Below, one piece after another: positions 1 to 64,000 of a stretch of 64,000 bases of DNA. Positions within the stretch are counted from its first letter, which is position 1; each line of letters opens with the position of its first letter. A program made the translations under genes and the position numbers. This DNA is from Streptococcus sp. 2342 (GTDB lineage Bacteria; Bacillota; Bacilli; Lactobacillales; Streptococcaceae). The notes beneath the pieces were generated by a model. The model made no database searches. It had not been told where the DNA came from and worked only from the letters and a program-made list of their open reading frames with translations. The DNA lies in assembly GCF_013276795.1 (NCBI RefSeq), contig NZ_VMLR01000003.1:124001-188000 (forward strand). The letters run 5' to 3'.

Positions 1-1
1 A

Positions 2-3000
2 GTTGTAGTAGTTGACGACCAAGGAAATGCAGTTGTAACAACACCAGAAGGTAAAACAGCAGTTATTGACGCAGATGATTTAATTAAAAAACCTAATGAA
101 ACATCAACTGCCAAAGCTGGTAACAACATCAACAACCCAGCGGACAGAGTACGTGTTGATAACAGTAAGCAATTAACAGACCCTGAACTTGCTAGAATTA
201 AAGCAGCAGTTGAAGCAGTGAACCCAGATGCTACAGTAGTAGTCGATGACCAAGGAAATGCGACTGTAACAACTAAAGATGGTAAAACTGCGACAATTCC
301 AGTGGCAGATTTAGTCAAATCAGATGCTGATAAAGACAATGTAACTGGTGGAAACCAAGTAAACACTCCAGCAGATAGAGTAGTGGTAGAAAATCCAGCT
401 GCATTAACAGAAGATGATAAAAATGCAATTAAAGCTAAAATTCAAGCAGTAAACCCAGGTGCTGACGTAGTATTTGACGAAAAAGGAAATGCAACAGTAA
501 CAACACCAGCAGGAAAAACAGCAACAATTCCAGCAAGCGATTTAGTAAAACCTAAAGCTGACTTAGCTGATCCAGCGAAACAAGATGCTGTAAACAAACC
601 AGCAGATAAAGTAGTAGTTGTTCCAGAATTAGAAGCAGCTGATAAAGATTTACCACAAGAAGCTAAAGACGCTATTAAAGCAGCAGTTGAAGCAGTAAAT
701 CCAGATTCTACTGTAGTAGTTGATGACAAAGGAAATGCAACAGTAACAACACCAGAAGGTAAAACTGTCGTTATTCCAAAAGCTGACTTAGTGAAGAAAG
801 AAGCTGACAAAGAAACTGCTAAAGCAGGAAACAACATCAACAAACCAGCAGACAAAGTAGTTGCTAATAAAGATGCCTTAACTCCTGAAAATATCGCAGC
901 AATCAAGGCTAAAGTTCAAGCAGTAAATCCAGATGCAACAGTAGTAGTAGACGACAAAGGAAACGCAACTGTAGTTACACCAGACGGACAAACAGCAACA
1001 ATTCCAGTAACTGACTTAGTGAAATCTCCAGAAGAAGCTAAAGATGCTAAAGCAGGAAACAACGTAAACAAACCAGCTGATAAAGTATCTGCAAACAAAG
1101 ATGCGTTAACTCCTGAAGACATCAAAGCAATCAAAGCTAAAGTAGAAGCAGTAAACCCAGATGCTAAAGTATTCGTTGACAACAAAGGAAATGCAACAGT
1201 ATCTACTCCAGATGGTAAAACAGCAACAATCCCTGTTGAAGATCTTATCAAAGATACAACTCAACCAAATGCAGGAAACAAAGTAAACACTCCAGCAACT
1301 AAGGTTGTTGTAACAGATCCTGCTAATATCAAGGCTGATGAAGATAAGATTAGAGCAGAAATCCTTAAAGTGAATCCAGGTGCAACAGTTGTATTTGACG
1401 AAAAAGGAAACGCAACAGTAACAACGAAAGATGGAGCTGTGGCAACAATTCCAGCATCTGATTTAGCAAAAGATGCAGCTGACTTAAGGAACCCAGACAA
1501 GCAAGATGCAGTTAAGAAACCAGCAGATAAAACACTTGTTAAGAAAGCAGGTAAATTAACTCCAGCTGAAAAAGATGCAATCAAAGCAGAAATCGCTAAG
1601 GTAAATAGAGATCCGAAGACAACTATCGTAGTTGATGACGAAGGAAATGCAACAGTAACAACTCCAGAAGGAAAAACTGTAGTAATCGCCAAAGAAGACT
1701 TAGTGAAATCTCCACAAGAAGTTGATGGTGCAAAAGCAGGAAATAACATCAACAAGCCAGCGGATAAAGTAGCAGCAGCGGCGGCAGATTTAGTTGGACC
1801 GAATAAAGATGAAGTTAAAGCTAAAATCCAAAAAGCGGTTGAAGCAGTAAACCCAGGTGCTACTGTCTTTGTTGATGACCAAGGAAACGCAACAGTAACG
1901 ACTCCAGAAGGAAACACAGCAACGATTTCTGTAGATGATTTATTGAAAGATCCAGCAGCTAAAGAAACTCCATCAGCAGGAAACAAAGTAAACACTCCAG
2001 CAGAAAGAACAGTAGTAGCAAATCCAGCTGAATTAACTGATGCTGAAAAAGCTAAGATTACTGCAGCGATTCAAGCGGTAAACCCTGAAGGGACTAAAGT
2101 CGTATTTGACGAAGCAGGAAACGCAACAGTAACAGTACCAAATCAAGACGGTACTACAGCTACAGCGACAATCCCTGTAAGTGACTTAGTGAAATCAAAT
2201 GCTAAAGAAGACTTGGAAAATGCAGCGAAACAAGATGCGGTTAAGAAACCTATCGATCAAACAGTAGTTGCTGATAAAGATGCATTAACTAAAGCAGATT
2301 TAGACGCTATTAAAGCTAAGGTTCAAGAAGTTAACCCAGATGCAACTGTAGTAGTTGATGCAAAAGGAAACGCAACAGTAACAACACCAGCAGGAAAAAC
2401 AGCAGTAATTCCAGCGGATGATTTAGTGAAAACTGATGATGAAGTATTAAGCGATCCAAAAGCAGGTAACGTTATTAACAAACCAGCAGATCGAGTGTTT
2501 GTTAAAGATGGACAAATCACGGATGATGTTAAAGCGAAAATCGCTGCTAAAGTTCAACGTATAAATCCAGGAGCAACAGTATTCGTAGATGACCAAGGAA
2601 ATGCGACAGTAACAACACCAGAAGGTAAAACTGCAACAATTCCAGTAGCTGATTTAACGAAGACTGACGCTGATAAAGCTAAAGTGAATGCAGGAAATAA
2701 AATCAATTCACCAGCAGACAGAGTCTTAGTCAAAGACAGAGACAAATTGACAGCGGAAGATATTCAAGAAATTGAGAAAAACATTTTAGAAGTTAACCCA
2801 GGAGCAACAGTAGTATTTGACGCAAAAGGAAATGCGACTGTTAAGAATGCAAATGGAGACATCGCAACAATTCCTGTAGAAGCCTTAGCGAAACCAAAAG
2901 CAGATCTATTAAAACCTGAGAAACAAGATTTAATTAAGAAACCTGTTGATAAGGTATTAGTAACAGATCCAGCTAACGTGGATAAAGAAGCTATTAAGAA

Positions 3001-5690
3001 AGCTGTTGAGGAAGTGAACCCAGGTTCAACGGTTGTTGTTGATGACAATGGAAATGCAACGATAACTACAGAAGATGGTAGAAGCTTTGTAATTCCAGCA
3101 AAAGATTTAGTGAAAACTCCAGAAGAAGCTAAAAATGCAAAAGCTGGAAACAACATTAACAAACCAGCTGATAAAGTAGTAGTAGCTGATCCAACTAAAC
3201 CATTATCTCCAGAAGAGAAAAAAGCGATTGAAGCTAAGATTAAAGAAGTAAATCCAGATGCAAAAGCGATCTTCGTAGATGATAAAGGAAATGCAACGGT
3301 AACTATAGAAGATAAAGATGGTAATACGGAAACAGCAACAATTCCAGCGGCAGATTTAGTAACAAGTCCAGAAGAAGCTAAACAACCAAATGCAGGAAAC
3401 AAAGTTAACACACCAGCAGATAAAGTAGTTGTAAGCGATCCAGATCATTTATCAGCCGACGATAAAGCTAAGATTACAGAAGCAATCAAAGCGGTAAATC
3501 CAGAAGCTAAGGTGGCATTTGACGATAAAGGAAATGCAACGGTAACAACTAAAGATGGAGAAGTTGCAACAATTCCAGCGGCAGATTTAGTGAAAACTCC
3601 AGAAGAAGCAGCGAAACCAAATGCAGGAAACAATGTCAACACACCAGCTGATAAAGTAGCGGTTGATTCTTCTAAACCATTAACAGAAGATGATAAAAAA
3701 GCAATCGCAGCTAAAGTAGCAGAAGTTAACCCGGGTGCAACTGTAGCAGTAGACGACAAAGGAAACGCAACAGTAACAGTGAATGGTAAGACAGCGGTAA
3801 TTCCAGCGGCTGCATTAACTAAGACAGCAGATTCAGCTAAAGAACCAAACGCAGGAAACGATGTAGTTAAACCAGCTGACAAGACAGTTGTAGAAGATCC
3901 AGAATCATTAACAAAAGATGAGCAAGATGCAATCGCAGCTAAAGTTAAATCTGTGAATCCAGAAGCTAAAACTGTAGTTGTTGATGACCAAGGAAATGCA
4001 ACAGTAACAACTAAAGATGGTAAGACAGTGGTTATCCCAGCGAAAGATTTGGTGAAAACAGCAGCAGAAGCCGCTAAGCCAAACGCAGGAAACGATGTCA
4101 ACACACCAGCAGATAAGACTGTAGTAGCAAATCCGAATGCTCTAACTCCAGAAGAGAAAAAAGCAATCGAAGAAAAAGTTAAAGCAGTAAATCCAGGTGC
4201 TGAAGTTGTAGTGGACAACAAAGGAAACGCAACAGTAACAGTAAATGGTAAGACAGCAGTCATTCCAGCTGCGGCATTAACTAAGACAGCAGATTCAGCC
4301 AAAGAGCCAAACGCAGGAAACGACGTAGTTAAACCAGCAGATAAGACTGTAGTAGCAAATCCAGAATCATTAACACAAGATGAGAAAGATGCAATTGCAG
4401 CTAAAGTTAAAGCAGTAAATCCAGATGCGACTGTAGTAGTAGACGACCAAGGAAATGCAACAGTTACACCTAAAGATGGAAAACCAGTTGTAATTCCAGC
4501 AGCGGACTTAACTAAATCAGCAGCAGACGCAGCTAAACCAAACGCAGGAAACGACGTAGTTAAACCAGCAGATAAAACTGTAGTAGCAAATCCGAATGCT
4601 CTAACTCCAAAAGAGAAAGAAGCAATCGAAGCTAAAGTTAAAGCAGTAAATCCAGGTGCTGAAGTTGTAGTGGACGACCAAGGCAACGCAACAGTAACAG
4701 TAAATGGTAAGACAGCGGTCATTCCAGCGGCAGACTTAACGAAGAATGCAGATGCGGAAAAAGCACCAAAAGCAGGAAATGACATTGTTAAACCAGCTTC
4801 TAAGACAAAAGTTGCAAATCCAGACTCATTAACAAAAGATGAGAAAGATGCAATTGCAGCTAAAGTAGCAGCCGTCAATCCAGGTTCAACTGTAGTCGTA
4901 GACGACCAAGGAAATGCGACAGTAACTCTTCCAAACGGAAATACAGCAGTTATCCCAGCATCAGATTTAACAAAATCTGAAAAAGATGTGAACGATGGAA
5001 AAGCTAAAGACAACGCAGTTACACCAGCCTCTAAGACAAAAGTAGCAAATCCAAATGCCTTAACTGAAGCTGAGAAGAAAACCATCGAAGACAAAGTTAA
5101 AGCAGCGAATCCAGACGCAACTGTAGTAGTTGACGATAAAGGAAATGCAACTGTAGTGAAAGATGGCAATGTTTCAGTTATCCCATCAACAGACTTAGTT
5201 AAAGTTGAAGATGATGCTACGAAACCAAATGGTGGTAACGATGCAAACACACCAGCAGCTAAGACTGTAGTAGCAGATTCAACTCAACTTACAGATGAAG
5301 AAAAAGCAGCTGTTAAGAAAGCTGTAGCAGCAGTCAATCCAGGATCAACTGTAGTCGTAGACGATAAAGGAAACGCAACAGTAACCAAAGGTGACGGAAC
5401 AGTTCTTAACATCCCAGCTACAGACTTAGTAATCCCAGCAGAAAAATTTGCTGACGAAGCTAAGACTGCTAAAGTGAAAACACCAGCTATCCGTACATTA
5501 GTTGGAAATAAAGAAAACTTAACAAAAGACGAAAAAGACGCTGTTAAGAAATCAATTGAAGCAGTAAACCCAGGCGCAACTGTAGTCGTAGACGATAAAG
5601 GAAACGCAACAGTAACAATGCCAGACGGTTCTACAGCAACAATTTCTAAAGAACAACTAGTGAAGAATGCAGAAGAAGCGAAAGCTAAAA
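2..5690 (+). repeat. Tandem protein-coding repeat array, unit about 228-240 bp
   Basis: About 25 copies of a unit centred on the codons for DxxGNATVT recur through this stretch, the first one cut by the window edge. Copies differ mainly by synonymous changes and small indels. Adjacent late copies (about 3780-4760) are most alike, which suggests recent unequal exchange there. Such an array will be prone to length variation and assembly error. Confidence 0.9.
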
Positions 5691-6544
5691 ACGGTGGTAA
5701 TAATCTTGATTTCGACTTGAGTAAAGTAGAGGTAGCAGACCTTGCTAATATTACTCCAGAAGAAAAAGCGAAATTCCAATACCAGGTTCTAGGTGCTATT
5801 ACAGACGTTCCAGAATTTGATCTTGATGCCTTCTTGAAAGAAACAGACGATAATGGTAATACAGTTTACACATCTAAAGATGGTAAAGTGAAAATTACGA
5901 TTGATAAAGATGGTAACGCAACAGCAACAGTCGAAAAAGATGGTAAGACAGAAGCAGCTGTTAAAATTGACAAAGATGGAAATGTAACAATCGTTACAAA
6001 AGAAGGTCAAGTATTAGCAATTCCAAGAGATGATGCATTCAAACAACGTCCTTATGTACCATCAAATAGTGGAGGTAATAACGGAGCTACTAACACTGCC
6101 GCAAAAGTGGATAAAGCTAAGTTAGAAGGTGCTATCCATCAATTAGATGAATTGTTCATCCAAGAATCGGCTAAGCTTGATGCAGAAACTGCAAAAGAAG
6201 CGAATGACTTATTAGCAGACGCTAAGAAAGTATTTGCTAATGCAGACGCAAGTCAAGCAGAAGTGGATGCAATGGTGAAACGTATCGAAGACTTTATGGC
6301 GAAAGTGGCTCCAGCAACTGACCCTACAAGCCCAGCTAAGGATCAAGCTGCTCAAACACCAGCTGTAGCTCCAGCTACTGCTCAAGCAGCAAATGCCAAC
6401 CAAGCAGCAACAAACGCGCGTAAAGCAGCTAAAGAATTGCCAAATACAGGTACAGCAGATTCTACTGTAGCTATGGTAGCAGCTGCCGCAAGTGCATTAC
6501 TTGGTCTTGCAGGCCGTCGTCGTAAAGAAGACGAAGAAGCTTAA
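2..6544 (+). CDS. Giant LPXTG-anchored repeat surface protein (3' part; 5' end outside window)
   Basis: The frame is open from base 2, so the gene starts upstream and about 2180 residues are visible. Roughly 25 tandem modules of about 76-80 residues follow each other. Each has a helix-like half (LTxEEKxAIxAKVxAVNP) and a strand-rich half (VVVDDKGNATVTTPDGKTA), and they are joined by AGNxxxKPADK linkers. This resembles the Rib/alpha-like families of Gram-positive adhesins; the exact Pfam family is inference. After the repeats come a divergent KDGN-rich region, a helical segment and an Ala/Pro-rich wall-spanning stretch. The C-terminus has LPNTG, a hydrophobic helix and an RRRKEDEE tail, the classical sortase A signal. 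The likely role is a long surface stalk or adhesin. Identity as a sortase substrate is firm; ligand and binding domain are not visible. Its terminator is shared with the convergent GH92 gene. Confidence 0.93.
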   Translation, partial: VVVVDDQGNAVVTTPEGKTAVIDADDLIKKPNETSTAKAGNNINNPADRVRVDNSKQLTDPELARIKAAVEAVNPDATVVVDDQGNATVTTKDGKTATIPVADLVKSDADKDNVTGGNQVNTPADRVVVENPAALTEDDKNAIKAKIQAVNPGADVVFDEKGNATVTTPAGKTATIPASDLVKPKADLADPAKQDAVNKPADKVVVVPELEAADKDLPQEAKDAIKAAVEAVNPDSTVVVDDKGNATVTTPEGKTVVIPKADLVKKEADKETAKAGNNINKPADKVVANKDALTPENIAAIKAKVQAVNPDATVVVDDKGNATVVTPDGQTATIPVTDLVKSPEEAKDAKAGNNVNKPADKVSANKDALTPEDIKAIKAKVEAVNPDAKVFVDNKGNATVSTPDGKTATIPVEDLIKDTTQPNAGNKVNTPATKVVVTDPANIKADEDKIRAEILKVNPGATVVFDEKGNATVTTKDGAVATIPASDLAKDAADLRNPDKQDAVKKPADKTLVKKAGKLTPAEKDAIKAEIAKVNRDPKTTIVVDDEGNATVTTPEGKTVVIAKEDLVKSPQEVDGAKAGNNINKPADKVAAAAADLVGPNKDEVKAKIQKAVEAVNPGATVFVDDQGNATVTTPEGNTATISVDDLLKDPAAKETPSAGNKVNTPAERTVVANPAELTDAEKAKITAAIQAVNPEGTKVVFDEAGNATVTVPNQDGTTATATIPVSDLVKSNAKEDLENAAKQDAVKKPIDQTVVADKDALTKADLDAIKAKVQEVNPDATVVVDAKGNATVTTPAGKTAVIPADDLVKTDDEVLSDPKAGNVINKPADRVFVKDGQITDDVKAKIAAKVQRINPGATVFVDDQGNATVTTPEGKTATIPVADLTKTDADKAKVNAGNKINSPADRVLVKDRDKLTAEDIQEIEKNILEVNPGATVVFDAKGNATVKNANGDIATIPVEALAKPKADLLKPEKQDLIKKPVDKVLVTDPANVDKEAIKKAVEEVNPGSTVVVDDNGNATITTEDGRSFVIPAKDLVKTPEEAKNAKAGNNINKPADKVVVADPTKPLSPEEKKAIEAKIKEVNPDAKAIFVDDKGNATVTIEDKDGNTETATIPAADLVTSPEEAKQPNAGNKVNTPADKVVVSDPDHLSADDKAKITEAIKAVNPEAKVAFDDKGNATVTTKDGEVATIPAADLVKTPEEAAKPNAGNNVNTPADKVAVDSSKPLTEDDKKAIAAKVAEVNPGATVAVDDKGNATVTVNGKTAVIPAAALTKTADSAKEPNAGNDVVKPADKTVVEDPESLTKDEQDAIAAKVKSVNPEAKTVVVDDQGNATVTTKDGKTVVIPAKDLVKTAAEAAKPNAGNDVNTPADKTVVANPNALTPEEKKAIEEKVKAVNPGAEVVVDNKGNATVTVNGKTAVIPAAALTKTADSAKEPNAGNDVVKPADKTVVANPESLTQDEKDAIAAKVKAVNPDATVVVDDQGNATVTPKDGKPVVIPAADLTKSAADAAKPNAGNDVVKPADKTVVANPNALTPKEKEAIEAKVKAVNPGAEVVVDDQGNATVTVNGKTAVIPAADLTKNADAEKAPKAGNDIVKPASKTKVANPDSLTKDEKDAIAAKVAAVNPGSTVVVDDQGNATVTLPNGNTAVIPASDLTKSEKDVNDGKAKDNAVTPASKTKVANPNALTEAEKKTIEDKVKAANPDATVVVDDKGNATVVKDGNVSVIPSTDLVKVEDDATKPNGGNDANTPAAKTVVADSTQLTDEEKAAVKKAVAAVNPGSTVVVDDKGNATVTKGDGTVLNIPATDLVIPAEKFADEAKTAKVKTPAIRTLVGNKENLTKDEKDAVKKSIEAVNPGATVVVDDKGNATVTMPDGSTATISKEQLVKNAEEAKAKNGGNNLDFDLSKVEVADLANITPEEKAKFQYQVLGAITDVPEFDLDAFLKETDDNGNTVYTSKDGKVKITIDKDGNATATVEKDGKTEAAVKIDKDGNVTIVTKEGQVLAIPRDDAFKQRPYVPSNSGGNNGATNTAAKVDKAKLEGAIHQLDELFIQESAKLDAETAKEANDLLADAKKVFANADASQAEVDAMVKRIEDFMAKVAPATDPTSPAKDQAAQTPAVAPATAQAANANQAATNARKAAKELPNTGTADSTVAMVAAAASALLGLAGRRRKEDEEA

Positions 6545-6595
6545 TTGGTAGATTGTTTGATACTTATCAGATGATAAATCCAATTTTCAAAGCTT

Positions 6596-6700
6596 AAACT
6601 CTTCGAAAATCAAATTCAAACCGCGTTAGCTTCGCCTTGCCGTACTCAAGTACAGTCTACGGCTAGCTTCCTATTTGCTCTTTGATTTTCATTGAGTATT
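6596..6700 (+). repeat. BOX element, boxA-boxC, no boxB
   Basis: It runs from an ACTCTTCGAAAATC end to a TTTGATTTTCATTGAGTATT end. The boxA part contains the complement of the well-known BOX-PCR primer site (CGCCTTGCCGTA) and the boxC part contains GGCTAGCTTCCTA. There is no boxB module. It lies in the 3' untranslated region of the surface protein gene, before the terminator. Confidence 0.9.
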
Positions 6701-6720
6701 AAACAAATACCTCTCATAAG

Positions 6721-6758
6721 AAAATCTCCTAGCAGGAAAGTCTGCTAGGAGATTTTTG
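6721..6758. terminator. Bidirectional rho-independent terminator
   Basis: A 15-bp perfect stem (AAAATCTCCTAGCAG with its complement) closes a 6-base loop and has T-rich flanks on both strands. It lies between the convergent surface protein gene and the GH92 gene, so it can serve both. Confidence 0.9.
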
Positions 6759-6762
6759 CATT

Positions 6763-8859
6763 TCAGGAAGTGGACGGCTGGCTTGGTAACCAGCTAAGGG
6801 TAAAGGTTAACTGCTCAGCTTTTAGGAGATCTTGGTGTTGAATAGTTGATACTAGGTTTTTGTCCAGTCGGCATTCTTTGACAAAGTTGAAGTGGCTGTG
6901 GTTTTGCTCCGTATGAATATCTAGCCATTTATTTTCTTTAGCAAGGTAGATACGGAGATGGTCAAAGAGAGGGATTCCGAGATCATAGCTTGATTTTCCT
7001 GGACAGGTCGGATAAAATCCGAGAGCTGACCAGATGTACCAAGCAGAGAGACTACCATTGTCTTCATCGCCAGGATAGGATTGCCGGCTTGGATGAAAGG
7101 CTTTCTGACGGAGTGTCTTGATAAGAAGGGCAGTATAGTCAGGGTAGTTGCTGTAACGGAAGAGATAAGGAATGTGGAAGCTCGGCTGGTTGGAAATGGC
7201 GAGTTGCCCAAAAGGAGCAGTAGCCATTTCGCTCATTTCGTGAATTTCGTAACCATAGCCTGTTGTCTCAAAGAGGGGAGCATCTTGACAGGTTTTCAAA
7301 AGATAGTTGCTGAAGGCTTCTTTTCCACCCATAAGCTGGATTAAGTCTGGGATGTCGTGGAGGACGCCTAAAGTTGCTTGAATGGCAGAGCATTCGGCAT
7401 AGTCGCGTCCCCAACTATAAGGAGAGAAGTCAGGGCGGAAGTTGCCTCGATTGTCTCGCGCTCTCATGTAACCTGTCTCAGCATCAAATAGATGGCGGTA
7501 ATTTTGTGACGCAGTTCTATAAGTGTCCGCGATGTCATTCTGACCAAGTTTTTCGGCACAGCTGGCGATACAAAAGTCGCTATAGGCATAGTCAAGAGTG
7601 TGGCTGACGCTTTCGTGGTGGTCGGTAGAGAGGTAGCCCAGTTCTTGGTATTGGGCTAGTCCGTGGCGACCATTGATGCCTAGAGGGTCGGACTTGCTGG
7701 CTGTTTCAAGCATGGCTTGGAGGAGTTCTTCTTCTAGGTCAGGGGCCATGTCCTTGCAGGCGCTATCGGAGATAATACCGTCTAAAAGGGTACCTGGCAT
7801 CATACCCCGTTCATCTGGGGCTAGCCATTTTGGAAGAAAACCAGTATCGCGGTAGTTATTGAGAAATCCTTCTAAAAAGAGACGATAATGCTCTGGTATG
7901 ACAAGGGCAAAGAGGGGGAATGTGGTGCGGAAGGTATCCCAGAAGCCATTGTTGCTAAAGAGGATACCGGGCTTGACAGATCCAGTAGTCAGATCCTTGT
8001 GGATGACTTGCCCTGACTCATCAACCTCATAAAAAGTCTGAGGAAAGAGGAAGAGTCTGTAGAGACAGTGGTCAAAGAAGGTTCGATCAGCCTCTCCTGT
8101 CTCTATAATGTCAAAACGATGGAGGAGATTTTCCCAATCCACTTGGGCACTTGATTTACAGCTATCAAAATCTTCTTGAGGTAGATTGATTAGAGCTTGA
8201 GAAGGAGAGATGAAAGAAGTGGCTAGCTGAATCTCGGTCTGACTACTTGCTAAGTCAATTCGACAGTCTTCGCCTTCTTGGCTGATAGCAAGGATATCCG
8301 TATTCATTTGCAGGGCAGTGAACATAGTTAGTGGATTTTTGTTGGTTTCAGTTTTACCTTCTTGTCGCAGGGCAAGAGTTCGCTTATCTACTTGCTCCAC
8401 GGTCAGTTCATATGCTGCGTGAAGATAGAGGGAGAGGGCTTTGCCTTGCTTTTGTTCCAAACGAATAGAAGCACCGTAGCAAGTCGGTGTGAGCTGGGTT
8501 TCAATCTGATAGCGCAGGGAGAAAATCTTCAGATAATGAGGTTTGAAATAGGCCTTATCTATGTCATAAGAAGACTGACGATGGAAGAGGCTGTCTCCAC
8601 CCAGTTGGCCTGTGATAGGTGTCAGAAGGAGCCAAGAGTAGTCGCCAATCCAAGGGCTGGGCTGGTGGGTTAATCGAATCCCCTGAAAGATAGGCAGATG
8701 CGGATCGAAAAACCAAGATCCATCCTGGTCACTGGTCTGGGGTACAAAGTAATTCATCCCAAAAGGAACGCCTGTGTATGGCAGGGTATTTCCTCGAGAA
8801 AAGGCATGCTTGCTGGCAGTTCCAAATCGGGTATCGATGGTTTCAAGTAGTGGTTTCAT
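6763..8859 (-). CDS. GH92 family alpha-mannosidase (cytoplasmic)
   Basis: This 698-residue protein matches the glycoside hydrolase 92 family, calcium-dependent exo-alpha-mannosidases that trim high-mannose N-glycans (SP_2145-like in pneumococcus). The diagnostic C-terminal blocks are visible: ISNQPSFHIPYLF, then GDEDNGSLSAWYIWSALGFYP followed by PGKSSYDLGIPLF. No signal peptide or wall anchor is present, so it should act inside the cell on imported glycans. The ATG is preceded by AAGGAAAG, and a TATAAT hexamer (8886-8891, minus strand) lies about 27 bases upstream of it. It is divergent from the GH125 gene; together with GH38, ROK and GH20 it forms an N-glycan catabolism cluster. Linkage specificity (probably alpha-1,2) is from family knowledge, not from visible residues. 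Confidence 0.92.
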   Translation of the reverse strand: MKPLLETIDTRFGTASKHAFSRGNTLPYTGVPFGMNYFVPQTSDQDGSWFFDPHLPIFQGIRLTHQPSPWIGDYSWLLLTPITGQLGGDSLFHRQSSYDIDKAYFKPHYLKIFSLRYQIETQLTPTCYGASIRLEQKQGKALSLYLHAAYELTVEQVDKRTLALRQEGKTETNKNPLTMFTALQMNTDILAISQEGEDCRIDLASSQTEIQLATSFISPSQALINLPQEDFDSCKSSAQVDWENLLHRFDIIETGEADRTFFDHCLYRLFLFPQTFYEVDESGQVIHKDLTTGSVKPGILFSNNGFWDTFRTTFPLFALVIPEHYRLFLEGFLNNYRDTGFLPKWLAPDERGMMPGTLLDGIISDSACKDMAPDLEEELLQAMLETASKSDPLGINGRHGLAQYQELGYLSTDHHESVSHTLDYAYSDFCIASCAEKLGQNDIADTYRTASQNYRHLFDAETGYMRARDNRGNFRPDFSPYSWGRDYAECSAIQATLGVLHDIPDLIQLMGGKEAFSNYLLKTCQDAPLFETTGYGYEIHEMSEMATAPFGQLAISNQPSFHIPYLFRYSNYPDYTALLIKTLRQKAFHPSRQSYPGDEDNGSLSAWYIWSALGFYPTCPGKSSYDLGIPLFDHLRIYLAKENKWLDIHTEQNHSHFNFVKECRLDKNLVSTIQHQDLLKAEQLTFTLSWLPSQPSTS

Positions 8860-9029
8860 AGTCTTTCCTTTAGCTGTTTTTCTACATTATATCAGAAAAA
8901 GAGGGCCTTTAGAAAAGGAGTTTCAAAGATAACTATTTTGTAGAAAAATGACTATCATTTGTGTATGTATTTTCTGTCTCAAAAGCTATATACTGAAAAT
9001 GAAACTTGTTTGAAAGAGGATACTGCACG
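8860..9029. promoter_or_regulatory. Divergent promoter region between GH92 and GH125 genes
   Basis: On the minus strand TATAAT (8886-8891) follows a TGA, an extended -10 for GH92. On the plus strand TATACT (8989-8994) is a plausible -10 for the GH125 gene. Neither has a good -35. No clear cre site was seen here. Confidence 0.5.
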
Positions 9030-10310
9030 ATGATTTATTCAAAAGAAATTGTTAGAGAATGGCTAGATGAAGTGGCAGAGCGGGCTAAGGACCATCCAGA
9101 GTGGGTGGATGTTTTCGAGCGTTGCTACACCGACACCTTGGACAATACGGTTGAAATCCTAGAAGATGGTTCAACCTTTGTCTTGACTGGGGATATTCCT
9201 GCCATGTGGCTTCGAGATTCGACAGCCCAACTCAGACCCTACCTGCATGTGGCTAAAAGAGATGCCCTCCTGCGTCAGACCATTGCAGGTTTGGTCAAGC
9301 GTCAGATGACCTTGGTACTCAAGGACCCTTATGCCAACTCCTTCAACATTGAGGAGAACTGGAAGGGACACCACGAGACTGACCACACAGACCTTAATGG
9401 CTGGATTTGGGAACGCAAGTACGAGGTGGACTCGCTTTGCTATCCTTTGCAGCTGGCCTATCTCCTCTGGAAAGAAACTGGTGAGACTAGTCAGTTCGAT
9501 GAGATTTTTGTCGCAGCGACTAAGGAAATTCTCCATCTTTGGACGGTGGAACAAGACCACAAGAACTCTCCTTATCGTTTTGTCCGAGATACGGACCGCA
9601 AGGAAGACACCTTGGTAAATGATGGCTTTGGACCTGATTTTGCAGTGACAGGTATGACTTGGTCAGCCTTTCGTCCGAGTGATGATTGCTGTCAGTATAG
9701 TTACTTGATTCCGTCAAATATGTTTGCTGTAGTAGTCTTGGGTTATGTGCAAGAAATCTTTACAGCATTGAATCTAGCTGATAGCGAGAGTGTTATCACA
9801 GACGCTAAGCGTCTTCAGGATGAAATCCAAGAAGGAATTGAAAACTACGCCTACACCACCAACAGCAAGGGCGAAAAGATTTATGCCTTTGAAGTGGATG
9901 GTTTGGGAAATGCTAGCATCATGGATGATCCAAACGTACCAAGTCTGCTGGCTGCACCTTATCTGGGCTACTGCGATGTCAACGATGAGGTTTATCAAGC
10001 AACTCGTCGTACCATTCTGAGCCCTGAAAATCCCTACTTCTATCAAGGAGAATACGCTAGCGGTCTCGGAAGTTCTCATACCTTCTATCGCTATATCTGG
10101 CCAATAGCCCTTTCTATCCAAGGCTTGACAACAAGAGATAAGGCAGAGAAGAAATTCTTGCTAGATCAGCTGGTTGCTTGCGATGGGGGCACAGGTGTTA
10201 TGCACGAAAGCTTCCACGTGGACGACCCAACTCTCTATTCTCGTGAATGGTTCTCTTGGGCCAACATGATGTTCTGTGAATTGGTCTTGGATTACTTGGA
10301 TATTCGCTAA
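9030..10310 (+). CDS. GH125 exo-alpha-1,6-mannosidase
   Basis: At 426 residues from this ATG it has the length I recall for the characterised pneumococcal GH125 enzyme (SP_2144), which removes alpha-1,6-linked mannose from the N-glycan core. The putative acid Asp218 (SDDCCQYSY) and the downstream Glu393 (GTGVMHESFH) fit the acid/base pair described for the family. The N-terminal GDIPAMWLRDSTAQ and NSFNIEENWKGHHETD blocks are typical. The start at 9030 is chosen over an in-frame TTG at 9006 because AGAGGA at 9015-9020 sits nine bases before it. There is no signal peptide, so it is cytoplasmic. It is probably transcribed with the GH38 gene 90 bases downstream. Confidence 0.95.
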   Translation: MIYSKEIVREWLDEVAERAKDHPEWVDVFERCYTDTLDNTVEILEDGSTFVLTGDIPAMWLRDSTAQLRPYLHVAKRDALLRQTIAGLVKRQMTLVLKDPYANSFNIEENWKGHHETDHTDLNGWIWERKYEVDSLCYPLQLAYLLWKETGETSQFDEIFVAATKEILHLWTVEQDHKNSPYRFVRDTDRKEDTLVNDGFGPDFAVTGMTWSAFRPSDDCCQYSYLIPSNMFAVVVLGYVQEIFTALNLADSESVITDAKRLQDEIQEGIENYAYTTNSKGEKIYAFEVDGLGNASIMDDPNVPSLLAAPYLGYCDVNDEVYQATRRTILSPENPYFYQGEYASGLGSSHTFYRYIWPIALSIQGLTTRDKAEKKFLLDQLVACDGGTGVMHESFHVDDPTLYSREWFSWANMMFCELVLDYLDIR

Positions 10311-10358
10311 GGAGCGTGCTTTCGCTCAACCGATTCTTATCAGAATCACAAGTTTACA

Positions 10359-10374
10359 TTTAAAACGTTAAAAT
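10359..10374 (+). promoter_or_regulatory. Weak cre-like sequence before the GH38 gene
   Basis: TTTAAAACGTTAAAAT matches 14 of 16 positions of the cre consensus WTGNAARCGNWWWCAW. It lacks the outer G and C, so CcpA binding is only a possibility. Confidence 0.25.
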
Positions 10375-10400
10375 TTAAATTTAGAATGAGGTTTTACTTC

Positions 10401-13046
10401 ATGGAAAATGTTGTCGTACATATTATCTCACATAGTCACTGGGACCGTGAGTGGTACTTGCCTTTTGAAAGCCACCGTATGCAGTTGGTGGAATTGTTTG
10501 ACAATCTTTTTGATCTCTTTGAAAATGACCCTGAGTTCAAGAGTTTCCACTTGGATGGACAAACTATTGTCCTTGATGACTACTTGGAGATTCGCCCTGA
10601 AAATCGCGACAAAGTCCAACGCTACATTGACGAAGGCAAACTTAAAATTGGTCCTTTTTACATCTTGCAGGATGATTACTTGATTTCAAGTGAAGCCAAT
10701 GTTCGCAATACATTGATTGGTCAAGCAGAATGTGCAAAATGGGGCAAATCTACTCAAATTGGTTACTTCCCAGATACCTTTGGAAATATGGGACAAGCGC
10801 CTCAAATTCTTCAAAAATCAGGCATTCACGTGGCAGCCTTTGGTCGTGGTGTGAAACCGATTGGATTTGACAACCAAGTTCTCGAAGATGAGCAGTTTAC
10901 TTCCCAGTTTTCAGAAATGTACTGGCAGGGTGCGGACGGAAGTCGTGTCCTCGGTATCCTCTTTGCCAACTGGTACAGTAATGGGAATGAAATTCCAGTT
11001 GATAAAGACGAGGCCTTGACCTTCTGGAAACAAAAACTGGCAGATGTGCGTGACTATGCTTCAACCAACCAGTGGTTGATGATGAACGGCTGTGACCATC
11101 AGCCTGTACAGAAAAATCTGAGCGAAGCCATTCGTGTAGCAAATGAACTCTTCCCAGATGTGACCTTTGTTCATAGTTCTTTTGATGAATATGTTCAAGC
11201 CGTGGAAAGTTCCCTACCAGAGCAGTTATCAACGGTTACAGGCGAGTTGACCAGTCAGGAAACAGACGGCTGGTACACACTTGCCAACACTTCTTCATCT
11301 CGTATTTATCTCAAACAAGCCTTTCAAGAAAATAGCAACCTCCTAGAGCAAGTTGTAGAACCCTTGACGATTATCACTGGCGGACACAACCACAAGGACC
11401 AGTTGACCTATGCTTGGAAAACACTCTTGCAGAACGCGCCGCATGATAGTATCTGTGGCTGTAGCGTGGACGAAGTTCACCGTGAGATGGAAACTCGTTT
11501 TGCCAAGGTCAATCAAGTAGGAAGCTTTGTTAAGAGCAATCTTCTTAACGAATGGAAGGGTAAAATCGCTACAGCTAAGGCTCAAAGTGATTATCTCTTT
11601 ACTGTCATTAACACAGGCTTGCATGATAAGGTCGATACTGTCAGCACAGTGATTGATGTTGCGACTTGTGATTTCAAGGAATTACACCCAACAGAGGGAT
11701 ACAAGAAGATGGCTGCTCTTACCTTGCCAAGCTACCGTGTGGAGGACTTGGATGGGCGTCCTGTAGAGGCTAAAATTGAGGATCTTGGGGCTAATTTTGA
11801 GTACGATTTACCAAAAGACAAGTTCCGCCAAGCTCGTATTGCTCGACAAGTGCGCGTGACCATTCCAGTTCACCTAGCGCCGCTTTCTTGGACAACTTTC
11901 CAATTGCTGGAAGGAGAGCAAGAACACCGTGAGGGTATTTACCAAAACGGAGTGATTGATACACCATTCGTAACGGTGAGTGTAGATGACAATATCACAG
12001 TTTATGACAAGACAACTCACGAAGCTTACGAAGACTTTATCCGCTTTGAAGACCGTGGTGACATCGGAAACGAGTATATCTATTTCCAACCAAAAGGAAC
12101 AGATCCAATCTTTGCAGAATTAAAGGGCTACGAGGTCTTGGAAAACACAGCTCGCTACGCTAAGATTTTGCTCAAACATGAATTGACCGTGCCTGTCAGT
12201 GCAGATGAAAAGCTAGAAGAAGAGCAAAAAGGTATCATAGAGTTTATGAAGCGTGAAGCTGGACGTTCAGAAGAATTGACAAGCATTCCTCTTGAAACTG
12301 AGATGACTATCTTCGTTGATAATCCACAAATCCGTTGCAAGACTCGTTTTACCAACACTGCCAAAGATCACCGTATCCGTCTCTTGGTCAAGACTCATAA
12401 CATGCGTCCAAGCAATGATTCTGAAAGCATCTATGAGGTGGTGACACGACCAAACAAACCAGCAGCTTCATGGGAAAATCCTGAAAATCCTCAACACCAA
12501 CAAGCCTTTGTTAGTCTGTATGACGATGAAAAAGGTGTGACTGTATCCAACAAGGGATTGAATGAATACGAAATCCTTGGAGACGACACTATTGCAGTAA
12601 CTATTTTGCGTGCATCAGGTGAGTTAGGTGACTGGGGTTATTTCCCAACACCAGAAGCACAATGCTTGCGTGAGTTTGAAGTCGAGTTTGCTCTTGAATG
12701 CCACCAAGCCCAAGAACGCTTCTCAGCCTATCGTCGTGCTAAAGCCTTGCAGACACCGTTTACCAGCCTTCAGCTTGCTAGACAAGAAGGCGGAGTGGCT
12801 GCGACTGGTAGCCTCTTGAGCCATTCTGTTCTCAGCATACCGCAAATCTGTCCAACAGCCTTTAAGGTAGCTGAAAATGAAGAAGGCTATGTTCTTCGTT
12901 ACTACAATATGTGTAGTGAAAATGTACGTGTACCGGAAAGTCAACATCTCTTCCTGGACCTACTTGAACAACCATATCCAGTTCATAGAGGCCTTATTTC
13001 ACCACAAGAGATTCGTACAGAATTCATCAAAAAAGAAGAAATTTAA
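10401..13046 (+). CDS. GH38 alpha-mannosidase
   Basis: This 881-residue glycoside hydrolase 38 enzyme is a zinc-dependent retaining alpha-mannosidase (SP_2143-like; the S. pyogenes homologue is known to act on alpha-1,3 mannosides). Visible motifs are the N-terminal zinc site HSHWDREW, the nucleophile block GYFPDTFGNMGQAPQIL with its Asp, HNHKDQLTYAWKTLLQNAPHDSICGCSVDEVH with the late zinc His, and a beta-rich C-terminal half. The start at 10401 is preferred over the ATG at 10386 because GAGG (10388-10391) then sits nine bases upstream. It lies in the mannosidase operon between GH125 and ROK genes, and no signal peptide is present. Confidence 0.95.
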   Translation: MENVVVHIISHSHWDREWYLPFESHRMQLVELFDNLFDLFENDPEFKSFHLDGQTIVLDDYLEIRPENRDKVQRYIDEGKLKIGPFYILQDDYLISSEANVRNTLIGQAECAKWGKSTQIGYFPDTFGNMGQAPQILQKSGIHVAAFGRGVKPIGFDNQVLEDEQFTSQFSEMYWQGADGSRVLGILFANWYSNGNEIPVDKDEALTFWKQKLADVRDYASTNQWLMMNGCDHQPVQKNLSEAIRVANELFPDVTFVHSSFDEYVQAVESSLPEQLSTVTGELTSQETDGWYTLANTSSSRIYLKQAFQENSNLLEQVVEPLTIITGGHNHKDQLTYAWKTLLQNAPHDSICGCSVDEVHREMETRFAKVNQVGSFVKSNLLNEWKGKIATAKAQSDYLFTVINTGLHDKVDTVSTVIDVATCDFKELHPTEGYKKMAALTLPSYRVEDLDGRPVEAKIEDLGANFEYDLPKDKFRQARIARQVRVTIPVHLAPLSWTTFQLLEGEQEHREGIYQNGVIDTPFVTVSVDDNITVYDKTTHEAYEDFIRFEDRGDIGNEYIYFQPKGTDPIFAELKGYEVLENTARYAKILLKHELTVPVSADEKLEEEQKGIIEFMKREAGRSEELTSIPLETEMTIFVDNPQIRCKTRFTNTAKDHRIRLLVKTHNMRPSNDSESIYEVVTRPNKPAASWENPENPQHQQAFVSLYDDEKGVTVSNKGLNEYEILGDDTIAVTILRASGELGDWGYFPTPEAQCLREFEVEFALECHQAQERFSAYRRAKALQTPFTSLQLARQEGGVAATGSLLSHSVLSIPQICPTAFKVAENEEGYVLRYYNMCSENVRVPESQHLFLDLLEQPYPVHRGLISPQEIRTEFIKKEEI

Positions 13047-13069
13047 TTTCAACAAGTAAACATAAAGAG

Positions 13070-13117
13070 AAAGGAGGGGCGAAAAGGTAAGAACTAACTG
13101 CTGATTTGCCCCTTTTT
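13070..13117 (+). other. Intercistronic stem-loop that includes a Shine-Dalgarno-like run
   Basis: AAAGGAGGGGC (13070-13080 region) can pair with GCCCCTTTTT just before the ATG at 13118, with two G-U pairs and a loop of about 25 bases. The T-run makes it look like an attenuator, and the stem buries the best ribosome-binding sequence in the gap. Confidence 0.45.
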
Positions 13118-13129
13118 ATGGTAAAAACA

Positions 13130-13999
13130 ATGACCATTGCAACGATTGATGTCGGAGGGACTGGAATTAAGTTTGCCAGTCTGACTCCTGATGGGAAAAT
13201 ACTGAATAAGACAAGCATTCCAACGCCTGAAAGTTTGGAGGATTTACTAGCTTGGTTAGACCAGCGCTTGTCAGAGCAGGATTATAGCGGGATTGCTATG
13301 AGCGTTCCAGGCGCGGTCAATCAAGAGACAGGTGTGATTGATGGCTTCAGTGCAGTACCCTACATTCACGGATTTTCTTGGTATGAGGCGCTTAGCTCTT
13401 ATCAGATTCCTATCCATCTGGAAAATGATGCTAACTGCGTTGGACTCAGTGAATTACTGGCTCATCCAGAACTTGAAAATGCAGCCTGTGTCGTGATTGG
13501 GACAGGGATTGGAGGAGCCATGATTATCAATGGTAGACTTCATCGAGGTCGCCACGGTCTGGGTGGAGAATTTGGCTACATGACCACCCTTGCCCCTGCT
13601 GAAAAGCTCAACAACTGGTCGCAACTAGCGTCAACTGGAAATATGGTGCGCTACGTGATTGAAAAATCTGGTCAGACTGACTGGGACGGTCGCAAGATTT
13701 ACCAAGAGGCTGCAGCTGGGAATGCCATTTGCCAAGAAGCTATTGAGCGCATGAACCGCAATTTGGCGCAAGGCTTGCTCAATATCCAGTATCTGATTGA
13801 TCCAGATGTCATTAGTCTGGGAGGCTCTATCAGCCAAAATCCAGATTTTATTCAAGGTGTCAAGGAAGCTGTTGACGACTTTGTCGATACCTACGAAGAA
13901 TATACGGTCGCACCCGTCATCCAAGCCTGCACCTATCATGCAGATGCTAATCTCTACGGTGCCCTTGTCAACTGGTTACAGGAGGAAAACCAATGGTAA
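13130..13999 (+). CDS. ROK family sugar kinase (probable mannose/N-glycan pathway)
   Basis: The protein is 289 residues from this ATG. It opens with the phosphate-binding [12 protein letters not shown] motif and carries the ROK blocks LENDANC (catalytic Asp) and [28 protein letters not shown]. There is no DNA-binding domain, so it is a kinase rather than a repressor. The ROK zinc motif (CxCGxxGCxE) is absent. Context suggests it phosphorylates a sugar released by the neighbouring hydrolases, mannose or HexNAc; substrate is inference. The start is uncertain: ATG 13118 and TTG 13106 are also in frame and none has a good nearby ribosome-binding site. Its stop overlaps the GH20 start by seven bases, so translation is probably coupled. 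Confidence 0.88.
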
Positions 14000-15873
14000 G
14001 ATTTACAGGGCTTAGTTCCAAACAAGAGCAAGCAGTAGAGTTGCTTAAAAAGCACATTTCGCTACCAGATGTAGAGGTAGCTGTCGCTCAGTCTGACCAA
14101 GCCTCTATCTCTATCAAGGGTGAGGGTGGCCACTATCAATTGACCTACCGCAAACCTCACCAACTTTATCGTGCCTTGTCCTTGTTGGCAACAGTTCTAG
14201 CAGAAGGTGATAAAGTAGAGATTGAGGAACAAGCAGCTTACGAAGATTTAGCCTATATGGCTGACTGTTCGCGCAATGCGGTGCTGAATGTCGCTTCTGC
14301 CAAGCAGATGATTGAACTCTTAGCTCTCATGGGCTATTCAACCTTTGAACTTTACATGGAAGACACTTACCAGATTGAAGGGCAGCCTTACTTTGGCTAT
14401 TTCCGCGGAGCCTACTCAGCTGAGGAGTTGCAGGAAATCGAAGCCTATGCCCAGCAGTTTGACATGACCTTTGTGCCATGTATCCAGACCTTGGCTCACT
14501 TGTCAGCCTTCGTCAAATGGGGTGTCAAGGAAGTGCAGGAACTCCGTGATGTGGAGGACATTCTTCTTATTGGCGAAGAAAAGGTTTATAACCTGATTGA
14601 TGGCATGTTTGCTACTCTATCTAAACTACAAACTCGCAAGGTCAATATCGGGATGGACGAAGCCCACTTGGTTGGCTTGGGACGTTACTTGATATTGAAC
14701 GGTGTTGTGGATCGTAGTCTCCTCATGTGCCAACACTTGGAGCGCGTGCTGGATATTGCTGACAAATATGGATTCCACTGCCAGATGTGGAGCGATATGT
14801 TCTTTAAACTTATGTCAGCAGATGGCCAGTACGACCGTGATGTGGAAATTCCAGAAGACACTCGTGTCTACCTAGACCGTCTCAAAGACCGTGTGACTCT
14901 GGTTTACTGGGACTATTATCAGGATAGCGAGGAAAAATATAATCGCAATTTTCGCAATCACCATAAGATTAGCCATGACCTTGCCTTTGCAGGGGGAGCT
15001 TGGAAGTGGATTGGCTTTACACCTCACAACCATTTTAGCCGTCTTATCGCTCTTGAAGCGAACAAGGCCTGTCGTGCCAATGACATCAAAGAAGTCATCG
15101 TGACTGGTTGGGGGGACAATGGTGGGGAAACAGCCCAGTTTTCTATTCTCCCAAGCCTGCAAATCTGGGCAGAACTCAGCTATCGCAATGACCTAGACCG
15201 TTTGTCTGCACACTTCAAAACTAATACTGGTCTATCGGTTGAGGACTTTATGCAGATTGACCTAGCCAACCTCTTGCCAGACCTGCCAGACAATCTCAGT
15301 GGCATCAATCCCAACCGCTATGTCTTTTATCAGGATGTTCTCTGTCTGATCCTTGACCGACACATGACACCTGAACAGGACAAACCGCACTTCTCTCAGG
15401 CTGCTGAGACACTTGCTGAAATCAAAGAAAAAGCTGGTGCTTACTCTTACCTCTTTGAAACTCAGGCTCAGTTGAATGCCATTTTAAGTAGCAAAGTGGA
15501 TGTGGGACGACGTATTCGTCAGGCCTATCAAGCGGATGATAAAGAAAGCCTACAAGAAATTGCCAGACAAGAATTACCAGAACTCAGAAGCCAAATTGAA
15601 CACTTCCATGCCCTCTTTAGCCACCAATGGCTGAAAGAAAACAAGGTCTTTGGTTTGGATACAGTTGACATCCGTATGGGCGGACTCTTGCAACGCATCA
15701 AACGAGCAGAAAGCCGTATCGAGGCTTATCTGGCTGGTCAGCTTGACCGCATCGATGAGCTGGAAGTGGAAATTCTGCCATTTAACGACTTCTACGCAGA
15801 CAAGGACTTCGCAGCCACAACAGCCAACCAGTGGCATACTATTGCGACAGCTTCAACGATTTACACGACCTAA
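13993..15873 (+). CDS. GH20 beta-N-acetylhexosaminidase (GH20C type, cytoplasmic)
   Basis: This 626-residue enzyme corresponds to the pneumococcal GH20C protein (SP_2141-like), which removes terminal beta-linked GlcNAc or GalNAc. The catalytic Asp-Glu pair of GH20 is in [15 protein letters not shown], near residue 222. An N-terminal domain (about 1-85) resembles the usual non-catalytic GH20 domain, and the C-terminal third is helical. No signal peptide or anchor is present. The ATG overlaps the ROK stop and has GGAGG a few bases upstream. It ends the hydrolase operon, and a terminator follows. Confidence 0.93.
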
Positions 15874-15933
15874 AACAAGAACACCTTGCTTGGCGCAGGG
15901 TGTTTCCCGTGAAACATCCCTTTCTTCAAAAGT

Positions 15934-15965
15934 ACTCCACATAAAATAATTTGTGGAGTTTTTTC
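15934..15965 (+). terminator. Rho-independent terminator of the hydrolase operon
   Basis: ACTCCACA pairs with TGTGGAGT across a 10-base A/T loop and is followed by six T. A second, weaker hairpin (AACACCTTGC with GCAGGGTGTT, about 15880-15904) lies just upstream. Confidence 0.85.
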
Positions 15966-15977
15966 TATAATTAGGAG

Positions 15978-16027
15978 TTTAACCTAACCTGCAAATAGGA
16001 GTATACTAATAATGTAATCGTTATCAA
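15978..16027 (+). promoter_or_regulatory. ngt promoter with CcpA (cre) operator
   Basis: TTTAAC (15978-15983), an 18-base spacer and TATACT (16002-16007) form the promoter. Directly downstream, ATGTAATCGTTATCAA (16012-16027) matches 15 of 16 cre consensus positions. Overlap with the start of transcription predicts glucose repression by CcpA. Confidence 0.75.
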
Positions 16028-16079
16028 AAGTCTAAAAAAGAATTTTTAGATGAATATCAAAATAAAAAGGGAGGAAATT

Positions 16080-17009
16080 ATGAATAAGTTTTCAAAAACC
16101 TTGAGAGACAACTGGATCTTTCTCTTGATGGTTTTGCCAGGGGCACTCTGGTTGATTCTATTCTTCTACATTCCAGTATTTGGGAACGTGGTTGCCTTCA
16201 AAGACTACCACATGACCAGTAATGGTTTCATAGATAGTATCATAAATAGTAAATGGGTCGGACTCGATAATTTCAGATTCTTATTTAGTTCAAGAGACGC
16301 CTTTATTATCACACGAAATACGGTTCTCTACAATCTTGGCTTTATCTTTCTAGGTTTAGTTGTATCTGTAGGGATTGCCATTATCCTCAGTGAACTCCGT
16401 TCCAAGAGAATGGTGAAGATTTTCCAAACTTCTATGTTGTTCCCTTACTTCTTGTCTTGGGTTATCATCAGTTTCTTTACAGATGCCTTCCTAAATATTG
16501 ATAAAGGGGTGTTCAATCATTTATTGGAAAGTCTTGGTCTAAAAGAAGTCAACTTCTACGCTGATTTGGGAATTTGGCCTTATCTCCTACTTTTCCTAGG
16601 TATTTGGAAAGGTTTTGGATATAGCAGTGTCATGTACTATGCGACAATCATGGGAATTGATCCAACCTACTATGAAGCAGCGACAGTGGACGGAGCCAGC
16701 AAATGGCAGCGCATTCGCAATGTAACCATTCCGCAGTTGACACCATTGGTAACTGTATTGACCATCCTTGCAGTTGGAAATATCTTCCGTGCAGACTTCG
16801 GTCTTTTCTACCAAATCCCTCACAATGCTGGTCAGCTTTATAACGTAACCAACGTCTTGGACGTATATGTATATAATGGATTGACCCAGACAGCAGATAT
16901 CGGGATGGCTTCAGCAGCAGGTCTCTACCAATCAGTAGTCGGATTGATTCTGGTGGTTCTATCAAACTTACTTGCAAGACGAGTTGATCCAAACTCAGCT
17001 TTGTTCTAG
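16080..17009 (+). CDS. ngtP1: N-glycan/oligosaccharide ABC transporter permease 1 (LplB-type)
   Basis: This 309-residue membrane protein has six predicted membrane segments and the binding-protein-dependent permease signature near EAATVDGASKWQRIRNVTIPQL. It is homologous to LplB-type permeases and, from memory, to NgtP1 (SP_0090), which imports biantennary N-glycans in pneumococcus. The start at 16080 is chosen because GGGAGGAA lies just upstream; an earlier ATG at 16050 has no such site. It forms one operon with ngtP2 and ngtS. No ATPase gene is nearby, so a shared one such as MsmK probably powers it (family knowledge). Confidence 0.9.
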   Translation: MNKFSKTLRDNWIFLLMVLPGALWLILFFYIPVFGNVVAFKDYHMTSNGFIDSIINSKWVGLDNFRFLFSSRDAFIITRNTVLYNLGFIFLGLVVSVGIAIILSELRSKRMVKIFQTSMLFPYFLSWVIISFFTDAFLNIDKGVFNHLLESLGLKEVNFYADLGIWPYLLLFLGIWKGFGYSSVMYYATIMGIDPTYYEAATVDGASKWQRIRNVTIPQLTPLVTVLTILAVGNIFRADFGLFYQIPHNAGQLYNVTNVLDVYVYNGLTQTADIGMASAAGLYQSVVGLILVVLSNLLARRVDPNSALF

Positions 17010-17022
17010 AAAGGAGGAGAAT

Positions 17023-17946
17023 ATGGCAGAAAAGAAAATTAAAAAAGAAAAAATTGATAATGTCGGCATTCACTCCTTCAGTAAGAAAGCAGATATCTTC
17101 TTCAGTACCATTTCGGGTTTGATTGCCCTCTCTTGTATCCTACCCTTCGTATTCGTTATCATTATTTCAGTGACGGACGAGAAAAGCCTCCTCCAATACG
17201 GCTACAGCTTCTTCCCATCCCAATTTGGATTAGACGGTTTTGAGTTCTTGGCACAGTTTAAGGATAAAATCTTACAGGCCCTCTTCATTTCTGTCTTTGT
17301 AACCGTAGTTGGGACATTTACAAATGTCTTTATCACAACAACCTATGCCTACGCTATTTCACGGACAACCTTTAAGTATCGCAGATTCTTTACCATCTTC
17401 GTTCTGCTCAGTATGTTGTTCAACGCTGGTTTGGTACCAGGTTATATCATGGTGACCCGTGTGCTTCAGCTTGGTGACACTGTTTGGGCCTTGATTGTGC
17501 CAATGCTTCTCTCACCATTCAATATCATCTTGATGCGTTCCTTCTTCAAGAAGACCATTCCAGAAGCCATTCTCGAATCGGCTCGTATCGATGGTGCTAG
17601 TGAGGCTCGGATTTTCTTCCAAATCTGTTTGCCATTGTCACTACCAGGTATCGCAACCATCACGCTTTTGACAGCTCTTGGTTTCTGGAATGACTGGTTC
17701 AACGCCCTTCTTTACATCAAGAGTGACAACTTGTATCCATTGCAATATTTGCTCATGCAAATCCAGCAAAATATGGACTACATTGCCAAAGCGGTCGGCT
17801 TGACTGGTCAACTGGGAGTTGCTCTACCGAAAGAAACAGGTCGTATGGCCATGGTTGTGGTCGCAACCCTTCCAATCGCGATTTTGTATCCATTCTTCCA
17901 ACGCTACTTTGTAAAAGGTTTAACTATCGGTGGTGTGAAAGAATAG
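17023..17946 (+). CDS. ngtP2: N-glycan/oligosaccharide ABC transporter permease 2 (YtcP/MalG-type)
   Basis: This 307-residue permease has six predicted membrane segments and the EAA loop EAILESARIDGASEARIFFQICLPLSLPG. The ATG at 17023 follows AAAGGAGGAGA, 13 bases after the ngtP1 stop, within the same operon. It is the partner permease for the NgtS-bound oligosaccharide. Its lysine-rich N-terminus is cytoplasmic. Assignment to the ngt system rests on gene order with ngtP1 and ngtS and on the neighbouring N-glycan hydrolases. Confidence 0.9.
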   Translation: MAEKKIKKEKIDNVGIHSFSKKADIFFSTISGLIALSCILPFVFVIIISVTDEKSLLQYGYSFFPSQFGLDGFEFLAQFKDKILQALFISVFVTVVGTFTNVFITTTYAYAISRTTFKYRRFFTIFVLLSMLFNAGLVPGYIMVTRVLQLGDTVWALIVPMLLSPFNIILMRSFFKKTIPEAILESARIDGASEARIFFQICLPLSLPGIATITLLTALGFWNDWFNALLYIKSDNLYPLQYLLMQIQQNMDYIAKAVGLTGQLGVALPKETGRMAMVVVATLPIAILYPFFQRYFVKGLTIGGVKE

Positions 17947-17953
17947 TGCTTAT

Positions 17954-17972
17954 TGAGAAAGAACATTTCTCA
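17954..17972 (+). other. Intercistronic hairpin before ngtS
   Basis: TGAGAAA pairs with TTTCTCA across a five-base loop, without a T-run. Such stem-loops often stabilise or tune the binding-protein part of an ABC operon; that role is inferred here. Confidence 0.45.
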
Positions 17973-18049
17973 GTTCCCAACTTCCCTTGTGTGAAGTTAA
18001 GATCATTACATTGTTTATAAGTTTAAAAATAAAAAAAGGAGTTTTTATC

Positions 18050-19528
18050 ATGAAAAACTGGAAAAAATATGCTTTTGCATCTGCTAGTGTAGTCGCTTTG
18101 GCTGCAGGTCTTGCTGCTTGTGGAAATTTGACAGGTAACAGCAAAAAAGCTGCTGATTCAGGTGACAAACCTGTTATCAAAATGTACCAAATCGGTGACA
18201 AACCAGACAACTTGGATGAATTGTTAGCAAATGCCAACAAAATCATCGAAGAAAAAGTTGGTGCCAAATTGGATATCCAATACCTTGGCTGGGGTGACTA
18301 TGGTAAGAAAATGTCAGTTATCACATCATCTGGTGAAAACTATGATATTGCCTTTGCAGATAACTATATTGTAAATGCTCAAAAAGGTGCTTATGCTGAC
18401 TTGACAGAATTGTACAAAAAAGAAGGTAAAGACCTTTACAAGGCACTTGACCCAGCTTATATCAAGGGTAATACTGTAAATGGTAAGATTTACGCTGTTC
18501 CAGTTGCAGCCAACGTTGCATCATCTCAAAACTTTGCCTTCAACGGAACTCTCCTTGCCAAATATGGTATCGATATTTCAGGTGTTACTTCTTACGAAAC
18601 TCTTGAGCCAGTCTTGAAACAAATTAAAGAAAAAGCTCCAGACGTAGTACCATTTGCAGCTACTAAGAACTTCATCCCTTCTGAGAACTTTGACTACCCA
18701 GTAGCAAACGGTCTTCCATTTGTTATCGACCTTGAAGGGGATACTACTAAGATTGTAAACCGTTATGACGTTCCTCGTTTCAAAGAACACTTGAAGACTC
18801 TTCACAAATTCTATGAAGCTGGATATATTCCAAAAGACGTAGCCACAAGCGATACTTCATTTGATCTTCAACAAGATACTTGGTTCGTTCGTGAAGAAAC
18901 AGTAGGACCAGCTGACTACGGTAACAGCTTGCTTTCACGTGTTGCCAACAAAGATATCCAAATCAAATCATTCACTAACTTCATCAAGAAAAACCAAACA
19001 ACACAAGTTGCTAACTTTGTCATCTCAAACAACTCTAAGAACAAAGAAAAATCAATGGAAGTGTTGAACCTCTTGAATACGAACCCAGAACTTTTGAACG
19101 GTCTTGTTTACGGTCCAGAAGGTAAGAACTGGGAAAAAATTGAAGGTAAAGAAAACCGTGTTCGCGTTCTTGATGGCTACAAAGGAAACACTCACATGGG
19201 TGGATGGAACACTGGTAACAACTGGATCCTTTACATCAACGAAAACGTTACAGACCAACAAATCGAAAATTCTAAGAAAGAATTGGCAGAAGCTAAAGAA
19301 TCTCCAGCGCTTGGATTTATCTTCAATACTGACAATGTGAAATCTGAAATCTCAGCTATTTCTAACACAATGCAACAATTTGATACAGCTATCAACACTG
19401 GTACTGTAGACCCAGATAAAGCTATTCCAGAATTGATGGAAAAATTGAAATCTGAAGGTGCCTACGAAAAAGTATTGAACGAAATGCAAAAACAATACGA
19501 TGAATTCTTGAAAAACAAAAAATCATAA
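18050..19528 (+). CDS. ngtS: N-glycan-binding lipoprotein of ABC transporter
   Basis: This 492-residue solute-binding protein has a lipoprotein signal ending LAAGLAAC, with Cys24 as the lipidation site. The body is a type I extracellular sugar-binding protein of the LipO/LplA class. Length and position after two LplB/YtcP permeases match NgtS (SP_0092), which I recall binds the biantennary N-glycan core. The start at 18050 follows AAAAAAGGAG; an earlier in-frame ATG at 17987 would add 21 residues before the signal and has no ribosome site. It feeds imported glycans to the cytoplasmic hydrolases encoded just upstream. Confidence 0.92.
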   Translation: MKNWKKYAFASASVVALAAGLAACGNLTGNSKKAADSGDKPVIKMYQIGDKPDNLDELLANANKIIEEKVGAKLDIQYLGWGDYGKKMSVITSSGENYDIAFADNYIVNAQKGAYADLTELYKKEGKDLYKALDPAYIKGNTVNGKIYAVPVAANVASSQNFAFNGTLLAKYGIDISGVTSYETLEPVLKQIKEKAPDVVPFAATKNFIPSENFDYPVANGLPFVIDLEGDTTKIVNRYDVPRFKEHLKTLHKFYEAGYIPKDVATSDTSFDLQQDTWFVREETVGPADYGNSLLSRVANKDIQIKSFTNFIKKNQTTQVANFVISNNSKNKEKSMEVLNLLNTNPELLNGLVYGPEGKNWEKIEGKENRVRVLDGYKGNTHMGGWNTGNNWILYINENVTDQQIENSKKELAEAKESPALGFIFNTDNVKSEISAISNTMQQFDTAINTGTVDPDKAIPELMEKLKSEGAYEKVLNEMQKQYDEFLKNKKS

Positions 19529-19571
19529 GATCAATTGATTTCGTGTATTCATTCCTAACTCCTAAAATAAG

Positions 19572-19617
19572 AATCACTGCTTTCCTCAGGTTGGTCTGAG
19601 GAGGGCAGTGATTTTTT
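19572..19617 (+). terminator. Terminator of the ngt operon
   Basis: A long stem joins AATCACTGC and CCTCAG to CTGAGG and GCAGTGATT around a GTTGGT loop and is followed by six T. Confidence 0.92.
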
Positions 19618-19791
19618 GAAATGAGAGCATAGATATCCGTGTTCTTTATCACTATTTAACCATTCAGGAAATTTCGAGAACCCTCTACAATTTCCAGTCA
19701 AATAAATTGCATTCGTTTTCTCAAGCAGGTATACTAGTATGGATAAATAAAAAATTTAGAAAATTTAAGAATAGAAAAGAGAACAAATCTT

Positions 19792-20778
19792 ATGGCAAAA
19801 GATATTCGTGTCTTACTTTACTACCTTTATACTCCAATTGAAAATGCAGAGCAATTTGCTGCAGACCACTTGGCTTTCTGTAAATCAATCGGTCTTAAAG
19901 GCCGTATCCTAGTCGCTGACGAGGGAATTAACGGAACAGTTTCAGGTGACTATGAAACAACTCAAAAATACATGGACTACGTTCACAGCCTCCCAGGTAT
20001 GGAAGACCTCTGGTTCAAGATTGACGAAGAAAATGAACAAGCCTTCAAGAAGATGTTTGTTCGCTACAAGAAAGAGATTGTCCACCTTGGTTTGGAAGAC
20101 AACGACTTTGACAACGACATCAACCCACTTGAAACAACAGGTGCTTACTTGTCTCCAAAAGAGTTCAAAGAAGCGCTTCTTGATAAAGATACCGTTGTCC
20201 TTGACACACGTAACGATTATGAGTACGACCTAGGACATTTCCGTGGGGCTATCCGCCCAGACATCCGCAACTTCCGTGAGTTGCCACAATGGGTTCGTGA
20301 TAACAAGGAAAAATTCATGGACAAGCGTGTCGTGGTTTACTGTACAGGTGGCGTTCGCTGTGAGAAATTCTCAGGCTGGATGGTTCGTGAAGGTTACAAA
20401 GATGTTGGTCAATTGCACGGAGGAATCGCAACTTACGGTAAAGACCCAGAAGTTCAAGGTGAGCTTTGGGATGGAAAAATGTACGTCTTTGACGAGCGTA
20501 TCGCCGTAGATGTCAACCATGTCAACCCAACCATCGTAGGGAAAGACTGGTTTGATGGAACACCATGTGAACGTTATGTCAACTGTGGAAATCCATTCTG
20601 TAACCGTCGTATCTTGACATCAGAAGAAAATGAAGACAAGTACCTTCGTGGATGTTCACACGAGTGTCGTGTTCACCCACGTAACCGCTATGTTTCAGAA
20701 CATGAATTGACACAAGCAGAAGTGATCGAACGCCTAGCCGCTATCGGTGAAAGCTTGGATCAAGCAGCTACTGTATAA
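19792..20778 (+). CDS. trhO: tRNA uridine 5-hydroxylase TrhO (UPF0176, rhodanese domain)
   Basis: This 328-residue protein belongs to the TrhO (YceA) family, which makes 5-hydroxyuridine at position 34 of tRNA with oxygen. An N-terminal acylphosphatase-like domain (about 1-95) precedes a rhodanese domain (about 120-225) with the active-site loop CTGGVR, Cys184. A cysteine-rich C-terminal part follows (CxxxxNCxNPxCxRR and [10 protein letters not shown]). Length is standard. The gene stands alone, with TATACT near 19728-19733 as a likely -10 and a terminator directly after the stop. Confidence 0.95.
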
Positions 20779-20783
20779 GATCA

Positions 20784-20807
20784 AACAGTCCTCAGGGGCT
20801 GTTTTTC
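20784..20807 (+). terminator. Terminator of trhO
   Basis: AACAGTCC pairs with GGGCTGTT around a short CTCAG loop, followed by a T-run. Confidence 0.85.
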
Positions 20808-20829
20808 TATGCTTTGTACTCAAAAATCT

Positions 20830-20935
20830 AATACTCAATGAAAATCAAAGAGCAAACTAGGAAGCTAGCCGCAGGCTGTACTTGAGTACGGCAAGGCGAA
20901 GCTGACGCGGTTTGAATTTGATTTTCGAAGAGTAT
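20830..20935 (-). repeat. BOX element, boxA-boxC, reversed
   Basis: It begins with ATACTCAATGAAAATCAAAG (boxC end) and finishes with TTTTCGAAGAGTAT (boxA end). TACGGCAAGGCGAAGCTGACG within it is nearly the BOXA1R primer sequence. There is no boxB. Confidence 0.92.
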
Positions 20936-20970
20936 AAAGTTTGTTTTTGTATCTTTCAGAAAAATAAGGT

Positions 20971-20994
20971 ATACTATATGTAAACGATTTCAAA
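20971..20994 (+). promoter_or_regulatory. Promoter -10 with perfect cre site
   Basis: TATACT (20971-20976) is directly followed by ATGTAAACGATTTCAA (20979-20994), which fits every position of the cre consensus WTGNAARCGNWWWCAW. CcpA should repress the next gene in glucose. Confidence 0.85.
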
Positions 20995-21005
20995 GGAGTC
21001 CAGTT

Positions 21006-21866
21006 ATGACGAAAACATTTTTTATTCCAAATAAACAGAGCATTTTAGGAGAACAGGAAATTTTGACTGCCAAGTCCATCTTGGCCTTGGTAGATGGTTT
21101 GGAGTCACATAGCTATGATGCTGTCTATCTCCGTCAGCCTCTTAACCGTCTCGAGTATATCGAGTGTGCGATAGTGGGGCAATCACAATTTCTCTTTAAG
21201 GTCAGCTATGCTGATGGTCAAAAGGCCTATCGTGTTGATCTTCCTGACCTACTCACAAAGACAGACTGGCAGATTATCAAAGCATTTTTAGATGCCCTGC
21301 TTGCTTACACAGGAACTGAGATTGAGGGGCTAGATGGTTTTGACTTTGAAGCTTATTTCCAAGCAGGTATTCAAGCTCATCTTGCAGACACTGCTGCTCG
21401 TTTTACGATTTGCCAAGGAATTTTTAATCCTGTTTTCTTTAGTCATGTGGACTTGAAAAGCTTTTTAGAGGAAGATGGCTTGGCTCAATTTGAAGTACGT
21501 GTACATGCGGTTCAAGAGACCGATGCCTACTTTGCAAGAGTTTCCTTTTATCAGGATGGAGAAGGCCAAGTGCACGGTGTTTACCATCTGGCTCAAGGAG
21601 TCAAGACAGTTTTACCGAGAGAACCATTTGTTCCTGCAGCCTATATTGAGCAATTGGTGGATAAGGAAGTCCAGTGGGAGATTGACTTGGTTCAAATCAC
21701 AGGAGACGGCTCTAAACCAGAAGACTATGAAGCCATTGCCCGCTTGGACTATGCAAAATTCCTAGAGTCATTACCATCAGAATCTTACCACCAACTAGAT
21801 GCCAATCAATTAGAAATACAACCCATCTTAGACAAAGATTTTAAAACATTAGCACAAGAAAAGTAA
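21006..21866 (+). CDS. Streptococcal protein of unknown function (possibly DUF4299)
   Basis: This 286-residue acidic, soluble-looking protein has no signal peptide and no membrane segment. I believe it belongs to the DUF4299 family, but no catalytic motif is visible. The ATG follows AAAGGAG. What can be said comes from its promoter: a perfect CcpA operator overlaps the transcription start, so it is probably induced when glucose is absent. It is a single-gene unit with its own terminator, and matches in position the pneumococcal SP_0096 gene. Confidence 0.75.
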   Translation: MTKTFFIPNKQSILGEQEILTAKSILALVDGLESHSYDAVYLRQPLNRLEYIECAIVGQSQFLFKVSYADGQKAYRVDLPDLLTKTDWQIIKAFLDALLAYTGTEIEGLDGFDFEAYFQAGIQAHLADTAARFTICQGIFNPVFFSHVDLKSFLEEDGLAQFEVRVHAVQETDAYFARVSFYQDGEGQVHGVYHLAQGVKTVLPREPFVPAAYIEQLVDKEVQWEIDLVQITGDGSKPEDYEAIARLDYAKFLESLPSESYHQLDANQLEIQPILDKDFKTLAQEK

Positions 21867-21873
21867 AGCAGAA

Positions 21874-21899
21874 GCAGGTCAATCGACTTGCTTTTTTGA
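21874..21899 (+). terminator. Terminator of the cre-controlled gene
   Basis: AAGCAGGTC pairs with GACTTGCTT (one G-U) around AATC, followed by T-run. Confidence 0.88.
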
Positions 21900-21905
21900 C
21901 ATAGA

Positions 21906-21932
21906 AAAAATCCTGCCAAGGATGACAGGATT
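21906..21932 (-). terminator. Terminator for the minus-strand membrane protein gene
   Basis: Read on the minus strand, AATCCTG and CAGGATT form a stem followed by TTTTTCT. It lies beyond the BOX element, so the BOX is transcribed as 3' untranslated RNA of the gene at 22090-23154. Confidence 0.75.
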
Positions 21933-21934
21933 GC

Positions 21935-22085
21935 TACTCAATGAAAATCAAAGAGCAAACTAGGAAGCTAGCCGCAGGCTACTCAAAACACTGTTTTGAG
22001 GTTGTAGATGAAACTGACGAAGTCAGTAACCATACATACGGTAAGGCGAAGCTGACGTGGTTTGAAGAGATTTTCGAAGAGTATG
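21935..22085 (-). repeat. BOX element, boxA-boxB-boxC, reversed
   Basis: The boxC end (TACTCAATGAAAATCAAAG) and boxA end (TTTTCGAAGAGTAT) flank one boxB containing CAAAACACTGTTTTGAGG and ACTGACGAAGTCAGT. The boxA edge lies four bases from the stop of the neighbouring minus-strand gene. Confidence 0.93.
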
Positions 22086-22089
22086 AAGT

Positions 22090-23154
22090 TTAAAGATAGG
22101 CCAAGATACGAAGATAATCTCCAATCAGTGCCACTTCAGCTACAAAGAAGAGGAGGATAATAACTCCGTTCACAAGGACAGACAAGAATAATTGATAGAA
22201 GGAGTCGGCTTCACTTGCTTGACTTGGTCTGGTAATGATATGGAGACTAGCAAGCAGAATGATTCCAATGCTAATCACACATAAAAGGGCTGAAAATCGT
22301 AGGCTATCAAAGAAGGCAAAGAAACTAGCAATAGCAGTGAGGAAGATTGGAATTGCCAAGAGTTGACTATATTGTTGGAGAACCTTTTCTAGCGTCCAGT
22401 CCTTTTCTTGGTAGATAAATCGTCTCACGACGAAACTACCCAAGAGGAATGAAAAGAAGAAGAGTGTTGTCGCTACTAGGATAGAGATGATCGAAAAGAG
22501 ATTTAATGAAGCAAATTGTTCAGGGAAGTGATTATGCATAGTTGCTATATGTCCATAGTAAGCATGTTTGATATGGTAGATACTAAAGAAAAAGGAAGAT
22601 GCAGAAAACAGAATGAGCAAGAGAAAGGCTGTGTAGCTGTGTGTGCTACTTGTTTCAAGCTTGCTTGTAGGAGATTTGAGAGCCTCCACTAGCCAAGACC
22701 AAAAATCAAGTACTTGCTCTTTCCATCTATCCGTAGATTTTGGAGCTTGGTCGGGGATATAGGGACTTTCTAAGGATTTACTGAGAAGAAGAGGCTCTTT
22801 CAAGATTGTTTTTTGCTGAGGAAGTGCTTCTTGGCTTTCTTCAGCTTTAGTGACTTTTTCTGTTTCCTCAGAAAGATCTTGCTCTTCTTCAGTAGAATTA
22901 GATGCCTTCTTTTCTTCTATTTCTGTTCTCGCTTCACCGCCTTCAGGAGTTTCAATTTTCTCTTCTTGCTGGCTTTCCAGTTCGACTTCAGCTTGAGAGA
23001 CTTCCTCCTCTACTTGAGTATTTTTTTCAATTGGTGTATCGAGATCGGCTATCGTTTCTTCAGCCTTGTCTGCAACCTCTTGAGCTTGCTCTTCAGGCTT
23101 GTTCTTGCTTGTTGTTTTTACAAAATCATTACTTTCAAACCATTCTTGTTTCAT
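22090..23154 (-). CDS. Membrane protein with acidic disordered N-terminal half
   Basis: The 354-residue product has a Glu-rich, low-complexity N-terminal half (about 1-150) that should be cytoplasmic and disordered. About five hydrophobic segments follow (roughly residues 172-190, 220-245, 270-290, 295-312 and 330-350). This layout matches a streptococcal DUF6574-like membrane protein (name from memory, unsure). Function is unknown. The start has an AAAAAGGAGG ribosome site, and a strong promoter lies just upstream. It sits downstream of the PadR/DUF1700/DUF4097 cassette but has its own promoter, so it need not share that regulation. Confidence 0.72.
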   Translation of the reverse strand: MKQEWFESNDFVKTTSKNKPEEQAQEVADKAEETIADLDTPIEKNTQVEEEVSQAEVELESQQEEKIETPEGGEARTEIEEKKASNSTEEEQDLSEETEKVTKAEESQEALPQQKTILKEPLLLSKSLESPYIPDQAPKSTDRWKEQVLDFWSWLVEALKSPTSKLETSSTHSYTAFLLLILFSASSFFFSIYHIKHAYYGHIATMHNHFPEQFASLNLFSIISILVATTLFFFSFLLGSFVVRRFIYQEKDWTLEKVLQQYSQLLAIPIFLTAIASFFAFFDSLRFSALLCVISIGIILLASLHIITRPSQASEADSFYQLFLSVLVNGVIILLFFVAEVALIGDYLRILAYL

Positions 23155-23191
23155 GGTAGAACCTCCTTTTTAGTTAGATAAATATGCTTCT

Positions 23192-23220
23192 ATAGTAGCA
23201 GATGTAAGCGTTTTTGTCAA
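23192..23220 (-). promoter_or_regulatory. Strong sigma-A promoter with cre-like overlap
   Basis: On the minus strand TTGACA (23215-23220) and TACTAT (23192-23197) are spaced by 17 bases. The -35 overlaps the stop codon of the DUF4097 gene. ATGTAAGCGTTTTTGT (23202-23217) matches 14 of 16 cre positions, so CcpA control is possible. Confidence 0.75.
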
Positions 23221-24128
23221 CGTCTGCTTGGTGTGGATATTAGTTCAATATCATCATCAGATCTCGCAATGAGTTGATCCTTGACATCGGTTTTTTCAGT
23301 TTTGTAAGGGTTGCTTAATTCCGTACCTCTTGATTCAGGCTCTTCTCTTGTGAATTGGAAGATAGAACCATAGTTGCTTGAGATGTCCCAGTTAATTCGT
23401 TGGCTTTCTTTCTGGTCTAGGATGATTCGGAGATAATCTTTGGCAGTCAGTTCAACCCTACCATGGACTTGGATATTTTCAGCGTGGAAGTGATGTTCTG
23501 TTGACTCTAGCTGACTATCTGTCAGATTTGTATCAAAGATATTAACGATATTGGGCGTTGTGAGTTTACTGTTTTTGATACGACTTCCTTCAATTCGGAG
23601 GATATAGCCGTTTGTATTGAGGGTCGTATTTTCAAGGCTAGCATTTATGATGGTGGTTTGTCCGCGATTGGCTGAGATGTTGATCCCTTTTAGAGTTCTC
23701 CCTTTTGGCAGTCTGAGAATAACTTCTTCAAAACGACTAGAGTAGCTACTTGCGATATGAAGAATTCCGCCAATTCCAGAAGAGATAAATGGACTTTCAG
23801 ACAGTTTCTTATCAGTGAGACTCAGAGTTCTATCGTTCTGATTGGTGATAAGATCATGGTGAGCAGAAAGAGATGGATGGTAAGAAATGTGGATTTGATC
23901 ATCGAAAGAGTCTGTGATGGTCAGCGCGTGTTGGTGGAGAGTGATTTCTAGGTTTTCGACTTCCTTGCCAAAGGTTAGTTCTTCCGTACGGCTATCATAG
24001 ACAGGTTCTTTGGACAAGGAAAGTAGGCTCTTAATCCCATCAGATTGGATACCTACAAAGAGCAGGATAAAGCCGATAACGGTAGTCACCACACCAAAAA
24101 TGAGAAATCCTTTTGTCAATTTACGCAT
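23217..24128 (-). CDS. DUF4097-type adhesin-like envelope protein
   Basis: The 303-residue product has one N-terminal membrane segment (about 8-30) followed by a domain of short repeating strands (NISANRGQTTIINASLENTTL and similar). That is the beta-solenoid pattern of the DUF4097/DUF4098 family. It partners with DUF1700 and PadR genes in a common Firmicutes envelope-stress cassette. The start at 24128 is chosen because the ATG overlaps the DUF1700 stop (ATGCGTAA) and AGAGGTG lies upstream; a longer frame to 24179 would run inside the previous gene. Role in sensing or buffering envelope stress is inference. Confidence 0.82.
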   Translation of the reverse strand: MRKLTKGFLIFGVVTTVIGFILLFVGIQSDGIKSLLSLSKEPVYDSRTEELTFGKEVENLEITLHQHALTITDSFDDQIHISYHPSLSAHHDLITNQNDRTLSLTDKKLSESPFISSGIGGILHIASSYSSRFEEVILRLPKGRTLKGINISANRGQTTIINASLENTTLNTNGYILRIEGSRIKNSKLTTPNIVNIFDTNLTDSQLESTEHHFHAENIQVHGRVELTAKDYLRIILDQKESQRINWDISSNYGSIFQFTREEPESRGTELSNPYKTEKTDVKDQLIARSDDDIELISTPSRR

Positions 24129-24714
24129 GCTGGTCACCTCTCTTTCCTTTTTTAAGAACAAATTGCACCAAGCGAACAATGAGTAGACCGAAGAAGCGAG
24201 CTACATAGGAAATACCTAGTAAGACTAGTGAAGAAGCACCGATAGCCAGTAAACCAGAACCGAAAATCAAGATAAAGGCTGATTTGGCTTGGGCTAGGAC
24301 AGTGAAACTTTCAACTAAAAATAGGAATCCGCCGATGATACCCAGTATGGAAACCGCAAAGAAAGCCAAGATGACAGTCAAGGCTGCCACAAAGATTGCG
24401 AACAGGGACACGAGGATGGCGATTCCCAGAGGAATACCGATGGGTGCTGCAAGGAGGGCTAACAAGGCGATATGCAAAATTTGTCGGTTATTTTTTTGAG
24501 CAGGTGCCTCATTGATTTTTTTATCGAGAAGATTAGAGAGAACTTCGTGGGCCGCTTCTTTGGGAGTTCCCAAACTAGCAATGAGTTCTTCTTCTCCTTC
24601 GACTCCAGCATCGTCAAAGAGTTCCCTGAAATAGTCCATGGCTTCAATTTGGTCAGCCTGAGGCAGTTTTTTGAGATAAAGTTCTAGCTGAGTCAGGTAT
24701 TCAGTTCTTGTCAT
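24121..24714 (-). CDS. DUF1700 (HAAS) membrane protein
   Basis: The 197-residue product starts with the characteristic HAAS helix bundle (MTRTEYLTQLELYLKKLP, then EAMDYFRELFDDAG and GTPKEAAHEVL). Several hydrophobic helices follow (about 80-185). DUF1700 proteins pair with PadR regulators and DUF4097 proteins, and that is the case here. It overlaps the PadR gene by 14 bases and the DUF4097 gene by eight, so the three are translationally coupled. Confidence 0.88.
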   Translation of the reverse strand: MTRTEYLTQLELYLKKLPQADQIEAMDYFRELFDDAGVEGEEELIASLGTPKEAAHEVLSNLLDKKINEAPAQKNNRQILHIALLALLAAPIGIPLGIAILVSLFAIFVAALTVILAFFAVSILGIIGGFLFLVESFTVLAQAKSAFILIFGSGLLAIGASSLVLLGISYVARFFGLLIVRLVQFVLKKGKRGDQHA

Positions 24715-25027
24715 GGCGGATACTCCCTTCTATGATGCCATTGATGGTGTCTGTATAGAGTGTCCATTCATCTTTTAGGGTCAAGAGTTGCTCTATACCA
24801 CCATTTGTCAAGGAGTAGTATTTGCGCATGCGACCTTGGAACTCTCTAGAATAGGTTGTCAGAAAGCTATTGCCTTCCAATTTTTTGAGAATGGGATAGA
24901 GTGTAGATTCTTTGATATTAGCGATCAGCTTAATGGTTTGGCTAATCTCATAACCATAAGAATCATCCTGCTCCAGTACGGCCAAGATGAGAAATTCAAT
25001 CAAGGCAGAGGATGTTGGAAAGTACAT
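24701..25027 (-). CDS. PadR family transcriptional regulator
   Basis: The 108-residue protein shows the PadR winged-helix pattern: LIEFLILAVLEQDDSYGYEISQTI, then ESTLYPILKKLEGNSFLTTY and RMRKYYSLTNGG. It leads the three-gene operon and probably represses it. The ATG follows AAAGGAGG. An inverted repeat ATGTGTAG/CTTACACAT overlaps the expected transcription start and is the natural operator candidate. Confidence 0.92.
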   Translation of the reverse strand: MYFPTSSALIEFLILAVLEQDDSYGYEISQTIKLIANIKESTLYPILKKLEGNSFLTTYSREFQGRMRKYYSLTNGGIEQLLTLKDEWTLYTDTINGIIEGSIRHDKN

Positions 25028-25045
25028 GGGGAACCTCCTTTTCTA

Positions 25046-25113
25046 ATGTGTAAGATTTTTATATATAATTTTTCTACACATACATTGTACATCTAAATGA
25101 AAGCCCTGTCAAG
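25046..25113 (-). promoter_or_regulatory. padR operon promoter and candidate PadR operator
   Basis: On the minus strand TTGACA (25108-25113) and TACAAT (25084-25089) are 18 bases apart. Downstream, ATGTGTA and TACACAT (25046-25081) form an interrupted inverted repeat, as in known PadR sites. A near copy of one arm with its flank (AAATGTGTAAAATTTTTATA, from about 25117) lies upstream of the -35. Confidence 0.65.
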
Positions 25114-25138
25114 AGAAATGTGTAAAATTTTTATATAT

Positions 25139-25166
25139 AAAAAACTTCTAGCAAAAACTAGAAGTT
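25139..25166 (-). terminator. Terminator of the MFS transporter gene
   Basis: On the minus strand AACTTCTAG and CTAGAAGTT form a perfect 9-bp stem followed by TTTTTA. It starts at the stop codon of the MFS gene. Confidence 0.85.
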
Positions 25167-26332
25167 TAGAGGATTTTATCAGCTCTGTCCACAGTAAAGA
25201 GGGCCACAGTCATCAGGATATCGACGAGTAAGAGAGCAGCTACAGCTGGTACCCAAGAGTGGAAAAGGTCAAAACTGTATCCAAAGAGGGTTGGCCCAAA
25301 GGCTGCTAGGATGTAGCCTCCTGTTTGAGATAAACCAGACAATTGGGCTGTCTTTTCAGGAGCGCTTGTCTTGAGTGAAAAGTTGACCATGAGATAAGGG
25401 AAGAGGGCGCTGGTTGCGGTTCCGATGAGGAGATGGATGGCAAGCCAGTAAAAGAAATTACCGACTGGGAAAAAGAGCATGGAAATGCCGACCACACCAG
25501 CCAGTGAGACCAGAGTGAGCATGAGCTGACGGTTGCGAGTAGATAAGCTGGTTGTCAGGCTTGGGATGGTCATTGAAAAAGGGATACTAATCAGAGAGAA
25601 GATAGAGGTCAGCAAGCCAGCTTCGTGACTAGATAGACCTGCATGGATAGCCATGGTAGGTAGCCAGGTCATCGCGGTGTAAAAGAGCAGGGATTGGAAA
25701 CCTGCAAAGACAATCACTGCCCAGACCTGTTTGTTACGCATGACCTTTGTTTGGCTTTTTTGTTTGGTTTGTGGAGCCAGTCTGTGATTATAACGGTGAT
25801 TTGGGAGCCAGACCAAAAAAGTTGCTAGACAGAGCAGGGTGAGGAGGATGATGAGTCCTTTCCAAGAACTGGCTTGTGTAATAGGCACGGCTAGATAGGA
25901 AGCCAGAGCCGTTGCAATCCCCATAGAAGTTACATATAAGGTAGTCAGAAAACCAATTTTCTTTGGTTGATTGGCTTGGATGAGACTAGGAAGCAGCACA
26001 TTGATGACTGCGATACTTGCCCCAACCATCAAGGTTCCTAGATAGAGTAGGGGCAGATTGATTAGTCGAATGAGAGAACCGATGGTCAAGAAGAAGAGGC
26101 TGTAGGTGAAGAGATGCTCCAAGCCGATTTTCTGAGCCAGTCGGGTAGAAAAGAGCGAGAAGAGGGTAAACATGAGGAGGGGAAGGCTAGTCAAGACACC
26201 AAGTGAACTAACTTCTACTCCCAGCCCTTGCGAAATATCTCCCAAAATAATGGGTAAAACAGTAAAAGGAGTCCGCAAAGAAACACCGATTAGGATAATA
26301 CCTGGAATAAAAAAGAGTGATTGCTTTTTCAT
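25166..26332 (-). CDS. MFS transporter, CynX/NimT family
   Basis: The 388-residue product has 12 predicted membrane helices. It matches the cyanate/2-nitroimidazole transporter branch of the major facilitator superfamily, with the early RTPFTVLPIILGDISQGLGV segment and internal repeats of that group. The substrate cannot be read from sequence. The ATG is preceded by AAGAGG. It is monocistronic and minus-strand, with a divergent glycosyltransferase gene on the other side. Confidence 0.85.
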   Translation of the reverse strand: MKKQSLFFIPGIILIGVSLRTPFTVLPIILGDISQGLGVEVSSLGVLTSLPLLMFTLFSLFSTRLAQKIGLEHLFTYSLFFLTIGSLIRLINLPLLYLGTLMVGASIAVINVLLPSLIQANQPKKIGFLTTLYVTSMGIATALASYLAVPITQASSWKGLIILLTLLCLATFLVWLPNHRYNHRLAPQTKQKSQTKVMRNKQVWAVIVFAGFQSLLFYTAMTWLPTMAIHAGLSSHEAGLLTSIFSLISIPFSMTIPSLTTSLSTRNRQLMLTLVSLAGVVGISMLFFPVGNFFYWLAIHLLIGTATSALFPYLMVNFSLKTSAPEKTAQLSGLSQTGGYILAAFGPTLFGYSFDLFHSWVPAVAALLLVDILMTVALFTVDRADKIL

Positions 26333-26486
26333 ATAATACCTCTTCTAGCTGATTTTAATAACAGCTTATTTTAAGGCTTTTTCCCTATAATGTCAAGTAA
26401 GGTTTCTGGCTTTCAAGATAAAAATGGGAAAGTCTTGAAAATTATGATAAAATAGTGGAAGGAAATCTATACATTGGAGAAAAACT

Positions 26487-27317
26487 GTGTCTGAAAAGCA
26501 AAAAATCAGCGTATTGATGTCGGTCTATATCAAGGAAAATCCGACATTTTTAAAGGGTGCTATTGAGAGCGTTCAAAATCAGACCCTGAAACCAAGCGAA
26601 TTGGTTCTGGTTGAGGATGGGCCTTTGACACCTGAACTCTATCAGGTATTAGACCATCTTGAAGTTGAGTCTGATATTCCAGTGAAACGCTATCCTCTTG
26701 AGCAGAATCAAGGTTTGGGTCTGGCTCTTCGACAGGGTGTTTTGCAGTGCCAGTATGATATCATCGCTCGTATGGATACGGATGATATAGCTGTTCCAGA
26801 CCGTTTTGAGCAACAGGTTCAGCTAATGGAGAAGGACAAGCTAGACCTATTAGGTGGACATATTGCAGAGTTTATTGATAATCCTGATGAGATTGTTTCT
26901 TACCGTCGTGTTCCGACTCAACATGCAGATATTGTGGCTTATCAAAGGATGAGAAGTGCCTTTAACCACATGACTGTCATGTTCAAGAAGGACATGGTTC
27001 TCAAGGCAGGCAACTATGAGGATGGCCTTTATATGGAGGATGACCTCCTCTGGCTCAATATGATTGCTGCAGGAGCCAAGACTGGAAATCTGGATCAAAT
27101 CTTGTGTAAGGTTCGTGTTGGAGCAGGGATGTTTGAGCGTCGTGGGGGACTGCGTTACCTTAAACTCTATCGTCAGGCTCGTCAGCGCATGCTGAAGAGA
27201 GGGCAAATTTCTTACATGGAGTATGCCAAGAGTGTTGCCATTCAGATGGTTGTTGCCCTTTGTCCAGGATTTGTCCGACAGTTTATTTTTATGAAACTGT
27301 TACGAAAAAGCAATTAA
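26487..27317 (+). CDS. GT2 family glycosyltransferase (GTG start)
   Basis: The 276-residue product has the GT-A fold signature: VLMSVYIKENPTFLKGAIESVQNQT, LVEDGP, the metal-binding motif IIARMDTDD, and the MEDDLLW acceptor-side block. A weakly hydrophobic C-terminal part (about 240-270) may touch the membrane. The start is GTG at 26487, with GGAG seven bases upstream. Together with the CapD-like gene downstream it probably adds a sugar to a surface glycan; donor and acceptor are unknown. Confidence 0.88.
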   Translation: MSEKQKISVLMSVYIKENPTFLKGAIESVQNQTLKPSELVLVEDGPLTPELYQVLDHLEVESDIPVKRYPLEQNQGLGLALRQGVLQCQYDIIARMDTDDIAVPDRFEQQVQLMEKDKLDLLGGHIAEFIDNPDEIVSYRRVPTQHADIVAYQRMRSAFNHMTVMFKKDMVLKAGNYEDGLYMEDDLLWLNMIAAGAKTGNLDQILCKVRVGAGMFERRGGLRYLKLYRQARQRMLKRGQISYMEYAKSVAIQMVVALCPGFVRQFIFMKLLRKSN

Positions 27318-27402
27318 AAGATTGTAGCAAATCGTAAACTGGATAAAAAGCGTTATAATAACAATATAAATATCCAGCTCTTTTAAGGAGGAGTAGATTG
27401 AC

Positions 27403-29253
27403 ATGAATAAAAAACTAACAGATTATGTGATTGATCTGGTGGAAATTTTAAATAAACAACAAAAACAAGTCTTCTGGGGCATATTTGATATTTTGAGTAT
27501 GGTGGTTTCCATCATTGTATCTTATATCTTATTTTACGGACTAATTAACCCAGCACCTGTTGACTACATTATCTATACGAGTTTGGCCTTCTTGTTTTAT
27601 CAATTGATGATTGGATTTTGGGGCTTGAACGCTAGTATCAGTCGTTACAGCAAGATCACAGATTTTATGAAAATCTTTTTTGGTGTGACTGCGAGCAGCG
27701 TCTTGTCATATAGTATCTGCTATGCCTTCTTGCCACTCTTTTCAATCCGTTTCATCATTCTCTTTATCTTGTTGAGTACCTTCTTGATTTTATTGCCACG
27801 GATTACTTGGCAGTTAATCTACTCTAGACGCAAAAAAGGAAGTGGCGATGGAGAACACCGTCGAACCTTCTTGATTGGTGCTGGTGATGGTGGGGCCCTC
27901 TTTATGGATAGTTACCAACATCCAACCAGTGATTTGGAACTGGTCGGTATTTTGGATAAGGATGCTAAGAAAAAGGGTCAAAAACTTGGTGGAATCCCTG
28001 TTTTGGGTTCATATGATGATCTGCCTGAATTAGCCAAACGCCATCAAATCGAGCGTGTTATCGTTGCGATTCCGTCGCTTGACCCGTCAGAATATGAACG
28101 TATCTTGCAGATGTGTAATAAGCTGGGAGTCAAATGTTACAAGATGCCTAAGGTTGAAACCGTTGTTCAGGGACTTCACCAAGCAGGTACTGGGTTCCAA
28201 AAAATTGATATTACGGACCTTTTGGGACGTCAGGAAATTCGTCTTGATGAATCGCGTCTGGGAGCAGAACTGACAGGTAAGACAATCTTAGTCACAGGTG
28301 CTGGTGGCTCAATCGGTTCTGAAATCTGTCGCCAAGTTAGCCGCTTCAATCCTGAACGCATCGTCTTGCTCGGTCATGGGGAAAATTCAATCTACCTTGT
28401 TTATCATGAATTGATTCGCAAGTTCCAAGGGATTGATTATGTACCAGTTATTGCCGATATTCAAGACTATGACCGTCTCTTGCAAGTCTTTGAACAGTAC
28501 AAGCCAGCTATTGTTTATCATGCGGCTGCCCACAAGCACGTTCCTATGATGGAGCGCAATCCAAAAGAAGCCTTCAAAAACAATATCCGTGGAACCTACA
28601 ATGTTGCTAGAGCTGTTGATGAAGCTAAAGTACCTAAGATGGTTATGATTTCGACAGATAAGGCGGTCAATCCACCCAATGTTATGGGAGGAACCAAGCG
28701 TGTGGCTGAGTTGATTGTCACTGGTTTTAACCAACGTAGCCAATCAACCTACTGTGCGGTTCGTTTTGGGAATGTTCTTGGTAGCCGTGGTAGTGTCATT
28801 CCAGTCTTTGAACGTCAGATTGCTGAAGGTGGGCCTGTAACGGTGACAGACTTCCGCATGACCCGTTACTTTATGACTATTCCAGAAGCTAGCCGTTTGG
28901 TTATCCATGCTGGTGCTTATGCCAAAGATGGGGAAGTCTTTATCCTTGATATGGGCAAACCAGTCAAGATTTATGACTTGGCCAAGAAAATGGTCCTTTT
29001 AAGTGGCCACACTGAAAGTGAAATTCCAATCGTTGAAGTTGGAATCCGCCCAGGCGAAAAACTCTACGAAGAACTCTTGGTATCAACCGAACTTGTTGAT
29101 AATCAGGTTATGGATAAGATTTTCGTTGGTAAGGTCAATGTTATGCCTCTAGAAGTCATCGATCAAAAAATTGAAGAGTTCCGCACTCTTAGTGGAGATG
29201 AATTGAAGCAAGCCATTATCGCCTTTGCCAATCAAACAACCCACGTTGAATAA
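27403..29253 (+). CDS. CapD/FlaA1-type nucleotide-sugar 4,6-dehydratase/epimerase, membrane-bound
   Basis: The 616-residue product has four N-terminal membrane helices (about 22-135), a CoA-binding-like Rossmann region (about 148-275) and a C-terminal short-chain dehydrogenase domain. That domain has the NAD motif GAGGSIGSE and the catalytic neighbourhood STDKAVNPPNVMGGTKR. This is the polysaccharide biosynthesis CapD/PglF layout acting on UDP-GlcNAc. AAGGAGGAG precedes the ATG. It follows the GT2 gene and probably prepares its donor sugar. Whether it dehydrates or epimerises cannot be decided by eye. Confidence 0.9.
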   Translation: MNKKLTDYVIDLVEILNKQQKQVFWGIFDILSMVVSIIVSYILFYGLINPAPVDYIIYTSLAFLFYQLMIGFWGLNASISRYSKITDFMKIFFGVTASSVLSYSICYAFLPLFSIRFIILFILLSTFLILLPRITWQLIYSRRKKGSGDGEHRRTFLIGAGDGGALFMDSYQHPTSDLELVGILDKDAKKKGQKLGGIPVLGSYDDLPELAKRHQIERVIVAIPSLDPSEYERILQMCNKLGVKCYKMPKVETVVQGLHQAGTGFQKIDITDLLGRQEIRLDESRLGAELTGKTILVTGAGGSIGSEICRQVSRFNPERIVLLGHGENSIYLVYHELIRKFQGIDYVPVIADIQDYDRLLQVFEQYKPAIVYHAAAHKHVPMMERNPKEAFKNNIRGTYNVARAVDEAKVPKMVMISTDKAVNPPNVMGGTKRVAELIVTGFNQRSQSTYCAVRFGNVLGSRGSVIPVFERQIAEGGPVTVTDFRMTRYFMTIPEASRLVIHAGAYAKDGEVFILDMGKPVKIYDLAKKMVLLSGHTESEIPIVEVGIRPGEKLYEELLVSTELVDNQVMDKIFVGKVNVMPLEVIDQKIEEFRTLSGDELKQAIIAFANQTTHVE

Positions 29254-29261
29254 AAAAGAAA

Positions 29262-29311
29262 AGCGCATATTATCAAGTTGTTCATAAGAACCTTGGTAAT
29301 ATGCGTTTTGT
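29262..29311 (+). terminator. Terminator after the CapD-like gene
   Basis: CGCATATTATCAAG pairs with CTTGGTAATATGCG (one G-U pair) and is followed by TTTTG. Confidence 0.85.
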
Positions 29312-29323
29312 TATGTAGAGACT

Positions 29324-29521
29324 TATACTCTTCGAAAATCTCTTCAAACCACGTCAACGTCGCCTTGCCGTAGGTATGGTTACTGACTTCGTCAGTTCTA
29401 TCCACAACCTCAAAACAGTGTTTTGAGCTGACTTCGTCAGTTCCATCTACAACATTAAAACAGTGTTTTGAGCAGCCTGCGGCTACTTTCCTAGTTTGCT
29501 CTTTGATTTTCATTGGGTATT
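29324..29521 (+). repeat. BOX element, boxA-boxB-boxB-boxC
   Basis: The boxA end (TATACTCTTCGAAAATC) and boxC end (TTTGATTTTCATTGGGTAT) flank two boxB modules. Each boxB has CTGACTTCGTCAGTT and AAAACAGTGTTTTGAG. It is the longest of the six BOX copies in the window. Confidence 0.94.
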
Positions 29522-29546
29522 ACTCCATTTTCTTCTGAAATGGAGT
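29522..29546. terminator. Possible terminator downstream of the HAD gene
   Basis: ACTCCATTT and AAATGGAGT form a perfect 9-bp stem with a 7-base loop. Neither side has a strong T-run, so termination is uncertain. Confidence 0.35.
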
Positions 29547-29562
29547 TGTTACCCAGTCTATG

Positions 29563-30195
29563 TTATTGAAAATACTCTAAAACTTCTATGGGTTTGTGGG
29601 CGATATAATCAGGCTGATAGTTTAGTAGATCTGCTTGCTCTCCAAATCCCCAAGTGACGGCTAATTTCTGAATGCCTGTTTCTTGAGCTCCAAGCATATC
29701 AAACTTGGTATCTCCGATGATGATGGCTTGTTCTGGCGCTAGTTGATGTATCTGCAAGGCTTGGCGAATGACATCGGCCTTATGGGGTGCTTCAGGGCTG
29801 GAACCATAAATGCCATCAAAGAAATGATAGATGCCCAAGTTTTTAGTCATATCCTGAGCGGTTGGAGTATTCTTTGTAGTGGTGATGTAGAGTGGATAAC
29901 TGCTCGATAACTTCTCAAGCAAGTCTACAATCTGAGGAAAGAGTTGAGCTTCATAGATGCCTTTTTCCTTATAGTAAGAACGGTAAATTTGCACAGCCTC
30001 AGAAATTTGTTCTTTAGGCAGACAGGTCGCAAAACTACTTTCGAGGGGCGGTCCCATAAAACCACGAATCGTTTTGGCATCAGGGCTAGGCACCCCGAGC
30101 TCCTTAAAGGTATGGGTAAAGGCATTGTGAATCCCGATAGAACTGTCAACGAGGGTTCCATCCAGATCGAAAAAAATCGCTGTGATAGAGGTCAT
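29563..30195 (-). CDS. HAD-superfamily phosphatase (Gph/PGP-like)
   Basis: The 210-residue product carries HAD motif I (FFDLDGTLVDS), motif II (TTTKN), the motif III Lys (PHKADVI) and motif IV (IIGDTKFDMLGA). A helical cap between motifs I and II places it in subfamily IA with phosphoglycolate phosphatase-like proteins. The natural substrate is not predictable. It lies 21 bases after sdaAA in the same direction and may be cotranscribed with the serine dehydratase genes. Confidence 0.88.
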   Translation of the reverse strand: MTSITAIFFDLDGTLVDSSIGIHNAFTHTFKELGVPSPDAKTIRGFMGPPLESSFATCLPKEQISEAVQIYRSYYKEKGIYEAQLFPQIVDLLEKLSSSYPLYITTTKNTPTAQDMTKNLGIYHFFDGIYGSSPEAPHKADVIRQALQIHQLAPEQAIIIGDTKFDMLGAQETGIQKLAVTWGFGEQADLLNYQPDYIAHKPIEVLEYFQ

Positions 30196-30216
30196 GGTTT
30201 CTCCTATTTGATAAGC

Positions 30217-31089
30217 TTATTCTCCGAAAATTTCTTTTTGGAGGCGACGACCAGTAGGTGTGGCAGCGAGTCCACCTTCAGCTGTTTCACGAAAGGCAGT
30301 TGGCATGCTTGCTCCTACTTGGTACATGGCATCGATAACCTCATCCACAGGAATTTTAGATTCGATACCTGCCAGGGCCATGTCTGCTGCGATAAAGGCA
30401 AAGCTGGCTCCCATGGCATTGCGTTTGACACAAGGAACTTCGACCAAACCGGCAACAGGGTCACAGATGAGGCCTAGCATATTTTTAATGACAAAGGCAA
30501 TGGCCTGACTGGCCTGATAAGGTGTCCCACCAGCAGCTAGAGTCAAGGCTGCAGCACTCATAGCAGAGGCCGAACCAACCTCGGCCTGACAGCCACCTTC
30601 AGCACCCGAGATAGAGGCGTTGTTTGCGATGACTAGTCCAAAGGCACCGGCAGCAAAGAGGAAATCCAGCTGTTGCTCGTGGCTGAGGTCTAATTTTTCA
30701 ATAGCAGCAGTGAGAACGGAAGGCAGACAGCCAGCACTTCCAGCGGTCGGAGTGGCACAAACCAAGCCCATTTTAGCATTGTGTTCATTGACTGCGATAG
30801 CATTTCGGGCAGCTGAGAGTATCGTATAATCTGACAGAGTTTTTCCGTTTTTGATGTAGTGATCCAATTTGGCAGCATCTCCACCTGTCAGACCACTACG
30901 AGATTTATTTTCATTGAGGCCAAGTTGGACAGAGGCTTTCATGACTTCCAGATTGCGTTCCATGAGAAGGAGGACTTCTTCACGTTCGCGACCTGTCAAT
31001 TCAAACTCTGTTGTAATCATGAGTTCTGCAACATTTCCTTGAAAGTCCAGATCTGCTTGCTCGACCAATTCTTTGATAGAATAAAACAT
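30217..31089 (-). CDS. sdaAA: L-serine dehydratase, iron-sulfur, alpha subunit
   Basis: The 290-residue product matches the alpha subunit of the [4Fe-4S] L-serine ammonia-lyase, which converts serine to pyruvate and ammonia. The cluster cysteines are seen in GSAGCLP, GAEGGCQAEVGSASAM, LGLICDPVAGLVEVPC. Length is standard. It follows the beta-subunit gene after eight bases; both are needed for the enzyme. Confidence 0.95.
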   Translation of the reverse strand: MFYSIKELVEQADLDFQGNVAELMITTEFELTGREREEVLLLMERNLEVMKASVQLGLNENKSRSGLTGGDAAKLDHYIKNGKTLSDYTILSAARNAIAVNEHNAKMGLVCATPTAGSAGCLPSVLTAAIEKLDLSHEQQLDFLFAAGAFGLVIANNASISGAEGGCQAEVGSASAMSAAALTLAAGGTPYQASQAIAFVIKNMLGLICDPVAGLVEVPCVKRNAMGASFAFIAADMALAGIESKIPVDEVIDAMYQVGASMPTAFRETAEGGLAATPTGRRLQKEIFGE

Positions 31090-31097
31090 GCTTCCTC

Positions 31098-31769
31098 CTA
31101 TTTAAAGAAATTGACATTGTGGAGATGAGGGATTTTTCGAATTTCTTCGATGGCATCATCACAGTTGCGACTGTCAACTTCGATAATCATAATGGCTTTT
31201 TCACCAGCTTTTTCACGAGTAACGTTCATCTGGGCGATATTGATACCATAGCGAGAAAGGGCCTCTGTTACGAGGGCAATCATTCCTGGAATATCTTGAT
31301 GAACAATGATGATAGTCGGTGTATTCATATTAAGAGAGACGGCAAAGCCATTGAGTTCGGTTACCTGAATATTTCCTCCACCGATAGAAATACCAGTCAC
31401 ACTGATGGTCTTGTGCGCATTTTTAACGGTAATTTTAGTGGTGTTGGGGTGAGGAGCATTGCTGTCTTTCTGAATTGTCCAGACAATCTTGATACCACGT
31501 TTGTGGGCAATCTCCAGACTATTTGGGATTTCAGGATCATCTGTATCCATGCCTAAAATACCTGCAACAAGGGCTAGGTCTGTCCCGTGGCCACGATAGG
31601 TCTTGGCAAATGAGTTAAATAGTTGGAATTCGACTTCTGTCGGAGTATCATCAAAAATGGAAGAGACAATCTTCCCAATACGAACAGCACCAGCTGTATG
31701 GCTACTAGATGGGCCAATCATAACTGGTCCGATGATATCAAAGACAGATTGAAAACGAAGTGATTTCAT
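31098..31769 (-). CDS. sdaAB: L-serine dehydratase, iron-sulfur, beta subunit
   Basis: The 223-residue product has the SDH beta domain with IGPVMIGPSSSHTAGAVRIG near the N-terminus. A C-terminal ACT domain (about 148-220, NTPTIIIVHQDIPGMIALVTEAL) probably senses an amino acid. AAGGGG precedes the ATG. An extended -10 (TGATATAAT; hexamer 31800-31805, minus strand) lies about 30 bases upstream. Confidence 0.95.
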   Translation of the reverse strand: MKSLRFQSVFDIIGPVMIGPSSSHTAGAVRIGKIVSSIFDDTPTEVEFQLFNSFAKTYRGHGTDLALVAGILGMDTDDPEIPNSLEIAHKRGIKIVWTIQKDSNAPHPNTTKITVKNAHKTISVTGISIGGGNIQVTELNGFAVSLNMNTPTIIIVHQDIPGMIALVTEALSRYGINIAQMNVTREKAGEKAIMIIEVDSRNCDDAIEEIRKIPHLHNVNFFK

Positions 31770-31925
31770 CAGTTTCCCCTTATAAAAATTCTTATCTCTA
31801 TTATATCAAAGAATAAAGGTCTTGACTTTAATTGTGGATGAAAACCTTTCTAATACCTTAAATAGCATAAAAATAGTATCTTTTATGACAAAAAACACCT
31901 TATTTAGGGAAATAAAAAATAATTT

Positions 31926-31979
31926 TGTAATATTTCTACATAAAAGTGTCAAGAAACAGTAATATTTAAAGGGTATGAT
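31926..31979 (+). promoter_or_regulatory. Promoter of the LysM gene with WalR/VicR-like half sites
   Basis: TGTAAT (31926) and TGTCAA-N5-AGTAAT (31947-31963) approximate the TGTNAN-N5-TGTNAN motif bound by WalR/VicR, each with a mismatch. TATGAT (31974-31979) is the likely -10. Pneumococcal LysM genes of this type are, from memory, in the WalRK regulon. Confidence 0.5.
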
Positions 31980-32010
31980 AGAAGTATAGAAAGAAGGAGA
32001 ATTTTCAAAT

Positions 32011-32631
32011 ATGAAATCAACAACTAAAAAGATTAAAACAACTCTTGCAGGAGTAGCTGCCTTGTTTGCAGTATTTGCTCCATCATTTGTATCTGCTCAA
32101 GAATCATCAACTTACACAGTTAAAGAAGGTGATACACTTTCAGAAATCGCTGAAACTCACAACACAACAGTTGAAAAATTGGCAGAAAACAACCACATTG
32201 ATAACATTCATTTGATTTATGTTGGTCAAGAGTTGGTTATCGATGGTCCTGTAGCGCCAGCAGCACCAGCTTCAACGACTTATGAAGCTCCAGCTGCCCA
32301 AGATGAGGCTGTTTCAGCCACCGTGGCAGAAACTACAGAGGTAGAGGAGGAAACTCCAGTAGCAAGCGAAACAGTAGCAGAAGAAATTGTTGCTTCAACT
32401 GTAAGCGGATCTGAAGCAGAAGCCAAAGAATGGATCGCTCAGAAAGAATCAGGCGGTAGCTACACAGCTACAAACGGACGTTATATCGGACGTTACCAAT
32501 TGACAGATTCATACTTGAACGGTGACTACTCAGCTGAAAACCAAGAACGTGTAGCAGATGCCTATGTTGCAGGACGTTACGGTTCATGGACAGCCGCTAA
32601 AAACTTCTGGCTTAACAATGGCTGGTATTAA
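32011..32631 (+). CDS. Secreted LysM protein with lysozyme-like C-terminus
   Basis: The 206-residue product has a signal peptide ending SFVSAQ (about residue 30) and one LysM domain (about 34-78, TYTVKEGDTLSEIAETHN). A Glu/Val/Ala-rich linker follows, then a C-terminal part (about 137-206) with WIAQKESGGSY and GRYIGRYQL. The Glu in KESGG and this pattern resemble short lytic transglycosylase-like domains. It should bind and perhaps cleave peptidoglycan outside the cell. It matches SP_0107 by position. Enzymatic activity is inference. Confidence 0.88.
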   Translation: MKSTTKKIKTTLAGVAALFAVFAPSFVSAQESSTYTVKEGDTLSEIAETHNTTVEKLAENNHIDNIHLIYVGQELVIDGPVAPAAPASTTYEAPAAQDEAVSATVAETTEVEEETPVASETVAEEIVASTVSGSEAEAKEWIAQKESGGSYTATNGRYIGRYQLTDSYLNGDYSAENQERVADAYVAGRYGSWTAAKNFWLNNGWY

Positions 32632-32654
32632 GAACTGACGAACAGAATAATATG

Positions 32655-32684
32655 AAAAGGTCGAGGAAATCCCTCGACTTTTTT
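32655..32684. terminator. Bidirectional terminator between LysM and Rgg genes
   Basis: AAAAGGTCGAGG and CCTCGACTTTTTT form a strong stem with an AAATC loop and T-runs on both strands. Confidence 0.92.
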
Positions 32685-33546
32685 ATATTTCCTTCGGTTG
32701 AGAATAGATCTCTACTTCTTTTTTGAGATGAGACAGCATAGAAGTTTCCTCGGTCAGCTCCAGAAGTGAGAAACCTTTTTGGATAAGTCTAGCGTCATCC
32801 CTACAAATCCCGATACGGACATAGCAGATAGCAAGTCTATCGTAGTGCTTCTTTTTCTTGGCATCCTCTAGTAAAGTATAGCAGATTTGTTGACACATGT
32901 TTTTGTCTTGATGGTATAAGTAAATGGTGGACAGATTGAGTAGGATTGCCATTCGTAAGTCATATAAATGTTGGTAGTTTTTATAGACTTCCAAGCGTTG
33001 CAAGATTTTTCCAGTAATGAGATGGAGGTGATCAATGGGAAAGCTGAAAAGGATGGTATTGAGGATTTTTAGGTCATTTTCATACCATGTATCTTGTTTT
33101 TCAATTTTTTCCCAAAGTTTTTTGACAGTCTGTTTCACTTGGTCTGACAGTTGCTCTGTACCATGTTGACGGATATGAATGACAATTTCCAGCATATCCC
33201 TTATTTCTTCTATAGGCAGGTCGTGGTGGGTCTTGAGATAGTCTTGGCATGTTTCAAAAAAATGAACTAGACTATTACTACCAATGATGGAAGTCATATT
33301 GAGATAAGTTTGCATGATTTCTGTTCGTTGGCTCGGTTGATAGAGATGGCAGATGTAGTCAAACTCTTCAAAACTCATATTGATTTGCCGGAGAAGAAAT
33401 TCCATGTTTTCATATTTGGGAGTTGCTTTGCCACTTTCAATCTTTGATAGGCTAGTTCTTGAAAGGACATCTCCGCAGACCTCTTCTTGAGTCAAGCCTT
33501 TTGACTCACGTATTTCTTTATAGATATTTCCGAAATCATAACGCAT
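32683..33546 (-). CDS. Rgg/MutR-family peptide-responsive regulator (RtgR-like)
   Basis: The 287-residue product has an N-terminal helix-turn-helix (about 8-62, EIRESKGLTQEEVCGDVLSRTSLSKIESG) and a long helical TPR-like domain (about 85-280). This is the Rgg layout of cytoplasmic receptors for imported peptides. It is divergent from the 28-residue peptide gene at 33730, and the gap carries a 15-bp direct repeat. The W-x-W end of that peptide recalls, from memory, the RtgR/RtgS pair of pneumococcus. AAAGGAGA precedes the ATG. Specific pairing is inference. Confidence 0.85.
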   Translation of the reverse strand: MRYDFGNIYKEIRESKGLTQEEVCGDVLSRTSLSKIESGKATPKYENMEFLLRQINMSFEEFDYICHLYQPSQRTEIMQTYLNMTSIIGSNSLVHFFETCQDYLKTHHDLPIEEIRDMLEIVIHIRQHGTEQLSDQVKQTVKKLWEKIEKQDTWYENDLKILNTILFSFPIDHLHLITGKILQRLEVYKNYQHLYDLRMAILLNLSTIYLYHQDKNMCQQICYTLLEDAKKKKHYDRLAICYVRIGICRDDARLIQKGFSLLELTEETSMLSHLKKEVEIYSQPKEI

Positions 33547-33561
33547 AATTTTCTCCTTTTC

Positions 33562-33696
33562 GTGAAAAAAGTTAACAAATAATAAAATCCAATTAAAAAT
33601 ATTGTATCATAGTAACAGAAATAGTAAAAAAGAAAACTAAAATAGTGTGTGAAAAAAGTTAACTAATTTTAAAATAGAGTAAAGAAGAGGTATACT
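33562..33696. promoter_or_regulatory. Rgg-peptide intergenic control region with 15-bp direct repeat
   Basis: GTGAAAAAAGTTAAC occurs at 33562-33576, just before the regulator gene, and again at 33649-33663. The second copy ends 27 bases ahead of the TATACT -10 (33691-33696) of the peptide gene. The bases after both copies are also alike (AAATAATAAAAT and TAATTTTAAAAT). The region is very AT-rich. One site per gene suggests autoregulation plus peptide activation. Confidence 0.6.
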
Positions 33697-33729
33697 ATAG
33701 ATACGAAATACAGATAGGAGGGAAAGAGT

Positions 33730-33816
33730 ATGAATAAAAAAGTTTTTCGTTTTTTAGTTATTCTTGCTTTCTTATTCAGCATTGCTACGGTTTTCCCATG
33801 GAACTGGCCGATATAA
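33730..33816 (+). CDS. Short hydrophobic peptide pheromone candidate with W-x-W C-terminus
   Basis: This short ORF encodes 28 residues: a lysine-containing N-terminus (MNKKVFRF), a hydrophobic core and the end VFPWNWPI. AGGAGGG lies eight bases before the ATG, and TATACT lies at 33691-33696. Its size, charge pattern and position beside a divergent Rgg gene match pheromone precursors that are secreted, trimmed and re-imported by the Ami/Opp permease. The W-N-W motif resembles the W-x-W of RtgS (from memory). It is not a lone random ORF: it has a promoter, a ribosome site and a repeat shared with the regulator. The mature form is unknown. Confidence 0.72.
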   Translation: MNKKVFRFLVILAFLFSIATVFPWNWPI

Positions 33817-33955
33817 TGCGCTAGTTGTAAAAATGAAAGGAAGGTGAGTCCAATGGATAATTTTTAAATAATTTATAATAGGGGAACTAAAATTATATTT
33901 TTAAATTAGTTTTATGGCAATTGAATAGAATAACCGATAGACTGGAGGTAGAAAG

Positions 33956-34513
33956 ATGTTTAATAGATTGAGTAAAAGTTTAAGTTTGTTGATGATTATT
34001 ACGATGTTGAGCGCAGTGTCAATACCTAGCTTTGTGGCTTATGCGGATGACAATTCATCACCTAGTATTCAATTGACTTCCGAAGAAAGAGAAATAGCAT
34101 CTGAATTTCGTTATTTATTTGAAATTGCTAGTTACTTGGATGAAAATGGTAATCGAGTGATTGATATGGATGCTTTACAACAGACTTATGGTAAAGAACA
34201 AGCTCCTTATATAGCGGAGGGAATTCGAATATTATCGGATCCAAAGGAAACAGATATAGTTCTGCAGAATATGAAGTCTGATTTTTATTCTAGGAGTTGG
34301 ATGAGTTGTATGCTGGACTCCACTATAGACTTTTTGGGAATAAATTTATTAACAGATATATTCGGTGGAGGTCTGGGAGGGCTATCAGGACTTATTCAAA
34401 AGAAAGCGTGGCCAAAGATTGCAAAATTGGTATTAAAATCTACCGTAAAAACTTCTGGTGTGGCAATTGCAGCTACTTTGTCATGGTATAGTTTAAAATG
34501 TTTAAACCAATAA
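33956..34513 (+). CDS. Secreted bacteriocin-like protein of unknown family
   Basis: The 185-residue product begins with a Sec signal peptide (cleavage likely after AYA, residue 30). A mildly acidic segment (31-110) follows, then a basic, hydrophobic C-terminal part with Cys118 and Cys182 at its borders and a glycine run FGGGLGGLSGL (136-146). The two cysteines could form a disulfide. This pro-region plus amphipathic, Gly-rich, cationic end resembles pore-forming bacteriocins, though I do not recognise the family. It is not lactococcin 972-like. GGAGG precedes the ATG. TATAAT at 33874-33879 could start it separately. The overlapping small membrane protein supports a toxin-immunity reading. Confidence 0.6.
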   Translation: MFNRLSKSLSLLMIITMLSAVSIPSFVAYADDNSSPSIQLTSEEREIASEFRYLFEIASYLDENGNRVIDMDALQQTYGKEQAPYIAEGIRILSDPKETDIVLQNMKSDFYSRSWMSCMLDSTIDFLGINLLTDIFGGGLGGLSGLIQKKAWPKIAKLVLKSTVKTSGVAIAATLSWYSLKCLNQ

Positions 34514-34662
34514 AATATACAGTAACGGTTTTCACTATCTTAGCCTATATTATTTGGTTTTGGATGAGGATGAAATTAACTGATTTAATTGGACTTTTTA
34601 TTGTAACACTGATGATTGAAAATTTTATTTTTTATTTTTTCAATGATAAAAAGAAAAAATAG
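34498..34662 (+). CDS. Small two-helix membrane protein, possible immunity protein
   Basis: A 54-residue ORF starts at an ATG inside the last codons of the secreted protein gene, overlapping its stop by 16 bases, and ends FNDKKKK. Two hydrophobic helices (about residues 8-23 and 28-48) are followed by a lysine tail. Size, topology and translational coupling are typical of bacteriocin immunity proteins. There is no strong ribosome site, which fits coupling. Function is inferred only from this arrangement. Confidence 0.6.
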   Translation: MFKPIKYTVTVFTILAYIIWFWMRMKLTDLIGLFIVTLMIENFIFYFFNDKKKK

Positions 34663-34691
34663 GAATTTCTCTTGTTTACTAAAGTTAATAA

Positions 34692-34775
34692 TCTAAATTT
34701 ACCTCATCTCAATTAGCTAAATTTAATGTAGCTGTTGTTGTAGCAGGAGTAGCATTAAATGCTATCTCTTGTTAG
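34692..34775 (+). pseudogene. Possible remnant of a second bacteriocin-like gene
   Basis: After an in-frame stop, a fragment reads SKFTSSQLAKFNVAVVVAGVA and ends NAISC before TAG. Its hydrophobic, Cys-ending pattern weakly recalls the VKTSGVAIAATLSWYSLKC end of the 33956-34513 product. No start is present. The resemblance is low and may be chance. Confidence 0.3.
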
Positions 34776-34809
34776 GGGACTTAGTTCGCATATAGTAGGA
34801 AAAGTATTT

Positions 34810-35039
34810 TATAGTAGATTGAATTAGGAAGAGACAACGTAATTAAGATATTTGAGTCTGGGACAAAAGTCTAACCTTAAATATAAAAAGCGAACAAAAA
34901 CAAGTTATATGGCACTCATAATTCTATTTTGTTCGTTTTTTTGTCTAATCTATCGATTTTAAAAACTTATAATAAAGAATTCGTAAAATCAAAATCTTTT
35001 TGTCCCAGACTCGTCTTGTTCTAACCTCAATATACTATA
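34810..35039. repeat. Nested inverted-repeat element, MITE-like, about 230 bp
   Basis: Three pairs of inverted arms are nested. The outer TATAGTAGATTGA (34810-34822) pairs with TCAATATACTATA (35027-35039). GAGTCTGGGACAAAA (34854-34868) pairs with TTTTGTCCCAGACTC (34998-35012). The inner AAGCGAACAAAA pairs with TTTTGTTCGTTT (about 34886-34942). No ORF of note lies inside. This is the form of a non-autonomous mobile element or a large structured RNA; it differs from BOX. Confidence 0.6.
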
Positions 35040-35098
35040 ATATAAGTCGTCTCTACCCTATGTTGATTAGATTAAGTCGTGAATCAGGAGGTTAAGTG

Positions 35099-35686
35099 AT
35101 GAACTACAATGTAAAATATCTCTTATCAGGAATATTTATTATAGTCTTTATAGGTTTTCTAGTCTGGATGCGTTATTTTAATCAGAAGAAGGAAGAAGCG
35201 CATTCGGATGTGTCTTTTGAAGCGAGGTTAGATAGTGAGGTCAAGACCTTATATAAACAACTAGGATTGGGTGAGGAACCTAACTATTTCTTAGCTTATC
35301 GCTACTTACACCCTTGGTTTAATCTAGCGATTTTACCACCAACAGTTGAAATTTTCTTAACTAAAATAGCGCTGGTGATGGTAACTCCAGATGAACTACT
35401 GATAAGAAATATTGGGAATGGGATGACTTTCACAAGTGAGCATCATCGTGATTTGCGACAAGGACTTATCCGCATTCCAAAATCAGAGATAAAAGAATTT
35501 GAGATTCGCAACTGGAAAAGAGTTTTTATATTTGGCGATTTTTTGACAATTAAAACAAGCCAACATAGCTATTATTTGCAGGTTAGAGATGATGGACTTC
35601 AAAAAGGAAGTCTTTCTACCAAACACTTCTCCGACTTGAAACGACAAGATTTTCTCGGATTATTGACAGATAAACGGACATTTTGA
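35099..35686 (+). CDS. Membrane-anchored protein of unknown function
   Basis: The 195-residue product has one N-terminal membrane helix (about 7-26) and a soluble remainder with several predicted strands (FLTKIALVMVTPDELLIRNIG, RVFIFGDFLTIKTSQHSYYLQV). That layout resembles a PH-like fold, which is a guess. ATG 35099 is chosen because AGGAGG lies seven bases upstream; a GTG at 35096 is also in frame. It lies between the bacteriocin-like genes and the exporter genes. I do not recognise the family. Confidence 0.65.
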   Translation: MNYNVKYLLSGIFIIVFIGFLVWMRYFNQKKEEAHSDVSFEARLDSEVKTLYKQLGLGEEPNYFLAYRYLHPWFNLAILPPTVEIFLTKIALVMVTPDELLIRNIGNGMTFTSEHHRDLRQGLIRIPKSEIKEFEIRNWKRVFIFGDFLTIKTSQHSYYLQVRDDGLQKGSLSTKHFSDLKRQDFLGLLTDKRTF

Positions 35687-35727
35687 TAGACGATTGCTCA
35701 AAAAACTAACCTCTAAACATTCAAAAA

Positions 35728-35785
35728 CCACACAGTGTTTTCAGCCTTGAACACAATTAAGCTGAGAGAATCACTGTGTGGCTTT
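35728..35785 (+). terminator. Long hairpin between the membrane protein and exporter genes
   Basis: CCACACAGTG pairs perfectly with CACTGTGTGG and is followed by CTTT. An inner CAGCCTT/AAGCTG stem lies in the loop. It may act as a partial terminator before the exporter genes. Confidence 0.55.
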
Positions 35786-35835
35786 ATTGGAAAGTTAGTT
35801 TTTCCCAGTTTCGTCTCTTCACGGGAGGTATCTCT

Positions 35836-37944
35836 ATGAAAAAAATCAGTCATCTTTGTATGCTCCTGCTCTTGCTGTGTACTACGTTTTTTGTCTTGAA
35901 TGTAAATGTTACACGAGAAATAGTGCGGATTCAGGAGATGGGCAAGACAACTTATTCATTTGACTTGTACTTGAAAGATGTCACTAAACCGACAGAAACG
36001 ATTCTCCAATTTTTTGAAGAGGTTGCAAGCCAAGACAAGGTCTCTATTATCAAAGTAGATAATGGCGATGAGGTCGTCAAGGCTGGTGTTTTTGATAAGG
36101 AAACCTTCCCCTATCAGGAGTTCGGTCTGACTTCTCTTGATTTTTCAAAGAATGAGAAGGGAGTCTACAGCAACCAGGATCTTCCCAATAATCTAGGAAC
36201 CATTCCCACCTTTTTAAAGGTGAAACTCATTCGACTCCAGACCTTCCAATCCTATATTGAGGATAAATCCCATACTGTAAATGGACGCTACATGATTACC
36301 TCCAGCAAAGAGATAGATCGCGATACCATTCTACAAAAGTGGAGTGATTTTTTCCAGATAGATAAGACGATTTTATTAGAACCCACTTACCGAAGTCAGG
36401 TTGGAGTGCTAAATCAAGAGTTGTTACTATCTATCATTATCTTTATCTTGGCAATCTTGCTTGTGATTTTAATGACAGTTTATCAGCCGATGATGGAGAT
36501 GAAACGAGTGGGGGTTCAAAAGTTACTTGGTTTTCAAAGCAGGGCGATTTTAGCTGGTTTTGTAAAGACTAATTTTTATCTTCTCTTGGGTGGAAGTCTT
36601 GTCATTGACTTGGGACTATTTTTAGTGCTGGACTACAGGCCAAAACTTTTGTTTCCAAGTTTACTCTTATCCCAATTTCTGCTTTTACAGTTGTATTTGT
36701 TCATCAGTTGGCTGACCTACCTGATGATTCAGAAAATGACAGTCAGTTCCATGTTGAAAGGTTTTTCATCTGTCAAACTTGGTCTCATCTTCAATTATGT
36801 GATGAAAATAGGGACAACTATTTTACTGACGGCCTTACTGATTGGGGTGGGGAGAAGTCTAGAACAGCAAAACAAAGAGCTTGCTTATCAGCAACAGTGG
36901 GTAAGTCAAGGTAATTACCTGACCTTAGAAACCTTCAAACTCAATGATAATCTGTGGCAAGAAGAGCTAGCAGGGTCAGGGAAATCTACAGATTATTTCT
37001 ATCGATTTTATCAGGATTTGGTAGAAAAAACGCAGGCGGGCTATGTGCAGAGTAGCAGTCTTCCTGTAAAAAATTTTGTCCAATCAGAACAGATTCAGCA
37101 ATATCAGTTAACAGATACGGTGGATGTTTACTATGCCAATCGCAATTTTCTAAAGAGCAAGGGATTCAAGCTACCAGATACCGGTATTAAAAAAGTTATT
37201 TTGATGCCAGCAAGTACGAAAGGTGAAGAAGATAAAAATCAGCTCTTGGGGAAGTTAATTGCCTTTCATTCGATGAAGTATGAAGAGCAGCAAAAACGAA
37301 CGATAGAGGAGATGGATGTCGAGATTGCCTATTATGAAGGAGATTGGTCATTTTTCCCATATAGTGATAAGCGAAAGGAAAATCTCTCCAATCCAATTAT
37401 TAGCTTGGTCAATGATTCTGATATGATGTGGGATGAGAAAGCCTCCCTGTCAACAACTGGCTTAAATAATCCGATTAAAATTGAAAATACGGTTCAACAT
37501 CAAAAAGAGATTACAGAGTTAGTTGAGAAATTGTCAGATGGAAATTATTTAAAATTTTCATCTATTCAAGCCATTCAACAAGAGAAAGTGGATTCTTATC
37601 GGGATTCTGTTCGTAATTTTAACGTTCTTTTTGCCTTATTTGCTCTTCTCAGTATGATTGTCTCCTACTTTTTACTCGTTACTACTTTCTTGTTGAAGCG
37701 CAGGGATATCATTACCAAGAAGTTTATGGGGTGGAAACTGGTCGATCGCTACCGTCCTCTCCTCGTTCTGCTCTTGCTGGGCTATAGTCTCCCTCTTCTA
37801 GTATTGATTTTCTTTGCCCATGCGTTCTTGCCACTTCTGCTGTTTGCAGGCTTTACATGTCTGGATATACTATTTGTGTTAGCCTTGGCTTCTAGGATGG
37901 AGAAAAGAAGTCTAGTAGAATTATTGAAAGGGGGCATCTTATGA
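35836..37944 (+). CDS. Bacteriocin-associated integral membrane protein (lactococcin 972-type exporter permease)
   Basis: The 702-residue product has an N-terminal membrane helix, an extracytoplasmic domain (about 30-190), three to four helices (about 192-330), a second large outer domain and a last group of helices near 590-690. It matches the family named bacteriocin-associated integral membrane protein (DUF1430), a MacB/FtsX-like permease that accompanies lactococcin 972-group bacteriocins. GGGAGG lies seven bases before ATG 35836. Its stop overlaps the ATPase start by four bases. No lactococcin 972-like gene is present in the window. Confidence 0.85.
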   Translation: MKKISHLCMLLLLLCTTFFVLNVNVTREIVRIQEMGKTTYSFDLYLKDVTKPTETILQFFEEVASQDKVSIIKVDNGDEVVKAGVFDKETFPYQEFGLTSLDFSKNEKGVYSNQDLPNNLGTIPTFLKVKLIRLQTFQSYIEDKSHTVNGRYMITSSKEIDRDTILQKWSDFFQIDKTILLEPTYRSQVGVLNQELLLSIIIFILAILLVILMTVYQPMMEMKRVGVQKLLGFQSRAILAGFVKTNFYLLLGGSLVIDLGLFLVLDYRPKLLFPSLLLSQFLLLQLYLFISWLTYLMIQKMTVSSMLKGFSSVKLGLIFNYVMKIGTTILLTALLIGVGRSLEQQNKELAYQQQWVSQGNYLTLETFKLNDNLWQEELAGSGKSTDYFYRFYQDLVEKTQAGYVQSSSLPVKNFVQSEQIQQYQLTDTVDVYYANRNFLKSKGFKLPDTGIKKVILMPASTKGEEDKNQLLGKLIAFHSMKYEEQQKRTIEEMDVEIAYYEGDWSFFPYSDKRKENLSNPIISLVNDSDMMWDEKASLSTTGLNNPIKIENTVQHQKEITELVEKLSDGNYLKFSSIQAIQQEKVDSYRDSVRNFNVLFALFALLSMIVSYFLLVTTFLLKRRDIITKKFMGWKLVDRYRPLLVLLLLGYSLPLLVLIFFAHAFLPLLLFAGFTCLDILFVLALASRMEKRSLVELLKGGIL

Positions 37945-38582
37945 TTGAGTTGGAAAATATTACCAAAGTCATTGGGGGAAAAGTGATTTTGGATAACTTG
38001 TCTCTCAGGATTGATCAGGGGGATTTGGTAGCCATTGTTGGTAAGAGTGGTAGTGGTAAGTCGACCTTGTTAAATTTATTAGGTTTGATAGATGGTGATT
38101 ATAGCGGACGGTATGAGATTTTTGGTCAGACAAATCTAGCGGTCAATTCTGCTAAGTCGCAAACAATAATCCGTGAACATATCTCTTATCTGTTTCAAAA
38201 TTTTGCCCTGATTGATGATGAAACGGTCGAGTACAATCTTATGCTGGCACTGAAATATGTGAAATTGTCCAAGAAAGACAAGCTCAAAAAGGTGGAAGAG
38301 ATTTTAGAGAGAGTAGGTTTGTCAGCTACTTTGCATCAAAAGGTCTCCGAGTTGTCTGGTGGCGAACAACAACGAATTGCAGTTGCTAGAGCCATCTTAA
38401 AACCCAGCCAGCTGATTTTAGCCGATGAACCAACAGGTTCGCTGGACCCTGAAAATAGAGATTTGGTCTTGAAGTTTCTCTTAGAGATGAATCGAGAGGG
38501 GAAAACAGTCATTATTGTGACCCACGATGCTTATGTAGCCCAACAATGTCATCGTATCATTGAATTGGGCGAGGGAAAATGA
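37941..38582 (+). CDS. ABC transporter ATPase, putative bacteriocin export (lactococcin 972 group)
   Basis: The 213-residue ATPase has Walker A VGKSGSGKST, the Q-loop in YLFQNFAL, the signature LSGGEQQR and Walker B LILADEPTG with a following H-loop VTHDAYVA. It belongs to the MacB-like group paired with DUF1430 permeases. Start and previous stop share ATGA, indicating coupling. It probably drives export or self-protection rather than import. Confidence 0.92.
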   Translation: MIELENITKVIGGKVILDNLSLRIDQGDLVAIVGKSGSGKSTLLNLLGLIDGDYSGRYEIFGQTNLAVNSAKSQTIIREHISYLFQNFALIDDETVEYNLMLALKYVKLSKKDKLKKVEEILERVGLSATLHQKVSELSGGEQQRIAVARAILKPSQLILADEPTGSLDPENRDLVLKFLLEMNREGKTVIIVTHDAYVAQQCHRIIELGEGK

Positions 38583-38647
38583 GTTCGTTCAGCTCCTTTT
38601 GACTGACTGAATACTCATATTTTCCAAAGAGAAATAGCATAAATACG

Positions 38648-38689
38648 CCTAGAAATGACATTTTTATGTAGTATTTCTAGGTTTTTTTG
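38648..38689 (+). terminator. Terminator of the exporter genes
   Basis: CCTAGAAAT pairs with ATTTCTAGG, with an inner ACAT/ATGT, and is followed by eight T or near-T bases. Confidence 0.9.
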
Positions 38690-38719
38690 TTTTAAACTGA
38701 AAAAATTTTCAATTTAGGC

Positions 38720-38748
38720 TTGACAAACGATGAGGATAGTAGTATTAT
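38720..38748 (+). promoter_or_regulatory. Promoter of abpA-argGH
   Basis: TTGACA (38720-38725) and TATTAT (38743-38748) are separated by 17 bases. In pneumococcus these genes are under ArgR/AhrC control; I could not see a convincing ARG box. Confidence 0.75.
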
Positions 38749-38788
38749 TTATACAACTAAAAAGAATAAACATAAAGGAGGCTTTGTT

Positions 38789-39595
38789 ATGAATAAGATG
38801 AAGAAGGTGTTGATGACGATGTTTGGTTTAGTGATGCTCCCCCTACTATTTGCTTGTAGTAACAATCAATCGGCTGGAATTGAAGCTATCAAGTCTAAAG
38901 GAAAATTGGTTGTAGCCCTCAATCCGGATTTTGCTCCATTTGAATACCAAAAAGTGGTTGATGGGAAAAATCAGATTGTGGGTTCAGATATCGAATTAGC
39001 TAAGGCTATCGCAACAGAACTAGGTGTCGAATTGGAACTATCTCCTATGAGTTTTGATAATGTATTGGCTAGTGTTCAATCAGGAAAAGCCGACCTTGCC
39101 ATATCTGGTGTTTCTAAGACAGACGAACGGAGCAAGGTGTTTGACTTTTCAATTCCCTACTATACTGCAAAAAATAAGCTCATTGTCAAAAAATCTGACT
39201 TGGCCACTTATCAGTCTGTAAATGACTTGGCGCAGAAAAAGGTCGGAGTGCAGAAAGGTTCGATTCAAGAGACGATGGCGAAAGACCTGCTACAAAATTC
39301 TTCCCTCGTATCTCTGCCTAAAAATGGGAATTTAATCACAGATTTAAAATCAGGGCAAGTGGATGCAGTTATCTTTGAAGAACCTGTTGCCAAGGGATTT
39401 GTGGAAAATAATCCTGATTTAGCAATTGCTGAAATTGAGTTTAATCAAGAAAAGGATGATTCCTACGCGGTCGCCATGAAAAAAGATAGCAAGGAATTGA
39501 AAGAGGCAGTCGATAAAACCATTCAAAAATTGAAGGAGTCTGGGGAATTAGACAAACTCATTGAGGATGCATTTAAAGCATCCATTGAAAAATAG
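38789..39595 (+). CDS. abpA: Arginine-type amino acid ABC transporter binding lipoprotein
   Basis: The 268-residue product has a lipoprotein signal (MLPLLFAC, Cys23) and a family 3 solute-binding domain ([58 protein letters not shown]). Its place directly before argG-argH matches AbpA of S. pneumoniae (SPD_0109, from memory), an arginine-binding protein regulated with argGH. AAAGGAGG precedes ATG 38789. No permease or ATPase gene is adjacent, so it must use a transporter encoded elsewhere. Confidence 0.85.
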
Positions 39596-39611
39596 AAAGA
39601 AGGAAAAGAAC

Positions 39612-40808
39612 ATGAGTAAAGAAAAAGTAATTTTGGCCTATTCTGGCGGTTTAGACACATCAGTTGCTATTACCTGGTTGAAGAAAGACTATGATGTTGT
39701 TGCAGTTTGTATGGATGTGGGTGAAGGGAAAGACTTAGATTTCATCCATGATAAGGCTCTTCAGGTTGGGGCAGTCGAATCTTATGTCATTGATGTTAAG
39801 GACGAATTTGCTACAGATTATGTGCTAGTGGCTCTTCAGTCACATGCCTACTATGAACAAAAGTATCCCTTGGTATCTGCCTTGAGCCGCCCTCTCATTT
39901 CTAAAAAATTGGTTGAAATAGCGCATCAGACAGGAGCGACTACAATTGCTCATGGTTGTACAGGCAAGGGGAATGACCAAGTACGTTTTGAAGTATCGAT
40001 TGCAGCCTTGGATCCCAATTTAAAAGTGATTGCACCAGTTCGTGAATGGAAATGGTCTCGGGAGGAAGAAATTCATTATGCCAAGGAAAATGGGGTGCCT
40101 GTTCCTGCTGACCTTGACAATCCCTACTCTGTCGACCAAAATCTTTGGGGACGTGCCAATGAGTGTGGTATTTTGGAAAATCCATGGAATCAGGCTCCAG
40201 AAGAAGCCTTTGGCATCACAACTTCTCCAGAGCAAGCTCCAGATATGCCAGAATACATTGATATTGAGTTTAGTGAAGGTGTCCCTGTTTCCCTCAATGG
40301 AGAAGTGTTAAAATTGGCAGATTTGATTCAAAAACTCAATGAAATAGCTGGAAAACATGGGGTCGGACGGATTGATCACGTGGAAAATCGTTTGGTTGGG
40401 ATTAAATCAAGAGAAATCTATGAGTGTCCAGGCGCAGTGGCCTTGCTGACAGCTCATAAGGAAATTGAGGACTTGACGCTTGTGAGAGAAGTGGCTCATT
40501 TTAAACCAATCATAGAAAATGAATTATCAAATCTCATTTATAATGCTTTGTGGTTTAGTCCGGCTACGCAAGCCTTGATTGCTTATATTAAAGAGACCCA
40601 AAAAGTTGTCAATGGAACTGCAAAAGTCAAACTGTATAAGGGGAGCGCTCAGGTCGTGGCTCGGAAATCACCAAATTCTCTTTACGATGAAAATTTGGCG
40701 ACTTATACTAGTGCAGATACCTTTGACCAAGATGCGGCTGTTGGCTTTATTAAGTTGTGGGGACTTCCAACCAAGGTTCATTCTGAGGTTCAAAAAAGCG
40801 CCAAATAG
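39612..40808 (+). CDS. argG: Argininosuccinate synthase
   Basis: The 398-residue enzyme joins citrulline and aspartate using ATP. The N-terminal pyrophosphatase loop [12 protein letters not shown], the [13 protein letters not shown] block and [15 protein letters not shown] are diagnostic. ATG 39612 with AAGAAGGAAAAG upstream gives the standard length. It lies 16 bases after abpA and 28 before argH. With argH alone it completes only the citrulline-to-arginine half of the pathway. Confidence 0.97.
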
Positions 40809-40836
40809 GGCGATTGGATAGAGAGGTGGATGTGAT

Positions 40837-42228
40837 ATGGCTAAGAATACAAAATTATGGGGTGGTCGCTTTGAAGGTACTGTCGAAGACTGGGTAGAGC
40901 GCTTTGGTGCGAGTATATCTTTTGACCAGAAATTAGCTAAATTTGATGTGATTGGTTCCTTAGCCCACGTTCAGATGTTGGGTCAGACGGGCATTTTGAG
41001 TTTGGAGGAGTCAGAAAAGATCCAAGCAGGCTTGAAAGAGCTCTTAGAAGAGCTAGAGGAAGGACAACTTGATTTTGATATTGCAAACGAAGATATTCAT
41101 ATGAATATGGAAGTGTTGCTGACAGAAAAAATTGGTTCCCTTGCAGGGAAGTTACACACAGCTCGTTCTCGAAATGACCAAGTTGCGACAGATATGCACT
41201 TGTATCTCAAGGAGCAACTAGGCCATGTCCTAGATAAACTGGCCCATCTCAAGGGTGTTTTATTAGATTTGGCGGAAAATCATGTGGAGACGATCATGCC
41301 GGGCTATACCCATCTGCAACATGCCCAGCCTATTAGTTTTGCCCACCATCTGATGGCTTACTACAATATGTTTCAGAGAGACAGTGAACGTTTTGAATTT
41401 AACCAGAAGCATACAGACCTATGCCCTCTAGGTGCAGCAGCTTTGGCAGGGACGACTTTCCCCATTGATCGCCAATTGTCTAGCGATTTGTTAGAGTTTA
41501 AGCAACCTTATACAAATTCTTTGGATGCTGTTAGTGACCGCGATTTTATCTTAGAATTTCTGTCTAATGCCAGCATACTCATGATGCATATGAGCCGTTT
41601 TTGCGAAGAAATGATCAATTGGTGTAGTTTTGAGTACCAATTCATTACCTTGTCAGATACGTTTACAACAGGTTCCTCTATTATGCCACAAAAGAAAAAT
41701 TCAGATATGGCTGAGTTGATTCGAGGAAAGACTGGTAGAGTTTATGGGAATCTGTTTGGACTATTGACAGTCATGAAGTCCTTGCCCTTAGCTTATAATA
41801 AGGATCTGCAAGAGGATAAGGAAGGAATGTTTGATACGGTCGAAACGATTTTAAATTCCCTCGATGTATTGGCAGGTATGTTATCTAGCTTGCAGGTAAA
41901 CAAGGAAAAAATGCAAGAGTCGACAGAGAAGGACTTTTCAAATGCAACTGAGTTGGCAGATTATTTGGCAGGGAAAGGCTTGCCATTTAGAGAGGCTCAT
42001 GAGGTTGTGGGAAGATTAGTGTTAGACTCTATCAAGTCTGCTAAAAATATTCAAGACTGGACTTTGGAGGAATTGCAAACCTATCATTCCCTCATTGCTG
42101 AGGATATTTATGTCTACTTGCAACCTAAAACTGCGGTTCAAAGACGAAATTCCTTGGGAGGTACAGGATTTGACCAAGTCAAATACCAGATAGAACAAGC
42201 TAAGAAAGCGAATGAAGCTAGAAAGTGA
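40837..42228 (+). CDS. argH: Argininosuccinate lyase
   Basis: The 463-residue lyase cleaves argininosuccinate to arginine and fumarate. The fumarase-superfamily signature is visible in [13 protein letters not shown], with [18 protein letters not shown] and [16 protein letters not shown]. It is the last gene of the abpA-argG-argH operon. A hairpin (AGTGGAA with TTCCGCT, 42325-42355) followed by a T-rich tract is a likely terminator. Confidence 0.97.
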
Positions 42229-42268
42229 TAGATTGATAGGTTCAGAATAAGAGGTGGTAACTTCTAAA

Positions 42269-42567
42269 ACTAACTTCCAGTTTCCCCCAACCTAGCTTTT
42301 AGTATGAGAAAAACGCGTGAAATTAGTGGAAATCCGTATTAGACTAACTTCCGCTGGTTTTCTTTTTCTTGATATATAAGGGTTCAAAAGCGAAAAGACA
42401 CAGAAAAAAGTGCACGACAAATAGCCCTAAAACAGAGTCGTCTTAGAGTAACTTCCAGTTGCTAGCGTTTAGTTTGAGACTTTTCGCACGAAAAGTCTCA
42501 GGCTTAATTCTAGCATAATTCGTCGTCTGAGACTAACTTCCAGTTTTGGGAGAGAGCTGGAAGTTAC
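42269..42567. repeat. Cluster of TAACTTCC(A/G) repeats and palindromes in a 712-bp gene-free stretch
   Basis: The gap from argH to mnmA holds four direct copies of the core TAACTTCC (42271, 42345, 42449, 42534 regions), often as GACTAACTTCCAGTT. A fifth copy is inverted (CTGGAAGTTAC, 42557-42567), forming a hairpin with the fourth. A perfect palindrome GAGACTTTTCG-CA-CGAAAAGTCTC lies at 42476-42499. A duplicated CGACCTTCAATCGT lies near 42661 and 42687. No credible ORF is present. In pneumococcus pspA sits in this interval. Confidence 0.7.
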
Positions 42568-42587
42568 TTTGAGAAGTTACGCAGAAC

Positions 42588-42618
42588 AAGAGGTTGGTCG
42601 ATTGACAACCTCTTTCTT
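42588..42618 (+). terminator. Terminator before mnmA
   Basis: AAGAGGTTG pairs with CAACCTCTT around GTCGATTGA and is followed by TCTTG. Confidence 0.7.
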
Positions 42619-42645
42619 GTCTTCTCTAACCAAGCATGTTATAAT
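42617..42645 (+). promoter_or_regulatory. Promoter of mnmA
   Basis: TTGTCT (42617-42622), 17 bases, TATAAT (42640-42645). It would give an untranslated leader of about 290 bases containing the CGACCTTCAATCGT duplication. Confidence 0.65.
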
Positions 42646-42745
42646 GAATACTGCTCAAGCGACCTTCAATCGTTAAGCACACACGACCTTCAATCGTGAA
42701 CTAGTCATTTCGTTTATCTTTTATTACGTCGTTAACTCGAAATGA

Positions 42746-44062
<1,317 letters not shown>

Positions 44063-44063
44063 A

Positions 44064-44091
44064 TTGACAAATTTTCTCAATTTGCTACAAT
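44064..44091 (+). promoter_or_regulatory. Promoter of nudix-mnmG
   Basis: TTGACA (44064-44069) begins two bases after the mnmA stop and TACAAT (44086-44091) follows after 16 bases. A TGCAGG/CCTGCA hairpin lies in the leader near 44130-44152. Confidence 0.75.
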
Positions 44092-44202
44092 AATAAAAGC
44101 AATAGAAATGATGGTCAAAGCTCATGGATGTTGCAGGCTTTTTTGTCCTGCACCTCTTTGGAGTTTTGACTGTTTTTGTGTCGTTTAAGGGAAAGGATAG
44201 AA

Positions 44203-44658
44203 ATGACTCAACAAGACTTTCGGACAAAAGTAGGCAATACGGTTTTTGGTGTTCGGGCGACAGCTTTGATTGTCCAAAATCGTAAGCTTCTAGTCACCAA
44301 AGATAAGGGCAAGTATTACACAATTGGTGGTGCTATCCAAGTCAATGAAAGAACGGAAGACGCGGTAGTCCGCGAAGTGAGGGAAGAACTGAGTGTTAAA
44401 GCTCAAGCTGGGCAGCTAGCTTTTGTGGTTGAAAATCATTTTGAACAGGACGGTGTTTCCTATTACAATATCGAGTTTCATTATCTGGTGGACTTGCTTG
44501 AAGATGCTCCATTGACCATGCAGGAAGACGAAAAAACGCAGCCTTGTGAGTGGATTGACATAGACAAGATTAAGGGTATCAATCTAGTTCCAGCCTTTCT
44601 AAAAACAGCCCTGCCAGATTGGGACGGCCAACTAAGACACATTCATCTTGAGAAATAG
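44203..44658 (+). CDS. Nudix hydrolase
   Basis: The 151-residue product carries the Nudix box GGAIQVNERTEDAVVREVREEL, with the REVREE metal-binding core. The substrate, a nucleoside diphosphate linked to another group, is unknown. ATG 44203 with AAAGGA upstream is preferred to the longer frame from 44176. It lies nine bases before mnmG and is probably cotranscribed with it. Confidence 0.9.
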   Translation: MTQQDFRTKVGNTVFGVRATALIVQNRKLLVTKDKGKYYTIGGAIQVNERTEDAVVREVREELSVKAQAGQLAFVVENHFEQDGVSYYNIEFHYLVDLLEDAPLTMQEDEKTQPCEWIDIDKIKGINLVPAFLKTALPDWDGQLRHIHLEK

Positions 44659-44667
44659 GAGAGAAAT

Positions 44668-46581
44668 ATGACATATCATTTTACTGAAGAATACGATATT
44701 ATTGTAATTGGTGCGGGACACGCTGGGGTTGAGGCTTCCTTGGCTGCTAGCCGTATGGGATGCAAGGTCTTGCTTGCGACCATTAACATTGAAATGCTGG
44801 CTTTCATGCCTTGTAATCCCTCTATCGGTGGTTCTGCCAAGGGAATTGTCGTGCGTGAAGTTGATGCCCTCGGTGGCGAGATGGCCAAGACCATTGACAA
44901 GACTTACATCCAGATGAAGATGCTCAACACTGGGAAAGGTCCTGCCGTTCGTGCCCTTCGTGCGCAGGCTGACAAGGAGCTTTACTCTAAGGAGATGCGC
45001 AAGACAGTTGAAAATCAAGAAAATCTGACCCTTCGTCAGACCATGATTGATGAGATTTTGGTGGAAGATGGCAAGGTTGTCGGTGTTCGTACAGCGACTC
45101 ATCAAGAGTATGCTGCCAAGGCTGTTATCGTGACGACAGGAACAGCCCTCCGTGGGGAAATTATCATCGGAGACCTCAAGTACTCATCAGGTCCTAACCA
45201 CAGCTTGGCTTCTATTAACCTTGCTGACAATCTCAAGGAATTGGGCCTCGAAATTGGTCGTTTCAAGACAGGAACTCCTCCACGTGTCAAGGCTTCTTCT
45301 ATCAATTACGATGTGACAGAAATTCAGCCAGGAGACGAAGCTCCTAATCACTTCTCTTACACTTCACGTGATGAGGATTATGTCAAGGATCAGGTGCCAT
45401 GCTGGTTGACCTATACCAATGGTACCAGTCATGAAATTATCCAAAATAACCTCCACCGTGCGCCTATGTTTACAGGTGTGGTCAAGGGAGTGGGACCTCG
45501 TTACTGCCCGTCGATTGAGGATAAGATTGTGCGCTTTGCGGACAAGGAACGTCACCAACTCTTCCTTGAACCAGAAGGGCGCAATACTGAGGAAGTCTAT
45601 GTTCAAGGACTTTCAACCAGTCTGCCTGAGGATGTCCAGCGTGACTTGGTTCATTCCATCAAAGGTTTGGAAAATGCAGAGATGATGCGAACAGGTTATG
45701 CCATCGAGTACGATATGGTCTTGCCTCATCAATTGCGTGCAACTCTGGAAACCAAGAAAATCTCAGGTCTTTTCACTGCTGGTCAGACAAATGGAACGTC
45801 AGGTTACGAAGAAGCTGCTGGGCAAGGGATTATCGCAGGTATTAATGCGGCTCTGAAAATCCAAGGCAAGCCTGAGTTGATTTTGAAGCGCAGTGACGGT
45901 TATATCGGGGTCATGATTGATGACTTGGTGACCAAGGGAACGATTGAGCCTTATCGCCTTTTGACCAGTCGTGCTGAATACCGCCTCATCCTCCGTCATG
46001 ACAATGCTGATATGCGTTTGACTGAGATGGGACGTGAGATTGGTCTTGTGGATGATGAACGCTGGGCTCGTTTTGAAATCAAGAAAAATCAATTTGAAAA
46101 TGAGATGAAACGCCTAGACAGTATCAAACTCAAGCCAGTCAAGGAAACCAATGCCAAGGTTGAGGAGATGGGCTTTAAACCGTTGACCGATGCAGTGACA
46201 GCCAAGGAATTCCTTCGCCGTCCAGAAGTTTCTTACCAAGATGTGGTAGCTTTTATAGGACCAGCTGCAGAGGACTTGGATGATAAGATTATCGAATTGA
46301 TTGAAACAGAAATCAAATACGAAGGCTATATTTCCAAAGCCATGGATCAGGTTGCTAAGATGAAACGCATGGAAGAAAAACGCATTCCAGCCAATATCGA
46401 TTGGGATGACATTGATTCTATTGCAACCGAAGCTCGTCAGAAGTTCAAACTCATCAATCCAGAAACCATCGGCCAAGCCAGCCGTATTTCGGGAGTAAAC
46501 CCAGCAGATATTTCTATTTTGATGGTGTATTTGGAAGGTAAAAATCGTAGTATTTCAAAAACTCTTCAAAAATCAAAATGA
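44668..46581 (+). CDS. mnmG: tRNA uridine-5-carboxymethylaminomethyl modification enzyme MnmG (GidA)
   Basis: The 637-residue flavoprotein acts with MnmE to build cmnm5U at the tRNA wobble position. The FAD motif [20 protein letters not shown], the [11 protein letters not shown] block and the [19 protein letters not shown] signature are clear. Length is standard. It ends the nudix-mnmG unit and faces rnjA across a shared terminator. Confidence 0.97.
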
Positions 46582-46686
46582 TACGTCGTCGGCTTCGGCT
46601 CACCTAACTCAAGTTATGATTTCACCTAGCCTTCTAGTCTGATTTCGATTTTTATTGAGTTTCAATCTCAAAAGAAAGCATAGAGA

Positions 46687-46715
46687 AAAACAGCTCCGAA
46701 AAATCGGGGCTGTTT
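46687..46715. terminator. Terminator between mnmG and rnjA
   Basis: AACAGCTCCGA pairs with TCGGGGCTGTT (one G-U pair) around an A-loop, with T on the plus side and a T-run on the minus side. Confidence 0.88.
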
Positions 46716-46722
46716 TGTTGAC

Positions 46723-48402
46723 TTATTCTTCATCTGGTGTGAGGATCATCGGGATGATAATCGGTTCACGTTCTGTATTTTCATAGAGGAAGGGGCGAAT
46801 AGCGTTGACAATGGCACCATTGACAGATTGCACGCTAGCGTCCTTGTTTTTCAGTGCGATACGAATTGCATTGAAGAGGATGCGTTGGCTTTGGCGAATC
46901 AAGTCTCCAGACTCTCTCATATAGACAAAGCCTCGACTGAGGATGTCTGGACCAGATAGAATCATCTGCGACTTGAAGTCAACAGTTGCGACTGCCAGAA
47001 CGACACCGTCTTCAGATAGATCACGACGATCTTTGAGGACAGCAGCACCGATTTCACCGATACGATTTCCATCGACATAGATGTCTTGGGCGTTGAAATG
47101 ACCTGCGATACGAGCTGAGTCAGCAGTAAGGGCAAGCACATCACCATTGCTCATGATAAAGATATTGTCCTTCTCAACACCAGTATCCACTGCTAGTCCA
47201 GCGTGGACTTTTTGCATGCGGTATTCACCGTGGACAGGCATGAAGTATTTTGGCTTAATCAAGCGGAGCATAAGTTTTTGCTCTTGCTGGCCACCGTGTC
47301 CAGATGTATGGATATTGTTAACCTTACCGTGGATAACTTCGACACCAGCTTCTGAAATGATGTTAATCAGCTTGTTGACGCTAGTCGTATTTCCAGGGAT
47401 TGGACTTGAAGAGAAGATAACGGTATCGCCGGGTTGGAGTTGCACCTGACGGTGGGTTCCGTTGGCGATACGAGAGAGGGCCGCCATAGGCTCACCCTGA
47501 CTACCTGTACAGAGGATCAGAATTTCTCCTGCAGGGTAGTCTTTGATTTCATTTGGCTCGATAAAGGTTCCCTTAGGAGCTTTTATGTAACCAAGCTCAA
47601 TTCCGTTGACAATGGCCTTTTCCATCGAACGACCAAAGACTGCAATCTTACGTCCAGTCTTAACAGCGGCTTCTGTTGCTTGCTGGAGACGGAAGATATT
47701 TGAGGCAAAGGATGCAAAGATGATACGTCCCTCTATGCCTTGGATAATCTTCATGATGGACTGGCCAACGACTTTTTCAGAGTTGGTAAAGGTTGGCACT
47801 TCCGCATTTGTTGAGTCAGACAGGAGACAGAGCACGCCTTCTTCACCAAGCGCAGCCATACGGTGCAAATCTGCTGGTTCACCAACTGGTGTTAAGTCAA
47901 ACTTGAAGTCACCCGTACAGACAATTTTCCCTTGAGGAGTATGAATGACAATCCCCAAAGGTTCTGGAATAGAGTGTGTAGTTCTAAAGAAAGTTGCCTT
48001 GAGATTTTTAAAGGTCAACTCAGTGTTGTGGTTGATTTCGTAAAGTTTGGCGTTGCGCAAGAGGCCGTGTTCTTCGAGTTTCCCACGGATCAAAGCCAAG
48101 GCAAGCGGTCCAGCATAGATAGGGACATTTGCTTGCTTGAGCAGGAATGGAATCCCACCGATGTGGTCCTCGTGTCCGTGGGTAATCAAAACAGCCTTGA
48201 CGCGGTCGATGTTGTCTACGATGTAAGAGTAATCAGGAATAACGTAGTCGATACCCAGCAAGTCATCTTCTGGGAATTTAATCCCAGCATCGACGATGAT
48301 AATCTCATCTTGGTATTCAATCCCGTAAGTGTTTTTCCCGATTTCTCCCAGACCACCGATGGCAAAAACGCCGACTTCTTCAGGTTTAAGAGTGTAGGCC
48401 AT
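46723..48402 (-). CDS. rnjA: Ribonuclease J1
   Basis: The 559-residue metallo-beta-lactamase/beta-CASP nuclease has HGHEDHIGG (residues 75-83), [11 protein letters not shown] and SGHGGQQE. It functions in mRNA decay and rRNA maturation as a 5'-exo and endoribonuclease. The full HxHxDH motif and linkage to rpoY mark it as RNase J1 rather than J2. It begins one base after the rpoY stop, with its ribosome site (GGAG) inside the rpoY end. Confidence 0.95.
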
Positions 48403-48403
48403 A

Positions 48404-48637
48404 TTAGAACTCCGTAATTTCGAAGGCGCCAGTTTCTTTTTCGTAATCTAGCAATTTGTCAGACAAGAGTTCGATATACTCGATATTGTACTCTGGGCGA
48501 TTTTCTTCGACAAGTTGGCGAGCAGCGATGCGACCCTCAAGTTCTGAGCTGGCATCGATGTCTAGGTAAAGTGCGCGTGTTGTTTCACGGCGTGGGCTAC
48601 GTTCTTTTGTTTCTTGATAAAAAACTTTGTAAATCAT
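48404..48637 (-). CDS. rpoY: RNA polymerase epsilon subunit (RpoY)
   Basis: The 77-residue protein matches RpoY (formerly DUF1447/YkzG), the small auxiliary subunit of Firmicutes RNA polymerase. Features are the [26 protein letters not shown] start and the [19 protein letters not shown] end. The rpoY-rnjA pair is conserved in Firmicutes. A TATAAT with preceding TGG (48748-48753, minus strand) gives an extended -10. Confidence 0.95.
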
Positions 48638-48747
48638 ATAGTTCCTTTCTATTTACAGGTCAGCTTATTCCAAACTTTTAGCATAGATTTGCTTGATTTC
48701 ATTCCATTTTGTGTCTAGATTGACCTTGATTCGTTACAATTATTTCA

Positions 48748-48776
48748 ATTATACCACAAAATGAAAAATTAGTAAA
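48748..48776 (-). promoter_or_regulatory. Promoter of rpoY-rnjA
   Basis: Minus strand: TTTACT (48771-48776), 17 bases, TATAAT (48748-48753), with TGG before the -10. The leader of about 100 bases shows no strong structure. Confidence 0.6.
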
Positions 48777-48820
48777 AGACGGAAACGAGAAAGTCATGGG
48801 ACGATTTGCTGGGTAAGCGC

Positions 48821-48849
48821 TTGCAAAAATAAAGAAAATGTGTTATGTT
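48821..48849 (+). promoter_or_regulatory. Promoter of the small membrane protein gene
   Basis: TTGCAA (48821-48826), 17 bases, TATGTT (48844-48849). Confidence 0.55.
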
Positions 48850-48916
48850 GATAATGGAAGTGAAACTTATCGCTTGTCATAATTCCATATAGATTTTAAG
48901 TCAAGGAGGTTGCCCT

Positions 48917-49132
48917 ATGTATAACTTATTTGCTTTTGCTATTGGAGCTCGCTTGGTAGCTTTTATTGTTTTTGTTGCTTGCGTTTATGGAGGGAATCTT
49001 CTATTTGCCAAACTAGAACGACGACAAAGCAAGTTCTTGTGGAAAATTACCTTTGTGACTCTCTACTCGCTTTTTCTCCTCCTCGTAACCTATGTCGTTT
49101 GGTTTGTATTTTACTTTGGATTAAATGCTTAG
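48917..49132 (+). CDS. Small two-helix membrane protein
   Basis: The 71-residue product has two hydrophobic helices (about 6-30 and 43-68) joined by a basic loop KLERRQSKFLW. AAGGAGG precedes the ATG, and a terminator follows directly, so it is a complete single-gene unit. I do not recognise the family; position between rpoY and cib suggests the small SP_0122-type gene. Confidence 0.75.
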   Translation: MYNLFAFAIGARLVAFIVFVACVYGGNLLFAKLERRQSKFLWKITFVTLYSLFLLLVTYVVWFVFYFGLNA

Positions 49133-49133
49133 A

Positions 49134-49160
49134 TGCCCTGCTCATGCTAGGGCCTTTTTG
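49134..49160 (+). terminator. Terminator of the small membrane protein gene
   Basis: GCCCT pairs with AGGGC around GCTCATGCT, followed by five T. Confidence 0.85.
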
Positions 49161-49191
49161 TTTTGGGATAAAGATAGTAAATTCATGATAC

Positions 49192-49224
49192 AAAAATTCC
49201 ACCTCTTCTATCGAGATGAGGTGG
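49192..49224 (-). terminator. Terminator of the cib operon
   Basis: On the minus strand CCACCTC and GAGGTGG form a stem followed by AATTTTTG, about 60 bases after the cibC stop. Confidence 0.7.
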
Positions 49225-49283
49225 TCTTTGCATTTTTCTAAAATGACATGACAATGGAATTTTCAGTGCTTATTAGTTTTATA

Positions 49284-49460
49284 TTAATGATTCTTCTGCT
49301 CAAAAATAGAGTTGAAGACTAAAAACAAAACAATACAAACAGATAAATCGAATGGTAAAAGGATAGTAGTAATGTTCAAATCATTGAGAATGCTGAGCAA
49401 ACTGTAAGAGATGAAGACAATAAAATTTATCCTTCTAAAAATGTGTCTTTTATCTAGCAT
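49284..49460 (-). CDS. cibC: Competence-induced bacteriocin immunity protein CibC
   Basis: This 58-residue ORF has two hydrophobic helices (about 11-27 and 32-52) and a charged end EQKNH. Its ATG overlaps the cibB stop by seven bases. Size, topology and order match the CibC immunity protein of pneumococcus, which protects producer cells from CibAB during fratricide. Identity is by position and pattern, since I recall no full reference sequence. Confidence 0.75.
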   Translation of the reverse strand: MLDKRHIFRRINFIVFISYSLLSILNDLNITTILLPFDLSVCIVLFLVFNSIFEQKNH

Positions 49461-49606
49461 GACTTACCAAACTTTTTACGGAGATCTTTCCCAATGGTAT
49501 AAGCTGCCATAAATAAAGCGATACCAACACCTGCACCAAAACCACCCTTGATTTCTTGCAATTCCTTATTAGAAATTTCACGATAGTTGTTCAAATCTTT
49601 CATCAT
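49454..49606 (-). CDS. cibB: Two-peptide bacteriocin CibB (double-glycine leader)
   Basis: This 50-residue ORF has a double-glycine leader (LNNYREISNKELQEIKGG) and a mature part FGAGVGIALFMAAYTIGKDL that continues to a C-terminal KSC. The leader is that of peptides cut by ComA/BlpA-type transporters. AGGAGGAG precedes the ATG, one base after the cibA stop. GxxxG-like spacing in the mature part fits two-peptide bacteriocins. Confidence 0.85.
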   Translation of the reverse strand: MMKDLNNYREISNKELQEIKGGFGAGVGIALFMAAYTIGKDLRKKFGKSC

Positions 49607-49607
49607 A

Positions 49608-49793
49608 TTAATCTCCTCCTAAAAAATAACCAGCTGCCAAACCAGAACCTACAAGTGCTGTTCCACCTGCAATAGCTTTCCAAGATACTGCTACTCCAAA
49701 GATAACCAAGGGAGCGAGACCACCATCAATATCTGATAATTCATTTTCAGATAGGGATAAAAATTGATTGTCAAGAACGTCAAAATTTGTCAT
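49608..49793 (-). CDS. cibA: Two-peptide bacteriocin CibA (double-glycine leader)
   Basis: The 61-residue peptide has a double-glycine leader (FLSLSENELSDIDGG) and a mature hydrophobic, Gly-rich part with GGTALVGSGLAAGYFLGG. It is the first gene of cibABC, the competence-induced bacteriocin used in fratricide. AGGAGGAAAG precedes the ATG. A near-consensus ComX box lies about 35 bases upstream of the start codon. Confidence 0.88.
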   Translation of the reverse strand: MTNFDVLDNQFLSLSENELSDIDGGLAPLVIFGVAVSWKAIAGGTALVGSGLAAGYFLGGD

Positions 49794-49826
49794 TGAACTT
49801 TCCTCCTTTTTTCTTGTTCACTTTTA

Positions 49827-49834
49827 TATTCGGA
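49827..49834 (-). promoter_or_regulatory. ComX (SigX) cin-box, 7/8 match
   Basis: On the minus strand TCCGAATA differs at one base from the combox consensus TACGAATA and is properly placed before cibA. It predicts late-competence expression. Confidence 0.75.
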
Positions 49835-49983
49835 AAAGAAAAGGAAAAGTGAAAATTTTTTAAATTTTATTTGCGAATTGTTTTTGGGCTAAATATAGGC
49901 ATTTTTGTTTGGGGGCAAAGAAAATTCCCATGTGCTAGCTTTTGTAGTATAATAGTAAGCAGACAAAAAGATAGGAATGTGTT

Positions 49984-50667
49984 ATGAAAGTATTAGCTTT
50001 TGATACGTCCAGCAAGGCTCTTTCTCTCGCTATTTTAGAGGACAAGCAGGTTCTTGCCGAGACGACGATTAATATTAAGAAAAATCACAGTATTACCCTC
50101 ATGCCTGCCATCGATTTTTTGATGGCAAGTTTGGACTGGACACCCAAGGACTTGGATCGAATCGTGGTGGCAGAGGGGCCAGGTAGCTACACAGGCTTGC
50201 GAATTGCGGTCGCAACGGCTAAGACTTTGGCTCATACCCTGAACATTGAGTTAGTTGGTATGTCTAGCCTCTTGGCTCTGGTGCCCTACCAACAAGAAGG
50301 CTTGTTCGTTCCTTTGATGGATGCGCGTCGTAACAATGTTTATGCAGGATTTTATGAAAATGCCAAACCTGTCATGCCAGAAGCGCACCTGCCTTTTGAG
50401 CGAGTGATTGAGCTAATCAAGGGGGCTAGTCAGGTAACCTTTGTCGGAGAAGTTGGAACCTTTGTGGAGCAGATTCAAGAACACTTGCCAAGGACTAATT
50501 TCAAAGAAACCTTGCCAAATGCAGCTAATCTAGCTCTCTGGTCCTGGGACAAGGAAGCAGACTCCTTGCATGATTTTGTGCCTAACTACCTCAAGCGTGT
50601 CGAGGCTGAGGAAAACTGGCTCAAGAACCATACCGAGTCTGGCGAGTCTTACATTAAACGCCTATGA
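49984..50667 (+). CDS. tsaB: tRNA threonylcarbamoyladenosine biosynthesis protein TsaB
   Basis: The 227-residue protein has the ASKHA-type start VLAFDTSSKALSLAIL and the GPGSYTGLRIAVATAKTLA block of TsaB, the partner that activates TsaD in making t6A37. TATAAT at 49949-49954 is the likely -10. It opens the tsaB-rimI-tsaD operon, with a 4-base overlap (ATGA) into rimI. Confidence 0.96.
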   Translation: MKVLAFDTSSKALSLAILEDKQVLAETTINIKKNHSITLMPAIDFLMASLDWTPKDLDRIVVAEGPGSYTGLRIAVATAKTLAHTLNIELVGMSSLLALVPYQQEGLFVPLMDARRNNVYAGFYENAKPVMPEAHLPFERVIELIKGASQVTFVGEVGTFVEQIQEHLPRTNFKETLPNAANLALWSWDKEADSLHDFVPNYLKRVEAEENWLKNHTESGESYIKRL

Positions 50668-51101
50668 TAGAAATCAAACGAATCCAACAGCGACCTGACT
50701 TGGCTCAAGCCATCTACGCTGTTATGATAGCTGTTTACCCAGTCAGTCCTTGGACGCTGGAACAAATTCAAGCAGACCTGTCCCAAGATCAGACTTGGTA
50801 TGCTCTGGCTTATGATGGGGCCGAAGTGATTGGATTTCTAGCTGTGCAGGAAAATATCTTTGAGGCAGAAGTCTTGCAAATCGCTGTTAAAGGAGACTAT
50901 CAGGGTCAGGGAATTGCGTCAGCCTTGTTTTCTCAATTGCCGACAGACAAGGAGATTTTTCTCGAAGTCAGAAAGTCAAATCAACGAGCGCAAGCATTTT
51001 ACAAGAAAGAAAAGATGGCAGTCATCGCTGAGCGAAAGGCCTACTACCATGACCCGGTCGAGGACGCCATCATCATGAAGAGAGAAATAGATGAAGGATA
51101 G
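50664..51101 (+). CDS. rimI: Ribosomal protein S18-alanine N-acetyltransferase (GNAT)
   Basis: The 145-residue GNAT protein has the acetyl-CoA-binding motif [18 protein letters not shown] and the late [18 protein letters not shown] block typical of RimI. It acetylates the N-terminus of ribosomal protein bS18, and its place between tsaB and tsaD is conserved. It overlaps tsaB by four and tsaD by eleven bases. Confidence 0.92.
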
Positions 51102-52101
51102 ATATATTTTAGCATTTGAGACATCCTGTGATGAGACCAGTGTTGCCGTACTGAAAAACGACGATGAACTCTTGTCCAATGTCATTGCCAGTCAAATTGA
51201 GAGCCACAAACGTTTTGGGGGCGTAGTGCCTGAAGTAGCCAGTCGTCACCATGTCGAGGTCATTACAGCCTGTATCGAGGAGGCTCTGGTAGAAGCAGGA
51301 ATTACGGAAGAGGACGTGACAGCTGTGGCTGTTACCTATGGACCAGGCTTGGTCGGAGCCTTGCTAGTTGGCTTGTCAGCTGCTAAGGCCTTTGCTTGGG
51401 CACATGGACTTCCACTTATCCCTGTTAACCACATGGCTGGTCACCTCATGGCAGCTCAGAGCGTGGAGCCTTTGGAGTTCCCCTTGTTAGCACTTTTAGT
51501 AAGTGGTGGGCACACAGAGTTGGTCTATGTTTCCGAGGCTGGTGATTACAAGATTGTTGGGGAAACCCGTGATGATGCGGTTGGCGAGGCCTATGATAAG
51601 GTCGGCCGTGTCATGGGCTTGACCTATCCTGCTGGTCGTGAGATTGACGAGCTAGCTCATCAGGGACAGGATATTTATGATTTCCCTCGTGCCATGATTA
51701 AGGAAGATAATCTGGAGTTTTCATTCTCAGGTTTGAAATCGGCCTTTATCAATCTTCACCATAATGCAGAGCAAAAGGGAGAAAGCTTGTCTACAGAGGA
51801 TTTGTGTGCTTCCTTCCAAGCAGCTGTCTTGGATATTCTTATGGCTAAAACCAAGAAAGCTTTGGGAAAATACCCTGTTAAAACTCTAGTTGTGGCAGGT
51901 GGCGTGGCAGCCAATAATGGCCTCAGAGAACGCCTAGCAGCTGAAATCACAGATGTCAAGGTTATCATCCCTCCACTGCGCCTCTGCGGAGACAATGCAG
52001 GTATGATTGCCTACGCCAGCGTCAGCGAGTGGAACAAAGAAAACTTTGCAAGCTTGGATCTCAATGCAAAACCAAGTCTCGCTTTTGATACCATAGAATA
52101 A
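51091..52101 (+). CDS. tsaD: tRNA N6-threonylcarbamoyladenosine transferase TsaD
   Basis: The 336-residue enzyme transfers the threonylcarbamoyl group to A37. The metal ligands His114 and His118 (NHMAGH) and the nucleotide blocks [24 protein letters not shown] and [14 protein letters not shown] are intact. Its last codons ([15 protein letters not shown]) recur as a broken second copy at 53773-53825, beyond the Rgg module. A terminator follows the stop. Confidence 0.97.
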
Positions 52102-52103
52102 GG

Positions 52104-52127
52104 AGTCAGCTTAAAGCTGGCTTTTTT
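52104..52127 (+). terminator. Terminator of tsaD
   Basis: AGTCAGCTT pairs with AAGCTGGCT (one G-U) followed by TTTTT. Confidence 0.85.
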
Positions 52128-52150
52128 CCTTTTTTAAATGTCAGAATATT

Positions 52151-52180
52151 TTGACAAATGAGTGTAAATAATGATATACT
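52151..52180 (+). promoter_or_regulatory. Promoter of the Rgg144-type gene
   Basis: TTGACA (52151-52156), 18 bases, TATACT (52175-52180), with a TGA before the -10. Confidence 0.75.
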
Positions 52181-52204
52181 ATATAAAAAATAGGAGGTGG
52201 CAAG

Positions 52205-53068
52205 ATGATTGAGAGAATGGAATTGGGGGAATTTTACAAGGAATTGCGCTTGGCGAGAAAACTCAAGCAGTCAGATGTGGCCTGTGAGGGACTAACAGCT
52301 TCTCAGTTGTCCAAGTTTGAACTAGGGCAGTCTATGCTATCTGCGGACAAGCTAATCCTAGCTATCCAAGGGATCAATGTGACCTTTGATGAATTTGGGC
52401 ACAAACTCAACAACTATCAAGAATCTCCACATATGCGATTTGGCAGAAAGGTTGTGGATCGCTTTGCCCACCAAGATATCGCTGGCTTAGAGCAACTGTT
52501 GGAGGAAGTCGAGCGAGAACAGATGGCAGAGACCTATCGTCGTTTGAATGCCATTGTGATTAAAGATGCACTCCATTCCTTAGATAAAAGCTATCCGCTA
52601 GCAGAGGAGGATAGCGAGTTTTTAACTACCTACCTCTACGCTATTGAGTCTTGGACCTGGTTTGAACTCTATATATTCTGTAATACCATGCCTTTCTTGA
52701 GCAATCAAGATTTGATATTTTTATCAACCACTTTACTTGAGAAATCTAAGGAATTTAAAGAGTTGGTACATAATAGACTGTATATGAAAAGTGGATTTCT
52801 GAATATTATATCAGAGCTCATGGAGCGCAAACTTTTCTCTTACATCCCAATCTTTGAAGCTGAGCTGGAGAGTATGCTTCGTCCATACGATGTTTTTGAA
52901 AAAGTATTGTGGCAATTTTTAAAGAAAATGAGTATTTTCCTTCAAACCAAAGGAAACAATCAAAAAGAGATTGAACACTTTATCCAATCTCTGCAAGTAT
53001 TAGAAAATCCACAATTGATAGCCCTCTTCGAATTGCGTTTTCAGCAATACAAAGAACTTATCGATTAG
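52205..53068 (+). CDS. rgg144: Rgg/MutR-family regulator (Rgg144 type)
   Basis: The 287-residue product has the Rgg helix-turn-helix (about 8-62, FYKELRLARKLKQSDVACEGLTASQLSKFELG) and a helical peptide-binding domain. An antisense, overlapping SHP gene lies at its 3' end, which is the convergent Rgg/SHP arrangement. The peptide matches what I recall of SHP144, so this should be Rgg144 (SPD_0144/SP_0141). AGGAGG lies seven bases before ATG 52205. It is bracketed by tsaD and a second copy of the tsaD tail, so it belongs to an inserted segment. Confidence 0.85.
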   Translation: MIERMELGEFYKELRLARKLKQSDVACEGLTASQLSKFELGQSMLSADKLILAIQGINVTFDEFGHKLNNYQESPHMRFGRKVVDRFAHQDIAGLEQLLEEVEREQMAETYRRLNAIVIKDALHSLDKSYPLAEEDSEFLTTYLYAIESWTWFELYIFCNTMPFLSNQDLIFLSTTLLEKSKEFKELVHNRLYMKSGFLNIISELMERKLFSYIPIFEAELESMLRPYDVFEKVLWQFLKKMSIFLQTKGNNQKEIEHFIQSLQVLENPQLIALFELRFQQYKELID

Positions 53069-53135
53069 TTAGAAACGGGAAAATGATAATAATCTCAGCA
53101 ACGATTGTCAATAATGTTAAAATTTGTTTTTTCAT
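53058..53135 (-). CDS. shp144: Short hydrophobic peptide pheromone SHP (SHP144 type)
   Basis: This short minus-strand ORF encodes 25 residues, beginning MKKQILTLL and ending EIIIIFPFLTNR. It has a ribosome site (GAGGAGTGGAG) and an extended -10 TGGTATAAT (hexamer 53167-53172, minus strand). It overlaps the rgg stop by eleven bases on the opposite strand. The mature pheromone is probably the C-terminal part starting at or after the Glu, as in known SHPs. The sequence agrees with my memory of SHP144 from pneumococcus. Confidence 0.85.
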   Translation of the reverse strand: MKKQILTLLTIVAEIIIIFPFLTNR

Positions 53136-53422
53136 AGTTTCTCCACTCCTCATTAGTAATAACTTTATTATACCAGTGAAATAATCAAATCTACTAAAAT
53201 CGCAAATCTGAAATTTCTATAAGAAAAAATATCAAATATGCGATTTTTTAAAATAAGCCAATTTCTGTGTTATATTATCTTTGTAAAGTACTTCAAGCAA
53301 ATCCTAAGTCGCAGAAGTGGTTTATAGATGAGAATTCGTACAGTATATGTTTAATTCTGAGCATAATGTAAATGGCTGGACTAAAAGTGAAACTTGGCGT
53401 CCTAGATAAAATGAGGTAAACG
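53136..53422. promoter_or_regulatory. SHP and immunity-gene intergenic control region with inverted repeat
   Basis: AAAATCGCAAAT (53196-53207) and ATATGCGATTTT (about 53236-53247) form an interrupted inverted repeat between the SHP promoter on the minus strand and TATATT (about 53270) on the plus strand. It is a natural place for Rgg binding on both promoters. The remaining 130 bases before the next gene carry no ORF I can support. Confidence 0.45.
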
Positions 53423-53707
53423 ATGGAAAAACAAAGTCAGTTACAAATTTTAATTCATTCCCTGTACAGTAATAAAGAAATTAGCTTGACGGAAGAATTT
53501 AGGAAGCAATTGCTGGAGACAGCGAAACAGTTTTCTAGTACTAGTGAAGATTTGTTAGCTGCACGTCTCTCATTTGCCGTCTCTAAAGAATTATTGGGCT
53601 TTAAAGGTGAACCGCCGACAGAGTTGTTGGATTTAGCAAAAATTGTCCAAAAGAAAGAAGCCAAATACAAGCAGGGAATAGTATGGTCTGGTATTTTTAA
53701 GATATGA
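53423..53707 (+). CDS. Bacteriocin immunity-like protein (enterocin A immunity family pattern)
   Basis: The 94-residue helical protein has the length and pattern of the EntA-immunity family: repeated amphipathic helices, an LTEEFRKQLLETAKQF segment and a soluble charged end. No bacteriocin gene precedes it, so it may be an orphan immunity gene used by a listener strain, or the remnant of the pneumococcal vp1-type operon controlled by Rgg144. GAGG lies seven bases before the ATG. Family assignment is by eye. Confidence 0.6.
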   Translation: MEKQSQLQILIHSLYSNKEISLTEEFRKQLLETAKQFSSTSEDLLAARLSFAVSKELLGFKGEPPTELLDLAKIVQKKEAKYKQGIVWSGIFKI

Positions 53708-53772
53708 TTCATTATAAATACGGTATTAACGGTTGTATAATGGATGAATCTAAAATGAAAAAGAATATAAGC

Positions 53773-53825
53773 AAGGCTTGGACCTCAATGCCAAACCAAG
53801 TCTCGCCTTTGATACGATGGAATAA
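53773..53825 (+). pseudogene. Stranded second copy of the tsaD 3' end
   Basis: This segment encodes [16 protein letters not shown] then TAA, nearly the same as the end of tsaD ([15 protein letters not shown]). Over about 51 bases some six differ, mostly at third positions, so it is a diverged homologue rather than a recent tandem copy. It has no start and no upstream tsaD sequence. A terminator follows it. Confidence 0.85.
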
Positions 53826-53830
53826 AATGG

Positions 53831-53863
53831 AGTCTGTCTGATTACAATCAGCAGACTTTTTTC
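53831..53863 (+). terminator. Terminator after the tsaD tail copy
   Basis: AGTCTG-TCTGATT and AATCA-GCAGACT form a stem followed by six T. It probably ended the original tsaD transcript before the insertion. Confidence 0.85.
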
Positions 53864-53944
53864 TCTTTCCTGAATGTGTTATAATAGTCCATGCTGTGGC
53901 TGGAACTGATTCAGCCCATTTATTAAGATAATATGAGGAGAAAG

Positions 53945-54640
53945 ATGAAAGAAAAAGGATTTTGGGAGGGGGCACAGGCAGCCATGCCAACGGCCCTTGG
54001 TTATGTCAGTATCGGGCTGGCCTGTGGGATTATTGGTGCGCCCTATGTGACACCTGTTGAGATGGGCTTGATGAGCCTCTTTGTTTATGCTGGGAGTGCT
54101 CAGTTTGCCATGCTGGCATTGATTGCGGTTCAAGCTCCTGTGGCAGCTATTGCTATGACGGTCTTTTTGATTAATTTACGTCTCTTTTTGTTGAGTTTGC
54201 ATGCGTCAACCTATTTCCGTCATACCAGTCTTTGGCACAATATCGGTATGTCTAGTATCTTGACGGATGAGACTTATGGCGTTTTGATGGGCGAATTGGC
54301 CCATACAGACAAGGTCAATCCTATGTGGATGCACGGGAACAATCTCAACAGCTATGTGGCTTGGTTTGTGGGAACAGTAGTCGGAACGGCTCTGGGTGGT
54401 CTGCTGCCAAATCCAGAGATCTTTGGTTTAGATTTTGCTCTTGTTGGGATGTTCATCGGAATTTTTGCTTCGCAATTCCAGATTATGCAAAGACGAATTC
54501 CTGTCCGCAATCTGCTCATTATCCTAGCAGTTGTTGCGGTATCCTTCTTTTTACTCTTGACAGTGGTGTCTCAGTCACTAGCTGTTCTGTTTGCGACGCT
54601 ACTTGGTTGTACAATGGGGGTGGTTTTAGATGGTCAGTAA
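53945..54640 (+). CDS. azlC: Branched-chain amino acid exporter, AzlC subunit
   Basis: The 231-residue membrane protein shows the AzlC pattern (AMPTALGYVSIGLACGI, FVYAGSAQFAMLAL, NLRLFLLSLHASTYFR). With AzlD it forms a branched-chain amino acid efflux system. The ATG at 53945 follows GAGGAG; an earlier ATG at 53933 lies inside that ribosome-site region. It overlaps azlD by eleven bases. Confidence 0.92.
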   Translation: MKEKGFWEGAQAAMPTALGYVSIGLACGIIGAPYVTPVEMGLMSLFVYAGSAQFAMLALIAVQAPVAAIAMTVFLINLRLFLLSLHASTYFRHTSLWHNIGMSSILTDETYGVLMGELAHTDKVNPMWMHGNNLNSYVAWFVGTVVGTALGGLLPNPEIFGLDFALVGMFIGIFASQFQIMQRRIPVRNLLIILAVVAVSFFLLLTVVSQSLAVLFATLLGCTMGVVLDGQ

Positions 54641-54953
54641 GTATCTTTTATTAGCAGTTATTTTCTCTGGTCTTGTGACTTGGATTCCCCGTATGATTCC
54701 CTTCATCTTGGTCAAGTATAAGGGTTTGCCTGCGATTGTTGAGCGTTTTTTGAAGTTCTTGCCCGTTTCTATTATCTTTGCCTTGATTCTTTCAAGCGTA
54801 GTAACAGGCAAGGTTGGGAGTCTTCCTCAAATCAAATGGCTGGACTTCTTAGCAGTATTTCCGACGGCTTGGGTAGCCTTTCGCTACCGTAATCTAGTCG
54901 GAACGGTTCTCTTTGGAGTGGTCTTAATTGCAGTCTTGCGTTTGATCTTTTAA
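54630..54953 (+). CDS. azlD: Branched-chain amino acid exporter, AzlD subunit
   Basis: The 107-residue product has three to four membrane helices and the AzlD start YLLLAVIFSGLVTWIPRMIPFIL. It is translated with azlC. Its stop codon touches the edge of a BOX element, which therefore forms the 3' end of the transcript. Confidence 0.92.
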   Translation: MVSKYLLLAVIFSGLVTWIPRMIPFILVKYKGLPAIVERFLKFLPVSIIFALILSSVVTGKVGSLPQIKWLDFLAVFPTAWVAFRYRNLVGTVLFGVVLIAVLRLIF

Positions 54954-55058
54954 TACTCTTCGAAAATCAAATTCAAACCACGTCAGCGTCGCCTTACCGT
55001 ACTCAAGTACAGCTTGTGGCTAGCTTCCTAGTTTGCTCTTTGATTTTCATTGAGTATA
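54952..55058 (+). repeat. BOX element, boxA-boxC
   Basis: It starts at the azlD stop codon with ATACTCTTCGAAAATC and ends TTTGATTTTCATTGAGTATA, without boxB. Confidence 0.92.
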
Positions 55059-55129
55059 AATCAGCCATAAAGAAAACTTATCACAGAGATAGATATCATA
55101 TAATGGCGTAAATGGTCTTTTTCTGTTAA

Positions 55130-55993
<864 letters not shown>

Positions 55994-55997
55994 TTTC

Positions 55998-56042
55998 TTG
56001 AAATCATCCATTCTGAGTAGATGGGTGATTTCTCAGTTTTTA
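55998..56042 (+). terminator. Terminator of gshT
   Basis: GAAATCATCCAT pairs with ATGGGTGATTTC (one G-U) around TCTGAGTAG, followed by TCAGTTTTT. Confidence 0.85.
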
Positions 56043-56046
56043 GGGA

Positions 56047-56063
56047 TATAGTTTTAAACTATA
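56047..56063 (+). promoter_or_regulatory. MET-box operator (MtaR/MetR type)
   Basis: TATAGTTTTAAACTATA is a perfect 17-bp match to the streptococcal MET-box (TATAGTTtnaAACTATA). A promoter candidate, TTGTGA (56086-56091), 17 bases and GATACT (56109-56114), lies just downstream. That placement fits activation by MtaR. Confidence 0.88.
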
Positions 56064-56146
56064 TATCTGACTATCTAATAACAATTTGTGAAATCAAACA
56101 AATTGTGAGATACTAGTACGGTATTATTTTTAAAGGAGATAGAATC

Positions 56147-57001
56147 ATGAAAATCAAAAAATGGCTTGGTGTAGCAGCCCTTGCTACAGTCGCAGGTTTG
56201 GCTCTTGTAGCTTGCGGAAACTCAGAAAAGAAAGCAGACAATGCAACAACTATCAAAATCGCAACTGTTAACCGTAGCGGTTCTGAAGAAAAACGTTGGG
56301 ATAAAATCCAAGAATTGGTTAAAAAAGACGGCATTACCTTGGAATTTACAGAGTTCACAGACTACTCACAACCAAACAAGGCAACTGCTGATGGCGAAGT
56401 AGATTTGAACGCTTTCCAACACTACAACTTCTTGAACAACTGGAACAAAGAAAATGGGAAAGATCTTGTAGCGATTGCAGATACTTACATCTCTCCAATT
56501 CGCCTTTACTCAGGTTTGAATGGAAGTGACAACAAGTATACTAAAGTGGAAGACATCCCAGCAAACGGAGAAATCGCTGTACCGAACGATGCTACAAACG
56601 AAAGCCGCGCGCTTTACTTGCTTCAATCAGCTGGCTTGATTAAATTGGACGTTTCAGGAACTGCTCTTGCAACAGTTGCTAACATCAAAGAAAATCCAAA
56701 GAACTTGAAAATCACTGAATTGGACGCTAGCCAAACAGCTCGTTCATTGTCATCAGTTGACGCTGCCGTTGTAAACAATACCTTCGTTACAGAAGCAAAA
56801 TTGGACTACAAGAAAGCACTCTTCAAAGAACAAGCTGATGAAAACTCAAAACAATGGTACAACATCATTGTTGCGAAAAAAGATTGGGAGTCATCACCAA
56901 AAGCTGATGCTATCAAGAAAGTTGTTGCAGCTTACCATACAGATGAAGTGAAAAAAGTTATCGAAGAAACATCAGACGGTTTGGATCAACCAGTTTGGTA
57001 A
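56147..57001 (+). CDS. metQ: Methionine-binding lipoprotein MetQ
   Basis: The 284-residue NlpA-family protein has a lipoprotein signal (GLALVACG, Cys23) and the ligand-region blocks VDLNAFQHYNFLNNW, PNDATNESRALYLLQSAGL and AAVVNNTFV. It delivers methionine to MetNI, encoded downstream in the same cluster. AAAGGAGAT precedes the ATG. The MET-box upstream ties it to methionine control. Confidence 0.96.
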   Translation: MKIKKWLGVAALATVAGLALVACGNSEKKADNATTIKIATVNRSGSEEKRWDKIQELVKKDGITLEFTEFTDYSQPNKATADGEVDLNAFQHYNFLNNWNKENGKDLVAIADTYISPIRLYSGLNGSDNKYTKVEDIPANGEIAVPNDATNESRALYLLQSAGLIKLDVSGTALATVANIKENPKNLKITELDASQTARSLSSVDAAVVNNTFVTEAKLDYKKALFKEQADENSKQWYNIIVAKKDWESSPKADAIKKVVAAYHTDEVKKVIEETSDGLDQPVW

Positions 57002-57010
57002 TAAGAAACA

Positions 57011-57045
57011 GGGAGGTGGGAGAGAAAATTCCACCTCTTGCTTTT
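57011..57045 (+). terminator. Partial terminator between metQ and the M20 gene
   Basis: GAGGTGG and CCACCTC form a 7-bp stem followed by TTGCTTTTG. It probably reduces read-through so that MetQ is made in excess. Confidence 0.55.
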
Positions 57046-57097
57046 GTATAGAGCATGGATTGTCAGGAAGAGTAGTTCATAGAAAGGTAGAGAGAAT

Positions 57098-58471
57098 ATG
57101 GTTTTTCCTAGCGAACAAGAACAGATTGAAAAATTTGAAAAGGATCATGTAGCCCAGCATTATTTTGAGGTTTTGCGTACTTTGATTTCTAAGAAATCAG
57201 TCTTTGCCCAGCAGGTTGGACTTAAGGAAGTCGCAAATTATCTGGGTGAGATTTTCAAGCGTGTGGGGGCTGAAGTGGAGATTGATGAGACTTACATGGC
57301 GCCTTTTGTCATGGCGCATTTCAAGAGTTCGCGTCCAGATGCCAAGACCCTAATTTTCTATAACCACTATGACACTGTGCCAGCGGACGGAGATCAGGTC
57401 TGGACAGAGGATCCTTTTACGCTTTCGGTGCGCAATGGCTTTATGTATGGGCGTGGGGTTGATGACGACAAGGGTCATATCACAGCTCGCTTGAGTGCTT
57501 TGAGAAAATACATGCAGCACCATGATGATTTGCCTGTCAACATTAGTTTTATCATGGAGGGAGCAGAGGAATCGGCTTCGACAGACCTGGATAAGTATTT
57601 GGAAAAACATGCGGATAAACTCCGTGGAGCGGATTTGTTGGTCTGGGAACAAGGGACAAAAAATGCCTTGGAACAGCTAGAAATTTCTGGTGGAAATAAG
57701 GGGATTGTGACCTTTGATGCCAAGGTAAAAAGTGCTGATGTGGATATCCATTCGAGTTATGGTGGGGTTGTGGAATCAGCTCCTTGGTACCTCCTTCAAG
57801 CCCTACAGTCTCTTCGTGCCACAGATGGCCGTATCTTGGTTGAAGGTTTGTACGAAGAAGTTCAAGAACCAAATGAAAGAGAATTGGCCTTGGTGGATAC
57901 CTATGCCCAACGAAATCCAGGGGAAATCAGCCAGATTTATGGTTTGGAATTGCCTCTTTTACAAGAGGACCGCGGAGCCTTTCTAAAACGATTCTTTTTT
58001 GAGCCAGCCCTTAATATCGAAGGGATCCAGTCAGGTTATCAAGGGCAAGGAGTTAAAACGATTTTGCCAGCAGAAGCCAGTGCTAAGCTAGAGGTTCGTT
58101 TGGTTCCTGGCCTAGAACCGCATGATGTTCTGGAAAAAATTCGGAAACAGCTAGACAAAAATGGCTTTGATAAGGTAGAATTATACTATACCTTGGGAGA
58201 GATGAGCTATCGCAGCGATATGAGCGCGCCAGCCATTCTCAATGTAATCGAGTTGGCCAAGAAATTCTATCCACAGGGCGTTTCAGTCTTGCCGACGACA
58301 GCTGGGACAGGGCCAATGCATACGGTCTTTGATGCCCTAGAGGTGCCAATGGTGGCCTTCGGTCTAGGAAATGCTAATAGTCGAGACCACGGTGGAGATG
58401 AAAATGTGCGAATCGCCGATTACTACACCCATATTGAATTAGTAGAGGAGCTAATTAGAAGCTATGAGTAG
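57098..58471 (+). CDS. M20 family metallopeptidase
   Basis: The 457-residue product has the M20 zinc-site blocks [23 protein letters not shown] and MEGAEESAS, with a dimerisation domain (about 210-330). It resembles ArgE/DapE/CNDP-type dipeptidases. Being embedded between metQ and metN, it may release methionine from small peptides (inference). It overlaps metN by eight bases, so it is translated with the transporter. Confidence 0.93.
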
Positions 58472-59525
58472 AGATATTATCAAGTTAGATCAGATCGATG
58501 TGACTTTTCACCAAAAGAAGAGAACCATCACAGCGGTCAAGGATGTGACCATTCACATCCAAGAAGGGGATATCTACGGAATCGTTGGATATTCTGGAGC
58601 AGGGAAATCAACCCTTGTACGGGTGATTAACCTCTTGCAAAAACCATCTGCAGGGAAAATTACCATTGACGACGATGTGATTTTTGATGGCAAGGTGACC
58701 TTGACGGCAGAACAGTTGCGTCGTAAACGTCAAGATATCGGAATGATTTTCCAGCATTTTAACCTGATGAGCCAAAAGACAGCAGAGGAGAATGTAGCCT
58801 TTGCCCTTAAACATTCTGGACTCAGTAAGGAAGAAAAGAAGGCTAAAGTAGCCAAGTTGTTGGACTTGGTTGGCTTGGCAGATCGTGCTGAAAACTACCC
58901 TTCACAACTATCTGGAGGGCAAAAACAGCGTGTGGCCATTGCGCGTGCCTTGGCAAATGATCCAAAAATCTTGATTTCAGACGAGTCAACTTCTGCCCTT
59001 GACCCTAAGACAACCAAGCAGATTTTGGCCTTGTTGCAAGATTTGAACCAAAAATTAGGCTTAACTGTTGTCTTGATTACGCATGAAATGCAGATTGTCA
59101 AAGATATTGCCAATCGTGTGGCAGTTATGCAGGATGGGCATTTGATTGAAGAGGGTAGCGTCCTTGAAATCTTCTCAAATCCTAAACAAGCTTTGACTCA
59201 AGACTTTATCTCAACAGCTACAGGCATTGATGAAGCTATGGTCAAAATTGAGAAGCAAGAAATCGTGGAACACTTGTCTGAAAACAGTCTCTTGGTTCAA
59301 CTCAAGTACGCAGGTGCTTCAACAGACGAGCCACTTTTGAATGAATTGTACAAGCGTTACCAAGTAACGGCTAATATCCTCTATGGCAATATCGAAATTC
59401 TCGATGGTACTCCTGTTGGAGAATTGGTTGTGGTCTTGTCAGGTGAAAAAGCAGCGTTGGCAGGTGCCCAAGAAGCCATTCGTCAAGCAGGCGTACAGCT
59501 AAAAGTATTGAAGGGAGGACAGTAA
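58464..59525 (+). CDS. metN: Methionine ABC transporter ATPase MetN
   Basis: The 353-residue ATPase has Walker [10 protein letters not shown], signature LSGGQKQR and Walker [15 protein letters not shown]-terminal NIL domain (about 275-350) binds methionine for trans-inhibition in this family. Its stop is one base before the metI start. Confidence 0.96.
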
Positions 59526-59526
59526 G

Positions 59527-60219
59527 ATGGAATCATTGATTCAAACCTATTTACCAAATGTCTATAAAATGGGCTGGGCTGGTCAAGCAGGTTGGGGAAC
59601 AGCTATCTACCTAACCCTTTATATGACAGTTCTTTCCTTCATCATCGGAGGATTCTTGGGGCTAGTGGCAGGTCTTTTCCTTGTCTTAACAGCGCCAGGT
59701 GGTGTCTTGGAAAACAAGGTCGTCTTCTGGATTTTGGATAAGATTACCTCTATTTTCCGTGCGGTTCCTTTTATCATCCTCTTGGCAGTCTTGTCACCCT
59801 TCTCTCATCTAATCGTAGGAACAAGCATTGGTCCAAATGCGGCTATCGTACCGCTATCTTTTGCAGTCTTTGCCTTCTTTGCTCGTCAGGTGCAGGTTGT
59901 CTTGGCTGAGCTAGATGGCGGTGTCATTGAGGCAGCTCAAGCGAGCGGAGCGACTTTCTGGGACATCGTGGGTGTTTACCTATCAGAAGGTCTTCCAGAC
60001 TTAATTCGCGTGACAACTGTGACCTTGATTTCCCTTGTTGGGGAAACAGCCATGGCCGGAGCGGTTGGAGCTGGTGGTATCGGTAACGTAGCCATCGCTT
60101 ATGGATTTAACCGCTATAATCACGATGTAACTATCTTAGCAACCATCATTATCATTTTGATTATCTTTGCGATCCAATTCTTGGGAGATTTCTTAACTAA
60201 GAAATTGAGTCATAAATAA
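59527..60219 (+). CDS. metI: Methionine ABC transporter permease MetI
   Basis: The 230-residue permease has five membrane helices and the EAA-type loop GGVIEAAQASGATFWDIVGVYL. Its 3' third is repeated in broken form at 62663-62996, beyond the Rgg-MFS module. It is the last intact gene of the metQ cluster. Confidence 0.96.
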   Translation: MESLIQTYLPNVYKMGWAGQAGWGTAIYLTLYMTVLSFIIGGFLGLVAGLFLVLTAPGGVLENKVVFWILDKITSIFRAVPFIILLAVLSPFSHLIVGTSIGPNAAIVPLSFAVFAFFARQVQVVLAELDGGVIEAAQASGATFWDIVGVYLSEGLPDLIRVTTVTLISLVGETAMAGAVGAGGIGNVAIAYGFNRYNHDVTILATIIIILIIFAIQFLGDFLTKKLSHK

Positions 60220-60348
60220 AGAGAATTAGGCAATCTGTACATCATTCATAGGAGTTGTCGTTATAGTCAAGACTTAAAATTCTCTGTACTGGTTGCTATC
60301 AACCGTTACTTTTATGAGTTAGAGAGTTAAGAATTGTGGGGAGTCAAT

Positions 60349-61218
60349 ATGCAAAATCTGGGAGAAGTTTTTAAAGAATTGAGAAAGAGTCGGAATGTAT
60401 CTCTACAGGAGGCGACGGGAGGAGAGTTCACTTATTCCATGCTGAGCAAATTTGAGCGTGGAGAAGCAGATTTATCATCTATGAAATTGATTACTGCCTT
60501 AGATAACATCCACTCTGATTTGAATGAATTTATGTACTTGGTACGTGGTTTTTCTCAGAAAAAGGTTTTGGCTTTTCAAGAAAATCTCTGGGATTTATAT
60601 GACAGAGAAGGGATTGATTCTCTCCATTCCTTGTATGAAGAGACGACTCAAAAGTACAGATCAAGTGCTAAAAAAAGCTATCTCTTACAAATGATTCGTA
60701 TCAAAAGCCTTCTCGTGTTTTTTGATTCAGAAATAAGAGCAACGGATGAAGAACTGACTTTTCTCTATGACTATTTTTTTACTATTGATATCTGGGGAAA
60801 TTATGAATTGGAACTATTTTCAACGATTTCTACTTTGTTTCCTCTGCCTCTCTATTTTAAATATTCTAGGGAGATGTTACAAAAGACGGATTTATTAGGC
60901 TCTTTACCGAGTAACAAAGTTGGTATTGACACTATTTTGATTAATGGACTTTTTAAAGCGATAGAGGAAAAGGATAAATTAAAAGCAGACTATTTTACCT
61001 TTCAGATTGAAAAACGAGAATTGCCAGAATCTCAAGCCTATCTTAAAATCATTTATATGATTGCTAAAGGGTATTATGATACTATTTTTAATGTTAAAAA
61101 TAAGGGTCTTGAGAAAATCCAGAGAGGCATTACAATCTTACAAGATTTAGAGTATATAGATGGTGCAAGATATTATGAAAACTATTTTGAAAATCAGTTT
61201 TCAAATAAAGATTTGTAA
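60349..61218 (+). CDS. Rgg/MutR-family regulator, third copy, no visible SHP
   Basis: The 289-residue product has an N-terminal helix-turn-helix (about 6-60, VFKELRKSRNVSLQEATGGEFTYSMLSKFERG) and a helical sensor domain. ATG 60349 follows GGGGAG; a TTG at 60334 is in frame but lies upstream of that site. No short hydrophobic peptide gene was found on either side, so its ligand may come from elsewhere. It lies 130 bases before the terminator preceding the MFS gene. The coding region is clearly more AT-rich than metNI. Confidence 0.85.
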   Translation: MQNLGEVFKELRKSRNVSLQEATGGEFTYSMLSKFERGEADLSSMKLITALDNIHSDLNEFMYLVRGFSQKKVLAFQENLWDLYDREGIDSLHSLYEETTQKYRSSAKKSYLLQMIRIKSLLVFFDSEIRATDEELTFLYDYFFTIDIWGNYELELFSTISTLFPLPLYFKYSREMLQKTDLLGSLPSNKVGIDTILINGLFKAIEEKDKLKADYFTFQIEKRELPESQAYLKIIYMIAKGYYDTIFNVKNKGLEKIQRGITILQDLEYIDGARYYENYFENQFSNKDL

Positions 61219-61330
61219 TATATTCTCGTTACATCGACTGATGAAAAATAAATGGGCTTGTAGATGGAGTGATAAATAGTAGTATCTAGGAGCTAGAGTT
61301 TCTATTTTCAGAAAAAATATATTACAAAAA

Positions 61331-61353
61331 AGTGGGGAGTCCCGCTTTTTTTG
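61331..61353 (+). terminator. Terminator between Rgg and MFS genes
   Basis: AGTGGG pairs with CCCGCT (one G-U) around GAGT and is followed by seven T. Confidence 0.8.
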
Positions 61354-61403
61354 TTAGACTGGTTTCAATAGAATACTCTTTGAAATATGGAGAAAGGCCT
61401 GTT

Positions 61404-62648
61404 ATGAAACTATTCTTAAGCCATCATTTATTTAGAATACTGACCTTATCGAGATTTTTGAGCTCAAGTGGAGCTTATATTTATAATCTGGTATTTATTA
61501 TTTATGCTGCGAGTCTACCCTTTAAAAATATAGCTGTATTTATGGCGAATATGATTACGATTTTACCTTTCCTATTTACTTTTTATGTTGGGATTAAGGC
61601 TGATCATACTCGGAATAAAGCAGGGACAATTATCTGGGTTGGTTGTGTGCAAAGTCTACTATTTCTTTTGATTGCTAGTGTGATTCATAATCAGAACTTT
61701 GTAACGTTTGCTTTTATCTGTATGGTTAATATCTGTTCGGATATTTTATCAGATTATACAGCAGGCCTTCGTATGCCGATTATCCAGCATAATATTTCGG
61801 AAGATAAGCTCTATGAAGCTTATTCCTTTACTCAGTTTGTCTCCTATTTATCAAATCTAGGAGGTCAAGCCTTAGGAGTGTGGTTACTCACAACAAGCCA
61901 CCAAAATTTTTCTTTTGTTGCAATTGTAAATGCTGGCTTCTTTTTACTATCTTCTCTCATTTTGTTCAAAAATAGAAGAGAATTGACGCATTTGTCTGTA
62001 AGTGTAGAGGATAAGTCGATTAGTTTACTTCAACAAGTTAAGGTAATCTATGCGGACATGGATGATATCTTTAGGCAGAGAGAAAGTAAATCTTTGTTTA
62101 AAATGATCCTTGTCATTTTGGTAATGAATACTTTGGGAGGAGCTGTTGGAGGTATTTATCACTTTTACTTATTAGACCATACTATCTATCATCTCAGCTA
62201 TGCTCAGGCCCTATTTTTAATCGAATGTGTTAGCTTGGGAGGAGCTATTCTTGGTAGCCTAACTCCCCATGATTATTTTGGGAAATGGTCGTTTTCAAGT
62301 TTGCTATCGCTCAATGCAATTCTGTTTGTCTTACTTGCTACTGCTAATATTTTAGATTTTTCTCCTCTAGTAGGTGTTGTTTGCTTAGCCTTTGTCATGT
62401 ATTTGATGTCGAAATCAATGCCTAAATTAGATACTCTGTTATTGTCTAATTTGAGCGTGGATGTATTAGCTAGAAGTAATAATCTCTTGAGTATGATTTT
62501 TTCCCTAACATTACCCTTGGGGATGTCTGTATTTTCCTTCTTAGCTTTGCAAGATATCAGTCTTTGTTGGTGGGTGTTTTTGGTAGTGAGTGTGATAGGG
62601 TTGACTTTATCTCTAGAAAAAAGAAGTTTTTCAGGTAAAAAATTTTAA
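61404..62648 (+). CDS. MFS transporter linked to the Rgg regulator
   Basis: The 414-residue product has about 12 membrane helices, the early LSSSGAYIYNLVFIIYAASLP segment and a GIKADHTRNK loop between helices 2 and 3, as in MFS multidrug or metabolite exporters. GGAGAAAGG precedes ATG 61404. It is AT-rich like the Rgg gene, and both lie between metI and the broken metI copy, so they probably arrived together. The substrate is unknown; export of a peptide or drug is possible. Confidence 0.8.
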   Translation: MKLFLSHHLFRILTLSRFLSSSGAYIYNLVFIIYAASLPFKNIAVFMANMITILPFLFTFYVGIKADHTRNKAGTIIWVGCVQSLLFLLIASVIHNQNFVTFAFICMVNICSDILSDYTAGLRMPIIQHNISEDKLYEAYSFTQFVSYLSNLGGQALGVWLLTTSHQNFSFVAIVNAGFFLLSSLILFKNRRELTHLSVSVEDKSISLLQQVKVIYADMDDIFRQRESKSLFKMILVILVMNTLGGAVGGIYHFYLLDHTIYHLSYAQALFLIECVSLGGAILGSLTPHDYFGKWSFSSLLSLNAILFVLLATANILDFSPLVGVVCLAFVMYLMSKSMPKLDTLLLSNLSVDVLARSNNLLSMIFSLTLPLGMSVFSFLALQDISLCWWVFLVVSVIGLTLSLEKRSFSGKKF

Positions 62649-62662
62649 CCTAGGGGAAATCA

Positions 62663-62996
62663 GGCTTACTAGAAGGTCTTCCAGATTTGATCCGTGTGAC
62701 GACTGTGACCTTGATTTCACTTGTTGGTAAAACAGCCATGGCGGGGCAGTTGGAGCTGGCGGTGTTGGTAACGTAGCTATCGCTTATGGATTTATACTCT
62801 TCGAAAATCTCTTCAAACTACGTCAGCTTTGCCTTGCCGTAGGTATATGTAACTGACTTCGTCAGTCTTATCTCCAACCTCAAAACAGTGTTTTGAGCAA
62901 CCTGCGGCTAGCTTCCTAGTTTGCTCTTTGATTTTCATTGAGTATTACAATCCAATTCTTGGGAGATTTCTTGACTAAGTCTTGAGCCATAAATAA
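62663..62996 (+). pseudogene. Broken second copy of the metI 3' end, interrupted by a BOX
   Basis: Bases 62663-62792 align with the metI segment encoding LSEGLPDLIRVTTVTLISLV through IAYGF, with a one-base deletion near 62742 that shifts the frame. Bases 62947-62996 align with the metI end (IQFLGDFLTK to HK and stop). The roughly 60 bases of metI between these parts are missing and a 153-bp BOX stands in their place. No start or upstream metI sequence is present. Confidence 0.9.
62793..62945 (+). repeat. BOX element, boxA-boxB-boxC, inside the metI remnant
   Basis: The boxA end (TATACTCTTCGAAAATC) and boxC end (TTTGATTTTCATTGAGTAT) flank one boxB (CTGACTTCGTCAGTC and AAAACAGTGTTTTGAG). Confidence 0.94.
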
Positions 62997-63018
62997 AAAG
63001 AGCCGTGCGGCTCTTTTT
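62995..63018. terminator. Bidirectional terminator
   Basis: AAAAAGAGCC and GGCTCTTTTT form a perfect stem around GTGC with T-runs on both strands. It serves the metI remnant side and the minus-strand membrane protein gene. Confidence 0.92.
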
Positions 63019-63024
63019 TAGTAA

Positions 63025-63594
63025 TCAGATTTTCTGTGCAAATTTTTTACTCAAGGCTTGTCCAATCAAGGCACCAACTAGGGCTCCAATGACAATACTT
63101 GCGATAAATAGAAGGATGGTTCCAGGATTTGGCGCGACCATGATACGGTCGATATATTCTTGCGATTTTCCTCTTGCTAGAAGGGTTGCCATATAGGCTT
63201 TGGGCGCAATCCACATAAGCAAGATTGGTCCTGATGTACTAAAGGCAAAGAGAATGAAAGAAAGGAAGTTCTTTGTTTTGTCCTTGTATTTTCCTAAATG
63301 AGCTACTCCATCTGCTAGGAGACCACAGATAATTCCAGGAAGGAAGGCGCCGGCACCGTGTTTAGTTCCCAAGAAAAAGAGAGCAATAACAAGGCCGATA
63401 GTGGTAATGGCTCCAAAACGCGGAACTTTTGCGATTAGAATCATATAGACGCTACCGCCGACAAGGGCAGTAAAGGCAGGCGCATAAAACATGTTTCCAG
63501 TTTGGTCAAAGAGATTGCCCAAAAGGACACCAATCCCCATGCAGAGGAAGTAAAGAATTGCAAAAAGCAGTGTAGTTAAGATAGATTTTTTCAT
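63025..63594 (-). CDS. MptD/Trep_Strep-type membrane protein (possible ECF S component)
   Basis: The 189-residue product has five to six membrane helices and the pattern of the Trep_Strep family, thought to be substrate-binding (S) components of ECF vitamin or ion transporters. Features are FTALVGGSVYMILIAKVPRFG and LLADGVAHLGKYKDK. No ECF ATPase is nearby. The stop is just before the shared terminator. It matches SP_0153 by position. The substrate is unknown. Confidence 0.82.
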   Translation of the reverse strand: MKKSILTTLLFAILYFLCMGIGVLLGNLFDQTGNMFYAPAFTALVGGSVYMILIAKVPRFGAITTIGLVIALFFLGTKHGAGAFLPGIICGLLADGVAHLGKYKDKTKNFLSFILFAFSTSGPILLMWIAPKAYMATLLARGKSQEYIDRIMVAPNPGTILLFIASIVIGALVGALIGQALSKKFAQKI

Positions 63595-63671
63595 GAATTG
63601 TCTCCTGATAATTTTTTCACAATTCTCATTTTACCATGGTTTGGTGGGATTGTAAATGGATACTAGAAGTT

Positions 63672-63699
63672 TTTGAAAACGCTTGAAATATGATATAAT
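63672..63699 (+). promoter_or_regulatory. Promoter of the DUF624 gene with cre-like site
   Basis: TTGAAAACGCTTGAAA (about 63673-63688) matches 14 of 16 cre positions and lies over the -35 area of a TATAAT -10 (63694-63699). Confidence 0.5.
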
Positions 63700-63728
63700 A
63701 GTTTCATAGTTATTTTTAGGGGGATATC

Positions 63729-64000
63729 ATGGGTAGATTTTTAGACTTTGTCTTTAATCGTTTCTTTTTAGGGATGATTGCGACAGCCTTCTTTTGGCTA
63801 TTAACATTGGCAGGAGGGATTATCCTTGGTCTAGCGCCGGCTAGTGCCACCTTGATGAGCCTGTATGCAGAACATGGTTATAGCTTTCGGGAATACAGTT
63901 TGAAGGAGGCGTGGTCTCTTTATAAGCAAAATTTTGTCTCAAGCAACCTGATTTTCTATAGCTTTTTAGGTGTGGATTTAGTTTTGGTCTATGGCCTGTA
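63729..64000 (+). CDS. DUF624 (YesL-like) membrane protein, 3' end outside window
   Basis: The first 90 residues are visible: FNRFFLGMIATAFFWLLTLAGG, then APASATLMSLYAEHGYS, KEAWSLYKQNF and a second hydrophobic segment. This is the start of a DUF624/YesL-type protein, often linked to sugar-uptake operons and two-component systems. AGGGGGA precedes the ATG. The gene continues past base 64000. Confidence 0.88.
   Translation, partial: MGRFLDFVFNRFFLGMIATAFFWLLTLAGGIILGLAPASATLMSLYAEHGYSFREYSLKEAWSLYKQNFVSSNLIFYSFLGVDLVLVYGL

Follow-up and report, generated by a model that had tools for sequence, protein, structure and literature searches.

An RtgR/RtgS-type regulator, pheromone and box set before an EntV-like gene in Streptococcus sp. 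2342: a likely quorum switch, with a micro-ORF element behind the pheromone

Introduction

What does a short pheromone-like peptide with a Trp-x-Trp end control when it is encoded divergently from an rgg gene, and the genes behind it encode an EntV-like protein and a small hydrophobic protein? In the rtg system, fragments of RtgS induce via RtgR, which is required for activation, and activation needs both PptAB and Ami (PMC7018657). The same report proposed an Rgg/WxW group, in which it also names Rgg1518/SHP1518 and SSA_2251, and left the members of the group and their outputs to later work. How streptococcins A, C and D are regulated has elsewhere been called unclear (PMC11796350).

Materials and Methods

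The window, i.e. the whole stretch of DNA that was analysed, comprises 64,000 nt of Streptococcus sp. 2342 (assembly GCF_013276795.1, contig NZ_VMLR01000003.1, positions 124,001 to 188,000, forward strand). Homologues of the window rgg were surveyed in 284 genomes of the genus (E up to 1e-15, no more than 8 candidates scored per genome), and on these terms 144 of the 284 gave a match to the window Rgg; the paralog numbers from this survey are lower bounds. Distinct rgg loci were defined by an identity of at least 60% and a match beginning near residue 1, with identical stretches collapsed, which gave 66 loci; two fragmentary matches (G210, 70%; G158, 86%) stand outside this set. Site A, on the side of LysM, accounts for 61 of these loci, and site B, next to argH or argG, for the other 5. 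The literature covered, with subscription journals mostly outside it and PMC6722419, PMC9067509 and PMC12445099 within it, contained no account of this locus, of an Rgg-EntV link or of the element behind the pheromone gene described below.

Results

The regulator and its kinship

The rgg gene (32683..33546, minus strand) encodes a 287-aa protein with an HTH_3 domain (38.9 bits) and an Rgg_C domain (28.5 bits, over the Pfam cut-off of 27); the TIGR01716 model of the Rgg C-terminus gave 18.6 bits, under its cut-off of 36.9. The structural model was of moderate quality (pLDDT 67), and its structural neighbours, at TM scores of 0.50 or less, were headed by an uncharacterised Listeria regulator and included ComR, Rgg144, Rgg2/3, PlcR and PrgX. 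The remaining Rgg-like matches in the window genome share at most 27% identity with the window Rgg.

Kinship to RtgR was measured by proxy, on the Rgg of locus L049, and the identity was 84%. L049 lies at site B and has a shortened argH frame (319 aa), a peptide ending AIIFPWGWPI, the same two boxes as the window, a 743-aa ABC protein with a C39 peptidase domain within its first 300 residues, and a peptide having, by eye, a double-glycine-type leader. It was taken as an rtg locus because its peptide ends in the exact 10-mer published for RtgS1 type A (AIIFPWGWPI; PMC13361665) and because rtgR has been reported beside a partly disrupted arginine cluster (PMC7018657). A tree of Rgg proteins was built from 64 rows, leaving out two of the 66 loci where the Rgg match was truncated. 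The 5 site-B copies did not form a single group but were scattered among the site-A copies (at least 3 changes), on a tree where 28 of 59 inner branches were weak. Because site-A and site-B proteins are interleaved, and because of the 84% identity to the L049 protein, the window Rgg is assigned to the RtgR family; judged by sequence, it belongs with RtgR.

The pheromone ORF

The original prediction described a 28-residue ORF ending in VFPWNWPI, divergent from the Rgg gene, with a good ribosome site and a TATACT promoter, and linked its W-x-W end to RtgS. Each of these points was borne out: the ORF (MNKKVFRFLVILAFLFSIATVFPWNWPI) lies at 33730..33816 on the plus strand, opposite to that of rgg, it is preceded by AGGAGGG, and TATACT is found at 33691..33696. 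The peptide end (ATVFPWNWPI) has 7 of 10 residues in common with RtgS1 type A, and the peptide contains no Asp or Glu.

An FPWxW ORF was found in 21 of the 66 distinct rgg loci, as 15 distinct alleles. For the 11 alleles of 28 codons, pN was 0.092 and pS 0.283 (pN/pS about 0.33); both Trp codons were invariant, and the codon between them, which varied more than any other among the last eight, encoded N, K, Q, R or G. The pN/pS ratio, together with recurrence of the ORF at 21 loci, argues against a chance ORF. In a more distant clade (66-67% Rgg identity) the peptide end was FPWGW(L/F)L in 4 loci, and a fifth peptide-bearing member, L161 (68%), had FPWRWPM, with promoter and ribosome site lost. 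When the 284 genomes were searched for the pattern FPWxW(P/L)(I/M), it occurred in 22 (17 at these rgg loci and 5 elsewhere), and the reversed pattern in 4. The 5 off-locus matches, one of them a 12-codon frame in L224 ending FPWGWPIG, were taken as chance, having no Rgg in 3 kb and no FPWxW(P/L)(I/M)-stop ending.

Of 62 loci of Rgg paralogs (37-53% identity), 31 had a divergent ORF with at least 2 Trp in the last 12 residues; the opposite strand had none (0 of 62), and 61 of 1156 random windows had one. The divergent ORFs include the SHP1518 C-terminus and relatives of the SSA_2251 peptide.

Boxes and promoters

The paired 15-bp sites of the original prediction are two exact copies of GTGAAAAAAGTTAAC, box 1 at 33562..33576 and box 2 at 33649..33663, both on the plus strand. 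They are the sole exact copies in the assembly of 1,986,227 bases, so that a chance origin of the pair is very unlikely; with one mismatch there were 4 places in the assembly, and the pattern read backwards gave 1. Each box ends in the palindrome GTTAAC, and the boxes open a 38-nt direct repeat of 79% identity.

TATACT, the predicted -10 of the pheromone promoter, is found 42 nt past the start of box 2, and TATCAT (33605..33610, plus strand), a possible -10 of a first forward promoter, 43 nt past the start of box 1. A -10-like hexamer 42 or 43 nt from the box 2 start was seen in all 17 peptide carriers (of 21) where box 2 has no more than one mismatch. TATCAT at 43 nt is also conserved across loci, and this conservation is ambiguous because the hexamer overlaps the -10 of rgg on the opposite strand; the rgg promoter (TTTACT, 16 nt, TACAAT preceded by TG; 33601..33628, minus strand) was predicted by consensus scan only. 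Box 2 directly precedes the predicted -35 region, in the position of an activator site. Box 1 lies between the predicted rgg promoter and the rgg start codon, 15 nt from the latter, and because it thus falls inside the predicted rgg leader, rgg may also be autoregulated.

The claim that the site occurs once before each gene was not sustained. One operator per gene was ruled out by the shared orientation of the boxes and their equal spacing to a -10-like hexamer; the layout suggests tandem promoters, both facing the peptide gene, and it is equal in the rtg-locus relative L226/L049. Tandem predicted promoters fit the published description of rtgS1, whose two promoters are nearly identical and have an inverted repeat in common (PMC7018657), on the assumption that the boxes are identical with that repeat.

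Loss and gain of the peptide at kept rgg loci

The original prediction named lack of conservation of the peptide among genomes that keep the Rgg gene as evidence against it, and on this count the loci speak against the prediction in part: the peptide recurs at the 21 loci given above, but 45 of the 66 are without it. Box 2, at no more than one mismatch, was present in 17/21 carriers versus 4/45 non-carriers (Fisher p = 1e-8, relatedness ignored), and at no more than two mismatches in 17/21 versus 14/45. Since the non-carriers are mostly without box 2 too, the peptide and its proximal promoter tend to be gained and lost as a pair, with the reservation that related strains are not independent. 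In three of the four non-carriers with box 2 (L165, L143 and L145), box 2 is intact and directly followed by an ABC set; in the fourth, L150, the peptide ORF is cut short.

The stretch from box 2 through promoter and pheromone to the micro-ORF start (33645..33857, plus strand) is found in carriers with other cargo and is missing in a non-carrier. Carriers L147 and L041, with different cargo, match window positions 33547-33857 at 97-99%, and in carrier L137 the match runs to 33844; in non-carrier L135 the match covers only 33550-33644, ending just before box 2. L137 and the site-A locus L035 have identical Rgg proteins, yet differ in both peptide and cargo. Upon the Rgg tree the peptide state required at least 14 changes, 4 of them forced by starred branches, and shuffled labels averaged 17.9, so that peptide state is weakly tied to Rgg kinship. 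With box 1 retained at loci without an FPWxW peptide, a listening-only state is plausible there, and a pheromone of another type at such loci could be missed.

Cargo behind the pheromone

The first cargo gene (33956..34513, plus strand) encodes a 185-aa protein with a signal-peptide-like N-terminus (by eye), which matched the NCBIfam family EntV_fam (NF058576) at 57.9 bits (E 1e-15), under the curated cut-off of 130. Matches to this family (E up to 0.001) occurred in 19 of 284 genomes, 8 of them above the cut-off. A single-sequence search of 5.8 billion proteins with the EntV-like protein returned two close proteins only (97% and 88%), and a single-sequence search of the PDB found no EntV. A profile search reached proteins named streptococcin A-M57, as well as EntV in the PDB (7roa); the latter match is not independent, because the profile contained EntV-family rows. 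Cys118 and Cys182 were invariant in a 12-row alignment and Cys118 alone in an 18-row alignment, and the EntV-family relative L193 has no second Cys. The model of the protein (pLDDT 50, low) was too poor for a structure search. No close relative was found in plasmid records, where 6 records from Bacillus and Priestia matched at 26-31% identity. From these comparisons the 185-aa product appears to be a distant relative of EntV/streptococcin A-M57 and a candidate bacteriocin.

The next gene (34498..34662, plus strand) overlaps the bacteriocin gene by 16 nt and encodes a 54-aa hydrophobic protein, the predicted immunity protein; it lies within a block common to L173 and L202, although the L202 frame ends differently (65 aa). 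The original prediction of an output different from that of rtg thus stands, with an EntV-like and a 54-aa hydrophobic protein behind the peptide. Further on are a bacteriocin-associated 7TM protein (35836..37944, plus strand; TIGR01654, 650 bits) and a 213-aa ABC ATPase (37941..38582, plus strand), followed by a binding protein and then argG. The pair of 7TM and ABC ATPase genes is kept in relatives, where it is found behind lactococcin-972-type genes also. None of the seven proteins scanned between 32011 and 37944 has a C39 peptidase domain, and a simple scan of 33817-33955 found no forward terminator-like site.

Between these genes lies a remnant of another cargo gene (SQLAKFNVAVVVAGVALNAISC, then stop; 34707..34781, plus strand), which matches the C-terminal end of the L041 cargo protein (190 aa) at 23 of 25 positions; this remnant of the 190-aa type is read as a trace of cargo exchange. 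When the first gene of at least 50 aa behind the peptide was recorded for the 21 carriers, it belonged to a lactococcin-972 cluster in 9 (one member scanned; TIGR01653, 88 bits), to the C35/C36 type in 4, and was EntV-like in 2; the rest were a 142-aa protein in 2, a family-less 196-aa protein in 2, the 190-aa protein in 1, and the rtg peptidase-ABC protein in 1. What is constant across the 66 distinct loci is rgg with box 1; the genes downstream get swapped. The principle of such swapping is not new, since in pneumococcus bacteriocin clusters have been described as exchanged next to a conserved TprA and Rgg (PMC6120550). In L095/L207 an Rgg paralog of 45% identity, with its own short hydrophobic ORF containing one Trp, adjoins an EntV-like gene (36 bits).

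An element behind the pheromone gene

Immediately past the pheromone gene we found an extended ribosome site GAAAGGAAGGTGAGTCCA leading into a micro-ORF (33835..33867, plus strand; ATG at 33853, MDNF, stop). The sequence GAAAGGAAGGTGAGTCCAATG, which starts 18 nt past the pheromone stop codon, is the beginning of this micro-ORF. The 13-mer GGTGAGTCCAATG, allowing two mismatches and up to 75 nt past the pheromone stop, was present in 28/52 Trp-type systems (15/21 close carriers and 13/31 paralogs) versus 1/2080 random windows drawn from the same loci. Carriers without it include the rtg locus L049 and the C35/C36 type, and paralogs without it include the Rgg1518 group. The micro-ORF was AUG-NNN-stop in 11 of 13 paralog rows, which are non-independent with three from one close group, compared with 7.1% of ATGs in AT-rich context.

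Pairing of 20 distinct copies with the 16S tail GGAUCACCUCCUUUCU averaged -18.0 kcal/mol, versus -8.9 for 629 ORF starts, the controls being first ATGs of ORFs of at least 150 aa rather than curated starts. Only 0.6% of these starts reach the element median, and the spacer occurred in 0/629. The strong pairing follows in part from choice, because the copies were picked by motif likeness. The presumed 16S tail GGAUCACCUCCUUUCU occurs once in this genome.

A conserved micro-ORF peptide was rejected, since the second residue varies among D, F, G, V, S and Y; judged from these copies, what is conserved is the micro-ORF at its ribosome site and not the encoded peptide. A hairpin over the micro-ORF start was likewise rejected: AGUCC/GGACU, by eye, was seen in some copies and broken in others, start codon sequestration was not consistent in 12 folded leaders, and no known RNA family reached its gathering threshold in 31500-40000.

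A 21-mer modelled on the RtgR-type copies and searched at 2 mismatches gave 29 places in 27 of 284 genomes, whereas the reversed pattern gave 2. Nineteen of the 29 places follow a Trp-type ORF (one of these cut short), and 7 follow another head, i.e. a 294-aa regulator and a peptide ending GAYYSPS/G within a 3-kb stretch; the regulator is RNPP-like (HTH_3, 51 bits; RNPP_C, 20.7 bits, under the cut-off of 26.5). In L251, L260 and L264 a broken-looking relative of the GAYYSPS/G peptide precedes the element and no such regulator lies within the 3-kb stretch. An ORF of at least 45 aa begins within 330 nt downstream of the element in 26 of 28 places, namely all of the 29 but L241. In L202 the window EntV block (96% from 33837 on) stands behind the RNPP-like head, with no Rgg match within 3.5 kb, and on this ground heads and cargos are taken to meet at the element.

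Evidence for translation of the micro-ORF comes from a counterpart in D39. The Ribo-RET sORF rio97 (ATGGACTACGATACTTGTTGA; MDYDTC) has a value of 425 in Table 1 of PMC9426450, where it ranks among the six sORFs with most start-codon reads, lies between spv_2096 and spv_0106, is conserved in 4 of 6 other serotypes, and is one of ten tagged ORFs, five of which, not attributed individually, gave a strong band. It is letter for letter the micro-ORF preceding the lactococcin-972 genes of L147, L171, L153 and others; we infer that spv_0106 is streptococcin C. In the Rgg1518 system a 7-aa ORF after the pheromone, rio83, is translated and was suggested to be a negative regulator, and the synthetic peptide had no effect (PMC9426450). 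Three of four Rgg1518-like loci here (L105, L107 and L108) have a 7-codon ORF without the extended spacer.

Discussion

An RtgR/RtgS-type switch before an EntV-like gene

The original reading of the locus as a variant of the RtgR/RtgS signalling class with a different output is favoured by the RtgS-type peptide end, the 84% identity to the L049 Rgg and the boxes. We think it likely, and would be somewhat surprised by the contrary, that this RtgR/RtgS-type set of regulator, pheromone and boxes before the EntV-like gene is a quorum switch. We infer a course in which the 28-aa precursor would be translated and exported by a PptAB-type transporter, trimmed, and its C-terminal FPWNWPI part re-imported by an Ami-type transporter and bound by Rgg; the peptide-bound Rgg would then bind both boxes and activate the pheromone gene. 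Activation from the boxes would run on through the pheromone, micro-ORF and bacteriocin-immunity genes, and the 54-aa protein would give immunity to the EntV-like product acting as a bacteriocin. Candidates for the transporters exist in the window genome (one EcsB-family frame; 7 SBP_bac_5 places), as do M50 protease genes.

The regulator could instead be mainly a repressor relieved by the pheromone, with box 1 over the 5' region of rgg serving autoregulation. Rgg3 is a repressor relieved by peptide. Tpr regulators also are repressors relieved by peptide (PMC7595303), and in the present loci box 1 is exact in 63 of 66, even where peptide and box 2 are gone, and lies between the predicted rgg promoter and the rgg start codon. 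RtgR, however, whose rtg-locus representative is 84% identical to the window Rgg, was reported to be needed for activation (PMC7018657), and box 2 is at an activator position, so repression as the main mode seems unlikely to us.

Somewhat less probable again is a dead or decaying hybrid, in which a leftover pheromone ORF sits in an exchangeable bacteriocin slot and the EntV-like gene is silent or self-driven. Decay of this kind would account for the other-cargo remnant at 34707-34781, and it has parallels in L161, where the pheromone ORF is fused to box 2, and in the L150 ORF that is cut short; promoter-like sites (9/12 matches) at 33833-33861 and 33872-33899 could drive the EntV-like gene on its own. 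Yet the window shows no damage to the pheromone ORF, the boxes, the -10, the ribosome sites or either cargo ORF, and the peptide pN/pS is that of a constrained ORF. A role for the 28-aa product as a toxin or small membrane protein rather than a pheromone, which its hydrophobicity and Lys-rich N-terminus would suit, is very improbable given the published RtgS end motif that it carries and the excess of Trp-rich divergent ORFs at paralogous Rgg loci over random windows.

The micro-ORF element and its possible role

By analogy with stabilising ribosome sites, the role that we consider most likely for the element behind the pheromone is that of a loading point from which ribosomes would protect or pace the effector mRNA; the main alternatives are that it is a mere recombination joint or a small-RNA target. 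We put forward tentatively, with a little less than even confidence, that the element is a new cis-acting translation class, consisting of a near-whole complement of the 16S 3' tail and an ORF reduced down to AUG-NNN-stop, which would mark quorum-controlled operons of secreted streptococcal bacteriocins behind Rgg/WxW and RNPP-like receptors, protect or meter the effector mRNA, and act as the joint at which heads and cargos are exchanged.

For the Rgg/WxW group, the present loci place RtgR-type heads before several unrelated bacteriocin-like genes, those of lactococcin-972 type among them. The many loci with receptor and box 1 and no pheromone ORF make the listening-only state directly testable. 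The micro-ORF element offers a sequence by which quorum-controlled bacteriocins can be searched for, and raises a new question about translation.

Comparison with known systems

The likeness to RtgR/RtgS extends to the Rgg protein (84%, L049), the divergent Trp-x-Trp peptide without Asp or Glu and with an FPW-x-WPI end, and the neighbourhood of arg genes; the layout of two predicted promoters with a box in common may be a further likeness. The window system differs in lying between LysM and argG, whereas rtg is beside argH; in its EntV-like output, in place of the peptidase ABC transporter and double-glycine peptides of rtg; and in having Asn between the two Trp, where RtgS has Gly. With Rgg1518/SHP1518 (rio84/rio83) and SSA_2251 it shares a Trp-rich pheromone and, with the former, a micro-ORF (rio83) after the pheromone gene in D39, but their relatives here have about 44-46% Rgg identity, Rgg1518 has an ABC transporter operon as its output, and rio83 is without the extended 16S-complementary spacer. 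Classical SHPs have a conserved Asp/Glu in the mature peptide and the window peptide has none; comS runs in the same direction as comR (PMC7018657), whereas the window peptide gene is divergent.

EntV and streptococcin A-M57 resemble the window protein in length, in Cys118 and in a distant profile match, but at 57.9 bits the match stays well under the cut-off of 130. In E. faecalis, enterocin O16 is reported to be under control of Fsr, not of an Rgg. The TprA/Rgg hotspots (PMC6120550) share with these loci a conserved quorum regulator beside exchanged bacteriocin clusters; the present loci differ in that the pheromone, boxes and joint are resolved, and in that the regulator is of RtgR type.

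Results

The extended ribosome site complementary to 16S rRNA, together with its micro-ORF, lies at 33835-33867 in the window and was found at 28 more places (L236-L264). The element is positioned immediately 3' of pheromone-like ORFs, in receptor systems of two kinds. In genome G245 (locus L173) a single slot contains four copies resembling this element, along with several genes of the cargo type. An insertion of about 173 bp (34840-35012), with inverted repeats near its termini (GAGTCTGGGACAAAA at each end, in inverted orientation), is missing from L173 when compared with the window, with no gap left; it appears to be a repeat element, small and non-coding.

Upstream of rgg at L161 (a carrier whose peptide has FPWRWPM) and L061, box 2 is joined to the pheromone reading frame at a common AAAAAAGTT, an apparent deletion that takes out the promoter and ribosome site. 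In several loci that lack a WxW peptide (L006, L007, L011-L014 and others), a 37-aa hydrophobic ORF (MFKNKELFRVVMIFVIG...) free of Trp occupies the peptide's place.

The window's EntV-like block was also seen in genome G108 (L202), where the regulator in front of it is RNPP-like, not Rgg, and a peptide with the C-terminal end GAYYSPS replaces the WxW peptide. In genome G280 (L095/L207) an EntV-like gene adjoins an Rgg paralog of 45% and its short ORF, which ends in APWLPTELM; this is a second pairing of Rgg with EntV.
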